A stretch of 64,000 nt of DNA from the NCBI GenBank assembly GCA_030147505.1, contig JASBVG010000068.1, forward strand, positions 44,117 through 108,116, read 5' to 3'. The notes beneath the pieces were generated by a model that worked only from the letters and a program-made list of their open reading frames with translations, did no database searches and was not told the origin of the DNA. The position numbers were made by a program, and so were the translations under genes. This DNA comes from Tardiphaga sp. (GTDB lineage Bacteria; Pseudomonadota; Alphaproteobacteria; Rhizobiales; Xanthobacteraceae). This document shows positions 1-64,000 of the stretch, piece by piece (position 1 is the first letter of the stretch; every line of letters begins with the position of its first letter).

Positions 1-1108
1 CGTCGATATGGGCGAAGCCGAGCAAGTCGTGCGCCAGGCCGTCGGCCTCGCCGAGCGCATGGCCAAGGTCCGCGTCGAATCCGTTCTGCTGTCGGTCTCG
101 GCCGGCCGCTTGCAGGGACAGCTCATCGAGGCCACGGCCGACATCAAGGGCGGCGCCGTCAGCGCATCGGACATGGCCCGCGTCACCTCGACGGGCATGC
201 GTCATGCGACACCTCCGGGCCGCACAGTGCTCCATGCATTGCCCGTGAGTTATTCGCTGGATGGTGTGAAGGGCATTCGCGACCCGAAGGGCATGGTCGC
301 TTCGCAGTTCGGCGTCGACATGAATGTCATTACTGCTGATGCGACTGTCGCGCGCAATCTGATGCTTGTGGTGGAGCGTTGCCACCTCAATGTCGAGGCG
401 ATGGCTGCCGCGCCTTATGTCGCAGGACTCTCGGTGCTTACCGACGACGAGACCGATCTCGGTGCCGCCGTTGTCGAGATGGGGGCAGGGACCACGACGA
501 TTGCGACCTATTCCGGTGGACGCATCGTGCATGCGTCGGGATTTGCGGTCGGCGGCCAACATATCACCATGGATCTCGCACGCGGTCTCGGTTGCTGCAT
601 CGCGGATGCCGAGCGAATCAAGACGTTATATGGCACGGTGCTGACGGGTGGCTCCGATGCGCGCGAAATGATGAACGTGCCGACGGCAGGCGATAACGAC
701 CGCGATTATCCGCAGGCGGTGTCGCGCGCCACGATTGCAAACATCGTACGCCAGCGTGCCGAGGAGATTTTCGAGATGATCCGGGATCGGCTTGCCGACT
801 CGCCTTTTGCAGCAGAGCCGCGCGCACGCGTGGTGCTGTCGGGCGGCGCGTCGCAGCTCACCGGTCTTGCCGAGCTCGGTTCGCAGATTCTCGGCCGTTC
901 GGTGCGCGTTGCGCGCCCGCTCGGTTTCGGCCGCCTGCCCACGGAAGCGAAGAGTGCATCCTTCGCCGTGCCGTCGGGCCTGCTGGTCTATCCGCAATTC
1001 GCCCACCTCGAACATGTCGAGCCGCGCTTCACGCGGCAGCTCAAGACCGGCACCGACGGCGGCGGATACTTCGGAAAGGTCGGCCGATGGCTACGCGAGG
1101 GCTTCTGA
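1..1108 (+). CDS. ftsA: Cell division protein FtsA, 5' end outside window
   Basis: Actin-like ATPase motifs (VVEMGAGTTTIATYSGGRIVHASGFAVGGQHIT; VVLSGGASQLTGL), immediately upstream of ftsZ; frame is open to the window edge. Confidence 0.93.
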   Translation, partial: VDMGEAEQVVRQAVGLAERMAKVRVESVLLSVSAGRLQGQLIEATADIKGGAVSASDMARVTSTGMRHATPPGRTVLHALPVSYSLDGVKGIRDPKGMVASQFGVDMNVITADATVARNLMLVVERCHLNVEAMAAAPYVAGLSVLTDDETDLGAAVVEMGAGTTTIATYSGGRIVHASGFAVGGQHITMDLARGLGCCIADAERIKTLYGTVLTGGSDAREMMNVPTAGDNDRDYPQAVSRATIANIVRQRAEEIFEMIRDRLADSPFAAEPRARVVLSGGASQLTGLAELGSQILGRSVRVARPLGFGRLPTEAKSASFAVPSGLLVYPQFAHLEHVEPRFTRQLKTGTDGGGYFGKVGRWLREGF

Positions 1109-1207
1109 TGAGATTTTTCCGGGTAGTGCAAATTCCATCCTCGACGCCACCGGCTTTCAGCCGCCGGCAAGACCACACAATTCGCGCGTAATACGAGAGG
1201 CAACCTC

Positions 1208-2974
1208 ATGACCATCAATCTCAACGTTCCTGATATCAGCGAACTGAAGCCCCGCATTACCGTGTTCGGTGTCGGCGGCGCCGGCGGCAACGCCGTCAAC
1301 AACATGATCACTGCCGGTCTGCAGGGCGTCGACTTCGTCGTCGCCAACACCGACGCGCAGGCGCTGACGATGTCGAAGGCGCAGCGCATCGTGCAGATGG
1401 GCACCCAGGTGACCCAGGGTCTCGGCGCCGGTTCGCAGCCAGACGTCGGCGCCGCTGCTGCGCAAGAGGTCATCGACGAAATCCGCGATCACCTCACAGG
1501 CGCCAACATGGTGTTCGTCACTGCCGGCATGGGCGGCGGCACCGGTACCGGTGCTGCTCCGGTCATCGCCAAGACCGCGCGCGACATGGGCATCCTCACT
1601 GTCGGTGTGATCACCAAGCCGTTCCACTTCGAAGGCCAGCGCCGCATGCGCACCGCCGAAGCCGGTATTGCCGAGCTGCACAAGGTGGTCGATACGCTGC
1701 TGATCATCCCGAACCAGAACCTGTTCCGGGTTGCCAACGAGAAGACCACCTTCGCCGACGCTTTCGCGATGGCCGACCAGGTGCTCTACTCCGGCGTTGC
1801 CTGCATCACCGACCTGATGGTCAAGGAAGGCCTGATCAATCTCGACTTCGCCGACGTCCGCGCAGTCATGAAAGAGATGGGCAAGGCGATGATGGGAACC
1901 GGCGAAGCCAGCGGTGAGAAGCGTGCGCTGACCGCCGCCGAAGCCGCCATCGCCAACCCGCTGATCGACGATTCCTCGATGAAGGGCGCGAAGGGCCTGC
2001 TGATCTCGATCACCGGCGGCAAGGACCTGACCCTGTTTGAAGTCGACGAAGCGGCCACCCGCATCCGCGAGGAAGTGGACTCGGACGCGAACATCATCGT
2101 CGGCGCTACGTTCGACGAAGGTCTCGACGGCGTGATCCGCGTGTCGGTGGTCGCCACCGGCATCGAGCAGGCCCAGCTCGCCCGCACCGCGCCGGGTCCG
2201 GTTGGTACGCCGGTCGCTGCCGTTGCTGGCCAGGCCGTTCCGGACACCCGTCTCGCTGATCTGACCGCGCGTCTGCGTGCCGACAACCAGCGCCTCGCCG
2301 CCGCCGCCAAGGCGGGTGCTCCGGCGCCGGTCCCAGCGCCCGCTCCGCGCGCACCGTCCAGCAATCACGAGCGCGCCGCTCTCGCTGCCATCGCCGCCGC
2401 CGTTGCGCCGGAAGCCGCTGCTCCGGCTGCCCCGCAGCAGTATGGTGACGTGACCGTACGTCCGATCGCGCAGAAGCCGTCGCTGTTCCCGGAAGTTCCC
2501 CGTCAGGAGGCGCCGATGGAAGCGCCGCTCCCGGAGCAGTTCATTCCGCCTTCGGCTGAACGTGCCCCGGTTCGCGCTCCACGCATGCCGAAGTTTGAGG
2601 AACTGCCCATGCCGGCCCAGGCCGAGATTCGTCAGGCCCGCGGCGATGCAGAAGATGAGCCACAGAAGCAGCGCCTGTCGTTGCTGCAGCGCCTCGCCAA
2701 TGTCGGTCTCGGCCGTCGCGACGAGGAATCGGAAGCCCCGGTCTCCGGCCGTCCGCAGGCGCCCGCAATGGCCCCGATGCCGCCACTGCCGGAGCGCAAG
2801 CCGCAACGCAGCGTTGCCCAACAAATGGCCAACGAGCCGCCGGTGTCCGAATATGCCCGCCGTCCAGCGCCCCAGGGCCTCGACCTGCATGGCCGTCCGA
2901 CGCCTGGGGCCCCGGCGCCACAGGGCGACGATCATCTCGATATCCCGGCTTTCCTGCGGCGTCAGTCCAACTGA
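1208..2974 (+). CDS. ftsZ: Cell division GTPase FtsZ
   Basis: Tubulin signature [28 protein letters not shown]-terminal peptide [11 protein letters not shown]; long Pro/Ala-rich linker. Confidence 0.98.
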
Positions 2975-3001
2975 TCGAGCGTAATAATCGTCACAAGCAT
3001 G

Positions 3002-3030
3002 AAGCCCCGGTCACTTGACCGGGGCTTTTT
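3002..3030 (+). terminator. Rho-independent terminator after ftsZ
   Basis: AAGCCCCGGTCA-CT-TGACCGGGGCTTTTT stem plus T-run. Confidence 0.9.
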
Positions 3031-3312
3031 CGTGGGCGCGGCGCAAAATGCGTCACGGTTTTTTAATCTGTTGATAGTACTTCGTTAATTGATGTGTGCC
3101 GATGCGGCTTCGCCGTCGGGCGGTGCGCCAGCCGCCAGAAACCTTGGTTAACACTCGGCCGGAATGCGGCAGAGGTTGGGTAACAATCGGTTAGAAAGCG
3201 TGAGTTGGCGCACTTTGTGGCACCGGTTAATGTGACTGCGACTCGGGGGCTCGGAAGGCCGCAAGGTTCGACTTTTGAAAGTTCAACTTTGCAAGGTTCG
3301 ACTGAGTGAGTC

Positions 3313-3329
3313 CCTCTCATGATGAGAGG
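3313..3329. promoter_or_regulatory. 17-bp palindrome CCTCTCATGATGAGAGG just upstream of lpxC
   Basis: CCTCTCAT-G-ATGAGAGG perfect dyad, ~20 nt before the lpxC ATG. Confidence 0.45.
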
Positions 3330-3349
3330 TCTACTTGGGTGGGTAACAT

Positions 3350-4321
3350 ATGACTTTCAGCCGACAGACCACGCTTGGAGCGCAAGCCACCGTGACCGGT
3401 GTCGGCGTCCATTCCGGAAAACCTGTCAGCCTGACCCTCGGACCCGCTCCCGTCGACGCCGGATACATCTTCGTCCGCACCGGGCTCGAAGGTTCTGATC
3501 GCGAAGTCCAGGCCACTGCAAAATCCGTCATCGCCACGGAGTTCGCCACCGTGCTCGGCGATCGCGAAGGCCCGATCGTCTCGACCGCCGAACATGTCCT
3601 CGCCGCGCTGCGCGGCATGGGCATCGACAACGCTACCATCGAGGTGGATGGCCCGGAAGTGCCGATCATGGATGGTTCGGCCGCCGCCTTCGTCGCCGCC
3701 ATCGATCAGGCCGGCGTGGTGGAGCAGGGCGCCCGCCGCCGCTTCATCCAGGTGCTGAAACCGGTGCAGGTGGCCATTGGCGACAGTTTCGGTGAACTCC
3801 GCCCCCACACTGCCGGCTTCCGCGCCGAGATCGAAATCAACTTCAATAACCCCGCCATCGGTCGCCAGAGCTTCGTACTCGACCTTAATCCCGAATCCTT
3901 CCGCCGTGACGTCGCCCGCGCCCGCACCTTCGGCTGCATGAACGACGTGGCCCGCCTCTGGAGCGCCGGTTTCGCGCTCGGCGCCTCCTTCGAAAATTCC
4001 GTCGTGTTCGATGACACCAAGCTCCTCAACACCGAAGGCCTCCGCTACGCCGACGAATGCGCCCGCCACAAGGTGCTGGATGCCGTCGGCGATCTCGCAC
4101 TGGCCGGCCTGCCAATCCTCGGCGCCTACCGCTCGGTGCGCGGTGGCCACAAGCTCAATAACGAAGTCCTGAAGGCGCTGATGGCCGATCGCTCGGCCTG
4201 GAAGATCGTCGAAGCCGACGCTGTTTCCGTGCAGACCGCTCGCCGTGGCCGCGCTTCGGCCGACGTCAACTCGGGCGTGCTCGGCGGTTTGGCGCCGGCA
4301 TTCGGGCCGGACGTGTCCTGA
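3350..4321 (+). CDS. lpxC: UDP-3-O-acyl-N-acetylglucosamine deacetylase
   Basis: GVGVHSGKPVSLTLGPAP, STAEHVLAALRGMGIDNA, ARHKVLDAVGDLALAG motifs. Confidence 0.97.
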   Translation: MTFSRQTTLGAQATVTGVGVHSGKPVSLTLGPAPVDAGYIFVRTGLEGSDREVQATAKSVIATEFATVLGDREGPIVSTAEHVLAALRGMGIDNATIEVDGPEVPIMDGSAAAFVAAIDQAGVVEQGARRRFIQVLKPVQVAIGDSFGELRPHTAGFRAEIEINFNNPAIGRQSFVLDLNPESFRRDVARARTFGCMNDVARLWSAGFALGASFENSVVFDDTKLLNTEGLRYADECARHKVLDAVGDLALAGLPILGAYRSVRGGHKLNNEVLKALMADRSAWKIVEADAVSVQTARRGRASADVNSGVLGGLAPAFGPDVS

Positions 4322-4587
4322 GCGGATACGCTGTTTCGGGCGCGTTCCGGCGTTGGACACCCATAGTAACCATAACCACCTGTCTCCACACCTCTTTCGC
4401 CACAATCCCGGCGAAATGCGTCCCTATCCGGTTGGTTAACGAATGGCCTTCGGATAAACAGGCACGCGGTCGGGGAGATGACCACGGGCTCATTTGGGCT
4501 GGTTCATATCGGGGCGCGGTTGGCGCGCAAGGCACCGCATTCAGGGCACCGTGATGGCGCCCGCAGACAGGCGTCAGGCAAGAATAG

Positions 4588-5481
4588 ATGTCGGCACAGC
4601 GTATCGCGCTCACCTTCCGTGATGAACTCAATCGCCTCAAGCGTCCGCTACGGCTCGCTGCTGGCCTGATCGTGCTTGCCGTGCCGCTGGCCGGCTGCGG
4701 CACCGGCGCGCTGTGGGACAAGTTTGGCAAGAAGGACGATCAGTTCGTCGATGAGCCGGCCGACAAGCTCTACAATGAGGGTTTGTACCTCATGAACCAG
4801 AGCAAGGATCCCAAGGCGGCGGCGAAGAAATTCGAGGAAGTCGATCGCCAGCACCCGTATTCGGAATGGGCGCGCAAATCGCTGCTGATGTCAGCCTATG
4901 CGGCCTATCAGACCGGCGACTACGACACCTGCATCGGTTCGGCCACGCGCTACGTCACGCTGCATCCCGGCAGCCCGGACGCAGCCTATGCGCAATACCT
5001 GATCGCCGCCTCGCATTACGACCAGATCCCGGACATCTCGCGCGATCAGGGCCGTACCGAGAAGGCCATGGCCGCGCTTGAGGAAGTCATCCGTAAATAT
5101 CCGACCTCCGAATATGCCACCTCCGCCAAGCAGAAGCTGGAAGGCGCCCGCGACCAGATCGCAGGCAAGGAGATGGATATCGGCCGGTACTACATGAAGA
5201 AGCGCGACTACACCGCGGCCATCAACCGCTTCAAGACCGTGGTCACGCAATACCAGACCACCCGTCATGTCGAGGAGGCGCTGATGCGGCTCACCGAGGC
5301 CTATATGACCGTCGGTGTGGTCGGGGAGGCGCAGACCGCCGCCGCTGTGCTTGGCCACAACTTTCCTGACAGCCGCTGGTACAAAGACGCCTACAATATT
5401 GTAAAGTCTGGCGGTCTCGAACCGAGCGAGAACAAGGGCTCCTATATTTCCCGGGCCTTCAAGCGAATCGGCCTCGGCTAG
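4588..5481 (+). CDS. bamD: Outer membrane assembly lipoprotein BamD (ComL/YfiO family)
   Basis: Lipobox-like LAGCGTG; TPR-type BamD pattern LYNEGLYLMNQSKDPKAAAKKFEEVDRQHPYSEWA. Confidence 0.93.
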   Translation: MSAQRIALTFRDELNRLKRPLRLAAGLIVLAVPLAGCGTGALWDKFGKKDDQFVDEPADKLYNEGLYLMNQSKDPKAAAKKFEEVDRQHPYSEWARKSLLMSAYAAYQTGDYDTCIGSATRYVTLHPGSPDAAYAQYLIAASHYDQIPDISRDQGRTEKAMAALEEVIRKYPTSEYATSAKQKLEGARDQIAGKEMDIGRYYMKKRDYTAAINRFKTVVTQYQTTRHVEEALMRLTEAYMTVGVVGEAQTAAAVLGHNFPDSRWYKDAYNIVKSGGLEPSENKGSYISRAFKRIGLG

Positions 5482-5494
5482 GAATCGTCGTCCC

Positions 5495-7168
5495 ATGCTC
5501 GCTCGCCTGTCGATCCGTGACATCGTCCTGATCGAGCGGCTCGATATCGAATTTGCGCGCGGCCTCGCGGTGCTCACCGGCGAGACCGGCGCCGGCAAAT
5601 CAATCCTGCTCGATGCCTTCGCGCTCGCCCTTGGCGGTCGCGGCGATGCCGGCCTGGTCCGCCATGGCGCGGAGCAGGGGCAGGTGACGGCCGCCTTCGA
5701 TCTCGCCCCCGGCCATCCTGCCCTCAGCCTGCTCAAGGACAACGGCTTTGACGATGACACCGGTGAGATGATTCTCCGCCGCGTGCAACTCGGCGACGGC
5801 CGCACCCGCGCTTACATTAACGACCAGACCGTCAGTGTGCAGACGCTGAAGACGATTGGCGCGGCTCTGGTGGAGATCCACGGCCAGCATGACGACCGCG
5901 CCCTTGTGGACGCAGCCAGCCATCGCCGCCTGCTCGATGCATTTGCCGGGCTGGAGAAGGACGTCACCGCGCTGGAAGCTCTCTGGGATGCCCGCAAAGC
6001 CGCCTACACGGCGCTGGAGACCCATCACGCCAATATGGAGCGCGCCGCCCGTGACGCCGATTATCTGCGCCATTCCGCGGATGAGCTGAAGAAGCTCAAT
6101 CCGAAGGAGGGCGAGGAGACGCAACTAGCCGAACGCCGCACCGGCATGATGCAGGGCGAGAAGATCGCTGCAGATCTGCGGGAGGCACAGGAAGCAGTCT
6201 CTGGGCCGCATTCGCCGATCTCCGCACTTGCCGCAGCCGTGCGCCGTCTTGAGCGGCGCGCCGGGTCGTCGCCGGCGCTGGTCGAGCCCGCGGTGAAGGC
6301 CATCGACGTCGCCATCAATGCGCTTGAAGAGGCGGATCAGCATCTCAATGCTGCATTGATCGCCGCCGATTTCGATCCCGCCGAGCTCGAGCGAATCGAG
6401 GAGCGCCTGTTTGCGCTGCGCGCCGCGGCGCGCAAATTCTCGACGCCGGTCGACGGCCTCGCTGCGCTGGCCGCCAGATTCTTTGCCGATGTCGCCACGA
6501 TCGATGCCGGTGCCGGGCAGCTCACCAAGCTGGAGAAGGCAGCCGCCGAGGCTGACGCGAAGTATGCCACCGCTGCGACAAAACTCTCTGCGGCACGCAT
6601 CAAGTCCGCCGAGAAGCTCAACAAGGCTGTCGTCGCTGAGCTGGCCCCACTCAAGCTGGAGCGTGCAAAATTCATCACCCAGGTGGATACGGACGCGGCC
6701 ACGCCCGGCCCCCAAGGCATCGACCGCGTTGAATTCTGGGTCCAGACCAATCCCGGCACGCGGCCGGGCCCGATGATGAAGGTCGCTTCCGGCGGCGAAC
6801 TCTCGCGCTTCCTGCTGGCGCTGAAGGTCGTGTTGTCCGACAAGGGCTCGGCGCCGACGCTGGTGTTCGACGAAATCGATACGGGTGTTGGCGGCGCTGT
6901 GGCCGATGCCATCGGCGCACGGCTCGGTCGTCTCGCGGGCAAGGTGCAAGTGATGGCCGTGACCCACGCGCCCCAGGTGGCCGCGCGCGCAGATCAGCAT
7001 CTGCTCATCTCCAAGGCCGCCCTCGACAAGGGCAAGCGCGTCGCGACCAACGTCAACACCCTCGCTGACGATCACCGCCGCGAGGAAATTGCCCGCATGC
7101 TGGCGGGGGCGGAGATTACCGCCGAGGCGCGGGCGGCGGCGGATCGGCTGCTCAAGGGCGCGGCATAA
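5495..7168 (+). CDS. recN: DNA repair protein RecN
   Basis: Walker A LTGETGAGKSILLDAF, SGGELSR signature, VFDEIDTGVGG. Confidence 0.96.
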   Translation: MLARLSIRDIVLIERLDIEFARGLAVLTGETGAGKSILLDAFALALGGRGDAGLVRHGAEQGQVTAAFDLAPGHPALSLLKDNGFDDDTGEMILRRVQLGDGRTRAYINDQTVSVQTLKTIGAALVEIHGQHDDRALVDAASHRRLLDAFAGLEKDVTALEALWDARKAAYTALETHHANMERAARDADYLRHSADELKKLNPKEGEETQLAERRTGMMQGEKIAADLREAQEAVSGPHSPISALAAAVRRLERRAGSSPALVEPAVKAIDVAINALEEADQHLNAALIAADFDPAELERIEERLFALRAAARKFSTPVDGLAALAARFFADVATIDAGAGQLTKLEKAAAEADAKYATAATKLSAARIKSAEKLNKAVVAELAPLKLERAKFITQVDTDAATPGPQGIDRVEFWVQTNPGTRPGPMMKVASGGELSRFLLALKVVLSDKGSAPTLVFDEIDTGVGGAVADAIGARLGRLAGKVQVMAVTHAPQVAARADQHLLISKAALDKGKRVATNVNTLADDHRREEIARMLAGAEITAEARAAADRLLKGAA

Positions 7169-7176
7169 GCCCCACA

Positions 7177-9482
<2,306 letters not shown>

Positions 9483-9539
9483 TGCCCATGATCTCCCTCC
9501 CCGGAGCGAAGCGAATGGGGAGGGTCCGCCGTTAAGCGG

Positions 9540-9590
9540 GGGTGGGTTCTCTCCCCACGGGAGGACGTCACGTGGGGAGAGAACCCACCC
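9540..9590. repeat. Perfect 20-bp inverted repeat between convergent ligA and MFS gene
   Basis: GGGTGGGTTCTCTCCCCACG / CGTGGGGAGAGAACCCACCC, 11-nt loop. Confidence 0.9.
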
Positions 9591-9670
9591 GTCTCGAAGC
9601 TCGCTGAACGCTTGCTTCTCGCCACCCTCCCCGCGGCGCGGCTGCGCCGCTTGGGGGAGGGAGAAGACAA

Positions 9671-10951
9671 TTACATCAGCCCGCTCTTCTCCTCCGCCTT
9701 CTCAACCATCTTCTCCGTCACCACGACCTTCCGCCGTGGCACCAGAAAGATCATCGCCGCTGCGCAGCCGCAGGACAGCACCACCAGCGAGAGATTGAGT
9801 GCTACCGGCGTCGCAAAATGCCCGCCAAGCCAGGCGCCGCCCTGCGAGCAGAACGAGCCAAAACCCATCTGCATGAAACCCATCATGCCGGAGGCGGCGC
9901 CGGCTGCCTGCGGGCGGATGCTGAGCGCGCCGGCGGCGCCGTTCGACATCACGAAGGCATTGCCGAACATGACGATCATGTGGGTGAGGAACAGCCAGGC
10001 GGGGTCCTGATTGAGCCCGGTCAAACCCCAGATGACGTTCAGCAGCGCACCGCCGAATTGCAGCGCCAAGCCGAACCAGATCAGTTGTTCAATGGTCCGC
10101 CGCGGCGCAAAGCGGACGCAAGCGAGATTTCCGACGAGATAGGCGAGGCCGGATGTCGCGAACCACGCGCCATATTCCGCAGAGCTGCGGCCCATCTGGT
10201 TTACCACCACATAGGGACCGCCGCCGGCGAAAGTGAAGATGATCCACGACGCCATGACATAGCAAAAGAGATAGCCGATAAAGGCGCGGCTGCCGAACAG
10301 CACTTTTGAATCGGCGATGAAGCCGCTGCTGCCTGCGTCGGTCGTCGCGCGCTTGCGGGTTTCCGGCAGGAGAAAAGCGATCGCCAGCGTCACGATCAGC
10401 GATGCTACTGTCACCGTGTAGAAGATCGCCCGCCAGCCAAAGCCGGTCTCCAGCAGACCGCCCGCCAGCGGCGACAGCATCTGCGCGATCATCATGACCG
10501 CGATGACAAGGCTGATCATCGGCCCGACACGCTCGCGCGGATAGAGATCGCGGATGATGGCTCTGCTCATCACCATGCCCGTCGCGCCCCCCAGCGCCTG
10601 GAAGAAGCGCGCGGCAATCAGCTGCGGCAGCGTGGTCGCGAAACTCGAGCCGATGCCAGCGATTACCATCAGGCTGAGGCCAGCAAGCAACACCGGCTTG
10701 CGCCCGAAGCGATCGGACAGCGGCCCCATGATGAGCTGCGAGAAAGCGAGCCCGACCATGTAGAGGGACACGGTCATCTGCGCGATGGAGATGTCGGCGT
10801 CGAAGATGCGGGCCAGCTCGGGCAGTGCTGGCACCAGCATGTAGAGCGAGATCGGCGCGATGCCGGTCATTACGACCAGCAGAAGCAGCATCACCCGCGA
10901 GTGCGTATAATCCGATTTGTCGAGGTCTCTGGCAGCCGGGCTGGAACTCAC
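9671..10951 (-). CDS. MFS transporter, Bcr/CflA-type multidrug efflux
   Basis: 12-TM protein with GPLSDRFGRKPVLLAG and the Bcr/CflA N-terminal pattern. Confidence 0.88.
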   Translation of the reverse strand: MSSSPAARDLDKSDYTHSRVMLLLLVVMTGIAPISLYMLVPALPELARIFDADISIAQMTVSLYMVGLAFSQLIMGPLSDRFGRKPVLLAGLSLMVIAGIGSSFATTLPQLIAARFFQALGGATGMVMSRAIIRDLYPRERVGPMISLVIAVMMIAQMLSPLAGGLLETGFGWRAIFYTVTVASLIVTLAIAFLLPETRKRATTDAGSSGFIADSKVLFGSRAFIGYLFCYVMASWIIFTFAGGGPYVVVNQMGRSSAEYGAWFATSGLAYLVGNLACVRFAPRRTIEQLIWFGLALQFGGALLNVIWGLTGLNQDPAWLFLTHMIVMFGNAFVMSNGAAGALSIRPQAAGAASGMMGFMQMGFGSFCSQGGAWLGGHFATPVALNLSLVVLSCGCAAAMIFLVPRRKVVVTEKMVEKAEEKSGLM

Positions 10952-10969
10952 GCGAAAAGTGTTCTTTCG

Positions 10970-12808
10970 TTATTGTGGCTGAACCAGCGGCTCGGTCGCC
11001 GCATGCAGCCAGGTTCGCGTTTCCTCGTCGTCGAGCAACGGCGCGATCTCGCAGCGGACGCGGGCGTGATAGTCGTTGATCCAGCTCAGCTCACGCTTGC
11101 TGATCCGATGCGCGTTGATCAGCCGGCGATCAATCGGCGCCAGCGTCAGCGTCTGGAATTCGTTCATCGGCTGTTCGGCATCATTGATATCAGCTTCGAT
11201 CACGAGTTCGAGATTCTCGATGCGAATGCCGAATGCGTCGGTCTTGTAGTAGCCGGGCTCGTTGGAGAGGATCATGCCGCGCTTCAGCGGCGTGGTGCCG
11301 AGCTTGGAAATGCGCGCCGGTCCCTCATGCACCGACAGATAGCTGCCGACGCCGTGTCCGGTGCCATGGGCGAAATCGAGGCCCGCATGCCACAGGAACT
11401 GACGCGCGAAGGCATCGATCTGCGCGCCCGTCGTCCCATCGGGAAACACCGCACGTGCAATCGCGATATGGCCGCGCAGCACGCGCGTAAAACGATCGCG
11501 CATTTCATCGGTGGGCTCGCCGATGGCAATGGTGCGGGTGACGTCGGTGGTGCCGTCTTCATATTGCGCACCGGAGTCGATCAGCAGCAGGTCGCCCGGT
11601 GCGATGCGGCGGTTGCTCTTGCGGGTGACGCGGTAATGCACGATGGCGCCGTTCGGGCCGGTGCCGGCAATGGTTGGGAACGAGACATCCTTCAGCGCGC
11701 CGGTGTTCCGGCGGAACGTCTCCAGCGCCTCCACAGTGTCGATCTCGGTGAGGCCGCCCTTCGGTGCCTCCCGATCGATCCAGGCGAGAAACTTCGCCAG
11801 CGCCACCGCATCGCGGCGATGCGCGGTCATGGTGCCCTTGATCTCGACGGCGTTCTTCATCGCTTTGAGCAGGGCGATGGGATCGCTCGCTCGAACCGTC
11901 CTGCCACCGGCGGTCTCGACCAGCCGGCTCAGCGCATCTGCGGCGGTCGCACCATCCAGCGCAACGGCGGCACCGGTCGTGGCCAGATCGCGCAGCGACG
12001 TCACCAGCGCATCGGGCTCCCGCACATCGGCTGAGGCTTCAAGATGGTTGCGCGAGCTGTTGGAGAGTTTTCGATGATCGATGAAGATCTGCGGCCGTCC
12101 ATTCCTTGGTACCAGTGCATAGGACAGCGGCAGCGGCGTGTGGGAGACGTCGGCGCCGCGGATGTTGAAGGTCCAGGCCACCGTATGGGAGTCCGACAGC
12201 ACGATGGCGTCGACGCCGAGCTTGTCGATCTCGGTGCGGATCCGCGTGAGCTTGTCGGCCTCGCTCTCGCCTGCATATTCCATCGGGTGGATTGTCACGG
12301 CGCCGAGCGGCGGCGCCGGGCGCTCATGCCACACGGCATCGATGGGGTTGCTGTCCACCGCGACGAGTTCCGCGCCGGCCTTGGCGCAGGCCGCCTTGAG
12401 GCGCTCGACTGCCGCCGTCGTGTGCAGCCATGGATCAAATCCGAGGCGATCACCCGGTTTCAGATGATCCGACAGCCAGTTTTCCGGCGGCGGCTCGACC
12501 AGCGACTGGATGCTCCAGGCATTGGTGTCGACCTGTTTCGCCACCTGCACCGTATAGCGGCCATCGACGAAGACCGCGGCTTCCTGCAGCAGCACCGCTG
12601 CCATGCCGGCAGAGCCGGTGAAGCCGGTGAGCCAGGCCAGCCGCTCGTCGGATGGCGGCACATACTCGTTCTGCTGCTGGTCGGCGCGCGGAATCACGAA
12701 CCCGGTCAGCTTCCGCCGCAGCAATTCCTCGCGAAACGCAGCCAGCCGCGCTGTCAGCGCGACGCCGCCTTCGGGCTCTTCAAAGGTCTGGAAATGAGCT
12801 TCGAACAT
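10970..12808 (-). CDS. pepP: Xaa-Pro aminopeptidase (M24B)
   Basis: Creatinase N domain plus metallopeptidase motifs LLIDSGAQYEDGTTDVTRT, HGTGHGVGSYLSVHEGP, NEPGYY. Confidence 0.93.
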   Translation of the reverse strand: MFEAHFQTFEEPEGGVALTARLAAFREELLRRKLTGFVIPRADQQQNEYVPPSDERLAWLTGFTGSAGMAAVLLQEAAVFVDGRYTVQVAKQVDTNAWSIQSLVEPPPENWLSDHLKPGDRLGFDPWLHTTAAVERLKAACAKAGAELVAVDSNPIDAVWHERPAPPLGAVTIHPMEYAGESEADKLTRIRTEIDKLGVDAIVLSDSHTVAWTFNIRGADVSHTPLPLSYALVPRNGRPQIFIDHRKLSNSSRNHLEASADVREPDALVTSLRDLATTGAAVALDGATAADALSRLVETAGGRTVRASDPIALLKAMKNAVEIKGTMTAHRRDAVALAKFLAWIDREAPKGGLTEIDTVEALETFRRNTGALKDVSFPTIAGTGPNGAIVHYRVTRKSNRRIAPGDLLLIDSGAQYEDGTTDVTRTIAIGEPTDEMRDRFTRVLRGHIAIARAVFPDGTTGAQIDAFARQFLWHAGLDFAHGTGHGVGSYLSVHEGPARISKLGTTPLKRGMILSNEPGYYKTDAFGIRIENLELVIEADINDAEQPMNEFQTLTLAPIDRRLINAHRISKRELSWINDYHARVRCEIAPLLDDEETRTWLHAATEPLVQPQ

Positions 12809-13025
12809 GGTGGCGTTATCCTATGGGTGCGTTCCGGTGCCGGCAATCGAGGGGCAGGGTTGCGAAAAGCTGGCACAGGTTATGCTTGAATTCCGGGCAG
12901 TGAGGTCAAGAATCCGAAACCTTTTCGCGCCGCGATTTGTTGCCTCGGCGAAGACCGCCAAGTGTTTGTAGGTTTGTCTTTCTAGTCAGGTCTTTGTGTT
13001 CAACTCAACGAAGAGGGAAAACACC

Positions 13026-13235
13026 ATGCCCGCTTTCACGTTCGAGAAAATCTCCCCGCCGCGCCATGACGCGCATCCCGCCCATCCGTCGCAGTCACAG
13101 CCGAAGTCTCAAAGCGTCTCGCCCAATAGTGCATCGCCGCAGCAGCGGGACAATGTGATTCAGGTTCTCGGCCGTTTCGTCATCGCGCGCGTGCGCGAAG
13201 ATCGGGCGTCGTCGGATCAGGCTTCCGCGAAGTAA
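13026..13235 (+). CDS. Small conserved-looking hypothetical protein
   Basis: 69-aa ORF MPAFTFEKISPPRHDAHPAHP...RFVIARVREDRA preceded by GAGGGAAAACACC. Confidence 0.55.
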   Translation: MPAFTFEKISPPRHDAHPAHPSQSQPKSQSVSPNSASPQQRDNVIQVLGRFVIARVREDRASSDQASAK

Positions 13236-13240
13236 ACGAC

Positions 13241-14140
13241 CTATCCAGCCCGCTGCATGAGCAGGCTGCTCCAGCCCTCGATGATCTGCTCGCGCAGCAG
13301 CACCAGGCCACGCGCACGATAGGCGGCGATCACGCTTGTCGCCTGGTGCGGCAACAGGCCGGACAGGATCACCATGCCATTGCTGGCCATGTGCCGCTCC
13401 ATGTCGGTGGCCATGGCCCGCAGTGGGTTGGCCAAGATATTCGCGAGGATCAGGTCGAACGGCGCATGCAGCGCGATCTTCGCCGACGAGAAGCCCTTGG
13501 CGCAAACGGTCTCGACGAGATTGCCGACGCCGTTGAGTCGCATGTTCTCATGCGCCACCTTCACCGACATCGCATCAATATCGGTGGCCAGCACGCGCGT
13601 CTTGGTCGCTTTCGCGGCAGCAATCGCCAGAACGCCGGTGCCGGTGCCGAGATCGAGAATGCGCTTCGGCGCTTTCGAGCGCAGCACATAATCGAGATAG
13701 ATGAGGCAGCCACGCGTGGTGCCGTGATGACCGGTGCCGAACGCCAGCGCCGCCTCGATCTCGATGCCGAGCTGATTGTCCTGCACCTTGTCGCGATCGT
13801 GGCTGCCATGGACGATGAAGCGCCCGGCGCGGACCGGCACGAGCCCTTCAAGACTCTCCTTCACCCAGTCCTTGGCCTCGATCGTATCGAACACGATGCT
13901 GCCGGCCACGGTGTCATCGGAGGCGAGGGCAACCAGATTGCGGATCGACGCTTGATCGGGCGGATCGGCGAAATGCACGGTGACATCCCAGCGGCCTTCC
14001 GGATTCTCGAAGGCCGCAATAGCCGCCTCGCCCTCTTCAAAACTCTCGGTCAGCAGATCGACGATGCGCTTGGCGCTGAATTCATCGCCGACGGCGAAAG
14101 TGGCGCGGCTGGTGCCAGGACTGGTGGCGGTAGTGGTCAT
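13241..14140 (-). CDS. prmA: Ribosomal protein L11 methyltransferase
   Basis: AFGTGHHGTTRGCLIYLD and ILDLGTGTGVLAIAAAK motifs. Confidence 0.95.
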   Translation of the reverse strand: MTTTATSPGTSRATFAVGDEFSAKRIVDLLTESFEEGEAAIAAFENPEGRWDVTVHFADPPDQASIRNLVALASDDTVAGSIVFDTIEAKDWVKESLEGLVPVRAGRFIVHGSHDRDKVQDNQLGIEIEAALAFGTGHHGTTRGCLIYLDYVLRSKAPKRILDLGTGTGVLAIAAAKATKTRVLATDIDAMSVKVAHENMRLNGVGNLVETVCAKGFSSAKIALHAPFDLILANILANPLRAMATDMERHMASNGMVILSGLLPHQATSVIAAYRARGLVLLREQIIEGWSSLLMQRAG

Positions 14141-14173
14141 CGCGGATCCGTCGTGAACAGGAAATGCACGGGT

Positions 14174-14341
14174 TTATCCGCGTTTCGTACAGGGTTTATC
14201 CAGGGGATGATACCCGGCTGATACACCGGAAACGTGCCGCTTTATACGGGCCCTGTCCCACCGCTCATCCCGGACTTCCCAACAGCCTTTTCCCGCTTGG
14301 AATCACAGGCTGTGCACAGGCTTGTCCACAGCCTGTCCACA
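14174..14341. promoter_or_regulatory. Cluster of DnaA-box-like 9-mers upstream of prmA
   Basis: TTATCCGCG (14174), TTATCCAGG (14196), CTGTGCACA (14310), TTGTCCACA (14322), CTGTCCACA (14333), all on + strand. Confidence 0.4.
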
Positions 14342-14344
14342 GAT

Positions 14345-15946
14345 CTATCCAAACAGCGCCCGGTGATCACGCAGCACCGTCTTCGCCGCGTTGTGGCCGG
14401 GCGCGCCGGTGACACCGCCGCCTGGATGAGCACCGGAACCGCAGTGATAGAGTCCCTTCAGCGGCCCCCGGTAGTCGGCGTGGCCCAGCATCGGCCGGGC
14501 CGAGAACAGCTGGTTCAGGCTCAGCGCGCCGTGAAAAATGTCCCCGGCGATCAGGCCGAAATCGCGCTCGAGATCGAGCGGCGACAGCGCCTGCCGGCCG
14601 ATTACACTGGCTTTAAAGCCGGGTGCGTAGTCGTCCACCGTCTTGATCATCAGATCGGCCACCGTATCGCGATGGTCGTCCCACGACATCCCGTTCGGCA
14701 GCTCCGGCGCCACATGCTGGCAGAACAGGCTGGCGACATGCTGGCCTGCCGGCGCAAGGCTGCTGTCGAGCGTCGAGGGGATCAGCAGCTCGACGATCGG
14801 TTGCCGGCTCCAGCCATGCTGTCTGGCGTCCAGCCAGGCGTGGTCCATGTAAGCGAGGCTCGGCGCGATGATGATGCCGGCGGTAAGATGATCGCCGGTG
14901 CCGGGCAGCGCCGTGAACGAGGGCAGGGCGCTCAGCGCCACATTCATCCGGAACGTGCCGGAGCCGCCGCGCCAATTCATCATGCGCTCGCGGAAAGGCC
15001 TTGGCAGGGCATCGGCGGGTGTCAGCCGTGTATAGAGCAGTTTAGGATTGACGTTGGAGATCACATATTTCGCGCCAATGCTTGTCCCGTCGTCCAGCAC
15101 CACGCCGACGGCGCGGTCGCGCTCCACCAGCACTTCGCGCACGCCATTGCCGAGCGTGATGTCGACACCATGGCTGCGTGCCGCAGCGGCCATCGCCTGC
15201 GTGATCGCGCCCATCCCGCCGATGGCATGGCCCCACACGCCCTTCTTGCCGTTCACCTCGCCGAAGGCGTGATGCAGCATCACATAGGCGGAACCTGCGG
15301 CATAAGGGCTTGCATAGTTGCCGACCACGGCATCGAAGCCGAACAGCGCCTTGACGAGATCGTGCTCGAACACGTCGTCGAGCATCTCGCCAGCGGAGCA
15401 GGTGAAGAGATCGAGCAGGATACGCTGTTGCTCGATGCTGAGTTCGTTCAGGATCTTCGCGGTGCCAAGCGCATTGATTGCTTCGGAGATGGTACCGAGG
15501 CCAAAGCCCTGAACGACATTCGGTGGCGCACGCAGCACGAAAGCGCGCAGCACGTCGGCGATAACTTCGAGTTGCTTCGAGAAGGCGCCGATCCGCTCGG
15601 CATCACGGGCGCTGAGTTTTTCCACCGAGGCCTGCGTGCGGCCTTCGCCGGTGAGCAGATAGGAACCATCAGGCGCGGGAAGAAAATTCTGCGCCTTGCG
15701 TTCGACAATGCGCAATCCGTGCTCATGCAATCGGAGATCGGCGACGACCTGCGGATTGAGCAGGCTGACGGTGTAGGACGCCACCGAGTTGCGGAAGCCG
15801 GGATGAAACTCCTGGGTCACCGCGGCACCGCCGACCACGCTGCGGCGATCGACAACCTTCACGCGCAGGCCGGCCATCGCCAGATAGGCCGCGCAAGTGA
15901 GGCCGTTATGGCCGGCGCCGATGATCACAACGTCGTGGTCTGACAT
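14345..15946 (-). CDS. FAD-dependent oxidoreductase, phytoene desaturase/amine oxidase-like
   Basis: N-terminal VVIIGAGHNGLTCAAYLAMAGLRVKVVDRR; C-terminal GAHPGGGVTGAPGHNAAKTVL. Confidence 0.9.
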   Translation of the reverse strand: MSDHDVVIIGAGHNGLTCAAYLAMAGLRVKVVDRRSVVGGAAVTQEFHPGFRNSVASYTVSLLNPQVVADLRLHEHGLRIVERKAQNFLPAPDGSYLLTGEGRTQASVEKLSARDAERIGAFSKQLEVIADVLRAFVLRAPPNVVQGFGLGTISEAINALGTAKILNELSIEQQRILLDLFTCSAGEMLDDVFEHDLVKALFGFDAVVGNYASPYAAGSAYVMLHHAFGEVNGKKGVWGHAIGGMGAITQAMAAAARSHGVDITLGNGVREVLVERDRAVGVVLDDGTSIGAKYVISNVNPKLLYTRLTPADALPRPFRERMMNWRGGSGTFRMNVALSALPSFTALPGTGDHLTAGIIIAPSLAYMDHAWLDARQHGWSRQPIVELLIPSTLDSSLAPAGQHVASLFCQHVAPELPNGMSWDDHRDTVADLMIKTVDDYAPGFKASVIGRQALSPLDLERDFGLIAGDIFHGALSLNQLFSARPMLGHADYRGPLKGLYHCGSGAHPGGGVTGAPGHNAAKTVLRDHRALFG

Positions 15947-16129
15947 GTCCGGTCCAGCTTAGTTTGCTACCTTTTCCTTTATCAAAGAGGCGGCCCTGCG
16001 GCACAAGGCCATGTGGCGTCGATTCGGTTCCTTGGTTAGCCGGATTGCCCGAATGGGTACTCTATGCTCCATTCGCGCGCCGCCGGCTGTCCGGCGGCTT
16101 CTTTGCCTGCCGTCCCAGCCGGAGTGCCC

Positions 16130-18409
16130 ATGAGTTCGTCGCAGCCGTCCGCCGCCCCAAACTCGGCCTCCCGCAACCGCCTCCTTCTGACAGTCTATAC
16201 GGCCGCGATCTTCGTCAGTGCGCTGCTGCTGTTCTCGGTGCAGCCGCTGTTCACCAAGATGGTGCTGCCGCGGCTCGGCGGCTCGCCGGCGGTGTGGTCG
16301 GTGGCGATGGTGTTCTTCCAGTCGCTGCTGCTCGGCGGCTACGCCTACGCGCATTTTCTGATGCAGCTGCGCAACCGGGTGTTTCCGGTGGCGGTGCATC
16401 TTGTACTGCTCATTGCTGCGCTGCTGACGCTGCCGCTGGCGATCGCCAATGGCTGGGGCGAGCCGCCGGAGAGTGGTTACGCCTTCTGGCTGCTCGGCCT
16501 TTTCGCGGTGTCCATCGGCCTGCCGTTCTTCGCGCTCGCCGCCAATAATCCGATGCTGCAGGCCTGGTTCGTGCGCACCGGGCACCCGGATGGCCGCGAT
16601 CCGTATTTCCTCTATGCGTCATCGAATATCGGCAGCTTCCTCGCGTTGCTGTCCTATCCGGTGCTGCTGGAGCCGATGTTCTCGCTGCGCACGCAGAACC
16701 TGATCTGGACCTCCGGCTATGGGCTCCTCATCGTGCTGATCGCGTGCTGCGGCTTCCTGCTGATGCGCTCGCCGGCCGTCGCCATCGCATCGTCCGAGGA
16801 GAGTAACGTCGCCGCACCTGCGCCGACCTGGTTTCAGCGACTGCACTGGATCTTCCTTGCCGCCGTCCCATCGGGCCTGCTGATCGCCGTCACCGCCCAC
16901 ATCTCCACAGACGTCGCGGCCGCACCGCTGCTCTGGGTGCTGCCATTGTCGCTGTATCTGCTGACCTGGGTTCTGGTGTTCCAGTCGCGCCCGCTGCTGC
17001 CGCATTGGTTGATGCTGATGCTGCAGCCGCTCGCCATTGCAGGCGTCATCGTGCTGCTGGCGGTCGGCGGCGAGCAGAATCTGCTGCTGACGCTGGGTGG
17101 ACACCAGCTCGCTTTTTTCGTCATCGCGATGGCTTGTCACGGCGAACTCGCGCGCACCCGTCCGGCGCCACGCTATCTCACCGGCTTCTATGTCGCACTG
17201 TCTTTCGGCGGCATGGTTGGCGGTTTGTTTGCCGGCTTGATCGCCCCCTATACATTTTCTTGGATCGCGGAGTATCCGATCCTGATCGCGCTCGCCGTTT
17301 TGTGCCGCCCCTCCCAGTCCGAGCGCTTCTCCGGCTGGACCGGAATCTATTGGCTGCTGCTGTTTGTCGCCGCGGTGGCGCTGATCGCGCCTGCTTACAC
17401 CACGGGCAAATTGTACAACTGGTTCGATACCCAGCGTGTCTATGTCGTAGCCGGTGTCGCGATCGTGAGTATGATCATCGCCATTCGCCTGCGCGCCAGC
17501 CGGCTCAAGCTATTTGCGGTCACGGTGCTCGCGCTGGCGTTGATCCGCATCTATCCGGCCGATGATGGACGGGTCGAGACGGTCCGCAGCTTCTTCGGCG
17601 TGCACAAGATTCAGGTCACCGCGAATGGCCAGTATCATGTGCTGCTGCATGGCACGACGATCCATGGCGCCGAGAAATATCTCAATGATGACGGCACGCC
17701 CGTCACCGGTCGTCCGGAACCGATTTCCTACTATTACAAGGACGGCGGCATGGGACAGGCGATCACGGCCATGCGCGCGCGCAAGGGGGCGCCGCTGCGT
17801 GTCGCCGTCATCGGTCTCGGCTCGGGCTCGCTGGTCTGCGCGCAGGCGCCGGGCGAGAGCTGGAAGTTCTTCGAGATCGACCAGACCATGGTCGATACCG
17901 CGCGCGATCCGAAATATTTCAGCTACATTTCCAAATGCCAGCCGGACATCAAGCCGGTCATCGGCGATGCGCGGCTGACCTTCGCCCGCGAGCCTGATAG
18001 CGCCTACGATCTCATCATCGTCGATGCCTATTCATCCGATGCGATTCCGATCCATCTGGCGACGCAGGAGGCGATGGCGATCTACAAGGCGAAGCTGGCT
18101 CCGCAGGGCGCTGTCGTGATGCACGTCTCCAACCGGCACCTCGAACTCGCCAGTGTAGTGACAGGCATCGCCGCCGCCAACGGGCTGAAGAGCTGGGTGT
18201 TCAACGAGGACACCGGCCGTGACGCCGAATACATTTTTTCGACCAATGTCGTGATTTCCGCGCGGAACGACGCGGATGTCGGCAGCATCGCGCTGCCGTC
18301 ATCGTCGTGGACGCTGACGCCGGCGAAGCCGGACCAACGCATATGGACGGATGATTATTCCAACATCCTCGGTGCCGTCTGGCGCCGGCTGCGGGACGGC
18401 GATACCTGA
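16130..18409 (+). CDS. Membrane-fused spermidine synthase-like protein
   Basis: N-terminal multi-TM domain followed by spermidine synthase-like domain (VAVIGLGSGSLVCAQ, DLIIVDAYSSDAIPIHLATQEA). Confidence 0.85.
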   Translation: MSSSQPSAAPNSASRNRLLLTVYTAAIFVSALLLFSVQPLFTKMVLPRLGGSPAVWSVAMVFFQSLLLGGYAYAHFLMQLRNRVFPVAVHLVLLIAALLTLPLAIANGWGEPPESGYAFWLLGLFAVSIGLPFFALAANNPMLQAWFVRTGHPDGRDPYFLYASSNIGSFLALLSYPVLLEPMFSLRTQNLIWTSGYGLLIVLIACCGFLLMRSPAVAIASSEESNVAAPAPTWFQRLHWIFLAAVPSGLLIAVTAHISTDVAAAPLLWVLPLSLYLLTWVLVFQSRPLLPHWLMLMLQPLAIAGVIVLLAVGGEQNLLLTLGGHQLAFFVIAMACHGELARTRPAPRYLTGFYVALSFGGMVGGLFAGLIAPYTFSWIAEYPILIALAVLCRPSQSERFSGWTGIYWLLLFVAAVALIAPAYTTGKLYNWFDTQRVYVVAGVAIVSMIIAIRLRASRLKLFAVTVLALALIRIYPADDGRVETVRSFFGVHKIQVTANGQYHVLLHGTTIHGAEKYLNDDGTPVTGRPEPISYYYKDGGMGQAITAMRARKGAPLRVAVIGLGSGSLVCAQAPGESWKFFEIDQTMVDTARDPKYFSYISKCQPDIKPVIGDARLTFAREPDSAYDLIIVDAYSSDAIPIHLATQEAMAIYKAKLAPQGAVVMHVSNRHLELASVVTGIAAANGLKSWVFNEDTGRDAEYIFSTNVVISARNDADVGSIALPSSSWTLTPAKPDQRIWTDDYSNILGAVWRRLRDGDT

Positions 18410-18436
18410 GCGCTGCGGCGCTCAGGCCAGTTCCAC

Positions 18437-19222
18437 TCAGTAATCCCCGAAGAAGCCGCGTTGGCGCGGGGCGTAATAGACCTGTGGCTGCGCCTGGCGG
18501 TTATAATTGTAGGTGCCGCGGCTGGCGTAGTACTGCTGCGTCTCGGCTTCCGTCATGCGGCGATAGCCGGGAGGGGCCGGATACTGACGGCCATCATCGC
18601 CATCGGCAGGGTAGATGTAGCGGTTGTCGGACGGCTGCGCCGCTTGACGGATGACGCGACGATTGTTCGGCACTGCCTGCGGCGTGATCTCCATCGGATT
18701 GCCATAGGCATCATAGGCCGGTTCGGCAGGTGCAACTTCGCGGCGGGCTACCGCGGTCTTGCTGCCACGCGGATTGCGGGCGAGGGCGACCTGCGACGAG
18801 CCCGTGAGATTGACCGTGGTATTCAGCACGCCGTCGGCCTTCACCATCGCAAACAGCGTCGCGGCATTCTCGCGCGAAAGGCGCACGCAGCCATGGGAGG
18901 CCGGTGAGCCGAGCCGGTTCACTGAGTCCGTGCCGTGGATTGCATGGCCCTTCTTGGTGAAGAAGATCGCATGCGGCATCGGCGCGTCGTCGAACTCCTT
19001 GGAGAAATGATCCTCTTCCATGCGGAAGGTCTGAAAATTGCCATTCGGAGTTTCATAGGACGGAATGCCCGACGACACCGGCCAGCGATATTTCTCGACG
19101 CCGTCCTGCACGACGGTCATCGTCTGAGTGTCCTTGTCGACGGTGATATTGATCTTGGCTTCGGCACTGCTGCCGGCGGCGAGAACGGAGAGACCCACAA
19201 GGGCCATGACAATCGCACGCAT
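18437..19222 (-). CDS. L,D-transpeptidase (YkuD family), secreted
   Basis: Signal peptide; HAIHGTD...SPASHGCVRLSRENA catalytic motif; Tyr/Gln-rich tail. Confidence 0.9.
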   Translation of the reverse strand: MRAIVMALVGLSVLAAGSSAEAKINITVDKDTQTMTVVQDGVEKYRWPVSSGIPSYETPNGNFQTFRMEEDHFSKEFDDAPMPHAIFFTKKGHAIHGTDSVNRLGSPASHGCVRLSRENAATLFAMVKADGVLNTTVNLTGSSQVALARNPRGSKTAVARREVAPAEPAYDAYGNPMEITPQAVPNNRRVIRQAAQPSDNRYIYPADGDDGRQYPAPPGYRRMTEAETQQYYASRGTYNYNRQAQPQVYYAPRQRGFFGDY

Positions 19223-19485
19223 GTTACCTTTTCGCCTCCGGGCCTTGCCCTGTTCATTCGCTCGCCGTCCCGGTTCCAATATGCATCCGGGTCTGGCGCC
19301 TCGCCAGTGACAGTTTCGTGCATCCTTAACCGCAGATGGTTCACGGCCTCGGCAGGCGCTGTTTCGTCTGCTGCAGCGCGGAATGCGCATTTCAACACAT
19401 CGGATGGGAACCAGTTCCATCCCTGCGACGTTGCCATGACACAATGTGATTGCGACCAAATCGCGCTCGGCGCTGGGGATCGAAG

Positions 19486-19812
19486 ATGAACATCAGGACA
19501 ACCGCACTGCCCATCCATTTTACCGTGAAAACCCGCCTTGCTATCGCCGCGGCCATGCTGGCCCTGATGGCGGCGCCGAATTTCGCCCATGCCCAGGGCG
19601 TGTTCCGCGGCGCCGAGCAGGGCGCCAATCAGGGCGCGCGCGAGGGTAACCGCGCAGCCGGTCCGGTGGGCGGTCTCGTCGGCGGCGCCATCGGTCTTGG
19701 CGTTGGCGGTGCCGTCGGCGGCGTGAAAGGGGTGCTCGGCATTCCCGAAGGCAGCCGCCGCCAGTGCCGCGGCTATTACAACAAGCACGGTAAATTCCGC
19801 TGCTATCGCTGA
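19486..19812 (+). CDS. Small secreted glycine-rich hypothetical protein
   Basis: Signal peptide ending AHA; GGLVGGAIGLGVGGAVGG glycine zipper-like stretch. Confidence 0.6.
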   Translation: MNIRTTALPIHFTVKTRLAIAAAMLALMAAPNFAHAQGVFRGAEQGANQGAREGNRAAGPVGGLVGGAIGLGVGGAVGGVKGVLGIPEGSRRQCRGYYNKHGKFRCYR

Positions 19813-19830
19813 GCGGATCACTTCGAAACA

Positions 19831-19860
19831 AAACGGCCCGGGAGTAGTCCGGGCCGTTTT
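19831..19860. terminator. Bidirectional terminator between convergent genes
   Basis: AAACGGCCCGG-GAGTAGT-CCGGGCCGTTTT. Confidence 0.9.
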
Positions 19861-19870
19861 CGTTTCCGCG

Positions 19871-20632
19871 TCATTTCTTCAGCTTGTAGCCCGTCTTGAA
19901 TATCCACCAGACGATGGTCATGCAGACTGCCAGGAAGATCAGCGTCATCGCTACGCTCAGTTCGATGCTGACATCGGAAATCTCGTAAAAACTCCAGCGG
20001 AAGCCTGAGATCAGATACACGATCGGATTGAGCAGCGTCACCGTGCGCCAGCCCGAGGGCAGCATATTCACCGAATAGAAGCTACCGCCCAGGAAGGTCA
20101 ACGGCGTCACCACCAGCAGCGGGATCGCCTGCAGCTTTTCGAAACTGTCGGCCCAGATGCCAATGATGAAACCGAACAGACTGAAGGTCACCGCCGTCAG
20201 TACCAAGAAGGTCAGCATCCATACCGGATGCAGGATGTGCAGCGGCACGAACAGGCCGGCGGTGCCGAGAATGATCAGCCCGAGAATGATCGACTTGGTG
20301 GCGGCAGCGCCGACATAGCCGATCACCACTTCGAAGGGAGAAACGGGCGCCGACAGCAGCTCATAAATCGTGCCGATGAATTTCGGGAAATAGATACCGA
20401 AGGACGCATTGGCGATGCTCTGCGTCAGCACCGACAGCATCACGAGGCCCGGCACGATGAAGGTGCCGTAGCTGACGCCCTCGACGCTGGCGATACGCGA
20501 GCCGATGGCAGCGCCGAACACCACGAAATACAGCGAGGTGGAAATCACCGGCGAGACGATGCTCTGCAGCAGCGTGCGCCAGGTGCGCGCCATTTCGAAT
20601 TTGTAGATGGCGGCAATAGCCCGGTAATTCAT
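19871..20632 (-). CDS. ABC-2 type transporter permease
   Basis: Six-TM ABC-2 permease pattern; overlaps operon with ATPase gene. Confidence 0.92.
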
Positions 20633-20633
20633 G

Positions 20634-21554
20634 TTACTTCCTCACCAGGCTGACGAAGATTTCTTCCAGCGAATTTTGCTGCGTATCGAGATCGGCGAAG
20701 CGGATGCCGTTTTCGCGCAGGTCGCCGAGCAGGCTGGTGATGCCGGTTCGCTCACTCTTTGTGTCGTAAGTGTAGACCAATTCCATGCCGTCATTGCCGA
20801 GTTCGAGATTGTAGGGCGCGAGCGAGGCCGGCACTGCGTCGATCTTGCTCTGCAGATGCAGCTTCAGGCGCTTCTTGCCGAATTGCTGCATCAGCTTGGC
20901 TTTTTCCTCGAGCAGGATGATCTCGCCTTTGTTGATGACGCCGACGCGGTCGGCCATCTCCTCGGCTTCCTCGATGTAATGCGTGGTGAGCAGCACCGTG
21001 ACGCCCTCGGCGCGCAGCTCGCGCACCACTTCCCACATGCCCTTGCGCAGCTCCACATCGACGCCCGCAGTGGGCTCGTCCAGGAACAGCACCTGCGGCT
21101 CATGCGACAGCGCTTTCGCGATCATCACGCGCCGCTTCATGCCGCCCGAGAGCTCCATGATCTTGTTGTCTTTCTTCTCCCACAGCGAGAGATCCTTGAG
21201 GATCTTCTCGATCAGTGCCGGGTTCTTCGGCTTGCCGAACAGGCCGCGGCTGAAGCTCACAGTCGCCCAGACGGTTTCGAAGGAATCCGTATGCAGCTCC
21301 TGCGGTACCAGTCCGATCAGCGAGCGCGCCGCGCGATATGACGTCTGCGTGTCATGGCCATCCACCGACACGGTGCCGGAGGTGGCATTGACGATGCCGC
21401 AGATGATGGAAATCAGCGTCGTCTTGCCGGCGCCATTGGGGCCGAGCAGGGCGAAGATCTCGCCGCGATTGATGTCGAGATCGATGCCCTTCAGCGCGGT
21501 AAAGCCGGAGGCATAGCTTTTGGTGAGGCCGGAAACGGAAATGATGGGTGACAT
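20634..21554 (-). CDS. ABC transporter ATP-binding protein
   Basis: Walker [22 protein letters not shown] signature, Walker [13 protein letters not shown]. Confidence 0.96.
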
Positions 21555-21654
21555 GCAGGCAATCTGGCGCGGAGGCAGCGGGAACTGTGCGGCGGGATGA
21601 CACAGATAGGAACGCGCCTGCTCCGCTGCAATCGCCGCAGAGAAGATTTTACTG

Positions 21655-21936
21655 CTAGTTTACCGGTTCATATTCGATCTCGGCGATCGTTGCCCCATCC
21701 GCGGCATCCGCAAAGGCCGGGTCGGCGCTCAACTCGTCGATCGTCCGCGACTTCGGTAGCGTGGTCGAGCCGTCGGCATTGACCCAGTTCTCGGCGACGT
21801 CTTCCAGTGTCTCGACGGCTTCATCGATGGCTTCGTCCAGCGTGTCGCCGGAGGTGGCGAGGCCGGGGAGGTCGGGGAAGGTGACGCGAAAGCATCCTTC
21901 CGCATCCTTTCGGATCACAGCGAGATAGACCGGCAT
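21655..21936 (-). CDS. HicB-like antitoxin-family protein, no HicA partner visible
   Basis: [43 protein letters not shown] pattern. Confidence 0.75.
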
Positions 21937-21938
21937 GA

Positions 21939-24470
21939 TCAGGCCCGCTCCACGAAACTGTCGACGACCTTTTTCTCGCCGGCCTTGTCGAATTCGATGG
22001 TCAGCTTGTTGCCATCGATTTTGGTGACATGGCCGTAGCCGAATTTCTGATGGAAGACACGGTCGTCCAATGAGAAGTCGGATTCGGTGCCGGTGGATTT
22101 CGCCACCAGCTCGCCTTCGATCACCATCGGCCGCTTGCGCGACGAACCGCCACCACCGAAGGATGAGAAGGGCGACTGGTTCTCGTTGAAACCGCCACCG
22201 CCGCTGCGGCCGCGCTGCTGCTGCGCGCGCTGCCAGCCTGGCGTCGAATAGCTGGACCCGAAGGCTTCGAGATTGTCGAAACGCGACGAGCCGTAACCGC
22301 CGGCGCCGCCCCAGCCGGAGCCGCCTTTGGATTCCGTGATCTCCACATTCGCCGCCGGCAGCTCATCGAGGAAGCGCGACGGGATCGTCGTGCTCCAGGT
22401 GCCGTGAATGCGGCGGTTGGTGGCGAAATAGAGCTTTGCGCGCTTGCGGGCGCGCGTGATGCCCACATGGGCGAGGCGGCGTTCTTCCTCGAGGCCCGCG
22501 CGGCCCTGTTCATCCAGAGCGCGCTGATGCGGGAACAGGCCTTCCTCCCAGCCGGGCAGGAACACATTGTCGAATTCGAGACCCTTGGCCGAATGCAGCG
22601 TCATGACCGACACGGCGTCTTCATCCGCTGCGCCTTCGCGGTCCATCACCAGCGAGATGTGTTCGAGGAAGCCCTGCAGGTTCTCGAATTCCTCCATGGA
22701 GCGCACCAGCTCCTTGAGGTTTTCGAGCCGGCCGGCGGCATCGGCTGAACGGTCCTTCTGCCACATCTCGGTATAGCCGCTCTCGTCGAGCACGATTTCG
22801 GCGAGGCGCGTATGCGGCTCCACCTCCATCTGCTTGCGCCAGCGCTCGAAGCTCAGCATCAGGTCGCGTAGCGAGCCGCGCGCCTTCGGCTTCATCTCGT
22901 CGGTCTCGATCACCTGCCGCGCAGCTTCGGAAAGCGGAATGCGGCGGCGGCGCGCATGATCATGCAGCATCTGCACGGTGGCATCGCCAAGGCCACGCTT
23001 CGGCACATTGACGATGCGTTCGAAAGCGAGATCGTCGGCCGGCGAGTTGATCACGCGCAGATAGGCAAGGGCATCGCGGATTTCCGCACGCTCATAGAAG
23101 CGCGGCCCGCCGATCACGCGATAAGGCAGGCCCAAGGTCACGAACCGGTCTTCGAATTCGCGCATCTGGAACGAGGCGCGCACCAGGATCGCGATGTCGT
23201 TGAGCTTGTGGCCTTCGCGCTGCAGCTGCTCGATCTCCTCGCCGATGCCGCGGGCTTCCTCCTCGGAATCCCATGCGCCGGTGACGGTGACCTTCTCGCC
23301 GTCCTCATCCTCGGTGCGCAGCGTCTTGCCGAGCCGGCCTTCGTTATGCGCGATCAGATGTGAGGCGGCAGCGAGGATATGGCCCGTCGAGCGATAATTG
23401 CGCTCCAGCCGGATCACCTTGGCGCCGGGAAAGTCGTGCTCGAAACGCAGGATGTTGTCCACCTCGGCGCCACGCCAGCCGTAGATCGACTGGTCGTCAT
23501 CGCCCACGCAGCAGATGTTGCGTGTGGCTGCGGTTTGCGTGGCGATCGCATTGTCCTCGCCCGGTGCCGGCGCGCGCGCGGCGCCCTGCGAGAGCAGCCG
23601 CAGCCACAGATACTGCGCGACATTCGTGTCCTGATACTCGTCCACCAGGATGTATTTGAAACGCGCCTGATAGGATTTCAGCACATCCGGCTGTTCACGG
23701 AACAGGCGGATACATTCGAGCAAGAGGTCACCGAAATCGGCGGCGTTGAGTGTCTTCAGCCGCTCCTGATAATCCTTGTAGAGCTTGCCGCCCTTGCCAT
23801 TGCCGAACACCGCGGCTTCACCTGCCGGCACCTGCGCCGGCGTGAGGCCGCGATTCTTCCAGCCGTCGATCAGGCCCGCAAGCATGCGCGCCGGCCAGCG
23901 CTTGTCATCGATGTTCTCGGCGGACAAAAGCTGCTTGAGCAGGCGGATCTGGTCGTCGGTGTCGAGCACCGTGAAATTCGACTTGAGCTGCACCAGCTCC
24001 GCATGGCTGCGCAGGATGCGCCCGCCGATGGAGTGGAAGGTGCCGAGCCACGGCATGCCCTCGACCGCCTGGCCGAGCATGATGCCGAGACGGTGCTTCA
24101 TCTCGCGTGCGGCCTTGTTGGTGAAGGTCACCGACAGGATTTCGCCCGGCCGTGCGCGGCCGGTGGACAGGATATGCGCGATGCGCGAGGTCAGCACCTT
24201 GGTCTTGCCAGTGCCTGCGCCGGCGAGCACGAGCACGGGCCCGTCGAGCGTCTCGACGGCGTCGCGCTGCTCTGGATTGAGATTGTTCAGGTAGGACGGC
24301 GCGGGTGCGGCGGCGGCCCGGGCGCGCGCAGCAATGCCGCCCGCCGCGGGCTGATAGGCGGGGAGGTCGTTGGCGGGCATCTTGCGAGCGTCGGTCATGC
24401 GAATCGTCATCCGCCCACACTGGCACGGTGGGCCTCGAAAGGGAGCCTTGTTAACAGGGATCGGGCTCAT
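21939..24470 (-). CDS. UvrD/PcrA-type ATP-dependent DNA helicase
   Basis: LNPEQRDAVETLDGPVLVLAGAGTGKTKVLTSRI, VDEYQDTN, GDDDQSIYGWRGA, VMTLHSAKGLEF. Confidence 0.96.
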   Translation of the reverse strand: MSPIPVNKAPFRGPPCQCGRMTIRMTDARKMPANDLPAYQPAAGGIAARARAAAAPAPSYLNNLNPEQRDAVETLDGPVLVLAGAGTGKTKVLTSRIAHILSTGRARPGEILSVTFTNKAAREMKHRLGIMLGQAVEGMPWLGTFHSIGGRILRSHAELVQLKSNFTVLDTDDQIRLLKQLLSAENIDDKRWPARMLAGLIDGWKNRGLTPAQVPAGEAAVFGNGKGGKLYKDYQERLKTLNAADFGDLLLECIRLFREQPDVLKSYQARFKYILVDEYQDTNVAQYLWLRLLSQGAARAPAPGEDNAIATQTAATRNICCVGDDDQSIYGWRGAEVDNILRFEHDFPGAKVIRLERNYRSTGHILAAASHLIAHNEGRLGKTLRTEDEDGEKVTVTGAWDSEEEARGIGEEIEQLQREGHKLNDIAILVRASFQMREFEDRFVTLGLPYRVIGGPRFYERAEIRDALAYLRVINSPADDLAFERIVNVPKRGLGDATVQMLHDHARRRRIPLSEAARQVIETDEMKPKARGSLRDLMLSFERWRKQMEVEPHTRLAEIVLDESGYTEMWQKDRSADAAGRLENLKELVRSMEEFENLQGFLEHISLVMDREGAADEDAVSVMTLHSAKGLEFDNVFLPGWEEGLFPHQRALDEQGRAGLEEERRLAHVGITRARKRAKLYFATNRRIHGTWSTTIPSRFLDELPAANVEITESKGGSGWGGAGGYGSSRFDNLEAFGSSYSTPGWQRAQQQRGRSGGGGFNENQSPFSSFGGGGSSRKRPMVIEGELVAKSTGTESDFSLDDRVFHQKFGYGHVTKIDGNKLTIEFDKAGEKKVVDSFVERA

Positions 24471-24661
24471 ATAGGGGCAAGGGAGGGGCTGCGGTAGAGT
24501 TTTCCCCGCATGAGACCGTCCCGCGCGTTACGCATTCGGCTACCGTGCGCATCCGACAGCCTTGACTTGGCGCCCCGATCGGCTAGGCAACAGGCGCGCG
24601 GGACGACCCGCGCCTGCGAAGACCATTCCGGGACGGCCCGGCCCATTCAGAGGGGCCGGCG

Positions 24662-25411
24662 ATGGCCGATCCGATCCAGCAATTCGACATCAAGCCTCTC
24701 ATCCGCCTCGGCAATATCGCCGGGCACGAGATCGTCTTCACGAACTCATCCGCTTTCATGCTGCTGGTGGCGGCCCTGGCCGCCGGCTTCGTCCTGTTCG
24801 GTAGCCGGAACCGGGCGCTGGTTCCCGGCCGCTGGCAATCGCTGGTCGAACTGCAGCACGAATTCGTCCTGAAGACACTGCGTGACATCACCGGAGACCA
24901 CGGACTGCGGTTTTTCCCCCTGGTGTTCTCGCTATTCGTCTTCATCCTGTTCGCCAATCTCATCGGCATGCTGCCTTATTCGTTCACGGTCACCAGCCAT
25001 CTGATCGTGACCTTCGCGATGGCCGCTCTGGTCTTCGCCGTCGTCACGATCTACGGGCTCGCGAAGCATGGTCTGTGTTTCTTCCGCCTGTTCATGCCGT
25101 CGGACGTGCCGCTGGCGCTTGCGCCGTTCATCGTGCCGATTGAGATCATTTCCTATCTGTCGCGCCCGGTCAGTCATTCGGTGCGCCTGTTCGCTGTCAT
25201 GCTCGGCGGCCACATCACACTGAAGGTCTTTGCGGGCTTCGTCGTCAGCCTGTCCGGCATCGGCGCCATCGGCGTCGCTGCAGCGATCCTGCCTCTGCTG
25301 ATGACGGTAGCGATCACGGCGCTGGAAATCCTGATGGCCTTCATTCAGGCCTATGTCTTCACGATGCTGACCTGCATGTACTTGAATGACGCGCTGCATC
25401 CGGGCCATTGA
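24662..25411 (+). CDS. F0F1 ATP synthase subunit a-like protein, isolated copy
   Basis: AtpB fold with [27 protein letters not shown] (essential Arg retained); no atpE/atpF neighbours. Confidence 0.88.
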
Positions 25412-25433
25412 TCGTCCGTCAGCGATATAAAAG

Positions 25434-25481
25434 CCGAAGGGGACGACCTTTTCGGGTTTTCCAAAGTCCAGGACGGCCTGG
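25434..25481 (+). ncRNA. Guanidine-II (mini-ykkC)-like riboswitch: two ACGR-loop hairpins
   Basis: CCGAAGGGG-ACGA-CCTTTTCGG (25434-25455) and CCAGG-ACGG-CCTGG (25468-25481), located just before sugE. Confidence 0.85.
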
Positions 25482-25501
25482 CTAAATGGAGATTCATCAT
25501 T

Positions 25502-25822
25502 ATGGCTTGGGTTTATCTGTTCATCGCAGGAGTGCTCGAAATCGGCTGGGCCTATTCGATGAAGAAGTCGGATGGCTTCACCATCCTCGTGCCGAGCGTC
25601 ATCACCATTGTGGCGATGATTGCCAGCTTCGCATTGCTCTCCATCGCCATGAAGACCCTGCCGTTGGGAACGGCCTATACGATCTGGACCGGTATCGGCG
25701 CCGTCGGCGCGTTCGTGGTTGGCATCACCGTACTCGGTGAATCCGCCAATGCGATGCGTCTCCTGGCAGGTACGCTGATCGTCGCCGGCATCGTGATGAT
25801 GAAGCTGTCCACGGCCGACTAG
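25502..25822 (+). CDS. sugE: SMR-family guanidinium/quaternary ammonium exporter (SugE/Gdx)
   Basis: [26 protein letters not shown]...[20 protein letters not shown], 106 aa, four TM. Confidence 0.93.
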
Positions 25823-26033
25823 GCCTTGATCTTTCGTGTCCCGGACGCGAAGCAGCGCAAGCGCACAGCATTGCGCACGGGACACAGCGACGTTAACCCT
25901 CTCATTTCCGTGATGATCGCCGGTATTTCACCCGGAACTTTCACTTGACACGCGGCTTGTCTTGACATCCAGCGCGACGTCAGAACTCGCGCAGTGAAAG
26001 ACCAATCGAACAACCGTAACTGAGGTACGTGTC

Positions 26034-26210
26034 ATGCTGAGCTGGGTCGTTACATTCCTCGTTATCGCGCTGATCGCCGGTGTTCTCGGCTTCGGCGGCG
26101 TCGCTGGCGCTTCGGTCGAAATCGCCAAGGCGATCTTCTTTATCGCCGTCGTCCTGTTCCTGATCTCGGCCGTCGTTGGCCTCGTCCGCGGTCGCGGTAA
26201 CAGTCTCTAA
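26034..26210 (+). CDS. DUF1328-family small membrane protein
   Basis: 58-aa [56 protein letters not shown], below the supplied ORF cutoff. Confidence 0.85.
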
Positions 26211-26257
26211 CGCATTGGCGATAGTCGATAGGACTCTCAGGGTGGAGCATCCAGTAA

Positions 26258-27199
26258 TCAGGCTGGATCGCTTCGCCCTGTTCCGTTTGGAGCTCGCGTA
26301 GCTCCCTCGATTATCCGTTTCGTCGTTGCTTCTGCGCGCAGCCACTCCATCACCGTTTGCATGGCCACATGCGGCGTGCGGTCCGCTCGCCTTACGAGAT
26401 GATAAGTGTGGCCGGGAACGGCCGGGCCGAATGGCTGTACCAGCTGACCAGCAGTGAGTTCATCTCTCAGCAAAGCCAGACTCAGTAGCGCGATCCCCTG
26501 GCCGGCGACGGCGGCCTGGATGGCATGGCTTTCGTCTGAAAAACGAAGCTGCGGGCGCGAGGCCGACCATGGGAGGCCTGATGCAGCGAACCAGCTCTCC
26601 CACGTGGGATTCAGCGGATCTATGCGCCGCCACTGGAAATGAATGAGTGGGGCTTTGGTTAGATCCTGCTGCGTCACGATCCCAAGCCGCGGATTGACCA
26701 CCGGCGCAAAATCATCCGCAAACATGATGTCCGCTTCGAGTCCCGGATACGGCCCGCGGCCATAACGGATAGCAAGGTCGATGCCGTTCTCCGTGAGATC
26801 GACGGAATTGTCGGAAGCATGAAGCTGGAGGTCGATATCAGGATGAAGCGTCTGGAAACCTGAGACCCGTGGCACCAGCCATTTGGCCGTGAAGGCCGTC
26901 GTGGCCGAGATGGTCACCTGCGGGCGCCGCGTCTTCGGAGTAAGGCGTTCGATCGCGGTTTCGAAGGCGTCGAACCCGTTGCGCAGCACCGGATAGAGTC
27001 CGGCGCCGGCTTCTGTCAGGACCACCTTGCGCACCTGCCGTTCAAACACGGGCAAGCCGATGTGGTCTTCGAGCGAGCGGATCTGATGGCTGACGGCCGT
27101 CGGGGTCACCGCCAGCTCGCTGGCGGCCAGCTTGAAGCTGCCATGCCGCGCCGCTGCCTCGAAGGCGCGCAAAGCGGACAGGGGCGGCAATCGGCGCAT
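26258..27199 (-). CDS. LysR-family transcriptional regulator (GcvA-like)
   Basis: LSALRAFEAAARHGSFKLAASELAVTPTAVSHQIRSLEDHIG HTH. Confidence 0.92.
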   Translation of the reverse strand: MRRLPPLSALRAFEAAARHGSFKLAASELAVTPTAVSHQIRSLEDHIGLPVFERQVRKVVLTEAGAGLYPVLRNGFDAFETAIERLTPKTRRPQVTISATTAFTAKWLVPRVSGFQTLHPDIDLQLHASDNSVDLTENGIDLAIRYGRGPYPGLEADIMFADDFAPVVNPRLGIVTQQDLTKAPLIHFQWRRIDPLNPTWESWFAASGLPWSASRPQLRFSDESHAIQAAVAGQGIALLSLALLRDELTAGQLVQPFGPAVPGHTYHLVRRADRTPHVAMQTVMEWLRAEATTKRIIEGATRAPNGTGRSDPA

Positions 27200-27208
27200 C
27201 AAGCCTCA

Positions 27209-27225
27209 GATGAAATGAATTCATC
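27209..27225. promoter_or_regulatory. Candidate LysR operator 1
   Basis: GATGAA-N5-TTCATC dyad immediately upstream of the lysR start. Confidence 0.6.
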
Positions 27226-27289
27226 TAATGACTGATAATTCGGAGTTTGTCGAGGTTAATACAAGGAAATAGGTCTTCGTTGTCGATGA

Positions 27290-27305
27290 GATGAACTTAT
27301 TCATC
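27290..27305. promoter_or_regulatory. Candidate LysR operator 2
   Basis: GATGAA-N4-TTCATC dyad ~20 bp upstream of the ridA-like start. Confidence 0.6.
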
Positions 27306-27325
27306 CATCAGAACGGAGATATCCG

Positions 27326-27721
27326 ATGCTGGAACGCGTTGTCACCCATCCCGACAATTACGAGCCCTACCTGCTGTCGCAAGGGATCAAGTTCGGCAAC
27401 CTGCTCTTCATCTCCGGCCAGGCTGGCGCCGGCGATGACGGCAAGATCGTCAGCGGTGGTTTCCGGGCGCAGGGCGAGCAGGCCTTCGCCAATCTTCGCA
27501 GGGCGCTGGAGGCCGGCGGTTCGAGCCTGAAGGACGTCATCAAGGTGACGATCTTCGTCACCGATATGGGCCATTTCTCCGAAGTCGTGGCGCTGCGCCG
27601 CAAGTTCTTCTCGGCGCCATATCCGGCCGACACCATCGCCGAAATCAAGGCGCTTTACGACCCCGCAGCCATGATCGAGATCGAGGCGATCGCTGCGATC
27701 AGCGCAAGCGGGGAGAAGTGA
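27326..27721 (+). CDS. RidA/YjgF family protein
   Basis: FGNLLFISGQAG...QAFANLRRALEAGGSSLKDVIKVTIFVTDM. Confidence 0.92.
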   Translation: MLERVVTHPDNYEPYLLSQGIKFGNLLFISGQAGAGDDGKIVSGGFRAQGEQAFANLRRALEAGGSSLKDVIKVTIFVTDMGHFSEVVALRRKFFSAPYPADTIAEIKALYDPAAMIEIEAIAAISASGEK

Positions 27722-27722
27722 G

Positions 27723-28820
27723 ATGTCCGCATTCCCCGAGCTGTTTGCTCCGCTGACCATCGGCAGGCTGAGCTTGCCGAACCGCTTGGCCGTTGCGCCG
27801 ATGACTCGTGTCAGCGCGGAGTCCGATGGTCGTCCGCCCCGGCGCATGGTGGACTACTATTCATCGTTCGCCGCAGGCGGCTTCGGCCTTGTGATCACCG
27901 AGGGAATCTATACCGACAAGGCTTTTGCACAAGGCTATCTGTTTCAGCCTGGCCTCACCGATGCGCTCCAACGCGATGCATGGCGAAGCGTCGTCGATGC
28001 CGTGCATGAACGCGGCGGGCGTATCATTGCCCAACTAATGCATGCGGGCGCGCTGTCCCAAGGCAATCCGCATCGCAGCGGCGCCGTGGGTCCGTCAGCG
28101 GTTCGCCCGAAGGGGCAGCAGATGGCCTTCTATCGCGGCAGTGGCGAATATCCGCTGCCCTCGGCAATGTCCGCTTCGGATATCACCTATGCCAAGGAAG
28201 GTTTTATGCGGGCGGCGTTCTACGCCCGCGAGGCCGGCTTCGACGGTGTCGAGATCCACGGTGCGAACGGCTATCTGCTCGATCAGTTTCTGAGCGAGGG
28301 GATCAATCATCGCGATGATCTTTACGGCGGTACGGTCGAGAACAGGCTGCGCTTAACGCAGGAAGTGGTGCTAGCCGTGCGTGCGGTCGTCGGTCCGGAC
28401 ATCGTCGTTGGCGTCCGTGCTTCGCAGGGCAAGGTCAATGACTTCGTTCACAAGTGGCGTGGCGCGGAAGAGGCGGCGGCGATCTTCACTGTGCTCGGGC
28501 AGTTGCCGGTCGACTATATCCACACCACCGAATTCGAGGCGTGGAAGCCGGCCTTTGCCGAAGGGGAAAGTCTCGCGGCTTTTGCAAAGCGATATTCCGG
28601 CCGTCCCGTGATCGCCAATGGCTCGCTGCATGATCCGCAATCGGCCGCCGACATGATCGAGCGCGGGGAGGCCGATATCGTCTCGCTCGGGCGCGGTGCG
28701 CTCACACATGCGGATTGGCCGCTGCGGGTTCTCAGCAATGCGCCAATTGATGAGTTCGACCGAAACATCCTGTCGCCGCTTGCCGACCTGGCTAATCAGG
28801 ACAGGGTCCAGACAGGATAA
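27723..28820 (+). CDS. NADH:flavin oxidoreductase (Old Yellow Enzyme family)
   Basis: LFAPLTIGRLSLPNRLAVAPMTR; GFDGVEIHGANGYLLDQFLSEGINHRDDLYGG. Confidence 0.94.
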   Translation: MSAFPELFAPLTIGRLSLPNRLAVAPMTRVSAESDGRPPRRMVDYYSSFAAGGFGLVITEGIYTDKAFAQGYLFQPGLTDALQRDAWRSVVDAVHERGGRIIAQLMHAGALSQGNPHRSGAVGPSAVRPKGQQMAFYRGSGEYPLPSAMSASDITYAKEGFMRAAFYAREAGFDGVEIHGANGYLLDQFLSEGINHRDDLYGGTVENRLRLTQEVVLAVRAVVGPDIVVGVRASQGKVNDFVHKWRGAEEAAAIFTVLGQLPVDYIHTTEFEAWKPAFAEGESLAAFAKRYSGRPVIANGSLHDPQSAADMIERGEADIVSLGRGALTHADWPLRVLSNAPIDEFDRNILSPLADLANQDRVQTG

Positions 28821-28843
28821 TCGCCGTCATGGCGAGGGCCCTT

Positions 28844-28888
28844 GCGACGAAGCAATCCAGAAAGCCAGGAACTGGATTGCTTCGTCGC
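28844..28888. repeat. Perfect 17-bp inverted repeat downstream of the OYE gene
   Basis: GCGACGAAGCAATCCAG / CTGGATTGCTTCGTCGC, 11-nt spacer. Confidence 0.9.
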
Positions 28889-28948
28889 GGAATTCACCAT
28901 CGGGGCGGTGAAGCCGGATCGGGTAGCCTCTCGCAATGAGATGCTGCG

Positions 28949-29548
28949 TCAGGTCACGTAGGCAATCGGTTGCCTGCGCCGGATGCGATAGACCGAGGCT
29001 GGCGGGACGTTGAGCGCGGTTCGGCCGACGAGGCTTGCTTTTAGGCCCAGACGGTCAAGAATGGGCCGTGGAATCGGGCAGCCCATGCCATAGGTGAACT
29101 GATAGAATGTGCCGCCATCCTTCATATGGCGGAACGCGCCGTTCAGGATCGCCATCACCTTGCGCGGTGACATCGACAGCAGGGGAAGCCCGCTGACCAC
29201 GGCGCCGGCGGGAGCCATGAAGTGATTGTATTGCGCGAGCTGCGCGGCATCCATCCATAGGACGCGTGCATTCGGAAAGCGTTGCTGCAACAGCCGCATG
29301 AAATCCGAGCCATATTCGATGAGTAGTATGTCCACTTCTGCTACGCCGCGCTGAAGGATGGCCTTCGTAAAGACACCTGTGCCCGGTCCCAGTTCGATAA
29401 CCGGCCCATCGCCTGGTTTGATTTCACTGGTGATCAGGCGCGCCAAGGTTTGCCCGGATGGAGCGATGGCAGCCACGCGTCGCGGATTGGCGATCCAGGC
29501 GCGAAAGAAACCGACGAAATCGTTGCATGTGGATGTGGTGGCGCTCAT
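28949..29548 (-). CDS. SAM-dependent methyltransferase, phospholipid N-methyltransferase-like
   Basis: PGDGPVIELGPGTGVFTKAIL; VVSGLPLLSMSPRKVMAIL. Confidence 0.8.
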   Translation of the reverse strand: MSATTSTCNDFVGFFRAWIANPRRVAAIAPSGQTLARLITSEIKPGDGPVIELGPGTGVFTKAILQRGVAEVDILLIEYGSDFMRLLQQRFPNARVLWMDAAQLAQYNHFMAPAGAVVSGLPLLSMSPRKVMAILNGAFRHMKDGGTFYQFTYGMGCPIPRPILDRLGLKASLVGRTALNVPPASVYRIRRRQPIAYVT

Positions 29549-29572
29549 GGCGTTGCCCTGTCTTTCGTGAAT

Positions 29573-29950
29573 CTAGAATTCGTAGCGAAGGGATGTGATG
29601 CGCTCGAGTTCGTAGAACAGTGCGTGCGATGCTGCTGCGTCCTCGGCGATCGGCGCGGTCCTCGCCTCGATCGGATGACCACGTAGCTCCCTCTCGGCGA
29701 AAGCAGCCACGGACTGCGGATCGGAGAGATCGAACTGGCCCGTGCGCACATCGGCATTGCGTACGATTTCACGGATACGACGCGCGGCATCCTCGGCTTT
29801 GGTCATGTTGCGCGATGCGATGGTGACGTTTCCGCCGGCGCGGGCGAGCTCCAGCGCCGCATGCCAGCCGATGCCGCTATTGGCGCCGGTCACGATGATG
29901 CGTTTCCCGGCTTGCGATGGGATGTCCTTTGTCGTCCACGCGTTACTCAC
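29573..29950 (-). pseudogene. Internally deleted short-chain dehydrogenase/reductase
   Basis: Rossmann N-terminus RIIVTGANSGIGWHAALELARAGGNVTIASRN joined in frame to an SDR-like C-terminus (AASHALFYELERITSLRYEF); no YxxxK catalytic segment. Confidence 0.65.
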
Positions 29951-29955
29951 AGGGG

Positions 29956-30516
29956 CTACTTTCGTTTGATCTTTTCTGGGGGCGCGAAACGCGCGGCGAG
30001 AAGTGCGACACGCTGTTCGAACAGCTCTGCACTGGGCTCGTCAGCGAAAAGGCCATCGAGCGCGAGAAGAAAAACTTCAGCCGCTGCTCTATCGCCCAGG
30101 ATCGCAGCAACGCATTCGCAAGCCACGCCGTGATGCTGCGCGGCGATCTCGGGATCGAGCCGTTCGCAGGCGTCGTAGAATTCGCTCGCCATCGGCGCGC
30201 CGACCATCTCGCGCCATGGTTCAATGGCCATCAGGCGGCAGACATTCATCAATCGCACATAGGCGCTGTCAGAGGATACGGCAGCCGCACGCGCAGCCGG
30301 CTGGGTAGCAACCAGCCAATGCGCGAACACCGCGCTGAAGATATCCTCTTTGTCCTTGTAGGTTTTGTAGAGCAGCGTGCGCGAAATACGAGCGCGCTTC
30401 GCGATGTCGTCGAGCGACGTCTTGGCAAATCCGAAATTGAGAAAGCACCAGCGGGCGGCCTGCAGGATCTTCTCCTTGCGTGCGGCCAATTCGGCTTCTG
30501 TTAGTTTGATCACCAT
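29956..30516 (-). CDS. TetR-family transcriptional regulator
   Basis: N-terminal HTH ILQAARWCFLNFGFAKTSLDDIAKRARISRTLLYKTYKDKEDIF. Confidence 0.92.
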   Translation of the reverse strand: MVIKLTEAELAARKEKILQAARWCFLNFGFAKTSLDDIAKRARISRTLLYKTYKDKEDIFSAVFAHWLVATQPAARAAAVSSDSAYVRLMNVCRLMAIEPWREMVGAPMASEFYDACERLDPEIAAQHHGVACECVAAILGDRAAAEVFLLALDGLFADEPSAELFEQRVALLAARFAPPEKIKRK

Positions 30517-30526
30517 AAGATCATAA

Positions 30527-30550
30527 TGACAAAAATAGTTTTTATTGTCA
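30527..30550. promoter_or_regulatory. Candidate TetR operator
   Basis: TGACAA-AAATAGTTTTTA-TTGTCA dyad directly upstream of tetR start. Confidence 0.55.
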
Positions 30551-30618
30551 ATATGTCGGCGTGATGAGGCCTTTCCGCGGGGTCATCTCAATTGAATCAA
30601 TCTCTTAGCTGCTGCAGG

Positions 30619-31134
30619 CTAGATCTTTTTCACCGGCATCGCGATGCTGCGCCCGATGCCCTCCGGCCGTTCCAGCTTGGAATGGGCCTGCGCGAGCGCC
30701 TGGACATTGGCGTTGATGTCCGGCGGGAATGCCGCCACTTTCCGTGCCGCCATGTCCATATGCAGCGTCATGTTCTCGGATGTCGCCGACAACCAACCCT
30801 CGGTGGCGTGGCGCAATTCCTTGTAGGTATGGATCCGTTTCTCGTCGGCCGCGACAACAAGGATGGAGACCTGCGCGGGATCGCCGAGGTGAATTTCCCT
30901 GATATAGCGGACATGGCATTCGGCGGTGAAAGACGAATTATTCCGCTCTTTCAAATAGTCCGGTCCCATCCCGATCTGCAGCCAGAGCTCGTCCACGGCC
31001 CGGTCGAATAACACGTTGTAATAGGCCATGTTGAGATGGCCGTTATAGTCGATCCATTGAGGCTCGATCTGCATGATCGAGGACTTGAACACGGCCGGGC
31101 GGCGCAGCAATTCGTTGATCTCGGTCATTCCCAT
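30619..31134 (-). CDS. Thioesterase family protein (4HBT-like)
   Basis: IDYNGHLNMAYYNVLFDRAVDELW hotdog-fold pattern. Confidence 0.82.
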   Translation of the reverse strand: MGMTEINELLRRPAVFKSSIMQIEPQWIDYNGHLNMAYYNVLFDRAVDELWLQIGMGPDYLKERNNSSFTAECHVRYIREIHLGDPAQVSILVVAADEKRIHTYKELRHATEGWLSATSENMTLHMDMAARKVAAFPPDINANVQALAQAHSKLERPEGIGRSIAMPVKKI

Positions 31135-31208
31135 CCCATTTCCACATCACGTCTCTTGACCGCTTATACAAGCTTTGCGACGGTCGCGCCCCGTTGAAAG
31201 GGACAACC

Positions 31209-32624
31209 GTGGGTAACATCGAATCGAATCTGAAGCGCCCCGAGCCCAAGGCTCTGGCGGCTGCACTCGAGGCGCTGACGGCGCGCTTCGGCAACAAGCT
31301 CGTGACCTCGCAGGCAGTCCGCGAACAGCACGGCCACACCACGACATGGCTGGCGAACCAGCCGCCGGATGGCGTCGTGTTCGCGCAGGAGACGGCGGAC
31401 ATCCAGGATGTTGTGCGCATCTGCGCCGCCAACAAGGTCCCGGTGATCCCGTTCGGGACAGGGACGTCGCTCGAAGGGCAGGTGAACGCGCCCGCCGGCG
31501 GCATCTGCATCGATCTCCGCGACATGAACAAGATACTCGCGGTGCATCCCGAGGATCTCGATTGCGTCATTCAGCCCGGCGTCACCCGCAAGGCGCTCAA
31601 TGAGAACCTGCGCGACCAGGGCCTGTTTTTCCCGATCGACCCCGGCGCCGATGCCTCGCTCGGCGGCATGGCCTCGACCCGCGCCTCCGGCACCAATGCG
31701 GTGCGTTATGGCACCATGCGCGAAAACGTGCTGGCACTGAAAGTCGTGCGCGCCGATGGCGAGATCATCACCACGGGCACGCGCGCCAAGAAGTCCTCGG
31801 CCGGCTATGACCTGACGCATCTGTTCATCGGCGCCGAAGGCACGCTCGGCATCATCAGCGAGCTCACCATCAAGCTGCGCGGCATTCCCGAGACGATTGC
31901 CGCCGCGTCGTGCTCGTTCGAGAGCGTGCGCGGTGCGTGCCAGGCAGTGATCCTCGCGATCCAGACCGGCATTCCCGTCGCCCGCATCGAACTTCTCAAT
32001 GAAGCGCAGGTGCGCGCCAGCAATGCCTATTCGAAACTGACGCTGCCCGAGACGCCGCTGCTGCTGCTCGAATTCCACGGCAGTGAGGCCGATGTCGCCG
32101 AACAGTCGAGGAATTTCCGCGACATCGCCCTCGAATGCGGCGGCGGCGATTTCGCCTGGACCACCAAGCCCGAGGACCGCACCAAGCTCTGGCAGGCCCG
32201 TCACGATGCCTACTGGTCGGCCAAGGCCCTGCGCCCCGGTTCGGACGTTGCCGCTACCGACGTCTGCGTCCCGATCTCCCGTCTCGCCGATTGCGTCGGT
32301 GAGACCGAGGAAGACCTCGTGCGCTTCAATCTGCTGTCACCGATCGTCGGCCATGTCGGCGATGGCAATTTCCATTGCTCGCTGGTCTGCGACCGCAACA
32401 ATGCCGCCGAAGTCGAGCGGGCCGAGGAATTCATGCATCGCCTGGTCAAGCGTGCCCAGGCCATGGGTGGCACCTGCACCGGCGAGCATGGCATCGGCCA
32501 AGGCAAGCAGAAGTACATGAAGGACGAATTGGGGTCCGAAGCGCTCGATGCCATGCGGGCGATCAAGCGCGCGATGGACCCGGACAACATCCTGAACCCC
32601 GGCAAGATTCTGCCGCAGGCCTGA
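31209..32624 (+). CDS. FAD-binding oxidoreductase, D-lactate dehydrogenase (cytochrome)-like
   Basis: PVIPFGTGTSLEGQVNAPAGG; GHVGDGNFHCSLVCD; GEHGIGQGKQKYM; start codon uncertain. Confidence 0.9.
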   Translation: MGNIESNLKRPEPKALAAALEALTARFGNKLVTSQAVREQHGHTTTWLANQPPDGVVFAQETADIQDVVRICAANKVPVIPFGTGTSLEGQVNAPAGGICIDLRDMNKILAVHPEDLDCVIQPGVTRKALNENLRDQGLFFPIDPGADASLGGMASTRASGTNAVRYGTMRENVLALKVVRADGEIITTGTRAKKSSAGYDLTHLFIGAEGTLGIISELTIKLRGIPETIAAASCSFESVRGACQAVILAIQTGIPVARIELLNEAQVRASNAYSKLTLPETPLLLLEFHGSEADVAEQSRNFRDIALECGGGDFAWTTKPEDRTKLWQARHDAYWSAKALRPGSDVAATDVCVPISRLADCVGETEEDLVRFNLLSPIVGHVGDGNFHCSLVCDRNNAAEVERAEEFMHRLVKRAQAMGGTCTGEHGIGQGKQKYMKDELGSEALDAMRAIKRAMDPDNILNPGKILPQA

Positions 32625-32825
32625 CGCAAGGCGACCGCAGCCTTTTGCGCAATTCGGTGCGCAAAACGCTGCTTTCGTCGCATGGACGAATGGTCTCTAA
32701 ACACCTATAAGGTGCGATAGGTAAATTTGCCTGTAAAAATTGTGTCTGTAGCTCCGCTGCGGGCATTGGAAATTCGACGCCTTGCCGTCTAACGGTCTTG
32801 GCGTCCAAGAAAAAGGCATCGGCCA

Positions 32826-34142
32826 ATGCGGCTGCCGTTCTTTTATGGCTGGGTGATCGTTGCCGTCACCTTCGTGACGATGGCGATCGGGGTGAATGCC
32901 CGGACGTCGTTTTCTTTGCTCTTTCCACCGATCATCTCCGAATTCGGCTGGGACCGTGGTGTCACCGCGGGGGCCTTCTCTTTCGGCTTTCTCGTTTCCG
33001 CGATCATGAGTCCGCTGATGGGGCGGCTGATGGACCGCGGCGGTCCGCGCGCGGTGATGGAACTCGGAACCGTGTTGATGGGGGCGGGGCTTCTGCTCGC
33101 GCCGCTGACGACCCAGCCCTGGCATCTCTATATGACCATCGGTGTTCTCGTCGGCGCCGGAAGCATCTGCCTCGGCTATTCCGGGCAATCGCTGTTTCTG
33201 CCGAACTGGTTCAGCCGCAAGCGCGGCCTGGCCATCGGCCTTGCCTTCGCCGGCGTCGGCATCGGCTCGGTGACGGTGCTGCCATGGGTGCAGTTCACGA
33301 TCGAGCAGACCGGCTGGCGTACGGCCTGCACCGCCGTCGGTCTCGTCGTTCTGATCGTGCTGGTGCCGATCAATCTTTTGCTACGCAAGCGGCCGCAGGA
33401 TATGGGGCTGCTGCCCGACGGCGATGCCGCGCCGCATCCGTCGGCCAACCCTGTGTCCAACATCGTCGATCCCGCCTGGGCCAGTATCGACTGGACACTC
33501 GGACGTGCGATTCGCACGGCGCGGTTCTGGTGGCTGGCGCTCGGATTGTTTGGCGGTCTGTATGCCTGGTACGCGGTCCAGGTCCACCAGACCAAGTATC
33601 TGCTCGATGTCGGCTTCTCGCCGGCCGTCGCGGCTTGGGCGCTCGCCATGGTCAGCCTGTTCGGCGTACCCGGGCAGATTTTTCTCGGTTACCTGTCGGA
33701 TCGCATCGGCCGCGAATGGATCTGGACGGTTAGCGGAGTCGGCTTCGCCATCTGTTTCGCGACGCTAATCGCGCTCGAATATATGCCGAGCACTACGCTC
33801 GTTTATGTGATGGTGATTTCGCAGGGCCTGCTCGGCTATGGGGTAACCTCCGTCATGGGCGCGGTGGTGCTCGAAATCTTCCATGGCGAGCATTTCGGCA
33901 GCATTTTCGGTACGCTGACCTTGGCCGGATTGGCAGGTGGAGCGGCCGGACCGCTGGTGACCGGCGTGCTGCACGACCACTATGGCACCTACACGCTTGC
34001 CTTTGCGCTTGGCATTGCGGTGTGCATGCTCGCGACCGCCGCGATCTGGATGGCGGCGCCCCGCAAGGTCAGGGTCGTCGCTGGTCGCCTGCATCGTGCC
34101 CAGGTTGCGCGCGATGCGCTGGAACAGGCTTCGCGCGGCTGA
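32826..34142 (+). CDS. MFS transporter (OFA/monocarboxylate-like)
   Basis: 12-TM MFS with SFGFLVSAIMSPLMGRLMDRGGPRAVME. Confidence 0.88.
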   Translation: MRLPFFYGWVIVAVTFVTMAIGVNARTSFSLLFPPIISEFGWDRGVTAGAFSFGFLVSAIMSPLMGRLMDRGGPRAVMELGTVLMGAGLLLAPLTTQPWHLYMTIGVLVGAGSICLGYSGQSLFLPNWFSRKRGLAIGLAFAGVGIGSVTVLPWVQFTIEQTGWRTACTAVGLVVLIVLVPINLLLRKRPQDMGLLPDGDAAPHPSANPVSNIVDPAWASIDWTLGRAIRTARFWWLALGLFGGLYAWYAVQVHQTKYLLDVGFSPAVAAWALAMVSLFGVPGQIFLGYLSDRIGREWIWTVSGVGFAICFATLIALEYMPSTTLVYVMVISQGLLGYGVTSVMGAVVLEIFHGEHFGSIFGTLTLAGLAGGAAGPLVTGVLHDHYGTYTLAFALGIAVCMLATAAIWMAAPRKVRVVAGRLHRAQVARDALEQASRG

Positions 34143-34305
34143 GCGCGAACGGCGGTCGATTTGCCGCAACGCTTCCGTGCAATCGCGTCTGCGGGTTATG
34201 CTGTGACTTCGCCACAGTTCCTTTTATAGATAGGGCGAATTCCGGCGCGTCCCGGATCGTAGAGCCGGCACGCGGATGCCGCGGGGCCGCTGAAGGGGAG
34301 ATTCC

Positions 34306-37300
34306 GTGCAGACCACGCTGCTCGGCCTCGCGATAGCATTCATCCTGGCGCTGGTGGCTGCTCTCGTCGGGCCGTTCTTCATCGATTGGAGCCAGTTCCG
34401 CCCGCAATTCGAAGCGGAAGCGACACGTATCGTCGGCGCGCCCGTGCGGGTGGTCGGCGCGCTCGATGCGCGGTTGTTGCCCGCGCCATCGCTGCGGTTG
34501 CACGGCATCACCATCGGTGACGCCAATGATCTCGGCCGCTTCCGTGCTGAAAAACTCGATGTCGAATTCAGCCTCGGCTCTCTGCTGCGCGGTGAATGGC
34601 GCGCCACGGAATTGACTGTCGATGGCGCAGTCGTAGATCTCGGTCTCAATGCTCAAGGTCGCCTCGATCTGCCAGTATCGACCGGCCCTTTCAATCTCGG
34701 CGCCCTCGCGATCGACCGGTTGAACGTCACTGGCCGCTTGAATCTGCATGATGCCGCGAGCCGCTCGACGCTCGAACTCAGCGATATCGTCTTCAGCGGC
34801 GATGTCCGCTCGCTGGCGGCGGGCGCCATGCGCGGCGACGGCAACTTTACCCGTGCCGGCACGCGTTATCCGTTCCGCATCTCGTCGGGCCAGACCGGCG
34901 ATGGCAGCGGCACACGTCTGCGCCTCGTCGTGGACGCCAGCGAGAAATCGCCCGGTATCGATCTCGACGGCATTCTGAGCTTCGACAATCGTACGCCCGG
35001 CTTCGACGGTACGATGACCATCGCCAATGCGTCGAGCAGGGCCGACAACAATTTGTCGAATGCGCCGTGGCGTATCGTCAGCAAGGTGAGGGCCGATCCG
35101 TCCCAGGCACAGTTCGAAACCCTCGATGTGAGTTACGGCACCGACGACGGAGGTCTGAAACTGACAGGCGTTGCCGACCTTCGCTTCGGCGCGTCGCCTC
35201 TGCTGCACGCAGTCTTGTCGGCGAAGCAGCTCGATGCAGATCGGTTGCTCGCCAAGCAGGATGGTAGCGACAGCGCCACCCCGATCGCTGCGCTGCGCCG
35301 GCTGGCGGCCATTATTCCGCAGCCAGCGCTACGGACGCAGATCGAAATCGGCGCCGAGCAGATCATGCTTGGCGGGCGGCCGGTGCAAAACATCGGAGCC
35401 GATCTGCACGGCGACAAGACGTCCTGGGTGGTCGAGCGGCTTGAATTCCGTGCACCGGGCGCGACGCGCGTCGTTGCGAGTGGTGCAGCTGAACCTGACG
35501 CCAAAGGCTTCGCCGGCGCGATCAATATTGAATCCGCCAATCCTGATGTCCTTGCCAGTTGGCTCAAGGGGCGCAGTGACGCACGGCTGGGTGATCAGAA
35601 GCCCCTGCGCATTCGCGGCAATTTCACCTCGCATGCGGATCGTCTTTCGCTTGCAAGCTTGAAAGCGGAGATCGATGGTGGGACGCTGGAAGGGCGCATC
35701 GCGCTCAACTATCCATCGTCATCGGGAGGATCGCGGATCGCTGCCGACCTGCGCGCTGATCGTCTCGACCTCGATGCGACGATGGCGCTGGTTCGCTCGC
35801 TCGGCGGGCCGCAGGCGGAATGGCCCGAAGCAGGGCAGCTGTCGCTCGATATCGGACGCGCGATCTCCGCAGGTCAGGAAATGCGTCCGTTTGCGGTGCA
35901 GCTCGCTTACAGCCCGAAGACGATCATTCTCGATCACTTCAAGGTTGGAGAAGCCGCGGGCCTGATGCTTGATGGCAGCGGTGCATTCGACCGCGTCGAG
36001 GCCACCGGAAAATTGGCGCTGTATGCGCGCGCACCGTCGCTTGCATACATCAGCAAGACGATCGCGTCCTTTGCGCCGGCTGCAGCGACACGCCTCGATG
36101 AACTGCCCGCTGCGCCCGGGGCTGCTAAGCTGAAGCTCGTGCTCGATGTCACCCGACCGCAGGCGTCGTCCGATCGTGCCGATGCGCGGATTTCGCTCGA
36201 TATCGATGCGCCGCAGATCAAGGGAGCGCTGAGGATTACGGCTGCGCCCACACTGGTTGCCATGCGCGGGTTCGATAGCGATGCGCTGTCGCGCAGCGAG
36301 CTATCGCTCGATTCCAGACTGACGGGGCAGGGTGGCGCATTGATCGCGCTGCTCGGGCTGAACAAGGTATTCGCGGTGAGCGATACGCCGCTGATCCTTG
36401 AAGCCAATGCCACCGGTGCATGGCGTGCGCCGATGCGCGCGAAGGCGAAACTCTCGGGCGACGATCTCGATGCGGATGTGCAAGGAAGTGTCGAACCCTT
36501 CGCGTCGACGCCGAAAGCGGCGCTGACACTGACGGTACGCAGTGCCAATGCGGCGCCGCTGCTCGGCCTCAAGAGTGCCGATCCTTTTGCGAAGGTGAGT
36601 CTGTCCTCTCGCGTTGCGCTCAATGGCGACAAGCTCAATCTCGAGGATATCGACAGCACCATCGCGGGATCGAGGCTGCGCGGCCGTCTTGCCGCGACAT
36701 TCGGATCCGAGACGTCCATCGACGGCCGGCTCGGCGCGGACAACATCGATCTGGCTCCCGCATTCGGCTGGATGATCGGCGCGCGCGGGCATGACGGCAC
36801 CGACCCGCTTGGCGGCGGCATGTCCCAAGGCTGGCGCGGTCAGCTCGCCTTCCAGACGCAGCGAGCAAGCCTGCCCGGTGGCGTCGAACTCCAACCATTG
36901 AACGGAGCGATTAAAAGCGACGGCCGTGCGCTGACCATCGATACGATCAAAGGCAAACTCGGTGGCGGTGATCTCGTCGCCGATATCGATTTGAAGCCTG
37001 CAGCTGCGACGGGCTATGCGCTCAGGGCACGCATCGAGGTGACCGGCGTGGAAGGCAGTGCGCTGCGCTATCGCGGTCTCGCGATGCCCGCCGGCAAGAC
37101 CTCGCTGAAGATGAGCATCGCATCGCAGGGACGCAGCGCCTCGGCGCTGGAAGGCGCGCTGTCGGGCGACGGTCTCGTCACCATCGATGGACTGCGCATC
37201 GCCGGGCTCGATCCGCGCGTGTTCGACGTCGCGATCGGCGCCAGCGATAGCGGGCAGGCGATCAATGATGCCAAGCTCAAGCAGATCGTGCAGCAGGCGC

Positions 37301-37977
37301 TGGGGCGAGGCGAGTTTGCGACGGCCTCCGCGCAGATCCCGTTCAGCGTCAAGGACAGCCGACTGCGCGTCGGCACCACCACGCTGGATGCCGAAGGCGC
37401 ACGCGCCATCGTCTCGGGCGGTTACGATATTGTCGCCGATCAGATCGACATTCGCGCCAGCCTGCTCGGCGCCGCAAACGCGAGTTCGAATGCGCGGCCG
37501 GAAGTCCAGCTGTTCCTGATGGGACCGCCTGACAGGCTGGATCGGACTATCGATGTCGCTTCGCTCTCGTCATGGCTCGCGGTGCGCGCCATCGATCGCG
37601 AAACGCGGCGGCTCGATCTCTTGGAACGTGGAGCATCACAGCCGCCCGCGCCAGTGCCGGCCGCGCTTCCGCCGCCGCGTACCACGCCAACAGTGGAGGC
37701 ACCTGCGGCAGGTGATGTGCCAATATCGTCGGCGCCGGCATTGCCGGATGTTCCGTTGCCGCGTAGGGCGCCGCCCAGAGCCGCTACGCCGCGCCCGGTA
37801 ATCGCGCCGCCGCCTGTAGTGCCGCCCGTGGTCAGCCAGCAGGTTGCACCGCTGCCGGCGCCGATCGAGATTCGTCCGGCACCGGGCTCCATGCGCGCGC
37901 AGCCTAAGCAGCGACCGGCGCCACCACTCTTGCTCACGCCGCCTGCAGCTATGCCGTCCGCTCGGCCGACCTTCTAA
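34306..37977 (+). CDS. AsmA-family protein
   Basis: N-terminal TM followed by FIDWSQFRPQFEAEATRIVGAPVRVVGALDARLLPAPSLRLHGITIG; Pro-rich C-terminus. Confidence 0.88.
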   Translation: MQTTLLGLAIAFILALVAALVGPFFIDWSQFRPQFEAEATRIVGAPVRVVGALDARLLPAPSLRLHGITIGDANDLGRFRAEKLDVEFSLGSLLRGEWRATELTVDGAVVDLGLNAQGRLDLPVSTGPFNLGALAIDRLNVTGRLNLHDAASRSTLELSDIVFSGDVRSLAAGAMRGDGNFTRAGTRYPFRISSGQTGDGSGTRLRLVVDASEKSPGIDLDGILSFDNRTPGFDGTMTIANASSRADNNLSNAPWRIVSKVRADPSQAQFETLDVSYGTDDGGLKLTGVADLRFGASPLLHAVLSAKQLDADRLLAKQDGSDSATPIAALRRLAAIIPQPALRTQIEIGAEQIMLGGRPVQNIGADLHGDKTSWVVERLEFRAPGATRVVASGAAEPDAKGFAGAINIESANPDVLASWLKGRSDARLGDQKPLRIRGNFTSHADRLSLASLKAEIDGGTLEGRIALNYPSSSGGSRIAADLRADRLDLDATMALVRSLGGPQAEWPEAGQLSLDIGRAISAGQEMRPFAVQLAYSPKTIILDHFKVGEAAGLMLDGSGAFDRVEATGKLALYARAPSLAYISKTIASFAPAAATRLDELPAAPGAAKLKLVLDVTRPQASSDRADARISLDIDAPQIKGALRITAAPTLVAMRGFDSDALSRSELSLDSRLTGQGGALIALLGLNKVFAVSDTPLILEANATGAWRAPMRAKAKLSGDDLDADVQGSVEPFASTPKAALTLTVRSANAAPLLGLKSADPFAKVSLSSRVALNGDKLNLEDIDSTIAGSRLRGRLAATFGSETSIDGRLGADNIDLAPAFGWMIGARGHDGTDPLGGGMSQGWRGQLAFQTQRASLPGGVELQPLNGAIKSDGRALTIDTIKGKLGGGDLVADIDLKPAAATGYALRARIEVTGVEGSALRYRGLAMPAGKTSLKMSIASQGRSASALEGALSGDGLVTIDGLRIAGLDPRVFDVAIGASDSGQAINDAKLKQIVQQALGRGEFATASAQIPFSVKDSRLRVGTTTLDAEGARAIVSGGYDIVADQIDIRASLLGAANASSNARPEVQLFLMGPPDRLDRTIDVASLSSWLAVRAIDRETRRLDLLERGASQPPAPVPAALPPPRTTPTVEAPAAGDVPISSAPALPDVPLPRRAPPRAATPRPVIAPPPVVPPVVSQQVAPLPAPIEIRPAPGSMRAQPKQRPAPPLLLTPPAAMPSARPTF

Positions 37978-38126
37978 CGATGTCAGGAATGGTGCACGAT
38001 GCCTGGTCCGTTCTCAACGGATCGACTGCTGCGTGCTGTCGTCGATCAATCATCGTTTCGGGAGCCGTCAACGGCTTCCGAAACACATGTTTATCGAAAG
38101 CGGCGAATGAGCCGCTGCCCGATCGA

Positions 38127-38390
38127 TCAGGCGGACAGGTTCGTGTTGCTCTCGAGACCACGCTGCGGCGGTGCCGCGCGGGTACGGAAGTAATCGAGCA
38201 CGAATAGCCGAATCGCCGATGACAGGTTGCCCTGCTGACGATTGGTGTCGATCTCTCCCACAAGTTCGGAAAGCGTCATGTCGCGGAGATTGGAAATCTC
38301 CTTCATGCCGTTCCAGAACGCCTCTTCGAGGCTCACGCTGGTTTTGTGTCCAGCAACGACGATCGATCTCTTAACTACGGGCGACTTCAT
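38127..38390 (-). CDS. Ribbon-helix-helix domain protein
   Basis: KRSIVVAGHKTSVSLEEAFWNGMKEISNLRDMTLSELVGEID. Confidence 0.8.
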   Translation of the reverse strand: MKSPVVKRSIVVAGHKTSVSLEEAFWNGMKEISNLRDMTLSELVGEIDTNRQQGNLSSAIRLFVLDYFRTRAAPPQRGLESNTNLSA

Positions 38391-38575
38391 GATGCGCTCT
38401 CGCCATCGATTTTGTGCTGGTCAAGCATGGTGTTCGCACGGGCAGTGCGCTGCTCCTGTATAATACGTTCGGATTTTGTGCGCCCGGAACGCGCACGATT
38501 GATGTCCGCTTGTCGGGAAGCTTCGTCGCGCGCTGCGCGCTTTCTGAAGCGATTGAGATTGATCAGGTCACCCAT
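38387..38575 (-). CDS. DUF4169-family small protein
   Basis: MGDLINLNRFRKRAARDEASRQADINRARSGRTKSER; overlaps RHH gene. Confidence 0.8.
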   Translation of the reverse strand: MGDLINLNRFRKRAARDEASRQADINRARSGRTKSERIIQEQRTARANTMLDQHKIDGESAS

Positions 38576-38852
38576 GATCGCTCCTGTCGTTCAAAGAAAT
38601 GATGAAGCGCGAAACACAAACTCTGCCGTCAGGTATTGATACGAGGCGGGGGCGAGGTGCGTTTCGTCGTTCATCCAAAAAATACACTCCGTATTCTCAA
38701 AAAGGCAAAAGCTACAATCTAACTTAGTCCTAGTTAACAACGGCGCCGAACCTTCGAAGCCGGCCTGCTGAGGTCGTTCATGCTGAGGCAGCTCGAATGG
38801 AGTTGACTCATCAAGTTCTTGTCTCAAGTCGGCTTCGCAGTATGGCAGCAAC

Positions 38853-38882
38853 GGTTAGAAATGATAGTCGATCATTCTAACC
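38853..38882. repeat. Imperfect inverted repeat in AT-rich spacer downstream of fumC
   Basis: GGTTAGAAATGAT...ATCATTCTAACC, one-base offset. Confidence 0.5.
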
Positions 38883-38968
38883 AATTCAGCGGTATGAATT
38901 ATAACTATTTCGCTTTTGGGATATTCTCAACAAGCTGTGAGTAAAAAAATTGACTCCGCAGTAAGTAC

Positions 38969-40387
38969 TCACCCCGGTTGTATCATTTTGACCGGCTGCA
39001 CGAGACGATCGAACTCCTTTGCGTCGACAAGACCCAAGCGCAACGCTTCTTCCTTGAGAGTAGTTCCGTTTGCATGCGCAGTCTTCGCAACCTTCGCTGC
39101 GTTGTCGTAGCCGATCTTGGGCGCCAGCGCAGTGACAAGCATCAGCGAGCGTTCCGTCAATTCATGGATACGTTTCTCGTCGGCGCGGATGCCATCGATG
39201 CAGTGCTCAGTGAAGGATCGCGCAACGTCCGCGATTAATTGGATGGACTGCATCATACAATGCGCCATCACCGGCTTGTAGACGTTCAGCTCGAAATGCC
39301 CTTGGCTGCCGGCCACCGTGATGGCCGTATGGTTCCCGAATACCTGACAGCATACCATTGTCATTGCTTCACATTGTGTCGGATTCACCTTGCCGGGCAT
39401 GATCGACGAGCCGGGCTCGTTCTCCGGAAGGATGAGTTCGCCAAGTCCCGAGCGTGGGCCGGAGCCGAGCAAACGAATATCGTTTGCAATCTTGAATAGT
39501 CCTGTTGCGACAGAATTTATCGCACCGTGTGCAAACACATAGGCGTCGTTAGAGGCCAGCGCTTCGAATTTATTCGCTGCGCTCGTGAACGGCAGCTTTG
39601 TGATCTTCTGCACATTCTTCGCAAACAGTTTGGCGAAACCAGGCTTTGAATTCAGGCCGGTGCCGACCGCCGTGCCCCCCTGTGCTAGCGGATGCAGGTC
39701 CTTCACTGCAGTACGCAGCCGCGCGATGCCGCTCTCGACTTGCGATGCGTAGCCGGAGAATTCCTGGCCCAGTGTGAGCGGCGTCGCGTCCTGTGTATGC
39801 GTGCGGCCGATCTTCACGATCTTGGCGAACGCCTTTTCCTTCTTGCGCAGCGCAACAAGTAGTTGGCTCAAAGCGGGGATGAGATCGTGCGTAATGCCCT
39901 GAGTCGCAGCGATATGCATCGCCGTCGGAAACGAGTCGTTCGAGGACTGACTCATGTTGACATGGTCGTTGGGGTGCACCGGCTTCTTGGTGCCGCGTTC
40001 GCCTCCAAGCAGTTCGTTGGCGCGATTGGCGATCACCTCGTTGAGGTTCATATTGGTCTGCGTACCTGAGCCGGTCTGCCAGACGACGAGTGGGAAGTGA
40101 TCGTCGAGCTTGCCGTCGATGACTTCGCCGGCGGCCTGCACGATCGCCTTGGCGAGCTTTGGCGGCAGCACCCCGAGCTCACGATTGGTCTCCGCGGCGG
40201 CGAGCTTGACGATGCCGAGCGCATGCACCAGCGGCATCGGCATGCGGTCATGGCCGATGCGGAAATTTTGCCGCGAGCGTTCCGTCTGCGCGCCCCAATA
40301 GCGGTCGGCAGCGACAGCGATCGGGCCGAAGCTGTCGGTCTCGGTGCGGGTGGATGCGGCTGATGTCTTCTTCGACGATTTGGCCAT
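38969..40387 (-). CDS. fumC: Class II fumarate hydratase
   Basis: [42 protein letters not shown]. Confidence 0.96.
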
Positions 40388-40479
40388 GATGGGCTTCCTG
40401 CATTGCAGCGCCGAAGGACGCGGCGCAAAACGAAAAGGGCCGCATCGCTGCGGCCCGATCACTCTACACGCTCTCGCGT

Positions 40480-40998
40480 TTATTTTTTTCGGAAGCGGTC
40501 TAAACGGACGACTTCTGCGCCTTCGCCGGTTTTCGGCACTTCGCTTTCGGTCGGGGCGTCATGTGATGCGGGCGGGGAGGGGAGCGCCTGAGCCGGCGTC
40601 GCCGCCGCGGGCGTGCTCGCAGCCGGCGCCTCGGCGGCGGCAGCTTCGGTCTCGAAGCTCAGGCCGAATTGCACTGACGGATCGTAAAAACTCTTGATCG
40701 CTGCAAACGGCACGACCAGGCGCTCGGGGATTCCGTTGAAAGACAGGCCTACTTCGAAGCGGTCCTCGGTGACCGTGAGATCCCAGAACTGATGTTGCAG
40801 GATCACGGTCATCTCTTCCGGATATTGCGCCAGCAGGCGCGGCGACAGCTTCACGCCGTCCGCCTTGGACACGAAGGTGATGAAGAAGTGGTGTTCGCCC
40901 GGCAAGCCATGTTCGGCGGCATCGATCAGCACCTTGCGTAGCACGCCGCGGAGGGCGTCCCGGGCCAGTACGTCGTAGCGAATATGATCGGTCGGCAT
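40480..40998 (-). CDS. SspB-family ClpXP adaptor protein
   Basis: [57 protein letters not shown]. Confidence 0.9.
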
Positions 40999-41269
40999 CG
41001 TTCGGCCCCGTCGCTTTCGTTCGATAGAGAATGTGTCGGCAATTGTGGCGATGTCGGGAAGCCGACTCGCGCCATCTTTCCACTTCATACGCCGGCGTGC
41101 ACCCGCGGTCAGCAGCCTTGAAGGTTGGCAGCCCCCGGGCGGACGGATGCACTCTATATATAAGTGTGATGTGTCGCGAAACAGACTGGACGCCTCCGGA
41201 GCCGATATCGGCGCAAAAACCATGTAAAAATTGTTTGGCGCGGCCCCATCATCGGCCTAAATCGGGACT

Positions 41270-41872
41270 ATGCCCGCCACGTTGCCCCCACTCATGGCTG
41301 AAAGCTCCGGAAATACAACCCGCGCGCCTGTCGGATTGGGGACGCTGTTTATCGCTTTTGCGAAGATGTCGCTGGCCGGATTCGGTGGCGTGCTCGTCTG
41401 GGCCCGCCGGGCCATTGTCGAACAACATCGCTGGATGACGGCGGAGGAGTTCAACGAGACCTTTGCGCTCTGCCATTTCCTGCCGGGGCCGAACATCGTC
41501 AATCTGTCGGTCGTGTTCGGTGCCCGTATCCGCGGCATTCCCGGCGCCGTCGCCGCTTTCGCCGGGCTGCTCGGTCCGCCGGTGGTGATCGTGACCATTC
41601 TCGCTGTTCTTTATGCGCGCTATGGCGATCTGGAATCGCTGCGCCGCACACTGGCCGGAGTTTCCTGTGTTGCGGTCGGGCTGCTGTTTGCGGTGATCGC
41701 AAGAATGATGTTGCCACTTCTCAAAAAACGAGAACCGTTCAGCCTGCTGATGATGCTGGTCGTGTTTGTTGCGGTGGGCCTGATGCGCTGGCCGCTGCCA
41801 ACGGTGCTGCTGATTTCGGTCCCGGTCAGCATTCTGCTCACCATAATGATGCGGCGCAGGAGCAGGGCGTGA
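41270..41872 (+). CDS. Chromate transporter-family protein, half 1
   Basis: ChrA single-domain pattern FAKMSLAGFGGVLVWARRAIVEQHRWMTAEEFNETFALCHFLPGPNIVN. Confidence 0.88.
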   Translation: MPATLPPLMAESSGNTTRAPVGLGTLFIAFAKMSLAGFGGVLVWARRAIVEQHRWMTAEEFNETFALCHFLPGPNIVNLSVVFGARIRGIPGAVAAFAGLLGPPVVIVTILAVLYARYGDLESLRRTLAGVSCVAVGLLFAVIARMMLPLLKKREPFSLLMMLVVFVAVGLMRWPLPTVLLISVPVSILLTIMMRRRSRA

Positions 41873-42405
41873 ACCAGATTGGTGCCGGCACGCTCTGGAC
41901 TGTCGCCTGGACCTTCGGGCTGATGTCGCTGTTTGCTGTCGGCGGTGCCAATTCGGCAATTCCGGAGATTCACCGCATTGCGGTAGACGTCAATCACTGG
42001 CTCACGGACAAGCAATTCGCCGACATCTTTGCTATCTCCCAGCTCTCGCCAGGCCCCAATGTCCTGATCGTTACGCTGATTGGCTATCAGGTCGCCGGTA
42101 TTCTCGGCGCCTTGGTTGCCACCTTGTCGATGTGCGGTCCGACAGCTGTCGTCGCCTATTATGTCAGCGGTTTTCTTGTACGTTCGACCCATGCGACGTG
42201 GCCAGGAATTGTGCAGGCGGCACTTGTCCCATTATCCATTGGTCTAATGAGCGCGAGTGGTCTCGTCGTGATGATGTCCGCCGACACTTCCATAACAGCG
42301 TATTCCGTCACTGCGGTTGCAGCCGTTCTGGCCTTTGCAACGCGCCTCAACCCGCTCTGGTTGTTAGTTGGCGGCGGATTACTTGGTTTCGCTGGCATTC
42401 TCTGA
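41869..42405 (+). CDS. Chromate transporter-family protein, half 2
   Basis: FGLMSLFAVGGANSAIPEIHR...FADIFAISQLSPGPNVLIVTLIGYQ; ATGA-type overlap with half 1. Confidence 0.88.
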   Translation: MNQIGAGTLWTVAWTFGLMSLFAVGGANSAIPEIHRIAVDVNHWLTDKQFADIFAISQLSPGPNVLIVTLIGYQVAGILGALVATLSMCGPTAVVAYYVSGFLVRSTHATWPGIVQAALVPLSIGLMSASGLVVMMSADTSITAYSVTAVAAVLAFATRLNPLWLLVGGGLLGFAGIL

Positions 42406-42522
42406 CGAAAGTGGCTAGCAAGCTTGCCACCGGGGCCGTTGGGCGGCTCCGACTGACTTGAGCTGTCAGACGCTTCGACGACAAGACCTGGGCTATAAGC
42501 TCGTGACTAGAGGGACGTACCA

Positions 42523-43023
42523 ATGAGTGATGCGCCGAGCCACGCGCCGGAGAAATCAATTTTACCTAGCTGGGTCAAAGGCCCGCAGGATTTTATCGGC
42601 GGCATCGCCCTGATGGCGATTGCTGCATTTGCGTTGTGGGCATCGAGTGATCTGCAAGGCATGCATGGCTTCTCGTTCGGCGCAGGTACCGCGCCACGGA
42701 TGTTCGGCATTCTGCTGCTCGCTCTCGGTGCCGCGGTGACGGTGGTCGGCATCTTCACTGAGGGGCCAGCACTTCAGCAGTTTCACTGGCGCGGCCCATT
42801 CTTCGTCATGCTGGCGATCCTGTCCTTCGCTCTCTGCATTCGTCCGATGGGCATGGTCTTCTCGGCGATGTCGAGCTTCCTCATCGCGGCGCTCGGTTCG
42901 ACCGAGACGCGCTGGGTCGAAACGGCCATTGTCGGCGCCTGTCTGACGACGTTCTGCGCCTTGCTATTCCCGTATGCGCTGGGTCTGCCGCTGCAGATGT
43001 GGCCGACTTTCCTGATGCGCTGA
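42523..43023 (+). CDS. Tripartite tricarboxylate transporter TctB-family small membrane protein
   Basis: Four-TM small protein directly upstream of TctA. Confidence 0.85.
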   Translation: MSDAPSHAPEKSILPSWVKGPQDFIGGIALMAIAAFALWASSDLQGMHGFSFGAGTAPRMFGILLLALGAAVTVVGIFTEGPALQQFHWRGPFFVMLAILSFALCIRPMGMVFSAMSSFLIAALGSTETRWVETAIVGACLTTFCALLFPYALGLPLQMWPTFLMR

Positions 43024-43036
43024 GGACGAGGGCGTT

Positions 43037-44602
43037 ATGGGCGATCTTTTTTCCAATCTCGGTCTCGGCTTCGCGACCGTCTTCCAGTTCGTACAGTGGA
43101 CACCTTCGTTCCTTGGCGGGATGAGCATCCCTCTGCCGATGAACATCCTGCTGTGTCTGATCGGTGCGCTGGTTGGTACGCTGGTCGGCGTTCTGCCAGG
43201 TATTGGCACCATCGCCACTGTGGCGATGCTGCTGCCAATCACCTTCGGTCTGCCGCCCGTCGGCGCGCTGATCATGCTCGCCGGCATTTATTACGGCGCA
43301 CAATATGGTGGTTCGACCACGTCGATCCTGGTCAACATTCCTGGTGAAGCCGGCTCGGTGGTCACCGCGCTCGACGGCTTCCAGATGGCCAAGCAGGGCC
43401 GCGCCGGCCCGGCGCTCGCCATTGCGGCCATCGGCTCGTTCTTCGCCGGCTGCGTCGCCACCGTGCTGATCGCGATCCTTGGTGCGCCGCTGACCAAGCT
43501 CGCGCTGGCTTTTGGTCCGGCGGAATACTTCTCGCTGATGGTGCTCGGCCTGATCTTCGCGGTCGTGCTCGCCAAAGGCTCGGTGCTGAAGGCGATCGCG
43601 ATGATCGTGTTCGGCCTGCTGCTCTCGATGGTGGGCTCGGACATCGAAACCGGCGCGTCGCGTATGTCATTCAACATTCCTGAACTCGCTGACGGCCTCG
43701 GCTTCGCCACCGTTGCGATGGGTCTGTTCGGTTTCGCTGAAATCATCCGCAACCTCGACGCCGGCAGCGAAGAGGATCGTCAGCTGGTGCAGTCCAAGGT
43801 CACCGGCTTGATGCCGACCAAGGAGGATCTGAAGGCATCGACGCCGCCGATCCTGCGCGGCACGGTGCTCGGCTCGATCCTCGGCATTCTGCCGGGCGGC
43901 GGTGCGGTCATCGCGTCCTTCGCGGCCTATACGCTCGAGAAGAAGCTGTCGAAGAACCCGAAGAAGTTCGGTCGCGGTGCGATCGAAGGCGTGGCGGCGC
44001 CGGAAAGCGCCAACAACGCTGCAGCGCAAACCTCGTTCATCCCGCTGCTCACCCTCGGCATTCCGCCGAATGCGGTGATGGCGTTGATGGTCGGCGCGAT
44101 GACCATTCACGGCATCGTTCCGGGTCCACAGGTGATGCAGAAGCAGCCCGATCTCGTCTGGGGCATGATCGCCTCCATGTGGGTCGGCAATCTGATGCTC
44201 CTCGTCATCAACCTGCCGATGGTCGGTCTGTGGGTACGGCTCCTTCGCGTGCCGTATCGCCTGATGTTCCCGTCGATCGTGGTGTTCTGCAGTATCGGTA
44301 TCTACTCGGTGAACAACGCACCGATGGACGTCATCCTTGCAGGCGTGTTCGGCCTGATCGGCTACTGGTTGATCAAGCACGACTTCGAGCCGGCCCCGCT
44401 GCTGCTCGGCATGGTGCTCGGCCCGCTGATGGAAGAGAACCTGCGTCGTGCACTGCTCATCTCGCGTGGCGATGCGACGGTGTTCTTCACCCGTCCGCTG
44501 TCGGCCACGCTGATGGCGATCTCGGCCTTCCTGCTCATCCTTGCCGTGCTTCCCGCACTGCGAAGAAAGCGCGACGAAGTCTTCGTCGAGTCCGAGAGCT
44601 AG
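43037..44602 (+). CDS. Tripartite tricarboxylate transporter TctA-family permease
   Basis: GVLPGIGTIATVAMLLPITFGLPPVGALIMLAGIYYGAQYGGSTTSILVNIPGE. Confidence 0.96.
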   Translation: MGDLFSNLGLGFATVFQFVQWTPSFLGGMSIPLPMNILLCLIGALVGTLVGVLPGIGTIATVAMLLPITFGLPPVGALIMLAGIYYGAQYGGSTTSILVNIPGEAGSVVTALDGFQMAKQGRAGPALAIAAIGSFFAGCVATVLIAILGAPLTKLALAFGPAEYFSLMVLGLIFAVVLAKGSVLKAIAMIVFGLLLSMVGSDIETGASRMSFNIPELADGLGFATVAMGLFGFAEIIRNLDAGSEEDRQLVQSKVTGLMPTKEDLKASTPPILRGTVLGSILGILPGGGAVIASFAAYTLEKKLSKNPKKFGRGAIEGVAAPESANNAAAQTSFIPLLTLGIPPNAVMALMVGAMTIHGIVPGPQVMQKQPDLVWGMIASMWVGNLMLLVINLPMVGLWVRLLRVPYRLMFPSIVVFCSIGIYSVNNAPMDVILAGVFGLIGYWLIKHDFEPAPLLLGMVLGPLMEENLRRALLISRGDATVFFTRPLSATLMAISAFLLILAVLPALRRKRDEVFVESES

Positions 44603-44635
44603 CACGCTCTATTAAATTACTGCGTCACTCCGCCG

Positions 44636-44664
44636 CGGCCCGAAGTCGAGTGGACTTCGGGCCG
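44636..44664 (+). terminator. Stem-loop between tctA and tctC genes
   Basis: CGGCCCGAAGTC-GAGTG-GACTTCGGGCCG, only a weak T-tract follows. Confidence 0.7.
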
Positions 44665-44729
44665 TTGCTTGTATTCAGTCCCGCGCAATACGTCGTATCG
44701 GCGGATATTTCGCTCTGGGAGGCACAAAC

Positions 44730-45713
44730 ATGAAATCATTTAACCGCATGCTTGCTATCGGTGGTCTGGCGACGCTTGCCGGTCTCGCGGTCGTTTCGAC
44801 GAAGGCGCAGGCGCAGGACTATCCGACCCGCGCCATCACCATGATCGTGCCATTCGCGGCAGGCGGCCCGACCGACGTCATCGCGCGCATCGTTGCGTCC
44901 GAGATGTCGAAGACCCTCGGCCAGCAGATCATCATCGAGAACGTCGTTGGTGCCGGCGGCACGACCGGCGCGACCCGCGCCGCGCGCGCAACCAATGACG
45001 GCTATACCATCATCACCGGCCACATGGGCACCCATGCCGCCTCGGTGCCGCTGTATCCGAAGCTCGCTTATCATCCCGAGAAAGATTTCGAGCCGGTCGC
45101 GCTGCTTGCCGGCACGCCGATCCTCATCCTCGCCAAGAAGGACTTTGCGCCGAAGGACCTCAAGGAATTCGTCACCTATGTGAAGGCGAATAACGAGAAG
45201 CTGAACATGGCCCATGCCGGCGTCGGCTCGGTGTCGTACTCGTCGTGCGAACTGCTCTCGTCGGTGCTCGACATCAAGCCGATCGGCGTGCCGTTCAACG
45301 GCACCGGCCCGGCAATGAACGCGCTGGTCGGTGGCCAGGTTGATTACATGTGCGACCAGATCGTCAACGCCGTGCCGCAGATCAAGGGCGGCACCATCAA
45401 GGCCTATGCGGTCGCGACTCCCGAGCGCAACCCGTCGCTGCCGGACCTGCCGACCACCACCGAAGCCGGTCTGCCGAAGTATCAGGCCTCGGCCTGGAAC
45501 GCGATCTTCGCGCCGAAGGGCACGCCCGCCGCGATCACCGCCAAGTTGAACGCTGCTGCCGCCAAGGCGCTGGACGACGAGAACGTCAAGAAGCGTCTGC
45601 TCGACCTCGGCTCGGACATTCCGAAGCCGGAAGCCCGCACCCAGGCCGCCCTTGGCGCGTTGGTGAAGAGCGAAGTCGCCAAGTGGTCGGCGGTGCTGAA
45701 GCCCGCCCAGTAA
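44730..45713 (+). CDS. Tripartite tricarboxylate transporter substrate-binding protein (TctC/Bug)
   Basis: DYPTRAITMIVPFAAGGPTDVIARIVASEMSKTLGQQIIIENVVGAGGTTGA. Confidence 0.95.
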   Translation: MKSFNRMLAIGGLATLAGLAVVSTKAQAQDYPTRAITMIVPFAAGGPTDVIARIVASEMSKTLGQQIIIENVVGAGGTTGATRAARATNDGYTIITGHMGTHAASVPLYPKLAYHPEKDFEPVALLAGTPILILAKKDFAPKDLKEFVTYVKANNEKLNMAHAGVGSVSYSSCELLSSVLDIKPIGVPFNGTGPAMNALVGGQVDYMCDQIVNAVPQIKGGTIKAYAVATPERNPSLPDLPTTTEAGLPKYQASAWNAIFAPKGTPAAITAKLNAAAAKALDDENVKKRLLDLGSDIPKPEARTQAALGALVKSEVAKWSAVLKPAQ

Positions 45714-45740
45714 GCGGGAACCGCCTAACGGTCTGATTCA

Positions 45741-45768
45741 GGGCCGGATCCTTCGTGGATCCGGCCCT
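45741..45768 (+). terminator. Hairpin terminator after tctC-like gene
   Basis: GGGCCGGATCC-TTCGT-GGATCCGGCCC TTGT. Confidence 0.75.
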
Positions 45769-45878
45769 TGTCGTTTGCGGGGAAGGATCACAGATTTCCG
45801 GGTATAATCAGGGAATCGGCGTGTCCCGAGTCCGGCCGGGGCGATAAGTTCGCCGCCTCACAGCCCGCAAGATCGACC

Positions 45879-46673
45879 ATGAACCAGTATCACGACCTGC
45901 TCGAACGCATCCTCAGCGACGGTGTGGAGAAACATGACCGCACCGGCACCGGCACGCTGTCCGTGTTCGGCCACCAGATGCGCTTCAAGCTCAGCGACGG
46001 CTTTCCGGTGCTGACCACGAAGAAGCTGTCGCTCAAGGCGATCATCCACGAGCTGCTCTGGTTCCTCGCGGGCGACACCAACATCAAGTATCTCAAGGAC
46101 CACGGCGTCTCGATCTGGGACGAATGGGCCGACGCCAATGGCGATCTCGGTCCGGTCTATGGTTCGCAGTGGCGTTCATGGCCGGCGCCGGATGGCCGCA
46201 GCATCGATCAGATCGCGAATGTGGTCGATATGATCCGGCGCAATCCGGATTCGCGTCGCCTGATCGTCTCCGCATGGAATCCGGCCGAGATCGAGAAGAT
46301 GGCGCTGCCGCCATGCCACTGCCTATTTCAGTTCTATGTCGCCAATGGCAAGCTGTCGTGCCAGCTTTATCAGCGCTCCGCGGACGTATTTCTCGGTGTG
46401 CCGTTCAACATCGCATCCTACTCCCTGCTGACGATGATGATCGCACAGGTGACAGGTCTCAAATCTGGCGACTTCGTGCACACGCTCGGCGATGCGCATC
46501 TCTACTCCAATCATCTGGAACAGGCGCGCCTGCAGCTCACGCGTGAAACGCGCAAGCTGCCTGTGATGAAGATCAATCCGGATGTGAAGGACATCTTCGC
46601 CTTCCGCTATGAGGACTTCACGCTGGAAGGCTACGACCCGCATCCGCATATCAAGGCCGAGGTTGCGGTTTGA
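45879..46673 (+). CDS. thyA: Thymidylate synthase
   Basis: [38 protein letters not shown]. Confidence 0.97.
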
Positions 46674-47203
46674 CCACGAAGGTCAAGCCCGAGATTGTCC
46701 TTGTCTATGCCGTCGCCGAGAACGGCGTGATCGGCAATGACAACAGCATCCCGTGGCGGCTGAAATCCGACATGCAGCGCTTCAAGGCGCTGACCATGGG
46801 CAAGCCCATCGTGATGGGCCGCAAGACCTTCGAGTCATTCCCGCGCCGGCCATTGCCCGGCCGCACCAATATCGTGATCACCCGCAATACCGACTACACG
46901 GCGGCCGGCGCCGTTGTCGCGACGTCGCTCGCCGAAGCCTACGCCGTCGCCACGGGCGACGCGTTGCGGCGCTCGGCGAGCGAGATCGCCGTGATCGGCG
47001 GCGCGGAGATTTACGCGCAATGGATGCCCCGCGCGGATCGCCTCGAGGTCACCGAGGTGCATGCGCGCCCGGCCGGAGATACGATGCTGCCGCCCGTCGA
47101 TCTCACTGTATGGGAAGAGACTGCCCGCGTCAGGCATCCCGCGGCGGGCGAGGACAGCGTCGATTTCTCCTATGTGACATATTGCCGGCGGGCCCCGAAC
47201 TAG
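46670..47203 (+). CDS. folA: Dihydrofolate reductase
   Basis: [45 protein letters not shown]. Confidence 0.96.
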
Positions 47204-47355
47204 CCTCGTTTTTCGTCCGTTAACATTGAAAAACATGGCGTTACGCTTAGCTGAAACGGCCAGGCGCCCCGCGTTGTAAGAGCCGGGGCGGTCCCCTATA
47301 AAGCCATGCAGACGTGGCGAGACCGGTATGCCCGGCCGCGCAGAGGAGAGTTTGA

Positions 47356-48507
47356 ATGCCGTGGAAGAATCAAGGCGGTGGCCCATGGGGGCCCGGCCCG
47401 AAAGGACCCTGGGGATCGGGTCCGCAGTCGTCCGGACCGAGGCCGCCTGATCTTGAGGATCTTCTGCGCAAGGGGCAGGACCGTCTGCAGTCGATGCTGC
47501 CCGGCGGTTTCATCAGCGGCATGGGCATCTTCCTGGTGCTGGTCGTTGCCGCGGCGATCTGGGGCCTGTCCGGCTTCTTCCGCGTGCAGTCTGAAGAACT
47601 CGGCGTCGTGCTGCGCTTCGGCAAGCATGTCCGCACGGTTCAGCCCGGTCTGAACTACCATCTGCCTTATCCGATCGAGACCGTGCTGCTGCCGAAGGCG
47701 CTGCGCGTGTCGACGCTGTCGGTCGGCATGTCGATCCTCGAAGACACCAGTCGCCGTGGTCGCACCATGCGCGACGTGCCGGAAGAGAGCCTGATGCTCA
47801 CCGGCGACGAGAACATCGTCGATGTGGATTTCACCGTGCTCTGGCGCATCAAGCCGGATGGCGTGGGCAACTTCCTGTTCAACATCCAGAATCCGGAAGG
47901 CACCGTGAAGGCCGTCGCCGAGAGCGTGATGCGTGAAGTCGTCGGCCGCGCCAACATCCAGCCGATCCTCACCGGCGCACGCACCACCACTGAAACGCAG
48001 GTGCAGGAGCTGATGCAGAAGACGCTCGACGGCTATGGCGCCGGCGTGCTGATCCAGCAGGTGCAGTTGCAGAAGGTCGATCCGCCGGCGCAGGTCATCG
48101 ACGCGTTCCGCGACGTGCAGGCAGCGCAGGCCGACGCCCAGCGTCTGCAGAACGAGGCGCAGACCTATACCAACCGCATCGTCCCCGATGCCCGCGGCCG
48201 CGCCGCTCAGATCCTGCAGGTCGCGGAAGGTTATCGCGAACAGGCGATCGCCGAAGCCAAGGGTCAGAGCGCGCGCTTCCTGAAGGTCTATGAAGAATAC
48301 AAGAAGGCGCCGGACGTGACCCGTCAGCGTCTCTATCTCGAAACCATGGAAAAGATCCTCCATGGCGCCGAGAAGCTGATCAGCGATCCCGGTTCGGGCG
48401 CAGGCTCGCAGGGCGTCGTACCTTATCTTCCCTTGAACGAACTGACGCCGCGACGTCAGCCACCGGCGACATCTGGTCAGCCTCAGCAGAGTGGGGGCAA
48501 CCGATGA
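47356..48507 (+). CDS. hflK: FtsH protease modulator HflK
   Basis: Gly-rich N-terminus, TM, SPFH/prohibitin domain; followed by hflC. Confidence 0.95.
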   Translation: MPWKNQGGGPWGPGPKGPWGSGPQSSGPRPPDLEDLLRKGQDRLQSMLPGGFISGMGIFLVLVVAAAIWGLSGFFRVQSEELGVVLRFGKHVRTVQPGLNYHLPYPIETVLLPKALRVSTLSVGMSILEDTSRRGRTMRDVPEESLMLTGDENIVDVDFTVLWRIKPDGVGNFLFNIQNPEGTVKAVAESVMREVVGRANIQPILTGARTTTETQVQELMQKTLDGYGAGVLIQQVQLQKVDPPAQVIDAFRDVQAAQADAQRLQNEAQTYTNRIVPDARGRAAQILQVAEGYREQAIAEAKGQSARFLKVYEEYKKAPDVTRQRLYLETMEKILHGAEKLISDPGSGAGSQGVVPYLPLNELTPRRQPPATSGQPQQSGGNR

Positions 48508-49394
48508 AATCCGGTATCTCAGGTATCGTCGCGCTGATTGTCATCTTGGTGCTGGTCATTCTCGGCTTCGGCTCGCTCTACACCGTGCGGCAGACCGAAC
48601 AGGCGCTCGTGGTTCGCCTCGGTGAACCCGTGCGTGTGGTCACCGAGCCCGGTCTGAACTTCAAGTGGCCGTTCGTCGATAGCGTGATCACCATCGACAA
48701 GCGCATTCTCGATCTCGAGAATCCCGCGCAGGAAGTCATCGCCAACGACCAGCGTCGTCTGGTCGTGGATGCCTTCGCGCGCTATCGCATCAAGAACGCG
48801 CTGCGCTTCTATCAGAGCATCGGCACCATCCAGGCCGCCAACATCCAGCTCACCACGCTGCTGAACGCGGCCATGCGCCGCGTGCTCGGCGAGGTGAACT
48901 TCATCCAGATCGTTCGTGACGACCGCGAAGGCCTGATGAACAAGATCCGCGACCAGCTCGACCGCGAGGCCGATGGTTACGGCATCCAGGTTATCGACGT
49001 CCGCATTCGCCGTGCCGATCTGCCGGAGGCCAACAGCCAGGCGGTGTACCAGCGCATGCAGACCGAACGTCAGCGTGAAGCTGCCGAGTTCCGCGCGCAG
49101 GGCGGCCAGAAGGCACAGGAAATCCGCTCGAAGGCTGATCGCGAGGCGACGGTCATCATCGCGGATGCCAACTCGCAGGCCGAACAGGTCCGTGGTGACG
49201 GCGACGGCGAGCGCAACCGTCTGTTCGCGGATGCCTATGGCAAGGACGCCGACTTCTTCGCGTTCTACCGCTCGATGACGGCCTATGAGAACGGGTTGAA
49301 GCAGAACGATACCCGCTACCTGCTGCGACCGGATTCGGAGTTCTTCCGCTTCTTCGCCAATCCGACCGGTAAGCCCGCCGCGGCAAAACCATAA
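48504..49394 (+). CDS. hflC: Protease modulator HflC
   Basis: QTEQALVVRLGEPVRVVTEPGLNFKWPF; SPFH domain. Confidence 0.95.
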   Translation: MKSGISGIVALIVILVLVILGFGSLYTVRQTEQALVVRLGEPVRVVTEPGLNFKWPFVDSVITIDKRILDLENPAQEVIANDQRRLVVDAFARYRIKNALRFYQSIGTIQAANIQLTTLLNAAMRRVLGEVNFIQIVRDDREGLMNKIRDQLDREADGYGIQVIDVRIRRADLPEANSQAVYQRMQTERQREAAEFRAQGGQKAQEIRSKADREATVIIADANSQAEQVRGDGDGERNRLFADAYGKDADFFAFYRSMTAYENGLKQNDTRYLLRPDSEFFRFFANPTGKPAAAKP

Positions 49395-49547
49395 CGACAG
49401 GCGGCGGCGCGCAAACGGCATGTCCGTTTTGCGTTCGCGGCAAGTCTGATCTAAGGATGAGGCGCATCGTCACACGGTGCGCCTCATTTGCTTTTCAGAA
49501 GACTGCGCCAAGAAACGTCAGGGTGCGAAAGTTGGGAGTTGATACCG

Positions 49548-49748
49548 GTGGGGTCCATAGCGTTGACCGACTTCCTCATCGGTTTGGGGATACTGCTTGT
49601 GTTTGAGGGCATTCTGTTTCTCGGTTTTCCCGGTTGGATGCGGCGCGCCATGAAGAGCGCGCTGGCCTCGCCCGACAGCGTGCTGCGGCTGGCCGGCATC
49701 ATCTCCGCCGTGGGCGGCCTGATCCTGATCTGGTTCGTGAGGCGCTAG
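49548..49748 (+). CDS. DUF2065-family small membrane protein
   Basis: LTDFLIGLGILLVFEGILFLGFPGWMRRAM...LRLAGIISAVGGLILIWFVR. Confidence 0.8.
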   Translation: MGSIALTDFLIGLGILLVFEGILFLGFPGWMRRAMKSALASPDSVLRLAGIISAVGGLILIWFVRR

Positions 49749-49947
49749 GCGAGCTCCGCGTCCTGTGCCCAAAAGCGCAGCGCGATCAAGGTGATCGCAA
49801 CTGACCTATCTGCATTCCGCCGCAATCTGCGGCTCAAATAGCGTGACCGAGACCGCCGCCCCAGGTTCCCCCGAGGCTTGCGTAACCGCGTGGTTCGGGC
49901 GCACTCTGCATGCAAATCGCCGACTCTCGTCAGGAGACGTTACCCCT

Positions 49948-51480
49948 ATGTCCATCGCGACCTCCGATCACACGTCACCGCGCCGCGTGCGCAAATACGG
50001 CCTGCGTCCGTTGATGGCGGCGATTGCCGTCGGCACGCTGGTCGGCGTCTCCGCGCTGCCGCTAGCTGCGTCTGCACGCGGTCCCGATGGAATTGCCGAT
50101 GTCGCCGAAAAGGTGATCGACTCGGTTGTCAACATCTCCACCACCTCGACGGTGGAAGCGAAGAATAGCGGCGAGGGCGGCAATCGCGGTGCGATGCCTC
50201 AATTGCCGCCGGGCTCCCCGTTCGAGGAGTTCTTCGAGGACTTCTTCAAGAACCGCGGCGGCCGCGGTGGCGGCGAGAAGGGCGGCGGCGTGCAGCCGCG
50301 CAAAACCAATTCGCTTGGTTCCGGCTTCATCATCGATGCGTCGGGCCTCGTGGTCACCAACAATCACGTCATCGACGGTGCCGACGAGATCACGGTGATC
50401 CAGAACGACGGCACCAAGATCAAGGCGGAGCTCATCGGCGTCGACAAGAAGACCGATCTTGCGCTGCTGAAATTCACGCCGGTGAAGCCGGTGACGGCTG
50501 TGAAGTTCGGCGACAGCGACAAGCTGCGTCTCGGCGAATGGGTGATCGCCATCGGCAACCCGTTCTCGCTGGGCGGCAGCGTCACCGCGGGCATCGTCTC
50601 GGCGCGTAACCGCGATATCAACAACGGCCCCTATGACAGCTACATCCAGACCGATGCCTCGATCAATCGCGGCAATTCGGGTGGCCCGCTGTTCAATCTC
50701 GATGGCGAAGTCGTGGGCGTCAACACGCTGATCATCTCGCCCACCGGCGGCTCCATTGGCCTCGGCTTTGCGGTGCCATCGAAGACGGTGGCGGGCGTGA
50801 TTGATCAGCTCCGTGAATACAAGGAAGTGCGCCGTGGCTGGCTCGGTGTCCGCATTCAGCCGGTCACCGACGAGATCGCCGAAAGCCTCAACATCAAGCC
50901 CGCTCGCGGTGCGCTGATCGCGGGGATCGACGACAAGGGCCCTGCCAAGCCGGCCGGCCTGGAGACGGGCGACGTCGTAGTGAAATTTGACGGCAAGGAC
51001 GTCAAGGAGCCGAAGGATCTCTCGCGCGCCGTCGCGGCCACCGCGGTCGGCAAGGCCGTGGACGTGCTGATCATCCGCAAGGGCAAGGAGGAGACCAGGA
51101 AGGTGACCCTCGGCCGCCTTGAGGACGACAAGCCGGTGCAGGCTTCGCTGAAGGCGGCGCCGGAAGCCGAGAAGCCTGCGACGCAGAAGGCGCTCGGTCT
51201 TGATCTGACCGGGCTCAGCAAGGAGCTGCGCACCAAGTACAAGATCAAGGACAGCGTGAAGGGCGTGGTCGTCACCGGCGTGGACAGCGGCTCGGATGCC
51301 GCCGACAAGCGCCTCTCGGCCGGCGACGTCATCGTCGAAGTCGCGCAGGAAGCGGTGACCAATGCCGCAGACGTCAAGAAGCGTATCGATGCCGTGAAGA
51401 AAGATGGCAAGAAGTCGGTGCTGCTGCTGGTCTCGAACGGCGAAGGCGAGCTGCGTTTCGTTGCGTTGAGCGTGCAGTAA
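49948..51480 (+). CDS. Do/DegP-type periplasmic serine protease
   Basis: Trypsin-like NNHVIDGADEI, DRGNSGGPLFN-type INRGNSGGPLFN, two PDZ domains. Confidence 0.95.
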   Translation: MSIATSDHTSPRRVRKYGLRPLMAAIAVGTLVGVSALPLAASARGPDGIADVAEKVIDSVVNISTTSTVEAKNSGEGGNRGAMPQLPPGSPFEEFFEDFFKNRGGRGGGEKGGGVQPRKTNSLGSGFIIDASGLVVTNNHVIDGADEITVIQNDGTKIKAELIGVDKKTDLALLKFTPVKPVTAVKFGDSDKLRLGEWVIAIGNPFSLGGSVTAGIVSARNRDINNGPYDSYIQTDASINRGNSGGPLFNLDGEVVGVNTLIISPTGGSIGLGFAVPSKTVAGVIDQLREYKEVRRGWLGVRIQPVTDEIAESLNIKPARGALIAGIDDKGPAKPAGLETGDVVVKFDGKDVKEPKDLSRAVAATAVGKAVDVLIIRKGKEETRKVTLGRLEDDKPVQASLKAAPEAEKPATQKALGLDLTGLSKELRTKYKIKDSVKGVVVTGVDSGSDAADKRLSAGDVIVEVAQEAVTNAADVKKRIDAVKKDGKKSVLLLVSNGEGELRFVALSVQ

Positions 51481-51498
51481 GGTCCGACACGCGTCGTC

Positions 51499-51601
51499 TG
51501 TCATCCCTGCGAAAGCAGGGATCCAGTAGACACTGGCGCTGAGGTTCTATCGCTGACGCCGGTGTTTACTGGATCGCCCGGTCAAGCCGGGCGACGACAA
51601 G
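51499..51601 (-). repeat. Dispersed palindromic repeat, copy 2 (inverted relative to 7177-7274)
   Basis: TGTCATCCCTGCGAAAGCAGGGATCCAGTAGACA...TTTACTGGATCGCCCGGTCAAGCCGGGCGACGACA. Confidence 0.85.
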
Positions 51602-51617
51602 GACGCTTAACTGAAGT

Positions 51618-52520
51618 TCAACTCACAAACTCGCCGCGCTTATACCCCTGCGCAAACAACAGCGCGCTGAGATCGCCGAAATCGATCCGTCCATGCGCTG
51701 CCGCAGCCACGGCCGGCTTGGCGTGATAGGCGACACCGAGCCCCGCATCCTGGATCATCGCCAGATCGTTGGCGCCGTCGCCGACGGCCAGCGTATCGAG
51801 ATTGTCGAGATCGAAACTCTCGCGCAGCTCCACCAATGCCGCGAGCTTGGCGGCCTTGCCGAGGATTGGCTCGGCGACGGTGCCGGTGAGCTTGCCGTCC
51901 TGCACATGCAGTTCGTTGGCGCGGTTCTCCTGAAAGCCGACCAGCTCCGCCACCTTGGCGGTGAACAGCGTGAAACCGCCGGAGACGAGGCAGGTATAGG
52001 CGCCATTGGCGCGCATGGTCTGCACCAGGGCGCGGCCGCCCGGCGTCAGCGTGATCCGCTCGGCCAGGACCTCGTCGACCACCGTGACGGGCAGGTCTTT
52101 CAGCAGCGCCACGCGCTCGCGCAGCGCCGGCTCGAATTCGATCTCGCCGCGCATGGCGCGTTCGGTGATCGCGGCCACATGGGCCTTGAGGCCGGCGAAA
52201 TCGGCGAGTTCGTCGATGCATTCCTGGCCGATCATGGTGGAATCCATGTCGGCGAGAAAAAGCTTCTTGCGCCGATCGAGCACAGGCTGCACCACCACAT
52301 CGATCGGCATGTCGCCCCGCGCGGCGCGCAGGCGGTCGGCAAAGATGATCTGGTCGGTGGTGCTGTTGTTCTCGGGAGCGAACAGGATGTCGGCGGCGAC
52401 GCCGTCGTCCAGCCAGTGCACTTCGGTATCGCCCGGCAGGATCGCGCGCAGACCGTCGAGTACCGTGCTATCGAGAGCGGGACCCGAGGGATTGCAGATC
52501 AGGGTGGCGACGAGAGACAT
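51618..52520 (-). CDS. serB: Phosphoserine phosphatase
   Basis: [47 protein letters not shown]. Confidence 0.95.
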
Positions 52521-52523
52521 GAC

Positions 52524-53432
52524 GTGAGTTCCAGGCCGGATAACAGAGCGCTGCTTATCGCAGGGCCGACCGCGAGCGGCAAGTCGGCGCTGGCGCTGGC
52601 CGTGGCGCGCGCGCAGGACGGCGTGGTCATCAATACCGACAGCATGCAGGTCTATCGCGACCTCTCCGTGCTCACCGCCCGACCGACCCCGGAGGAGGAG
52701 GCGCAGGCCCCGCACCGCCTCTATGGCACCGTGGATGCGGCGGTGAATTTTTCCGCCGGCGCATGGGTGGATGCGGCGCGCGACGTGCTGAATGAGGTGA
52801 GGGCGGCGGGCAAGCTGCCGATCTTCATCGGCGGCTCCGGCCTCTATTTCAAGGCGCTGACGCGCGGTCTCTCCGCGGTACCGCCGGTGCCTGATGCCGT
52901 GCGCGACGATGTTCGCACGCGCCTTGAACGTATTGGCCCGGAAGCGCTGCATGCGGAGCTCGCGACACGCGATCCCGTCTCCGCCGCTAAACTCAATCTG
53001 CGCGACCGCACCCGCATCGCCCGTGCGCTGGAAGTGATCGAAGCCACCGGCCGCGCGCTAACGGACTGGCACAATGATGCGCTACCGCCGCTGCTGCCAC
53101 CGGATGGCACCACCGCTGTGTTCCTCGCGCCGGATCGCGACGAGTTGTACGCCCGCATCGACGCCCGCTTCGTGCGGATGCTGGACGAGGGCGCGCTCGA
53201 TGAAGTCGAGGCGCTGGCCGCCCGCGGTCTCGATCCGTTGCTGCCGGCCATGAAAGCCCATGGCGTGCCGGCATTGATCAATTACCTACGCGGCGAGATG
53301 TCGCGCGAGGAGGCTTGTGCGATAGGGCAGGCCGATACGCGTCACTATGCGAAGCGACAGTTCACATGGTTCCGGCATCAGTTGCCGGAGTTCGAATGGA
53401 TGACGCCGGAGGAGGCGAAGGCTGCGTTATAG
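52524..53432 (+). CDS. miaA: tRNA dimethylallyltransferase, GTG start
   Basis: [44 protein letters not shown]. Confidence 0.93.
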
Positions 53433-53518
53433 GAGGATATGGCACAACTCGAAATTTACGTTCGGTTATGATTGAAAACGGGCGTTCTCGCTTTTAGGTT
53501 GTTTGTCGGGGGGCTGGA

Positions 53519-54205
53519 ATGCTGCTCATGAAATTCGTTGGCTGTTTGCTGGTCGCGATGTGGAGCTTGCTGGGAGCAGCCTGCGCCGAAGACCCTAACG
53601 CTGCCATGGCGCGGCTTCTGAAAGGCAAATCCGTTACGTTGATTATGCCGGTTTTCAGTCAGTTGGTGCGAACCAGCTATCCCGACGGCTTTGTACCTGG
53701 TTTCGAGAAAGCCCAGCCGCCACATTATGTGCTCGAACTCGTGCCCTCGGGTGAGAACGTTAATAACTGGACGCAGATGTTCACAGTGAGCGGTGTCAAG
53801 GGTCTTGCTTCTCAGCCGCAGGTCACACCCAAGCTATTCCTTGATCGCGTGGCTGACGGTTTCAAACGAGCATGTCCTTCGTCCTTCAGCTCACAGGTTG
53901 TCAGCGAAGACAAGATCAGTGGCTTCGATGCGTTCGCGGCTGTGATATCCTGCGGGGTGTCGCCCAGCACTGGCGGAAAGACGAGCGAAACCGCGCTGAT
54001 CGTCGCCATCAAGGGGCAGGCGGACCTCTATACGATCCAATGGGCCCAGCGAGCGTCCCCATCACCAGCACCAATTCTGATCGATCCGAAGAAATGGACT
54101 GCCCTCTATAAGAAAATGGGACCGATCACGCTCTGTCCTATCATTACCGGCGAAAAGGCGCCTTATCCGAGTTGCACCGGATCTGGCACAAAAGCTGCGG
54201 GATGA
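53519..54205 (+). CDS. Hypothetical secreted protein
   Basis: Signal peptide ending AACAED; no recognised domain. Confidence 0.6.
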   Translation: MLLMKFVGCLLVAMWSLLGAACAEDPNAAMARLLKGKSVTLIMPVFSQLVRTSYPDGFVPGFEKAQPPHYVLELVPSGENVNNWTQMFTVSGVKGLASQPQVTPKLFLDRVADGFKRACPSSFSSQVVSEDKISGFDAFAAVISCGVSPSTGGKTSETALIVAIKGQADLYTIQWAQRASPSPAPILIDPKKWTALYKKMGPITLCPIITGEKAPYPSCTGSGTKAAG

Positions 54206-54354
54206 CGGGTGCATGGCAGCCTCTGCGATTTTGGTTGTCGCTCTTTGTCTCTGGCCGACATAGCCTCCCGAAAGCATGAACCTGCCGGCAAGCCTTGACT
54301 TCCCGTTTTTGCCCGCTATGTTCCGCGCAAGTTTCGAACTCAAACGACCAAGTC

Positions 54355-54420
54355 ATGCGCAATAAAGTTACAAGCCTCCTTATTATCGTGGTACCCTGGC
54401 GCATCGCCGGGGGTAGCTGA
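54355..54420 (+). CDS. Candidate branched-chain amino acid leader peptide MRNKVTSLLIIVVPWRIAGGS
   Basis: 21-codon ORF with Leu-Leu-Ile-Ile-Val-Val run, followed by nested hairpins and a T-rich terminator. Confidence 0.85.
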   Translation: MRNKVTSLLIIVVPWRIAGGS

Positions 54421-54479
54421 CGGCTACCCACGATCCGAGCGGTGCGCACAGGGGTCCTCAACGGGGCCCTTTTTTATTT
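54399..54479 (+). promoter_or_regulatory. Candidate ilv transcription attenuator
   Basis: Outer stem GCGCATCGC/GCGGTGCGC (54399-54407/54439-54447) enclosing GGGTAGC-TGACG-GCTACCC; then AGGG(G)TCC-TCAACG-GGGCCCT followed by TTTTTATTT. Confidence 0.8.
54470..54477. other. Candidate attL core TTTTTTAT of the integrated element
   Basis: Host-to-element change between attenuator T-tract and integrase region; the 8-mer resembles the T-rich target recalled for Tn4371-family elements (recall, unverified). Confidence 0.5.
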
Positions 54480-54652
54480 CAGGATGACTCCAGTACCGCA
54501 CTTTGCTGGACTACGCCACAGCCATATACAGCAAGTTTATCAATGACTTAGGCGAGTTCAACATATGCCGGTGCTTTCTGAAACTTGACCCGGCTTCCCT
54601 TCTACTGGCTCCTACGAGGCTCCTGGGAATCGGGTCTTTCCGAGGAGTCATC

Positions 54653-55855
54653 ATGGCTAAGATCAAGCTCACCAAGTCCGCAGTAGATGCGGCACAACCC
54701 CAAGCGCAAGCCATCGAGCTGCGCGATACCCTTGTTCCCGGCTTCCTGTGCAAGATTACGCCGGCCGGTCGCAAGGTGTTCATGCTCCAGTACCGAACCA
54801 ACGCCGGCGAGCGACGCAAGCCGGCCCTGGGCCTGTTCGGCGAGCTGACCGTTGAACAGGCCCGCTCGCTGGCGCAGGAATGGCTGGCCCAGGTGCGCCG
54901 GGGCGGCGATCCGGCAGCGGACAAGGCCGAGGCACGCCAGGCACCCACCGTTGAGGAATTGTGCAAGAAGTTCATGGAGGACTACTCCAAGAAGCGCAAC
55001 AAGCCCAGCACCCGAGTCGGCTATCAAGGCGTCATCGACCGCTGCATCATCCCGCTGCTGGGCCGCAAGAAGGTTCACGACGTGAAGCGGCCGGACGTTG
55101 CCGGGCTGATGGAGAAACTTTCATACAAGCAGACCGAGGCGAACAAGGCGTTCAGCATCCTGCGCAAGATGTTCAACATGGCGGAGGTGTGGGGCTATCG
55201 GCCAGACGGCACCAATCCTTGCCGCCATGTCCCGATGTTCCCTGCCGGCAAGTCCACCCATCTCATCAGCGACGACGACATGGGCAAGCTGTTCCGGCAG
55301 CTCGACAAGATCGAGGTCGAAGGGCTTGAGAACTACGTCATCCCTCTGGCGATTCGCCTGCAATTCGAGTTCGCCGCCCGCCGCTCCGAAATCGTCACGC
55401 TCGAATGGGAATGGGTCGATCTGGAGAATCGGCGCGTCGTCTGGCCCGACAGCAAGACCGGCGGCATGTCCAAGCCCATGAGCGAGGAAGCCTACCGGCT
55501 GCTTTCGACGGCACCGAGACAGGAAGGCAATCCCTATGTGCTGCCGTCGCCACGCCATCCGGCGCAGCACCTGACCACAGGCGAATATTACGGCGGCTGG
55601 TGCCGCGTGCTCAAGGCGGCGGGTGCGACGCACGTGGGGACGCATGGCATCCGCCATCGCTCTGCGACCGACATTGCCAATTCAGGTATCCCGGTCAAGG
55701 TCGGCATGGCGCTGACGGCGCACAAGACCGTCGTGATGTTCATGCGCTATGTCCACACCGAGGACGATCCAGTGCGCGAGGCGGCCGAACTGGTGGCGAA
55801 CCGGCGCAAGGCGATTACCGGCGCCAAGCAGCCTCCTGCGGAGGCGACAGCATGA
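54653..55855 (+). CDS. int: Tyrosine-type site-specific integrase
   Basis: DUF4102-like N-terminus; catalytic residues in FAARRSEIVTLEW, THGIRHRSATDI, MRYVHTEDDP; RBS GAGGAG. Confidence 0.95.
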   Translation: MAKIKLTKSAVDAAQPQAQAIELRDTLVPGFLCKITPAGRKVFMLQYRTNAGERRKPALGLFGELTVEQARSLAQEWLAQVRRGGDPAADKAEARQAPTVEELCKKFMEDYSKKRNKPSTRVGYQGVIDRCIIPLLGRKKVHDVKRPDVAGLMEKLSYKQTEANKAFSILRKMFNMAEVWGYRPDGTNPCRHVPMFPAGKSTHLISDDDMGKLFRQLDKIEVEGLENYVIPLAIRLQFEFAARRSEIVTLEWEWVDLENRRVVWPDSKTGGMSKPMSEEAYRLLSTAPRQEGNPYVLPSPRHPAQHLTTGEYYGGWCRVLKAAGATHVGTHGIRHRSATDIANSGIPVKVGMALTAHKTVVMFMRYVHTEDDPVREAAELVANRRKAITGAKQPPAEATA

Positions 55856-56008
55856 CCAGGCGCCGGTCATCCGTGGCATCGCCCGCAGCGCCGTCGGCGC
55901 TGCTGGGCGACATTCGGGTACTGATTGAGGCGGCGCGGCAACGCGCCGCCTCGACGGTGAATAGCGAGCTGACGATGCTCTACTGGCGCATCGGCCAGCG
56001 CATCCACA

Positions 56009-56014
56009 CGCAGG
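56009..56014. repeat. IS21 target-site duplication, left copy CGCAGG
   Basis: Identical CGCAGG at 58670-58675 flanking TG...CA element ends. Confidence 0.9.
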
Positions 56015-56132
56015 TGCGTATTCCACGCGATGGCGGACACGATTCCATGCTGATGGCGGACAGTGTTCCAGCGTGATGGCGGACAGTGTTCCACGCTGAA
56101 GGCGGACAGCATTCCAAACTGATGGCGGACAC
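56015..56132 (+). repeat. IS21 left-end multiple repeats
   Basis: Five ~23-bp units of ATTCCA...TGATGGCGGACA. Confidence 0.85.
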
Positions 56133-56197
56133 CTGCGGGGTGTTCTGAGTGACCCGAACGCGGCATACGCTGCCCGGTTTTTTGACCGGAACCAGCG

Positions 56198-57742
56198 ATG
56201 CCCACACCCAGGGTCACCATGAGCAAACTACGACACACACTGCAACTGCTGCACCGCGGGGCCTTGAGCACCCGTCAAATCGGTGCCGCCCTCGGCATCT
56301 CCAAATCCACTGTCAGCGAGATAGCCAGCTACGCGCGCGTGGCCGGCGTGGACTGGGCACTGGCCCAGAGCCTGAACGACGACGAACTCCAGGCCCGGCT
56401 CTACAAGCCACCCGTGGCGCGCGAGTCCCGGCACCTTGAACCCGACCACGCCCACATCCACCGCGAACTGCGCCGACCTGGCGTGACGCTGCAGTTGCTT
56501 TGGGAGGAATACCAGCAACAGCACAGCGGGCAGGCGTACAAGTACAGCGCCTTCTGCGAGAAGTACAAGGCCTGGGCCCGGCGCCTGCAGCGCTCCATGC
56601 GCCAGACCCACACGGGCGGTGACAAGCTCTTTGTGGACTACGCCGGCCAGACCGTTCCCGTGGTGGATGCCGACACTGGCGAGATACGCCAGGCCCAGGT
56701 CTTCGTGGCCGTGCTGGGCGCATCGAACTACACCTACGCCTGCGCCACCGCCAGCCAGAAGGCCACCGACTGGGTGGCCAGCATCATTAGCGCGCTGGAG
56801 TTCATCGGCGGCGTGCCCCGCCTGCTGGTGCCTGACCAGCCGCGCGCCCTCATGGCCCGACCCGACCGTTACGAGCCCACCGCGCACCGCCTGCTCGAAG
56901 AGCTCTGTGCGCACTACAGCCTGGCCGTGATGCCCGCGCGCCCGGCCAAGCCACGCGACAAACCCAAGGTGGAGGTCGCTGTGCAGGTGGTCGAGCGCTG
57001 GATTCTGGCCAGGCTGCGCCACCAGACCTTCTTCAGCCTGGCCGAGCTCAACCGGGCGATTGCCGCCTTGCTGGTGGACTTGAACCAGCGCGCGTTCAAG
57101 AAGCTGCCGGGCAACCGCACTAGCGCCTTCGCCGAACTCGACCGGCCAGCCCTGCGCCCCCTGCCGCCGGTGCGCATGCCCATCGCGCGCTTCAAACCCG
57201 CCCGCGTCAACATCGATTACCACGTTGAGCTCGATGGCCACTACTACTCGGTGCCCCACGCCCTGGTGGGTGAGCCGGTGGAGTTGCGCATCACGGCCGG
57301 CACGCTCGAAGTCCTGCACGGCAGCAAACGCGTGGCCGCCCACGCCCTCAATCCCCGACGGGGTGCACACACCACCACGCCCGAGCACATGCCGGCCTCG
57401 CACCGGGCGCACCTGCAGTGGACGCCGGCCAAGCTCATCGCCTGGGGTGAGCGCGTGGGCGCGGCCACCGCCGCCGTGGTGCGCTGGCAGATGGAGCACC
57501 GCCAGCATCCCGAGCAGGGTTACCGCTCCTGTCTGGGCCTCATGCGCCTGGGCCGTGAGTACGGGGCTGACCGGCTGGAGGCCGCCTGTGCGCGGGCGCA
57601 GTCGATTCGCTCACCGTCCTACAAGAGCATCGCCTCCATCCTGGGCTGCGGCCTGGACCAGCGGCCGCTGGATGCGCCGATGGCCGCACAGGCGAACCTG
57701 CCGCTGCACGAGAACGTGCGCGGGCCGGGCTACTACCACTGA
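56198..57742 (+). CDS. istA: IS21 transposase IstA
   Basis: HTH N-terminus, DDE core LFVDYAGQTVPVVDADTGE, VAVLGASNYTYACAT. Confidence 0.94.
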   Translation: MPTPRVTMSKLRHTLQLLHRGALSTRQIGAALGISKSTVSEIASYARVAGVDWALAQSLNDDELQARLYKPPVARESRHLEPDHAHIHRELRRPGVTLQLLWEEYQQQHSGQAYKYSAFCEKYKAWARRLQRSMRQTHTGGDKLFVDYAGQTVPVVDADTGEIRQAQVFVAVLGASNYTYACATASQKATDWVASIISALEFIGGVPRLLVPDQPRALMARPDRYEPTAHRLLEELCAHYSLAVMPARPAKPRDKPKVEVAVQVVERWILARLRHQTFFSLAELNRAIAALLVDLNQRAFKKLPGNRTSAFAELDRPALRPLPPVRMPIARFKPARVNIDYHVELDGHYYSVPHALVGEPVELRITAGTLEVLHGSKRVAAHALNPRRGAHTTTPEHMPASHRAHLQWTPAKLIAWGERVGAATAAVVRWQMEHRQHPEQGYRSCLGLMRLGREYGADRLEAACARAQSIRSPSYKSIASILGCGLDQRPLDAPMAAQANLPLHENVRGPGYYH

Positions 57743-57778
57743 ACTCCAACGTGCAAGCAAACCTAACAAGGAAGAACC

Positions 57779-58516
57779 ATGCTCAACGAACAGACCTTGA
57801 ACCAACTGCGCGCCCTGCGCCTGGACGGCATGGTGGCCGCCCTCAGCGACGCGGCCACCCACATCACGGCCAGCGAGCTGCCCTTTGAACAACGCCTGGC
57901 GCTGCTGGTGCAGCGCGAGGTGGACTGGCGTGACAGCAAGCGCCTGGAGCGCCTGTTGAAGGCGGCCCGCCTGAAGGTCTCCAGTGCCTGCCTGGAGGAC
58001 ATCGACTGGCGCGCCAGCCGGGGCCTGAGCCGAGAGGTCATCACCAGCCTGGCCGGCGGGGACTGGCTGCGCCATGGCCACAACGTGCTGCTCACCGGCG
58101 CCACCGGGTGCGGCAAGACGTGGCTCGCCTGCGCACTGGGGCAGCAGGCCGCGCGCCTGGGCTTCTCGGTGCTCTACACCCGCGCGCCACGGCTGCTGCA
58201 GGAGCTGCACGTGGCCCACGGCGATGGCAGCCTGGGCAAACGGCTGGCGCAACTGGCGCGGCTGGACCTGCTCATCCTGGACGACTTCGGCATCGCGCCG
58301 ATTGCCGCGCACGAGCGAAACGACCTGCTGGAATTGCTGGACGACCGGGTGGGCACGCGCTCGACGCTCATCACCAGCCAGTTGCCGGTGACGGCCTGGC
58401 ACGCCTGGCTGGACGAGCCCACGCTGGCCGACGCCATCCTGGACCGCATCGTGCACGGCTCGCACAAGATAGCCCTCAAGGGCGAGTCGATGCGCAAGCT
58501 CACCAAGGCCGTCTGA
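57779..58516 (+). CDS. istB: IS21 helper ATPase IstB
   Basis: [27 protein letters not shown] Walker [12 protein letters not shown]. Confidence 0.95.
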
Positions 58517-58669
58517 GCCGGCCGCGCCGACCGCCATTCCACGCTGATGGCGGACACTTCGGCTACGATTTGAGCGTCACTCAGGACACCCGCGCAACGT
58601 GTCCGCCATCGCCTGGAACGCTGTCCGCGATGGGAATGGAATCACTGTCCGCCATCAGTGGAATGCGCA

Positions 58670-58675
58670 CGCAGG
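58670..58675. repeat. IS21 target-site duplication, right copy CGCAGG
   Basis: Matches 56009-56014. Confidence 0.9.
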
Positions 58676-59917
58676 TCTTGGACGGGCGCCGGGGCGCTTA
58701 TGGCAAGGAAGTCTTGCCTACCCTGGCGGCGCAGTTGGTGAAGGAGTACGGCAGCAGCTTTGCGGAGCAAAACCTGCGCCGCATGGTGCAGTTCGCCACC
58801 ACCTTCCCCGACGAGCAGATTCTCGTATCACTGATACGAGAATTGAGCTGGACGCACTTCATTGCCCTGATCCCGCTGAAAGACCCGCTCCAGCGGGACT
58901 ACTACGCGCAGATGGCGAGCGCCGAGCGCTGGAGCGTGCGCACGCTGCGCGAGCGCATCGACTCGATGCTGTACGAGCGCACGGTACTGTCCCAAAAGCC
59001 GGGCGAGACGATCGCGCAGGAGCTGGCGACGATGCGCGATGCGCAGCGCATGTCGCCCGCCCTGGTCATGCGTGACCCGTACATCCTCGACTTCCTGGGA
59101 CTGCGGGACACATGACAGGAAGGCGACTTGGAGGCGGCGATCATCCGCGAAATGGAATCCTTCCTGTTGGAGCTGGGCGCAGGTTTCAGCTTCGTGGCTC
59201 GGCAGAAGCGCATCCAAATTGACGGCGAAGATTTCCACCTTGACTTGCTGTTCTACAACCGCAAACTGCGGCGGCTGGTGGCAGTGGAGTTGAAGGTCGG
59301 CGAGTTCAAGGCGGCTTTCAAGGGACAGATGGAGCTTTACCTTCGCTGGCTGGACAAGCACGAACGGGAGCCGGAGGAAGCCTCGCCGCTGGGAATCATC
59401 CTTTGCACCGGCAAAAAGCGCGAGCAGATCGAATTGCTGGAGCTGGACAAGTCGGGCATCCACGTCGCCGAGTACCTGACCGCCTTGCCGCCGAGGGGCG
59501 TGCTGGTGGAGCGGCTACAACAGGCAACGCAGCGGGCGCAGTTGCAGATCGAGCAGCGCAAGACCGACAACGAGTAGCCCTGCCCCAAGCAGTCGGGCGT
59601 CCCGGCGTGCCGCCGTCGGGTTCGCGGGCTGCGCCCCGCGCTTCGTGCCGAATCGCGGCCATCCGGCTTTGACCCCTGACGCCTCCGGCCCTGCCGGGCC
59701 TGCGTGCTTCGCTTGCCCAAAAGACGACAGTGTGCAGTGGGCGGGGTGTGGGCGGTCTTGCTGTTCCCTTCACCGTATCACGGCGTTCTCGCCGTCAAGG
59801 GCGGCGCGTGCCATGCACGCTTGCGTCCTGGCGGCCGTCTGCGACCCCTGACTGCTTGCGCTGCGCCGTGCTGGCCACGGTTCCGGGCAATTCCGCCCGA
59901 GCAACCGGAGCACGATC

Positions 59918-60427
59918 ATGTCGCAACTGTCCTTTTCCTCGTTCGATGCCTCGCTGATGGTGCGCGATGCACAGGGCCGCTACCTGCTGGCGACGGCCGA
60001 CCAAATTCTGGAGGCCGCGCGCCAGGCCATCGAGTACAAGATGCAGCGCGGTGCGTCGTTCAGTTCGCCGGTGGCGGTCAAGGAGTACCTGAGCGCCAAG
60101 TTGGCTGGTTTCGAGCATGAAGTCTTCGCTGTGCTGTTCTTGGATACGCAGCATCGCCTGATCGAATACAGCGAGCTTTTCCGAGGCACCATCGACAGTG
60201 CATCGGTGTATCCACGCGAGCTGGTCAAGGAGGCGCTGCGGCTCAATGCGGCAGCGGTCATCGTTTCGCACAACCATCCGAGCGGCAACCCCGAACCGAG
60301 CGGCGCCGACAAGGTACTGACCCAGCGGCTCAGGGAGGCGCTGGCGCTGGTGGATGTCCGCACGCTGGATCACATCATCGTGGCGGGTGGCAGCACCATA
60401 TCCTTCGCCGAACGCGGTCTGATTTGA
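59918..60427 (+). CDS. RadC-like JAB domain protein
   Basis: EVFAVLFLDTQHRLIEYSELFRGTIDSASVYPRELVKEALRLNAAAVIVSHNHPSGNPEPSGAD. Confidence 0.94.
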   Translation: MSQLSFSSFDASLMVRDAQGRYLLATADQILEAARQAIEYKMQRGASFSSPVAVKEYLSAKLAGFEHEVFAVLFLDTQHRLIEYSELFRGTIDSASVYPRELVKEALRLNAAAVIVSHNHPSGNPEPSGADKVLTQRLREALALVDVRTLDHIIVAGGSTISFAERGLI

Positions 60428-60468
60428 CCGAGGGGGCTTCGGCCCCCATTTTGCTGCGATGGCGGCTC

Positions 60469-61206
60469 TCAGATCGCTGCTTGATTGACGCGCCGGCTCA
60501 GGGCTTCGGCGCTTTCCTTGCGTTCGCTGTAGCGATCTACCAGATATGGCGCCACGTCGCGCGTGAGCAGCGTGAACTTCATCAGCTCTTCCATCACATC
60601 CACGATGCGGTCGTAATAGGCCGAGGGCTTCATGCGTCCCGCTTCATCGAACTCCTGGTATGCCTTGGCGACCGAAGACTGGTTTGGGACGGTCAGCATC
60701 CGCATCCAGCGGCCCAACACGCGCATTTGGTTAACGGCGTTGAAGGACTGCGATCCACCCGACACCTGCATCACCGCCAACGTCTTGCCCTGTGTCGGGC
60801 GCACCGCGCCGACCGACAGAGGAATCCAGTCTATTTGGGTCTTCATCAAGCCGGTCATGGCACCGTGGCGCTCGGGCGAACTCCACACCATGCTTTCGGC
60901 CCATTGCACCAGTTCGTGCAGTTCCCTGACCTTTGGGTGATCGTGAGGCGCGTCATCCACCAACGGCAGGCCCGAGGGGTTGAACATCCGTGTCTCGCCG
61001 CCGAGCGCGCTCAGGATGTGTGCCGCTTCTTCAGCAGCCAGGCGGCTGAACGAGCGTTCGCGCAGCGAGCCATAGAGCAGCAGGAAGCGCGGCGCGTGGG
61101 TGGCACGCTCGGGTGCCATTAACCGCTGGGCATCGGGTTGCTGGAACAGCGCGGTGTCGATATTGGGTAGGTCGATTCTGGATTCAGACACGGCGGCCTT
61201 CCGCAT
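60469..61206 (-). CDS. arsH: Arsenical resistance protein ArsH
   Basis: [73 protein letters not shown]. Confidence 0.94.
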
Positions 61207-61606
61207 TCACGACGGCTTCGCCGTCTTCCTTGCTGAATGCACCGCGCTGCGGCTGGGGCAGGATGCCCAGCACCGCTTCCGAAGGTCTGCACAGCAGTGC
61301 GCCCAGCGGCGAGACCACGATGGGGCGGTTGATGAGGATGGGGTGCTGGAGCATGAAGTCGATTAAATGTTCGTCGCTCCATTTGGAATCATCCAGGCCC
61401 AATTCCGCATAAGGTGTGCCTTTCTCGCGCAGCACCGCACGCACTGGCACACCCATCGCAGCGATCAGCGTTTTCAGCGTCTCGCGGTCGGGCGGTGTTT
61501 TCAAGTATTCGATGATGGTCGGCTCTTCGCCGCTGTTGCGAATCAAGCCCAGCACGTTGCGCGACGTACCGCAGTCGGGGTTGTGATAGATGGTGATCTG
61601 GCTCAT
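61184..61606 (-). CDS. arsC: Arsenate reductase, glutaredoxin-coupled type
   Basis: [67 protein letters not shown]. Confidence 0.95.
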
Positions 61607-61620
61607 GCCATTGCCTCGGT

Positions 61621-61983
61621 TCAGGGATTCGTGGGGTTGGCGGAATACATGCTGGCGCCCTTGAGCCGCCACCGGCGGCCCAACCGCAAGGCGACATGCA
61701 CCAGCAGGATGAGCACCGGCACTTCCACCAGCGGCCCGATCACCGTGGTGAAGGCGACAGGCGAAGCCAGGCCGAACGACGCAATAGCCACGGCGATGGC
61801 CAGCTCGAAGTTGTTGCCTGCGGCAGTGAAGGCGATGGCGGTGGTGCGTGGGTAGTCGGCCTGGATCAGCCGGCCCATAAAGAAACTGATGAGGAACTGG
61901 ATCACGAAGTAGAGTGTCAGCGGCACGGCAATCTTTAGCGCGTCCATCGGCAGGCGCACCACGTCGGCACCTTTGCCCCGCTC
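61621..61983 (-). pseudogene. C-terminal fragment of ACR3-type arsenite efflux permease
   Basis: [58 protein letters not shown]...[13 protein letters not shown]-terminal two-thirds missing. Confidence 0.85.
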
Positions 61984-62224
61984 GCGGCCCACGCACGCCG
62001 CAGTGCTGGAACTGCACACCTTGCAGGCACTCGACGCGACCCTGGCGGGCGCGTCCTTGCGCGAGGTTGCCGAGGGGCTGTTCGGCGTTGATGCCGTCGC
62101 GGCCGATTGGCACAAAGACAGCGCCTTGCGTGCCCGCGTGCGGCGCTTGGTGCGCCGGGGCGATGCGCTGATGCGCGGCGGCTACCGCCGCCTGGCACAG
62201 CTTCCGCCGTTCCCGTCGCATTAG
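61973..62224 (+). pseudogene. DUF2285-family protein, apparently 5'-truncated
   Basis: [61 protein letters not shown]; upstream domain replaced by acr3 sequence. Confidence 0.7.
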
Positions 62225-62338
62225 GAGGGGGGACGTTTCGCGCCCCCTGCAAATCGTCCCTTAGCAAGAAGCCTTGCTTTCTTGAAAGTGCCTCTATCCG
62301 GCCGCGTGGTGTGGCCGGGCTTGATGGAGGTACACCCC

Positions 62339-62623
62339 ATGCGACCCTCTCCCTTGCGGCCTGCCGCCGCTACTGTCGCTGCGCCCTCGCAGCCCCAACG
62401 CTACCTGACCAACGACGAAGCCGCCGAGTATCTGCGCCTCAGTCCTCGCACGCTGGAGAAGCAGCGCGTGATCGGCGGTGGCCCGAAGTTCCGCAAGTTC
62501 GGTCGCCGCGTCATGTACGCAGTAAGCGACCTCGATGCCTGGGCCGACCAGCGCAGCTACGAGGCTACATCCGACCCGGAATACGCCGAACGCCACGCGG
62601 GTGACTACCGTGATGGCCGCTGA
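62339..62623 (+). CDS. AlpA/MerR-like helix-turn-helix protein
   Basis: YLTNDEAAEYLRLSPRTLEKQRVIGGGPKFRKFGRRVMYAVSDLDAWAD. Confidence 0.88.
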   Translation: MRPSPLRPAAATVAAPSQPQRYLTNDEAAEYLRLSPRTLEKQRVIGGGPKFRKFGRRVMYAVSDLDAWADQRSYEATSDPEYAERHAGDYRDGR

Positions 62624-62637
62624 TCGTCGGCGCGTGG

Positions 62638-63495
62638 GTGGCCTTCGCCATGTCCGGCCCTCCAGGGCAAGCCTTGCCGCAGTGCGAACAGCTCGACCTG
62701 TTCCGCGCGCTGCCGGGCGACATGGCGCCACGCGACAGCCAGGACTTGATGGCCTTTCCATTCTTCTCGCTGGCGAAGTCGCGGCGCATCGCGCCGATCG
62801 ACTTCCGCAGCGGGAACATCACCATCCGCGTGGAAGGCACGGCCGAGCACGGCATCGCCACGATATGGGATGCCGACGTTTTGATTTGGGCGGCCTCGCA
62901 GATCGTGGAGGCACGCGACGCGGGCATTCGCCCGTCGCGCTGGATACACGCCACGCCCTACGAGATCCTGCGCTTCATCGGGCGCGGCACATCCCTCAAC
63001 GACTACCTGCGCCTGAAAGCGGCGCTCGACCGGCTGCAATCGACCAGTGTGGCCACGTCCATCCGAGAAACCACGGGCAGGCGCTTGCATCGCTTTTCGT
63101 GGATCAACGAATGGCGCGAACTGGCCGATGCCAGCGGCACGCCGCTGGGCATCGAGCTGATCCTGCCGGACTGGTTCTATGCCGGCGTGCTCGACGCCGC
63201 CCTGGTGCTGACCATCGACCCGGCTTATTTCCGCTTGAAGGGCGGCATCGAACGCTGGCTGTACCGCTTGGTACGCAAGCACGGCGGGCGGCAGGAACAC
63301 GGCTGGCAATTCGACTTCCGGCATCTGCATCGCAAATCCGGCAGCGCGGCTCGCTTCTCGGACTTCGCCTACGACCTGCGCGTGCTGGTGGCACGGCAGT
63401 CGTTACCCGGCTACGTCCTCGGCATCGAGCGCATGCCGGACGACAACACCGAACTGCTGACCTTCCGGCCCGTGCTGCATACGGCACGGGGATAA
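62638..63495 (+). CDS. Replication initiator protein A-like
   Basis: FPFFSLAKSRRIAPIDFRSGNITIRVEGTAEHGIATIWDADVLIWAASQI; RPA-type plasmid/ICE initiator. Confidence 0.88.
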   Translation: MAFAMSGPPGQALPQCEQLDLFRALPGDMAPRDSQDLMAFPFFSLAKSRRIAPIDFRSGNITIRVEGTAEHGIATIWDADVLIWAASQIVEARDAGIRPSRWIHATPYEILRFIGRGTSLNDYLRLKAALDRLQSTSVATSIRETTGRRLHRFSWINEWRELADASGTPLGIELILPDWFYAGVLDAALVLTIDPAYFRLKGGIERWLYRLVRKHGGRQEHGWQFDFRHLHRKSGSAARFSDFAYDLRVLVARQSLPGYVLGIERMPDDNTELLTFRPVLHTARG

Positions 63496-63520
63496 CTGCG
63501 GGAAAAGCTGTGGACGGCCT

Positions 63521-63585
63521 CGTGCTATCAGGAGTACCCGGTATCGTGCTATCGGGAGTACGCCTATCGTGCTATCAGGAGTACG
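63521..63585 (+). repeat. Three iterons TCGTGCTATC(A/G)GGAGTAC
   Basis: Copies at 63521-63538, 63545-63562, 63568-63585; 23-24 bp spacing. Confidence 0.9.
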
Positions 63586-63760
63586 AAAACGCCGCAAAGC
63601 CAGTAATGGCGCGGGTTTTCAGCCTCTCTAACTTACCTAACTATAAATCTCTAACTTTTAGTAGAAGCGCACCGTTTCGGTGGACAACCGCCAAACGGCA
63701 CAGCGAACAGCGTTTTGCAGGGCAGGCGAATCCCGGCTTTCCAGCATGGGAGGCCGCGTC

Positions 63761-64000
63761 ATGATCTTCGCGCTTCTCAATCAGAAAGGCGGCGTCGGCA
63801 AGACCACGCTCGCCACGCACATCGCGGGCGAACTGGCGATGCGCGGTCTGCACGTCATCCTGCTGGATGCCGACCCGCAGGGTTCCTCACTGGACTGGAC
63901 GCAGCGCAGAAGCCAGCAAGGCTTGCCACGGCTGTTCAGCGCCGTGGGCCTCGCACGCGAAACGCTGCACCAAGAGGCACCAGAACTCGCCAGGCGAGCA
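63761..64000 (+). CDS. parA: ParA-family ATPase, 3' end outside window
   Basis: [46 protein letters not shown]. Confidence 0.94.

Follow-up and report, generated by a model that had tools for sequence, protein, structure and literature searches.

Why does the integrase gene of a mobile element in Tardiphaga sp. lie directly downstream of what looks like the leader of a branched-chain amino acid operon? The insertion might be tied to amino-acid control, or the site might follow from the way such elements choose their targets. The window, a 64,000 nucleotide stretch, contains the leader and one end of the element. We consider it very probable that a Tn4371-family ICE with arsenic and mercury cargo sits in the T-tract of the ilvI attenuator, through site-specific recombination by its tyrosine recombinase, and that the family as a whole mostly lands in intrinsic terminators.

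An ilv attenuator and its two junctions

Window positions 54355-54478, read on the plus strand, encode a conserved Leu/Ile/Val leader peptide along with the stem of an antiterminator and an intrinsic terminator. The leader peptide MRNKVTSLLIIVVPWRIAGGS (54355-54420), which ends at a stop codon and contains Leu-Leu-Ile-Ile-Val-Val control codons, is conserved among genus and family relatives. Its native promoter, TTGACT-16-TATGTT (54295-54322, plus strand; 9 of 12 matches in a consensus scan), now stands 5' of the ICE, and relatives have similar hexamers, TTGACA/T...TATGTT or TATGGT, ahead of their leaders. A 228-residue ORF (53519-54205), with a signal-peptide-like start and no Pfam match, lies between the leader and miaA.

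The antiterminator (54394-54453), recognized by folding and by comparison of 14 leaders, is a long nested stem in which CCCTGGCGCATCGCC... pairs with ...GCGGTGCGCACAGGG, with a second hairpin inside. The terminator (54450-54475), found by terminator scan, fold, and alignment, reads AGGGGTCCT-CAAC-GGGGCCCTT and then a T-run; its stem of nine pairs (54450-54471) leads into TTTTTTATTTCAG. The predicted fold of the 128-nt leader has an energy of -55.5 kcal/mol (z = -4.2), and none of 200 shuffles was as stable. Across the 14 leaders, 93% of cells in the 25-pair nested stem are paired, against 31-54% when the partners are slid, and two pairs show GC-AU exchanges. The leader ORF, the nested hairpins, and the G/C hairpin running into a T-run, all picked out in an earlier note made from the sequence alone, are thus confirmed by translation, fold, and terminator scan.

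Antiterminator and terminator share the segment CAGGG, which belongs to the 3' arm of the former (CACAGGG) and to the 5' arm of the latter (AGGGGTCC). Mutually exclusive folding, which the earlier note had suggested checking, appears in the predictions at both extremes: a ribosome sitting on the stop codon leaves only the terminator able to form, and in a wholly free leader the long stem is favored. In a partly freed segment, however, antiterminator and terminator fold together. The attenuator logic that these models predict is termination when tRNA is charged and read-through under starvation. Leader peptide, antiterminator, and terminator are all kept 5' of ilvI in relatives, where the branched-chain amino acid gene directly follows the leader, whereas here it lies past the ICE.

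The attL core TTTTTTATT (54470-54478, plus strand), located by comparing the joined flanks with the empty site, is at once the T-tract of the attenuator terminator and the left end of the element. The far end is absent from the window; contig C41 stops at window position 64000, and the other end lies on contig C94 of the same assembly. There an identical 9-bp TTTTTTATT forms the attR core (G000:C94:29481-29489, equal to L010:14482-14490) directly 5' of ilvI, the order toward the junction being trbI, DUF2274, a non-coding stretch of about 280 bp, TTTTTTATT, and the ribosome site and start of ilvI. This gene (ilvI/ilvB, C94:29591-31270) is the sole acetolactate synthase above the TIGR00118 cut-off. 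When the host flanks are joined at the core and aligned with the uninterrupted site in G012, the nearest relative, 331 of 357 bases agree (93%) and the core is ungapped. Without the gap between C41 and C94, the element measures at least 39.0 kb.

The earlier note had placed an element at the T-tract of a branched-chain amino acid attenuator, with its integrase gene downstream on the same strand and the leader cut off from its structural genes. The insertion is exactly there, as the two cores and the joined flanks show; int starts at 54653, 183 bp past the start of the T-run, and the leader remains at attL while ilvI lies beyond attR. The uninterrupted order leader-terminator-ilvI in genus and family relatives, with the end of miaA just upstream in several, agrees with what that note had said of related Rhizobiales. 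An ilv gene missing past attR or from relatives, or an unconserved leader ORF, would have spoken against its account, and none of these was found.

The source assembly is a draft of 134 contigs with 7.6% estimated contamination, and the ICE ends fall on separate contigs, which leaves some room for an assembly artefact in which the strain never had leader and ilvI side by side, or in which a contaminant genome supplied the ICE ends. However, the host flanks on both sides match one relative, and the point at which they fit together exactly is a 9-bp repeat, the known core of the family. The ilv leader is single-copy in the assembly, and the left and right ends of the ICE, each found once in the genome, fit the conserved ends of the Tn4371 family. 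We regard an artefact as extremely improbable.

At attR, ilvI retains its ribosome site but is now without its promoter and attenuator, and ilv control has presumably been lost. No promoter with at least 9 of 12 consensus matches was found 5' of ilvI at attR; weaker candidates there are possible, such as TTGTCG-18-TACTAT in the right end of the ICE.

Gene content and family of the element

A scan with the integrase yielded 80 loci, mainly from beta- and gammaproteobacteria, along with a few alphaproteobacteria and MAGs. The conserved left end of Tn4371-type ICEs (54470-54652, plus strand), seen in a conservation profile, carries the motif TTTTYRTTTCANNATGACTCCAG about 181 bp before int in 77 of these 80. 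The int gene itself (54653-55855, plus strand) encodes a tyrosine recombinase with arm-binding, SAM-like, and catalytic domains (Pfam PF13356, PF14659, and PF00589). Beyond it, Pfam matches show an IS21-type insertion (istA, istB; 56198-58516, plus strand) within the YhcG/PDDEXK nuclease gene of the ICE, a YhcG_C remnant of the split gene remaining at 59128-59577. A radC-like backbone gene follows (59918-60427, plus strand; PF04002), and then arsenic cargo on the minus strand (60469-62221), comprising an arsH-like FMN reductase (60469-61206; PF03358) and, read from ORF translations alone, an arsC-like reductase and a transporter remnant. An HTH_17 gene and repA (62282-63495, plus strand; PF12728 and PF10134) make up the ICE maintenance module; the former may be xis-like, judging only by its position. 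Read from the sequence alone, parA runs from 63762 to the contig end. The part on C94 encodes an S26 peptidase, a DUF3363 relaxase, cargo that includes a mercuric-reductase-like protein, a LysR regulator, traG, trb genes, and DUF2274.

The features that mark the Tn4371 family are present: direct repeats of 8-9 bp and TTTTTYAT type at both ends, int with the end motif and radC/repA/parA on the left, and relaxase, LysR (traR), traG, and the trb operon on the right. The published att core of the family is TTTTTCAT/TTTTTTAT (PMC2789088). By gene content and the TTTTTTAT core the element is a Tn4371-family ICE, whose excision and transfer are predicted. No further copy of the integrase above 65% identity was found among 397 other genomes of the same order.

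Several smaller features were seen near the ends. A conserved inverted repeat, GACCCGGCTTCCC ... GGGAATCGGGTC (window 54587-54640), immediately precedes the ribosome site in the 5' region of int and may be an RNA hairpin or a site for a protein. In many ICE right ends (L129-L157), an inverted repeat resembling CAAGCCTTGCGTG..CACGAAAGACTTG comes first, then TTGACACCRG, and then the core; in the present ICE (L010:14425-14490) the repeat is altered, with pairing kept. A conserved right-end TTGAC[A/G/T] would come to stand 17 bp from a left-end CANNAT in the closed circle, resembling an int promoter particular to the circle. We do not claim such a promoter, because TGACACCAGAAC and TGACTCCAGCAC are, in addition, direct repeats on either side of the core, as integrase or excisionase arms would be. 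Elsewhere in the window, two guanidine-II (mini-ykkC) riboswitches occur 0.8 kb apart (24595-24641 and 25435-25481), the second, as expected, 5' of a small multidrug-resistance type protein (25502-25822), and the first, unusually, just 5' of an apparent ATP synthase subunit a (24662-25411).

Intrinsic terminators as landing sites

Published descriptions give Tn4371-family targets as TTTTTCAT, GATTTTAAG, or tRNA 3' ends; in the open-licence papers on Tn4371 or on ICEs with terminators, we found no statement of terminator targeting. We surveyed 78 distinct left ends, 77 from other genomes and the present one, for hairpins adjoining the T-run. A loose hairpin test was uninformative against shuffles, and a strict stem test was used instead. 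By this test, 51 of the 78 sites (65%) have a stem, compared with 3.1% of dinucleotide shuffles. In 1.15 Mb of host DNA used as a control, the same stem adjoins 51 of 172 TTTTTYRT sites (30%; p = 1.8e-7 against the ICE sites) and 63 of 335 T6 sites (19%; p = 4e-15), and the range across matched host T-tract sites is 19-36%. Intergenic controls come closer, with a stem at 39% of TTTTTYRT and 32% of T6 sites, so that ICE sites have one about twice as often (p roughly 1e-3 to 1e-6). When the motif is narrowed furthest, to intergenic TTTTTTRT, the figure is 53% against 65%, not a significant difference (p = 0.15), or 42% without Shewanella (p = 0.035). The hairpin is not required, because 14 of the 78 sites (18%) fail even the loose test.

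Genomic context points the same way. Of 75 sites, 33 lie no more than 80 bp past a co-directional ORF; two sites follow tRNAs, and one coincides with the terminator of rsmX, a regulatory sRNA, at the end of which a Tn4371-family ICE lies in Stutzerimonas stutzeri BAL361 (L098:794-901). At 11 loci of the survey, the majority of them atypical in what lies upstream, Rfam showed rsmX and tRNAs alone and no attenuator or riboswitch. The site in Shewanella sp. ANA-3 (L101), whose TTTTTTAT repeat was already published, is a terminator site, and right ends from 25 host genomes have the T-tract at the other junction as well. On sequence grounds, then, the insertion, both junctions, the empty site, and the family-wide association with terminators are established. 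The terminator link is firm: Tn4371-family ICEs land mostly in intrinsic terminators. The earlier note missed this usual landing site, and since the family behaves in this way, the ilv site needs no special tie to amino-acid control.

Integrases of the family probably recognize TTTTTYRT together with a G/C-rich flank, a combination that in these genomes is mostly the 3' arm and U-tract of an intrinsic terminator. The weak hairpin excess over intergenic TTTTTTRT means that Int may read just this T-tract and flank, as plain DNA, terminators being hit since many such intergenic sites are terminators and since insertions into genes are selected against. The sites without a hairpin favor such reading, as does a flank profile that shows no more than G/C richness, 77% having G at position -9; the twofold excess over intergenic T6 or TTTTTYRT sites argues against it. 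On balance we lean toward recognition of the T-tract alone, which concerns site choice and is compatible with landing in terminators as the main explanation.

The terminator captured beside int

Because the core is asymmetric, the hairpin of a terminator that has been hit stays on the int side and reads toward int. At attL the host promoter, leader peptide, antiterminator, and intact terminator are all kept, with int now next. Such a retained host terminator would normally shield int from host transcription. In the present strain the shield would be a regulated ilv attenuator, predicted to open only at low charging of Leu/Ile/Val-tRNA, and starvation read-through into int is plausible.

The earlier note had gone further, suggesting that read-through into int could couple excision to the amino-acid status of the host. 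In the full form of this model, branched-chain amino acid starvation would stall the ribosome in the leader, the terminator would fail, more int would be made, and the ICE would excise, returning ilvI to its own promoter. The attenuator is whole at attL, from promoter and leader to antiterminator and T-tract, no strong promoter or terminator is predicted from attL to int, and excision would give back the empty site. However, the site follows from target choice, and an adaptive link is unneeded. Moreover, TraR overexpression in a related ICE raised the xis transcript about 80-fold and int merely 1.9-fold, and xis overexpression alone increased excision (PMC11448139). As xis, not int, responded most to TraR there, read-through into int alone may not suffice for excision, and we judge the full starvation model unlikely. 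Still less likely, in our estimate, is the broader proposal that Tn4371-type ICEs actively recognize hairpin plus T-tract and use the captured terminator as an int insulator, with starvation here leading to excision and a healed ilv operon.

Landing in terminators would matter beyond this strain. ICEs without a fixed tRNA target need sites found in all hosts, and terminators are universal, intergenic, and mostly safe; their use would help account for the broad host range seen in Tn4371-type ICEs, carriers of catabolic and resistance cargo. The rule predicts landing places and, for terminators that are attenuators, a special class of insertions with harmful or regulatory effects. The strain makes two questions testable: how ilvI is now transcribed, and whether a regulated terminator beside int affects excision.

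Among known systems, the elements Tn4371 and those of R. pickettii 12J and Shewanella ANA-3 share with the present one the integrase, the order of radC/repA/parA, LysR, traG, and trb, and a TTTTTYAT core, and the int-end motif TTTCANNATGACTCCAG here fits the published int primer. Published work names the att core or the 3' end of a tRNA-Leu as their target and does not mention terminators, whereas the present element occupies an amino-acid attenuator in a bacterium related to the Rhizobiales. That attenuator resembles ribosome-mediated ilv/leu attenuators in its control-codon leader peptide, in an antiterminator overlapping the terminator, and in the biosynthetic gene found 3' of it in relatives; it differs in having an ICE int directly 3', with the real target at the far end of the element. 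Bacterial group IIC introns likewise prefer DNA adjoining intrinsic terminator motifs, but they are retro-elements, whereas this is a tyrosine-recombinase ICE that recombines within the T-tract. In Tn916, a terminator at one end insulates the ICE from host transcription (PMC11658703). This terminator, T1, is alike in standing near one end and shielding element genes, but it is Tn916's own, whereas here the shield would be the terminator of the host.
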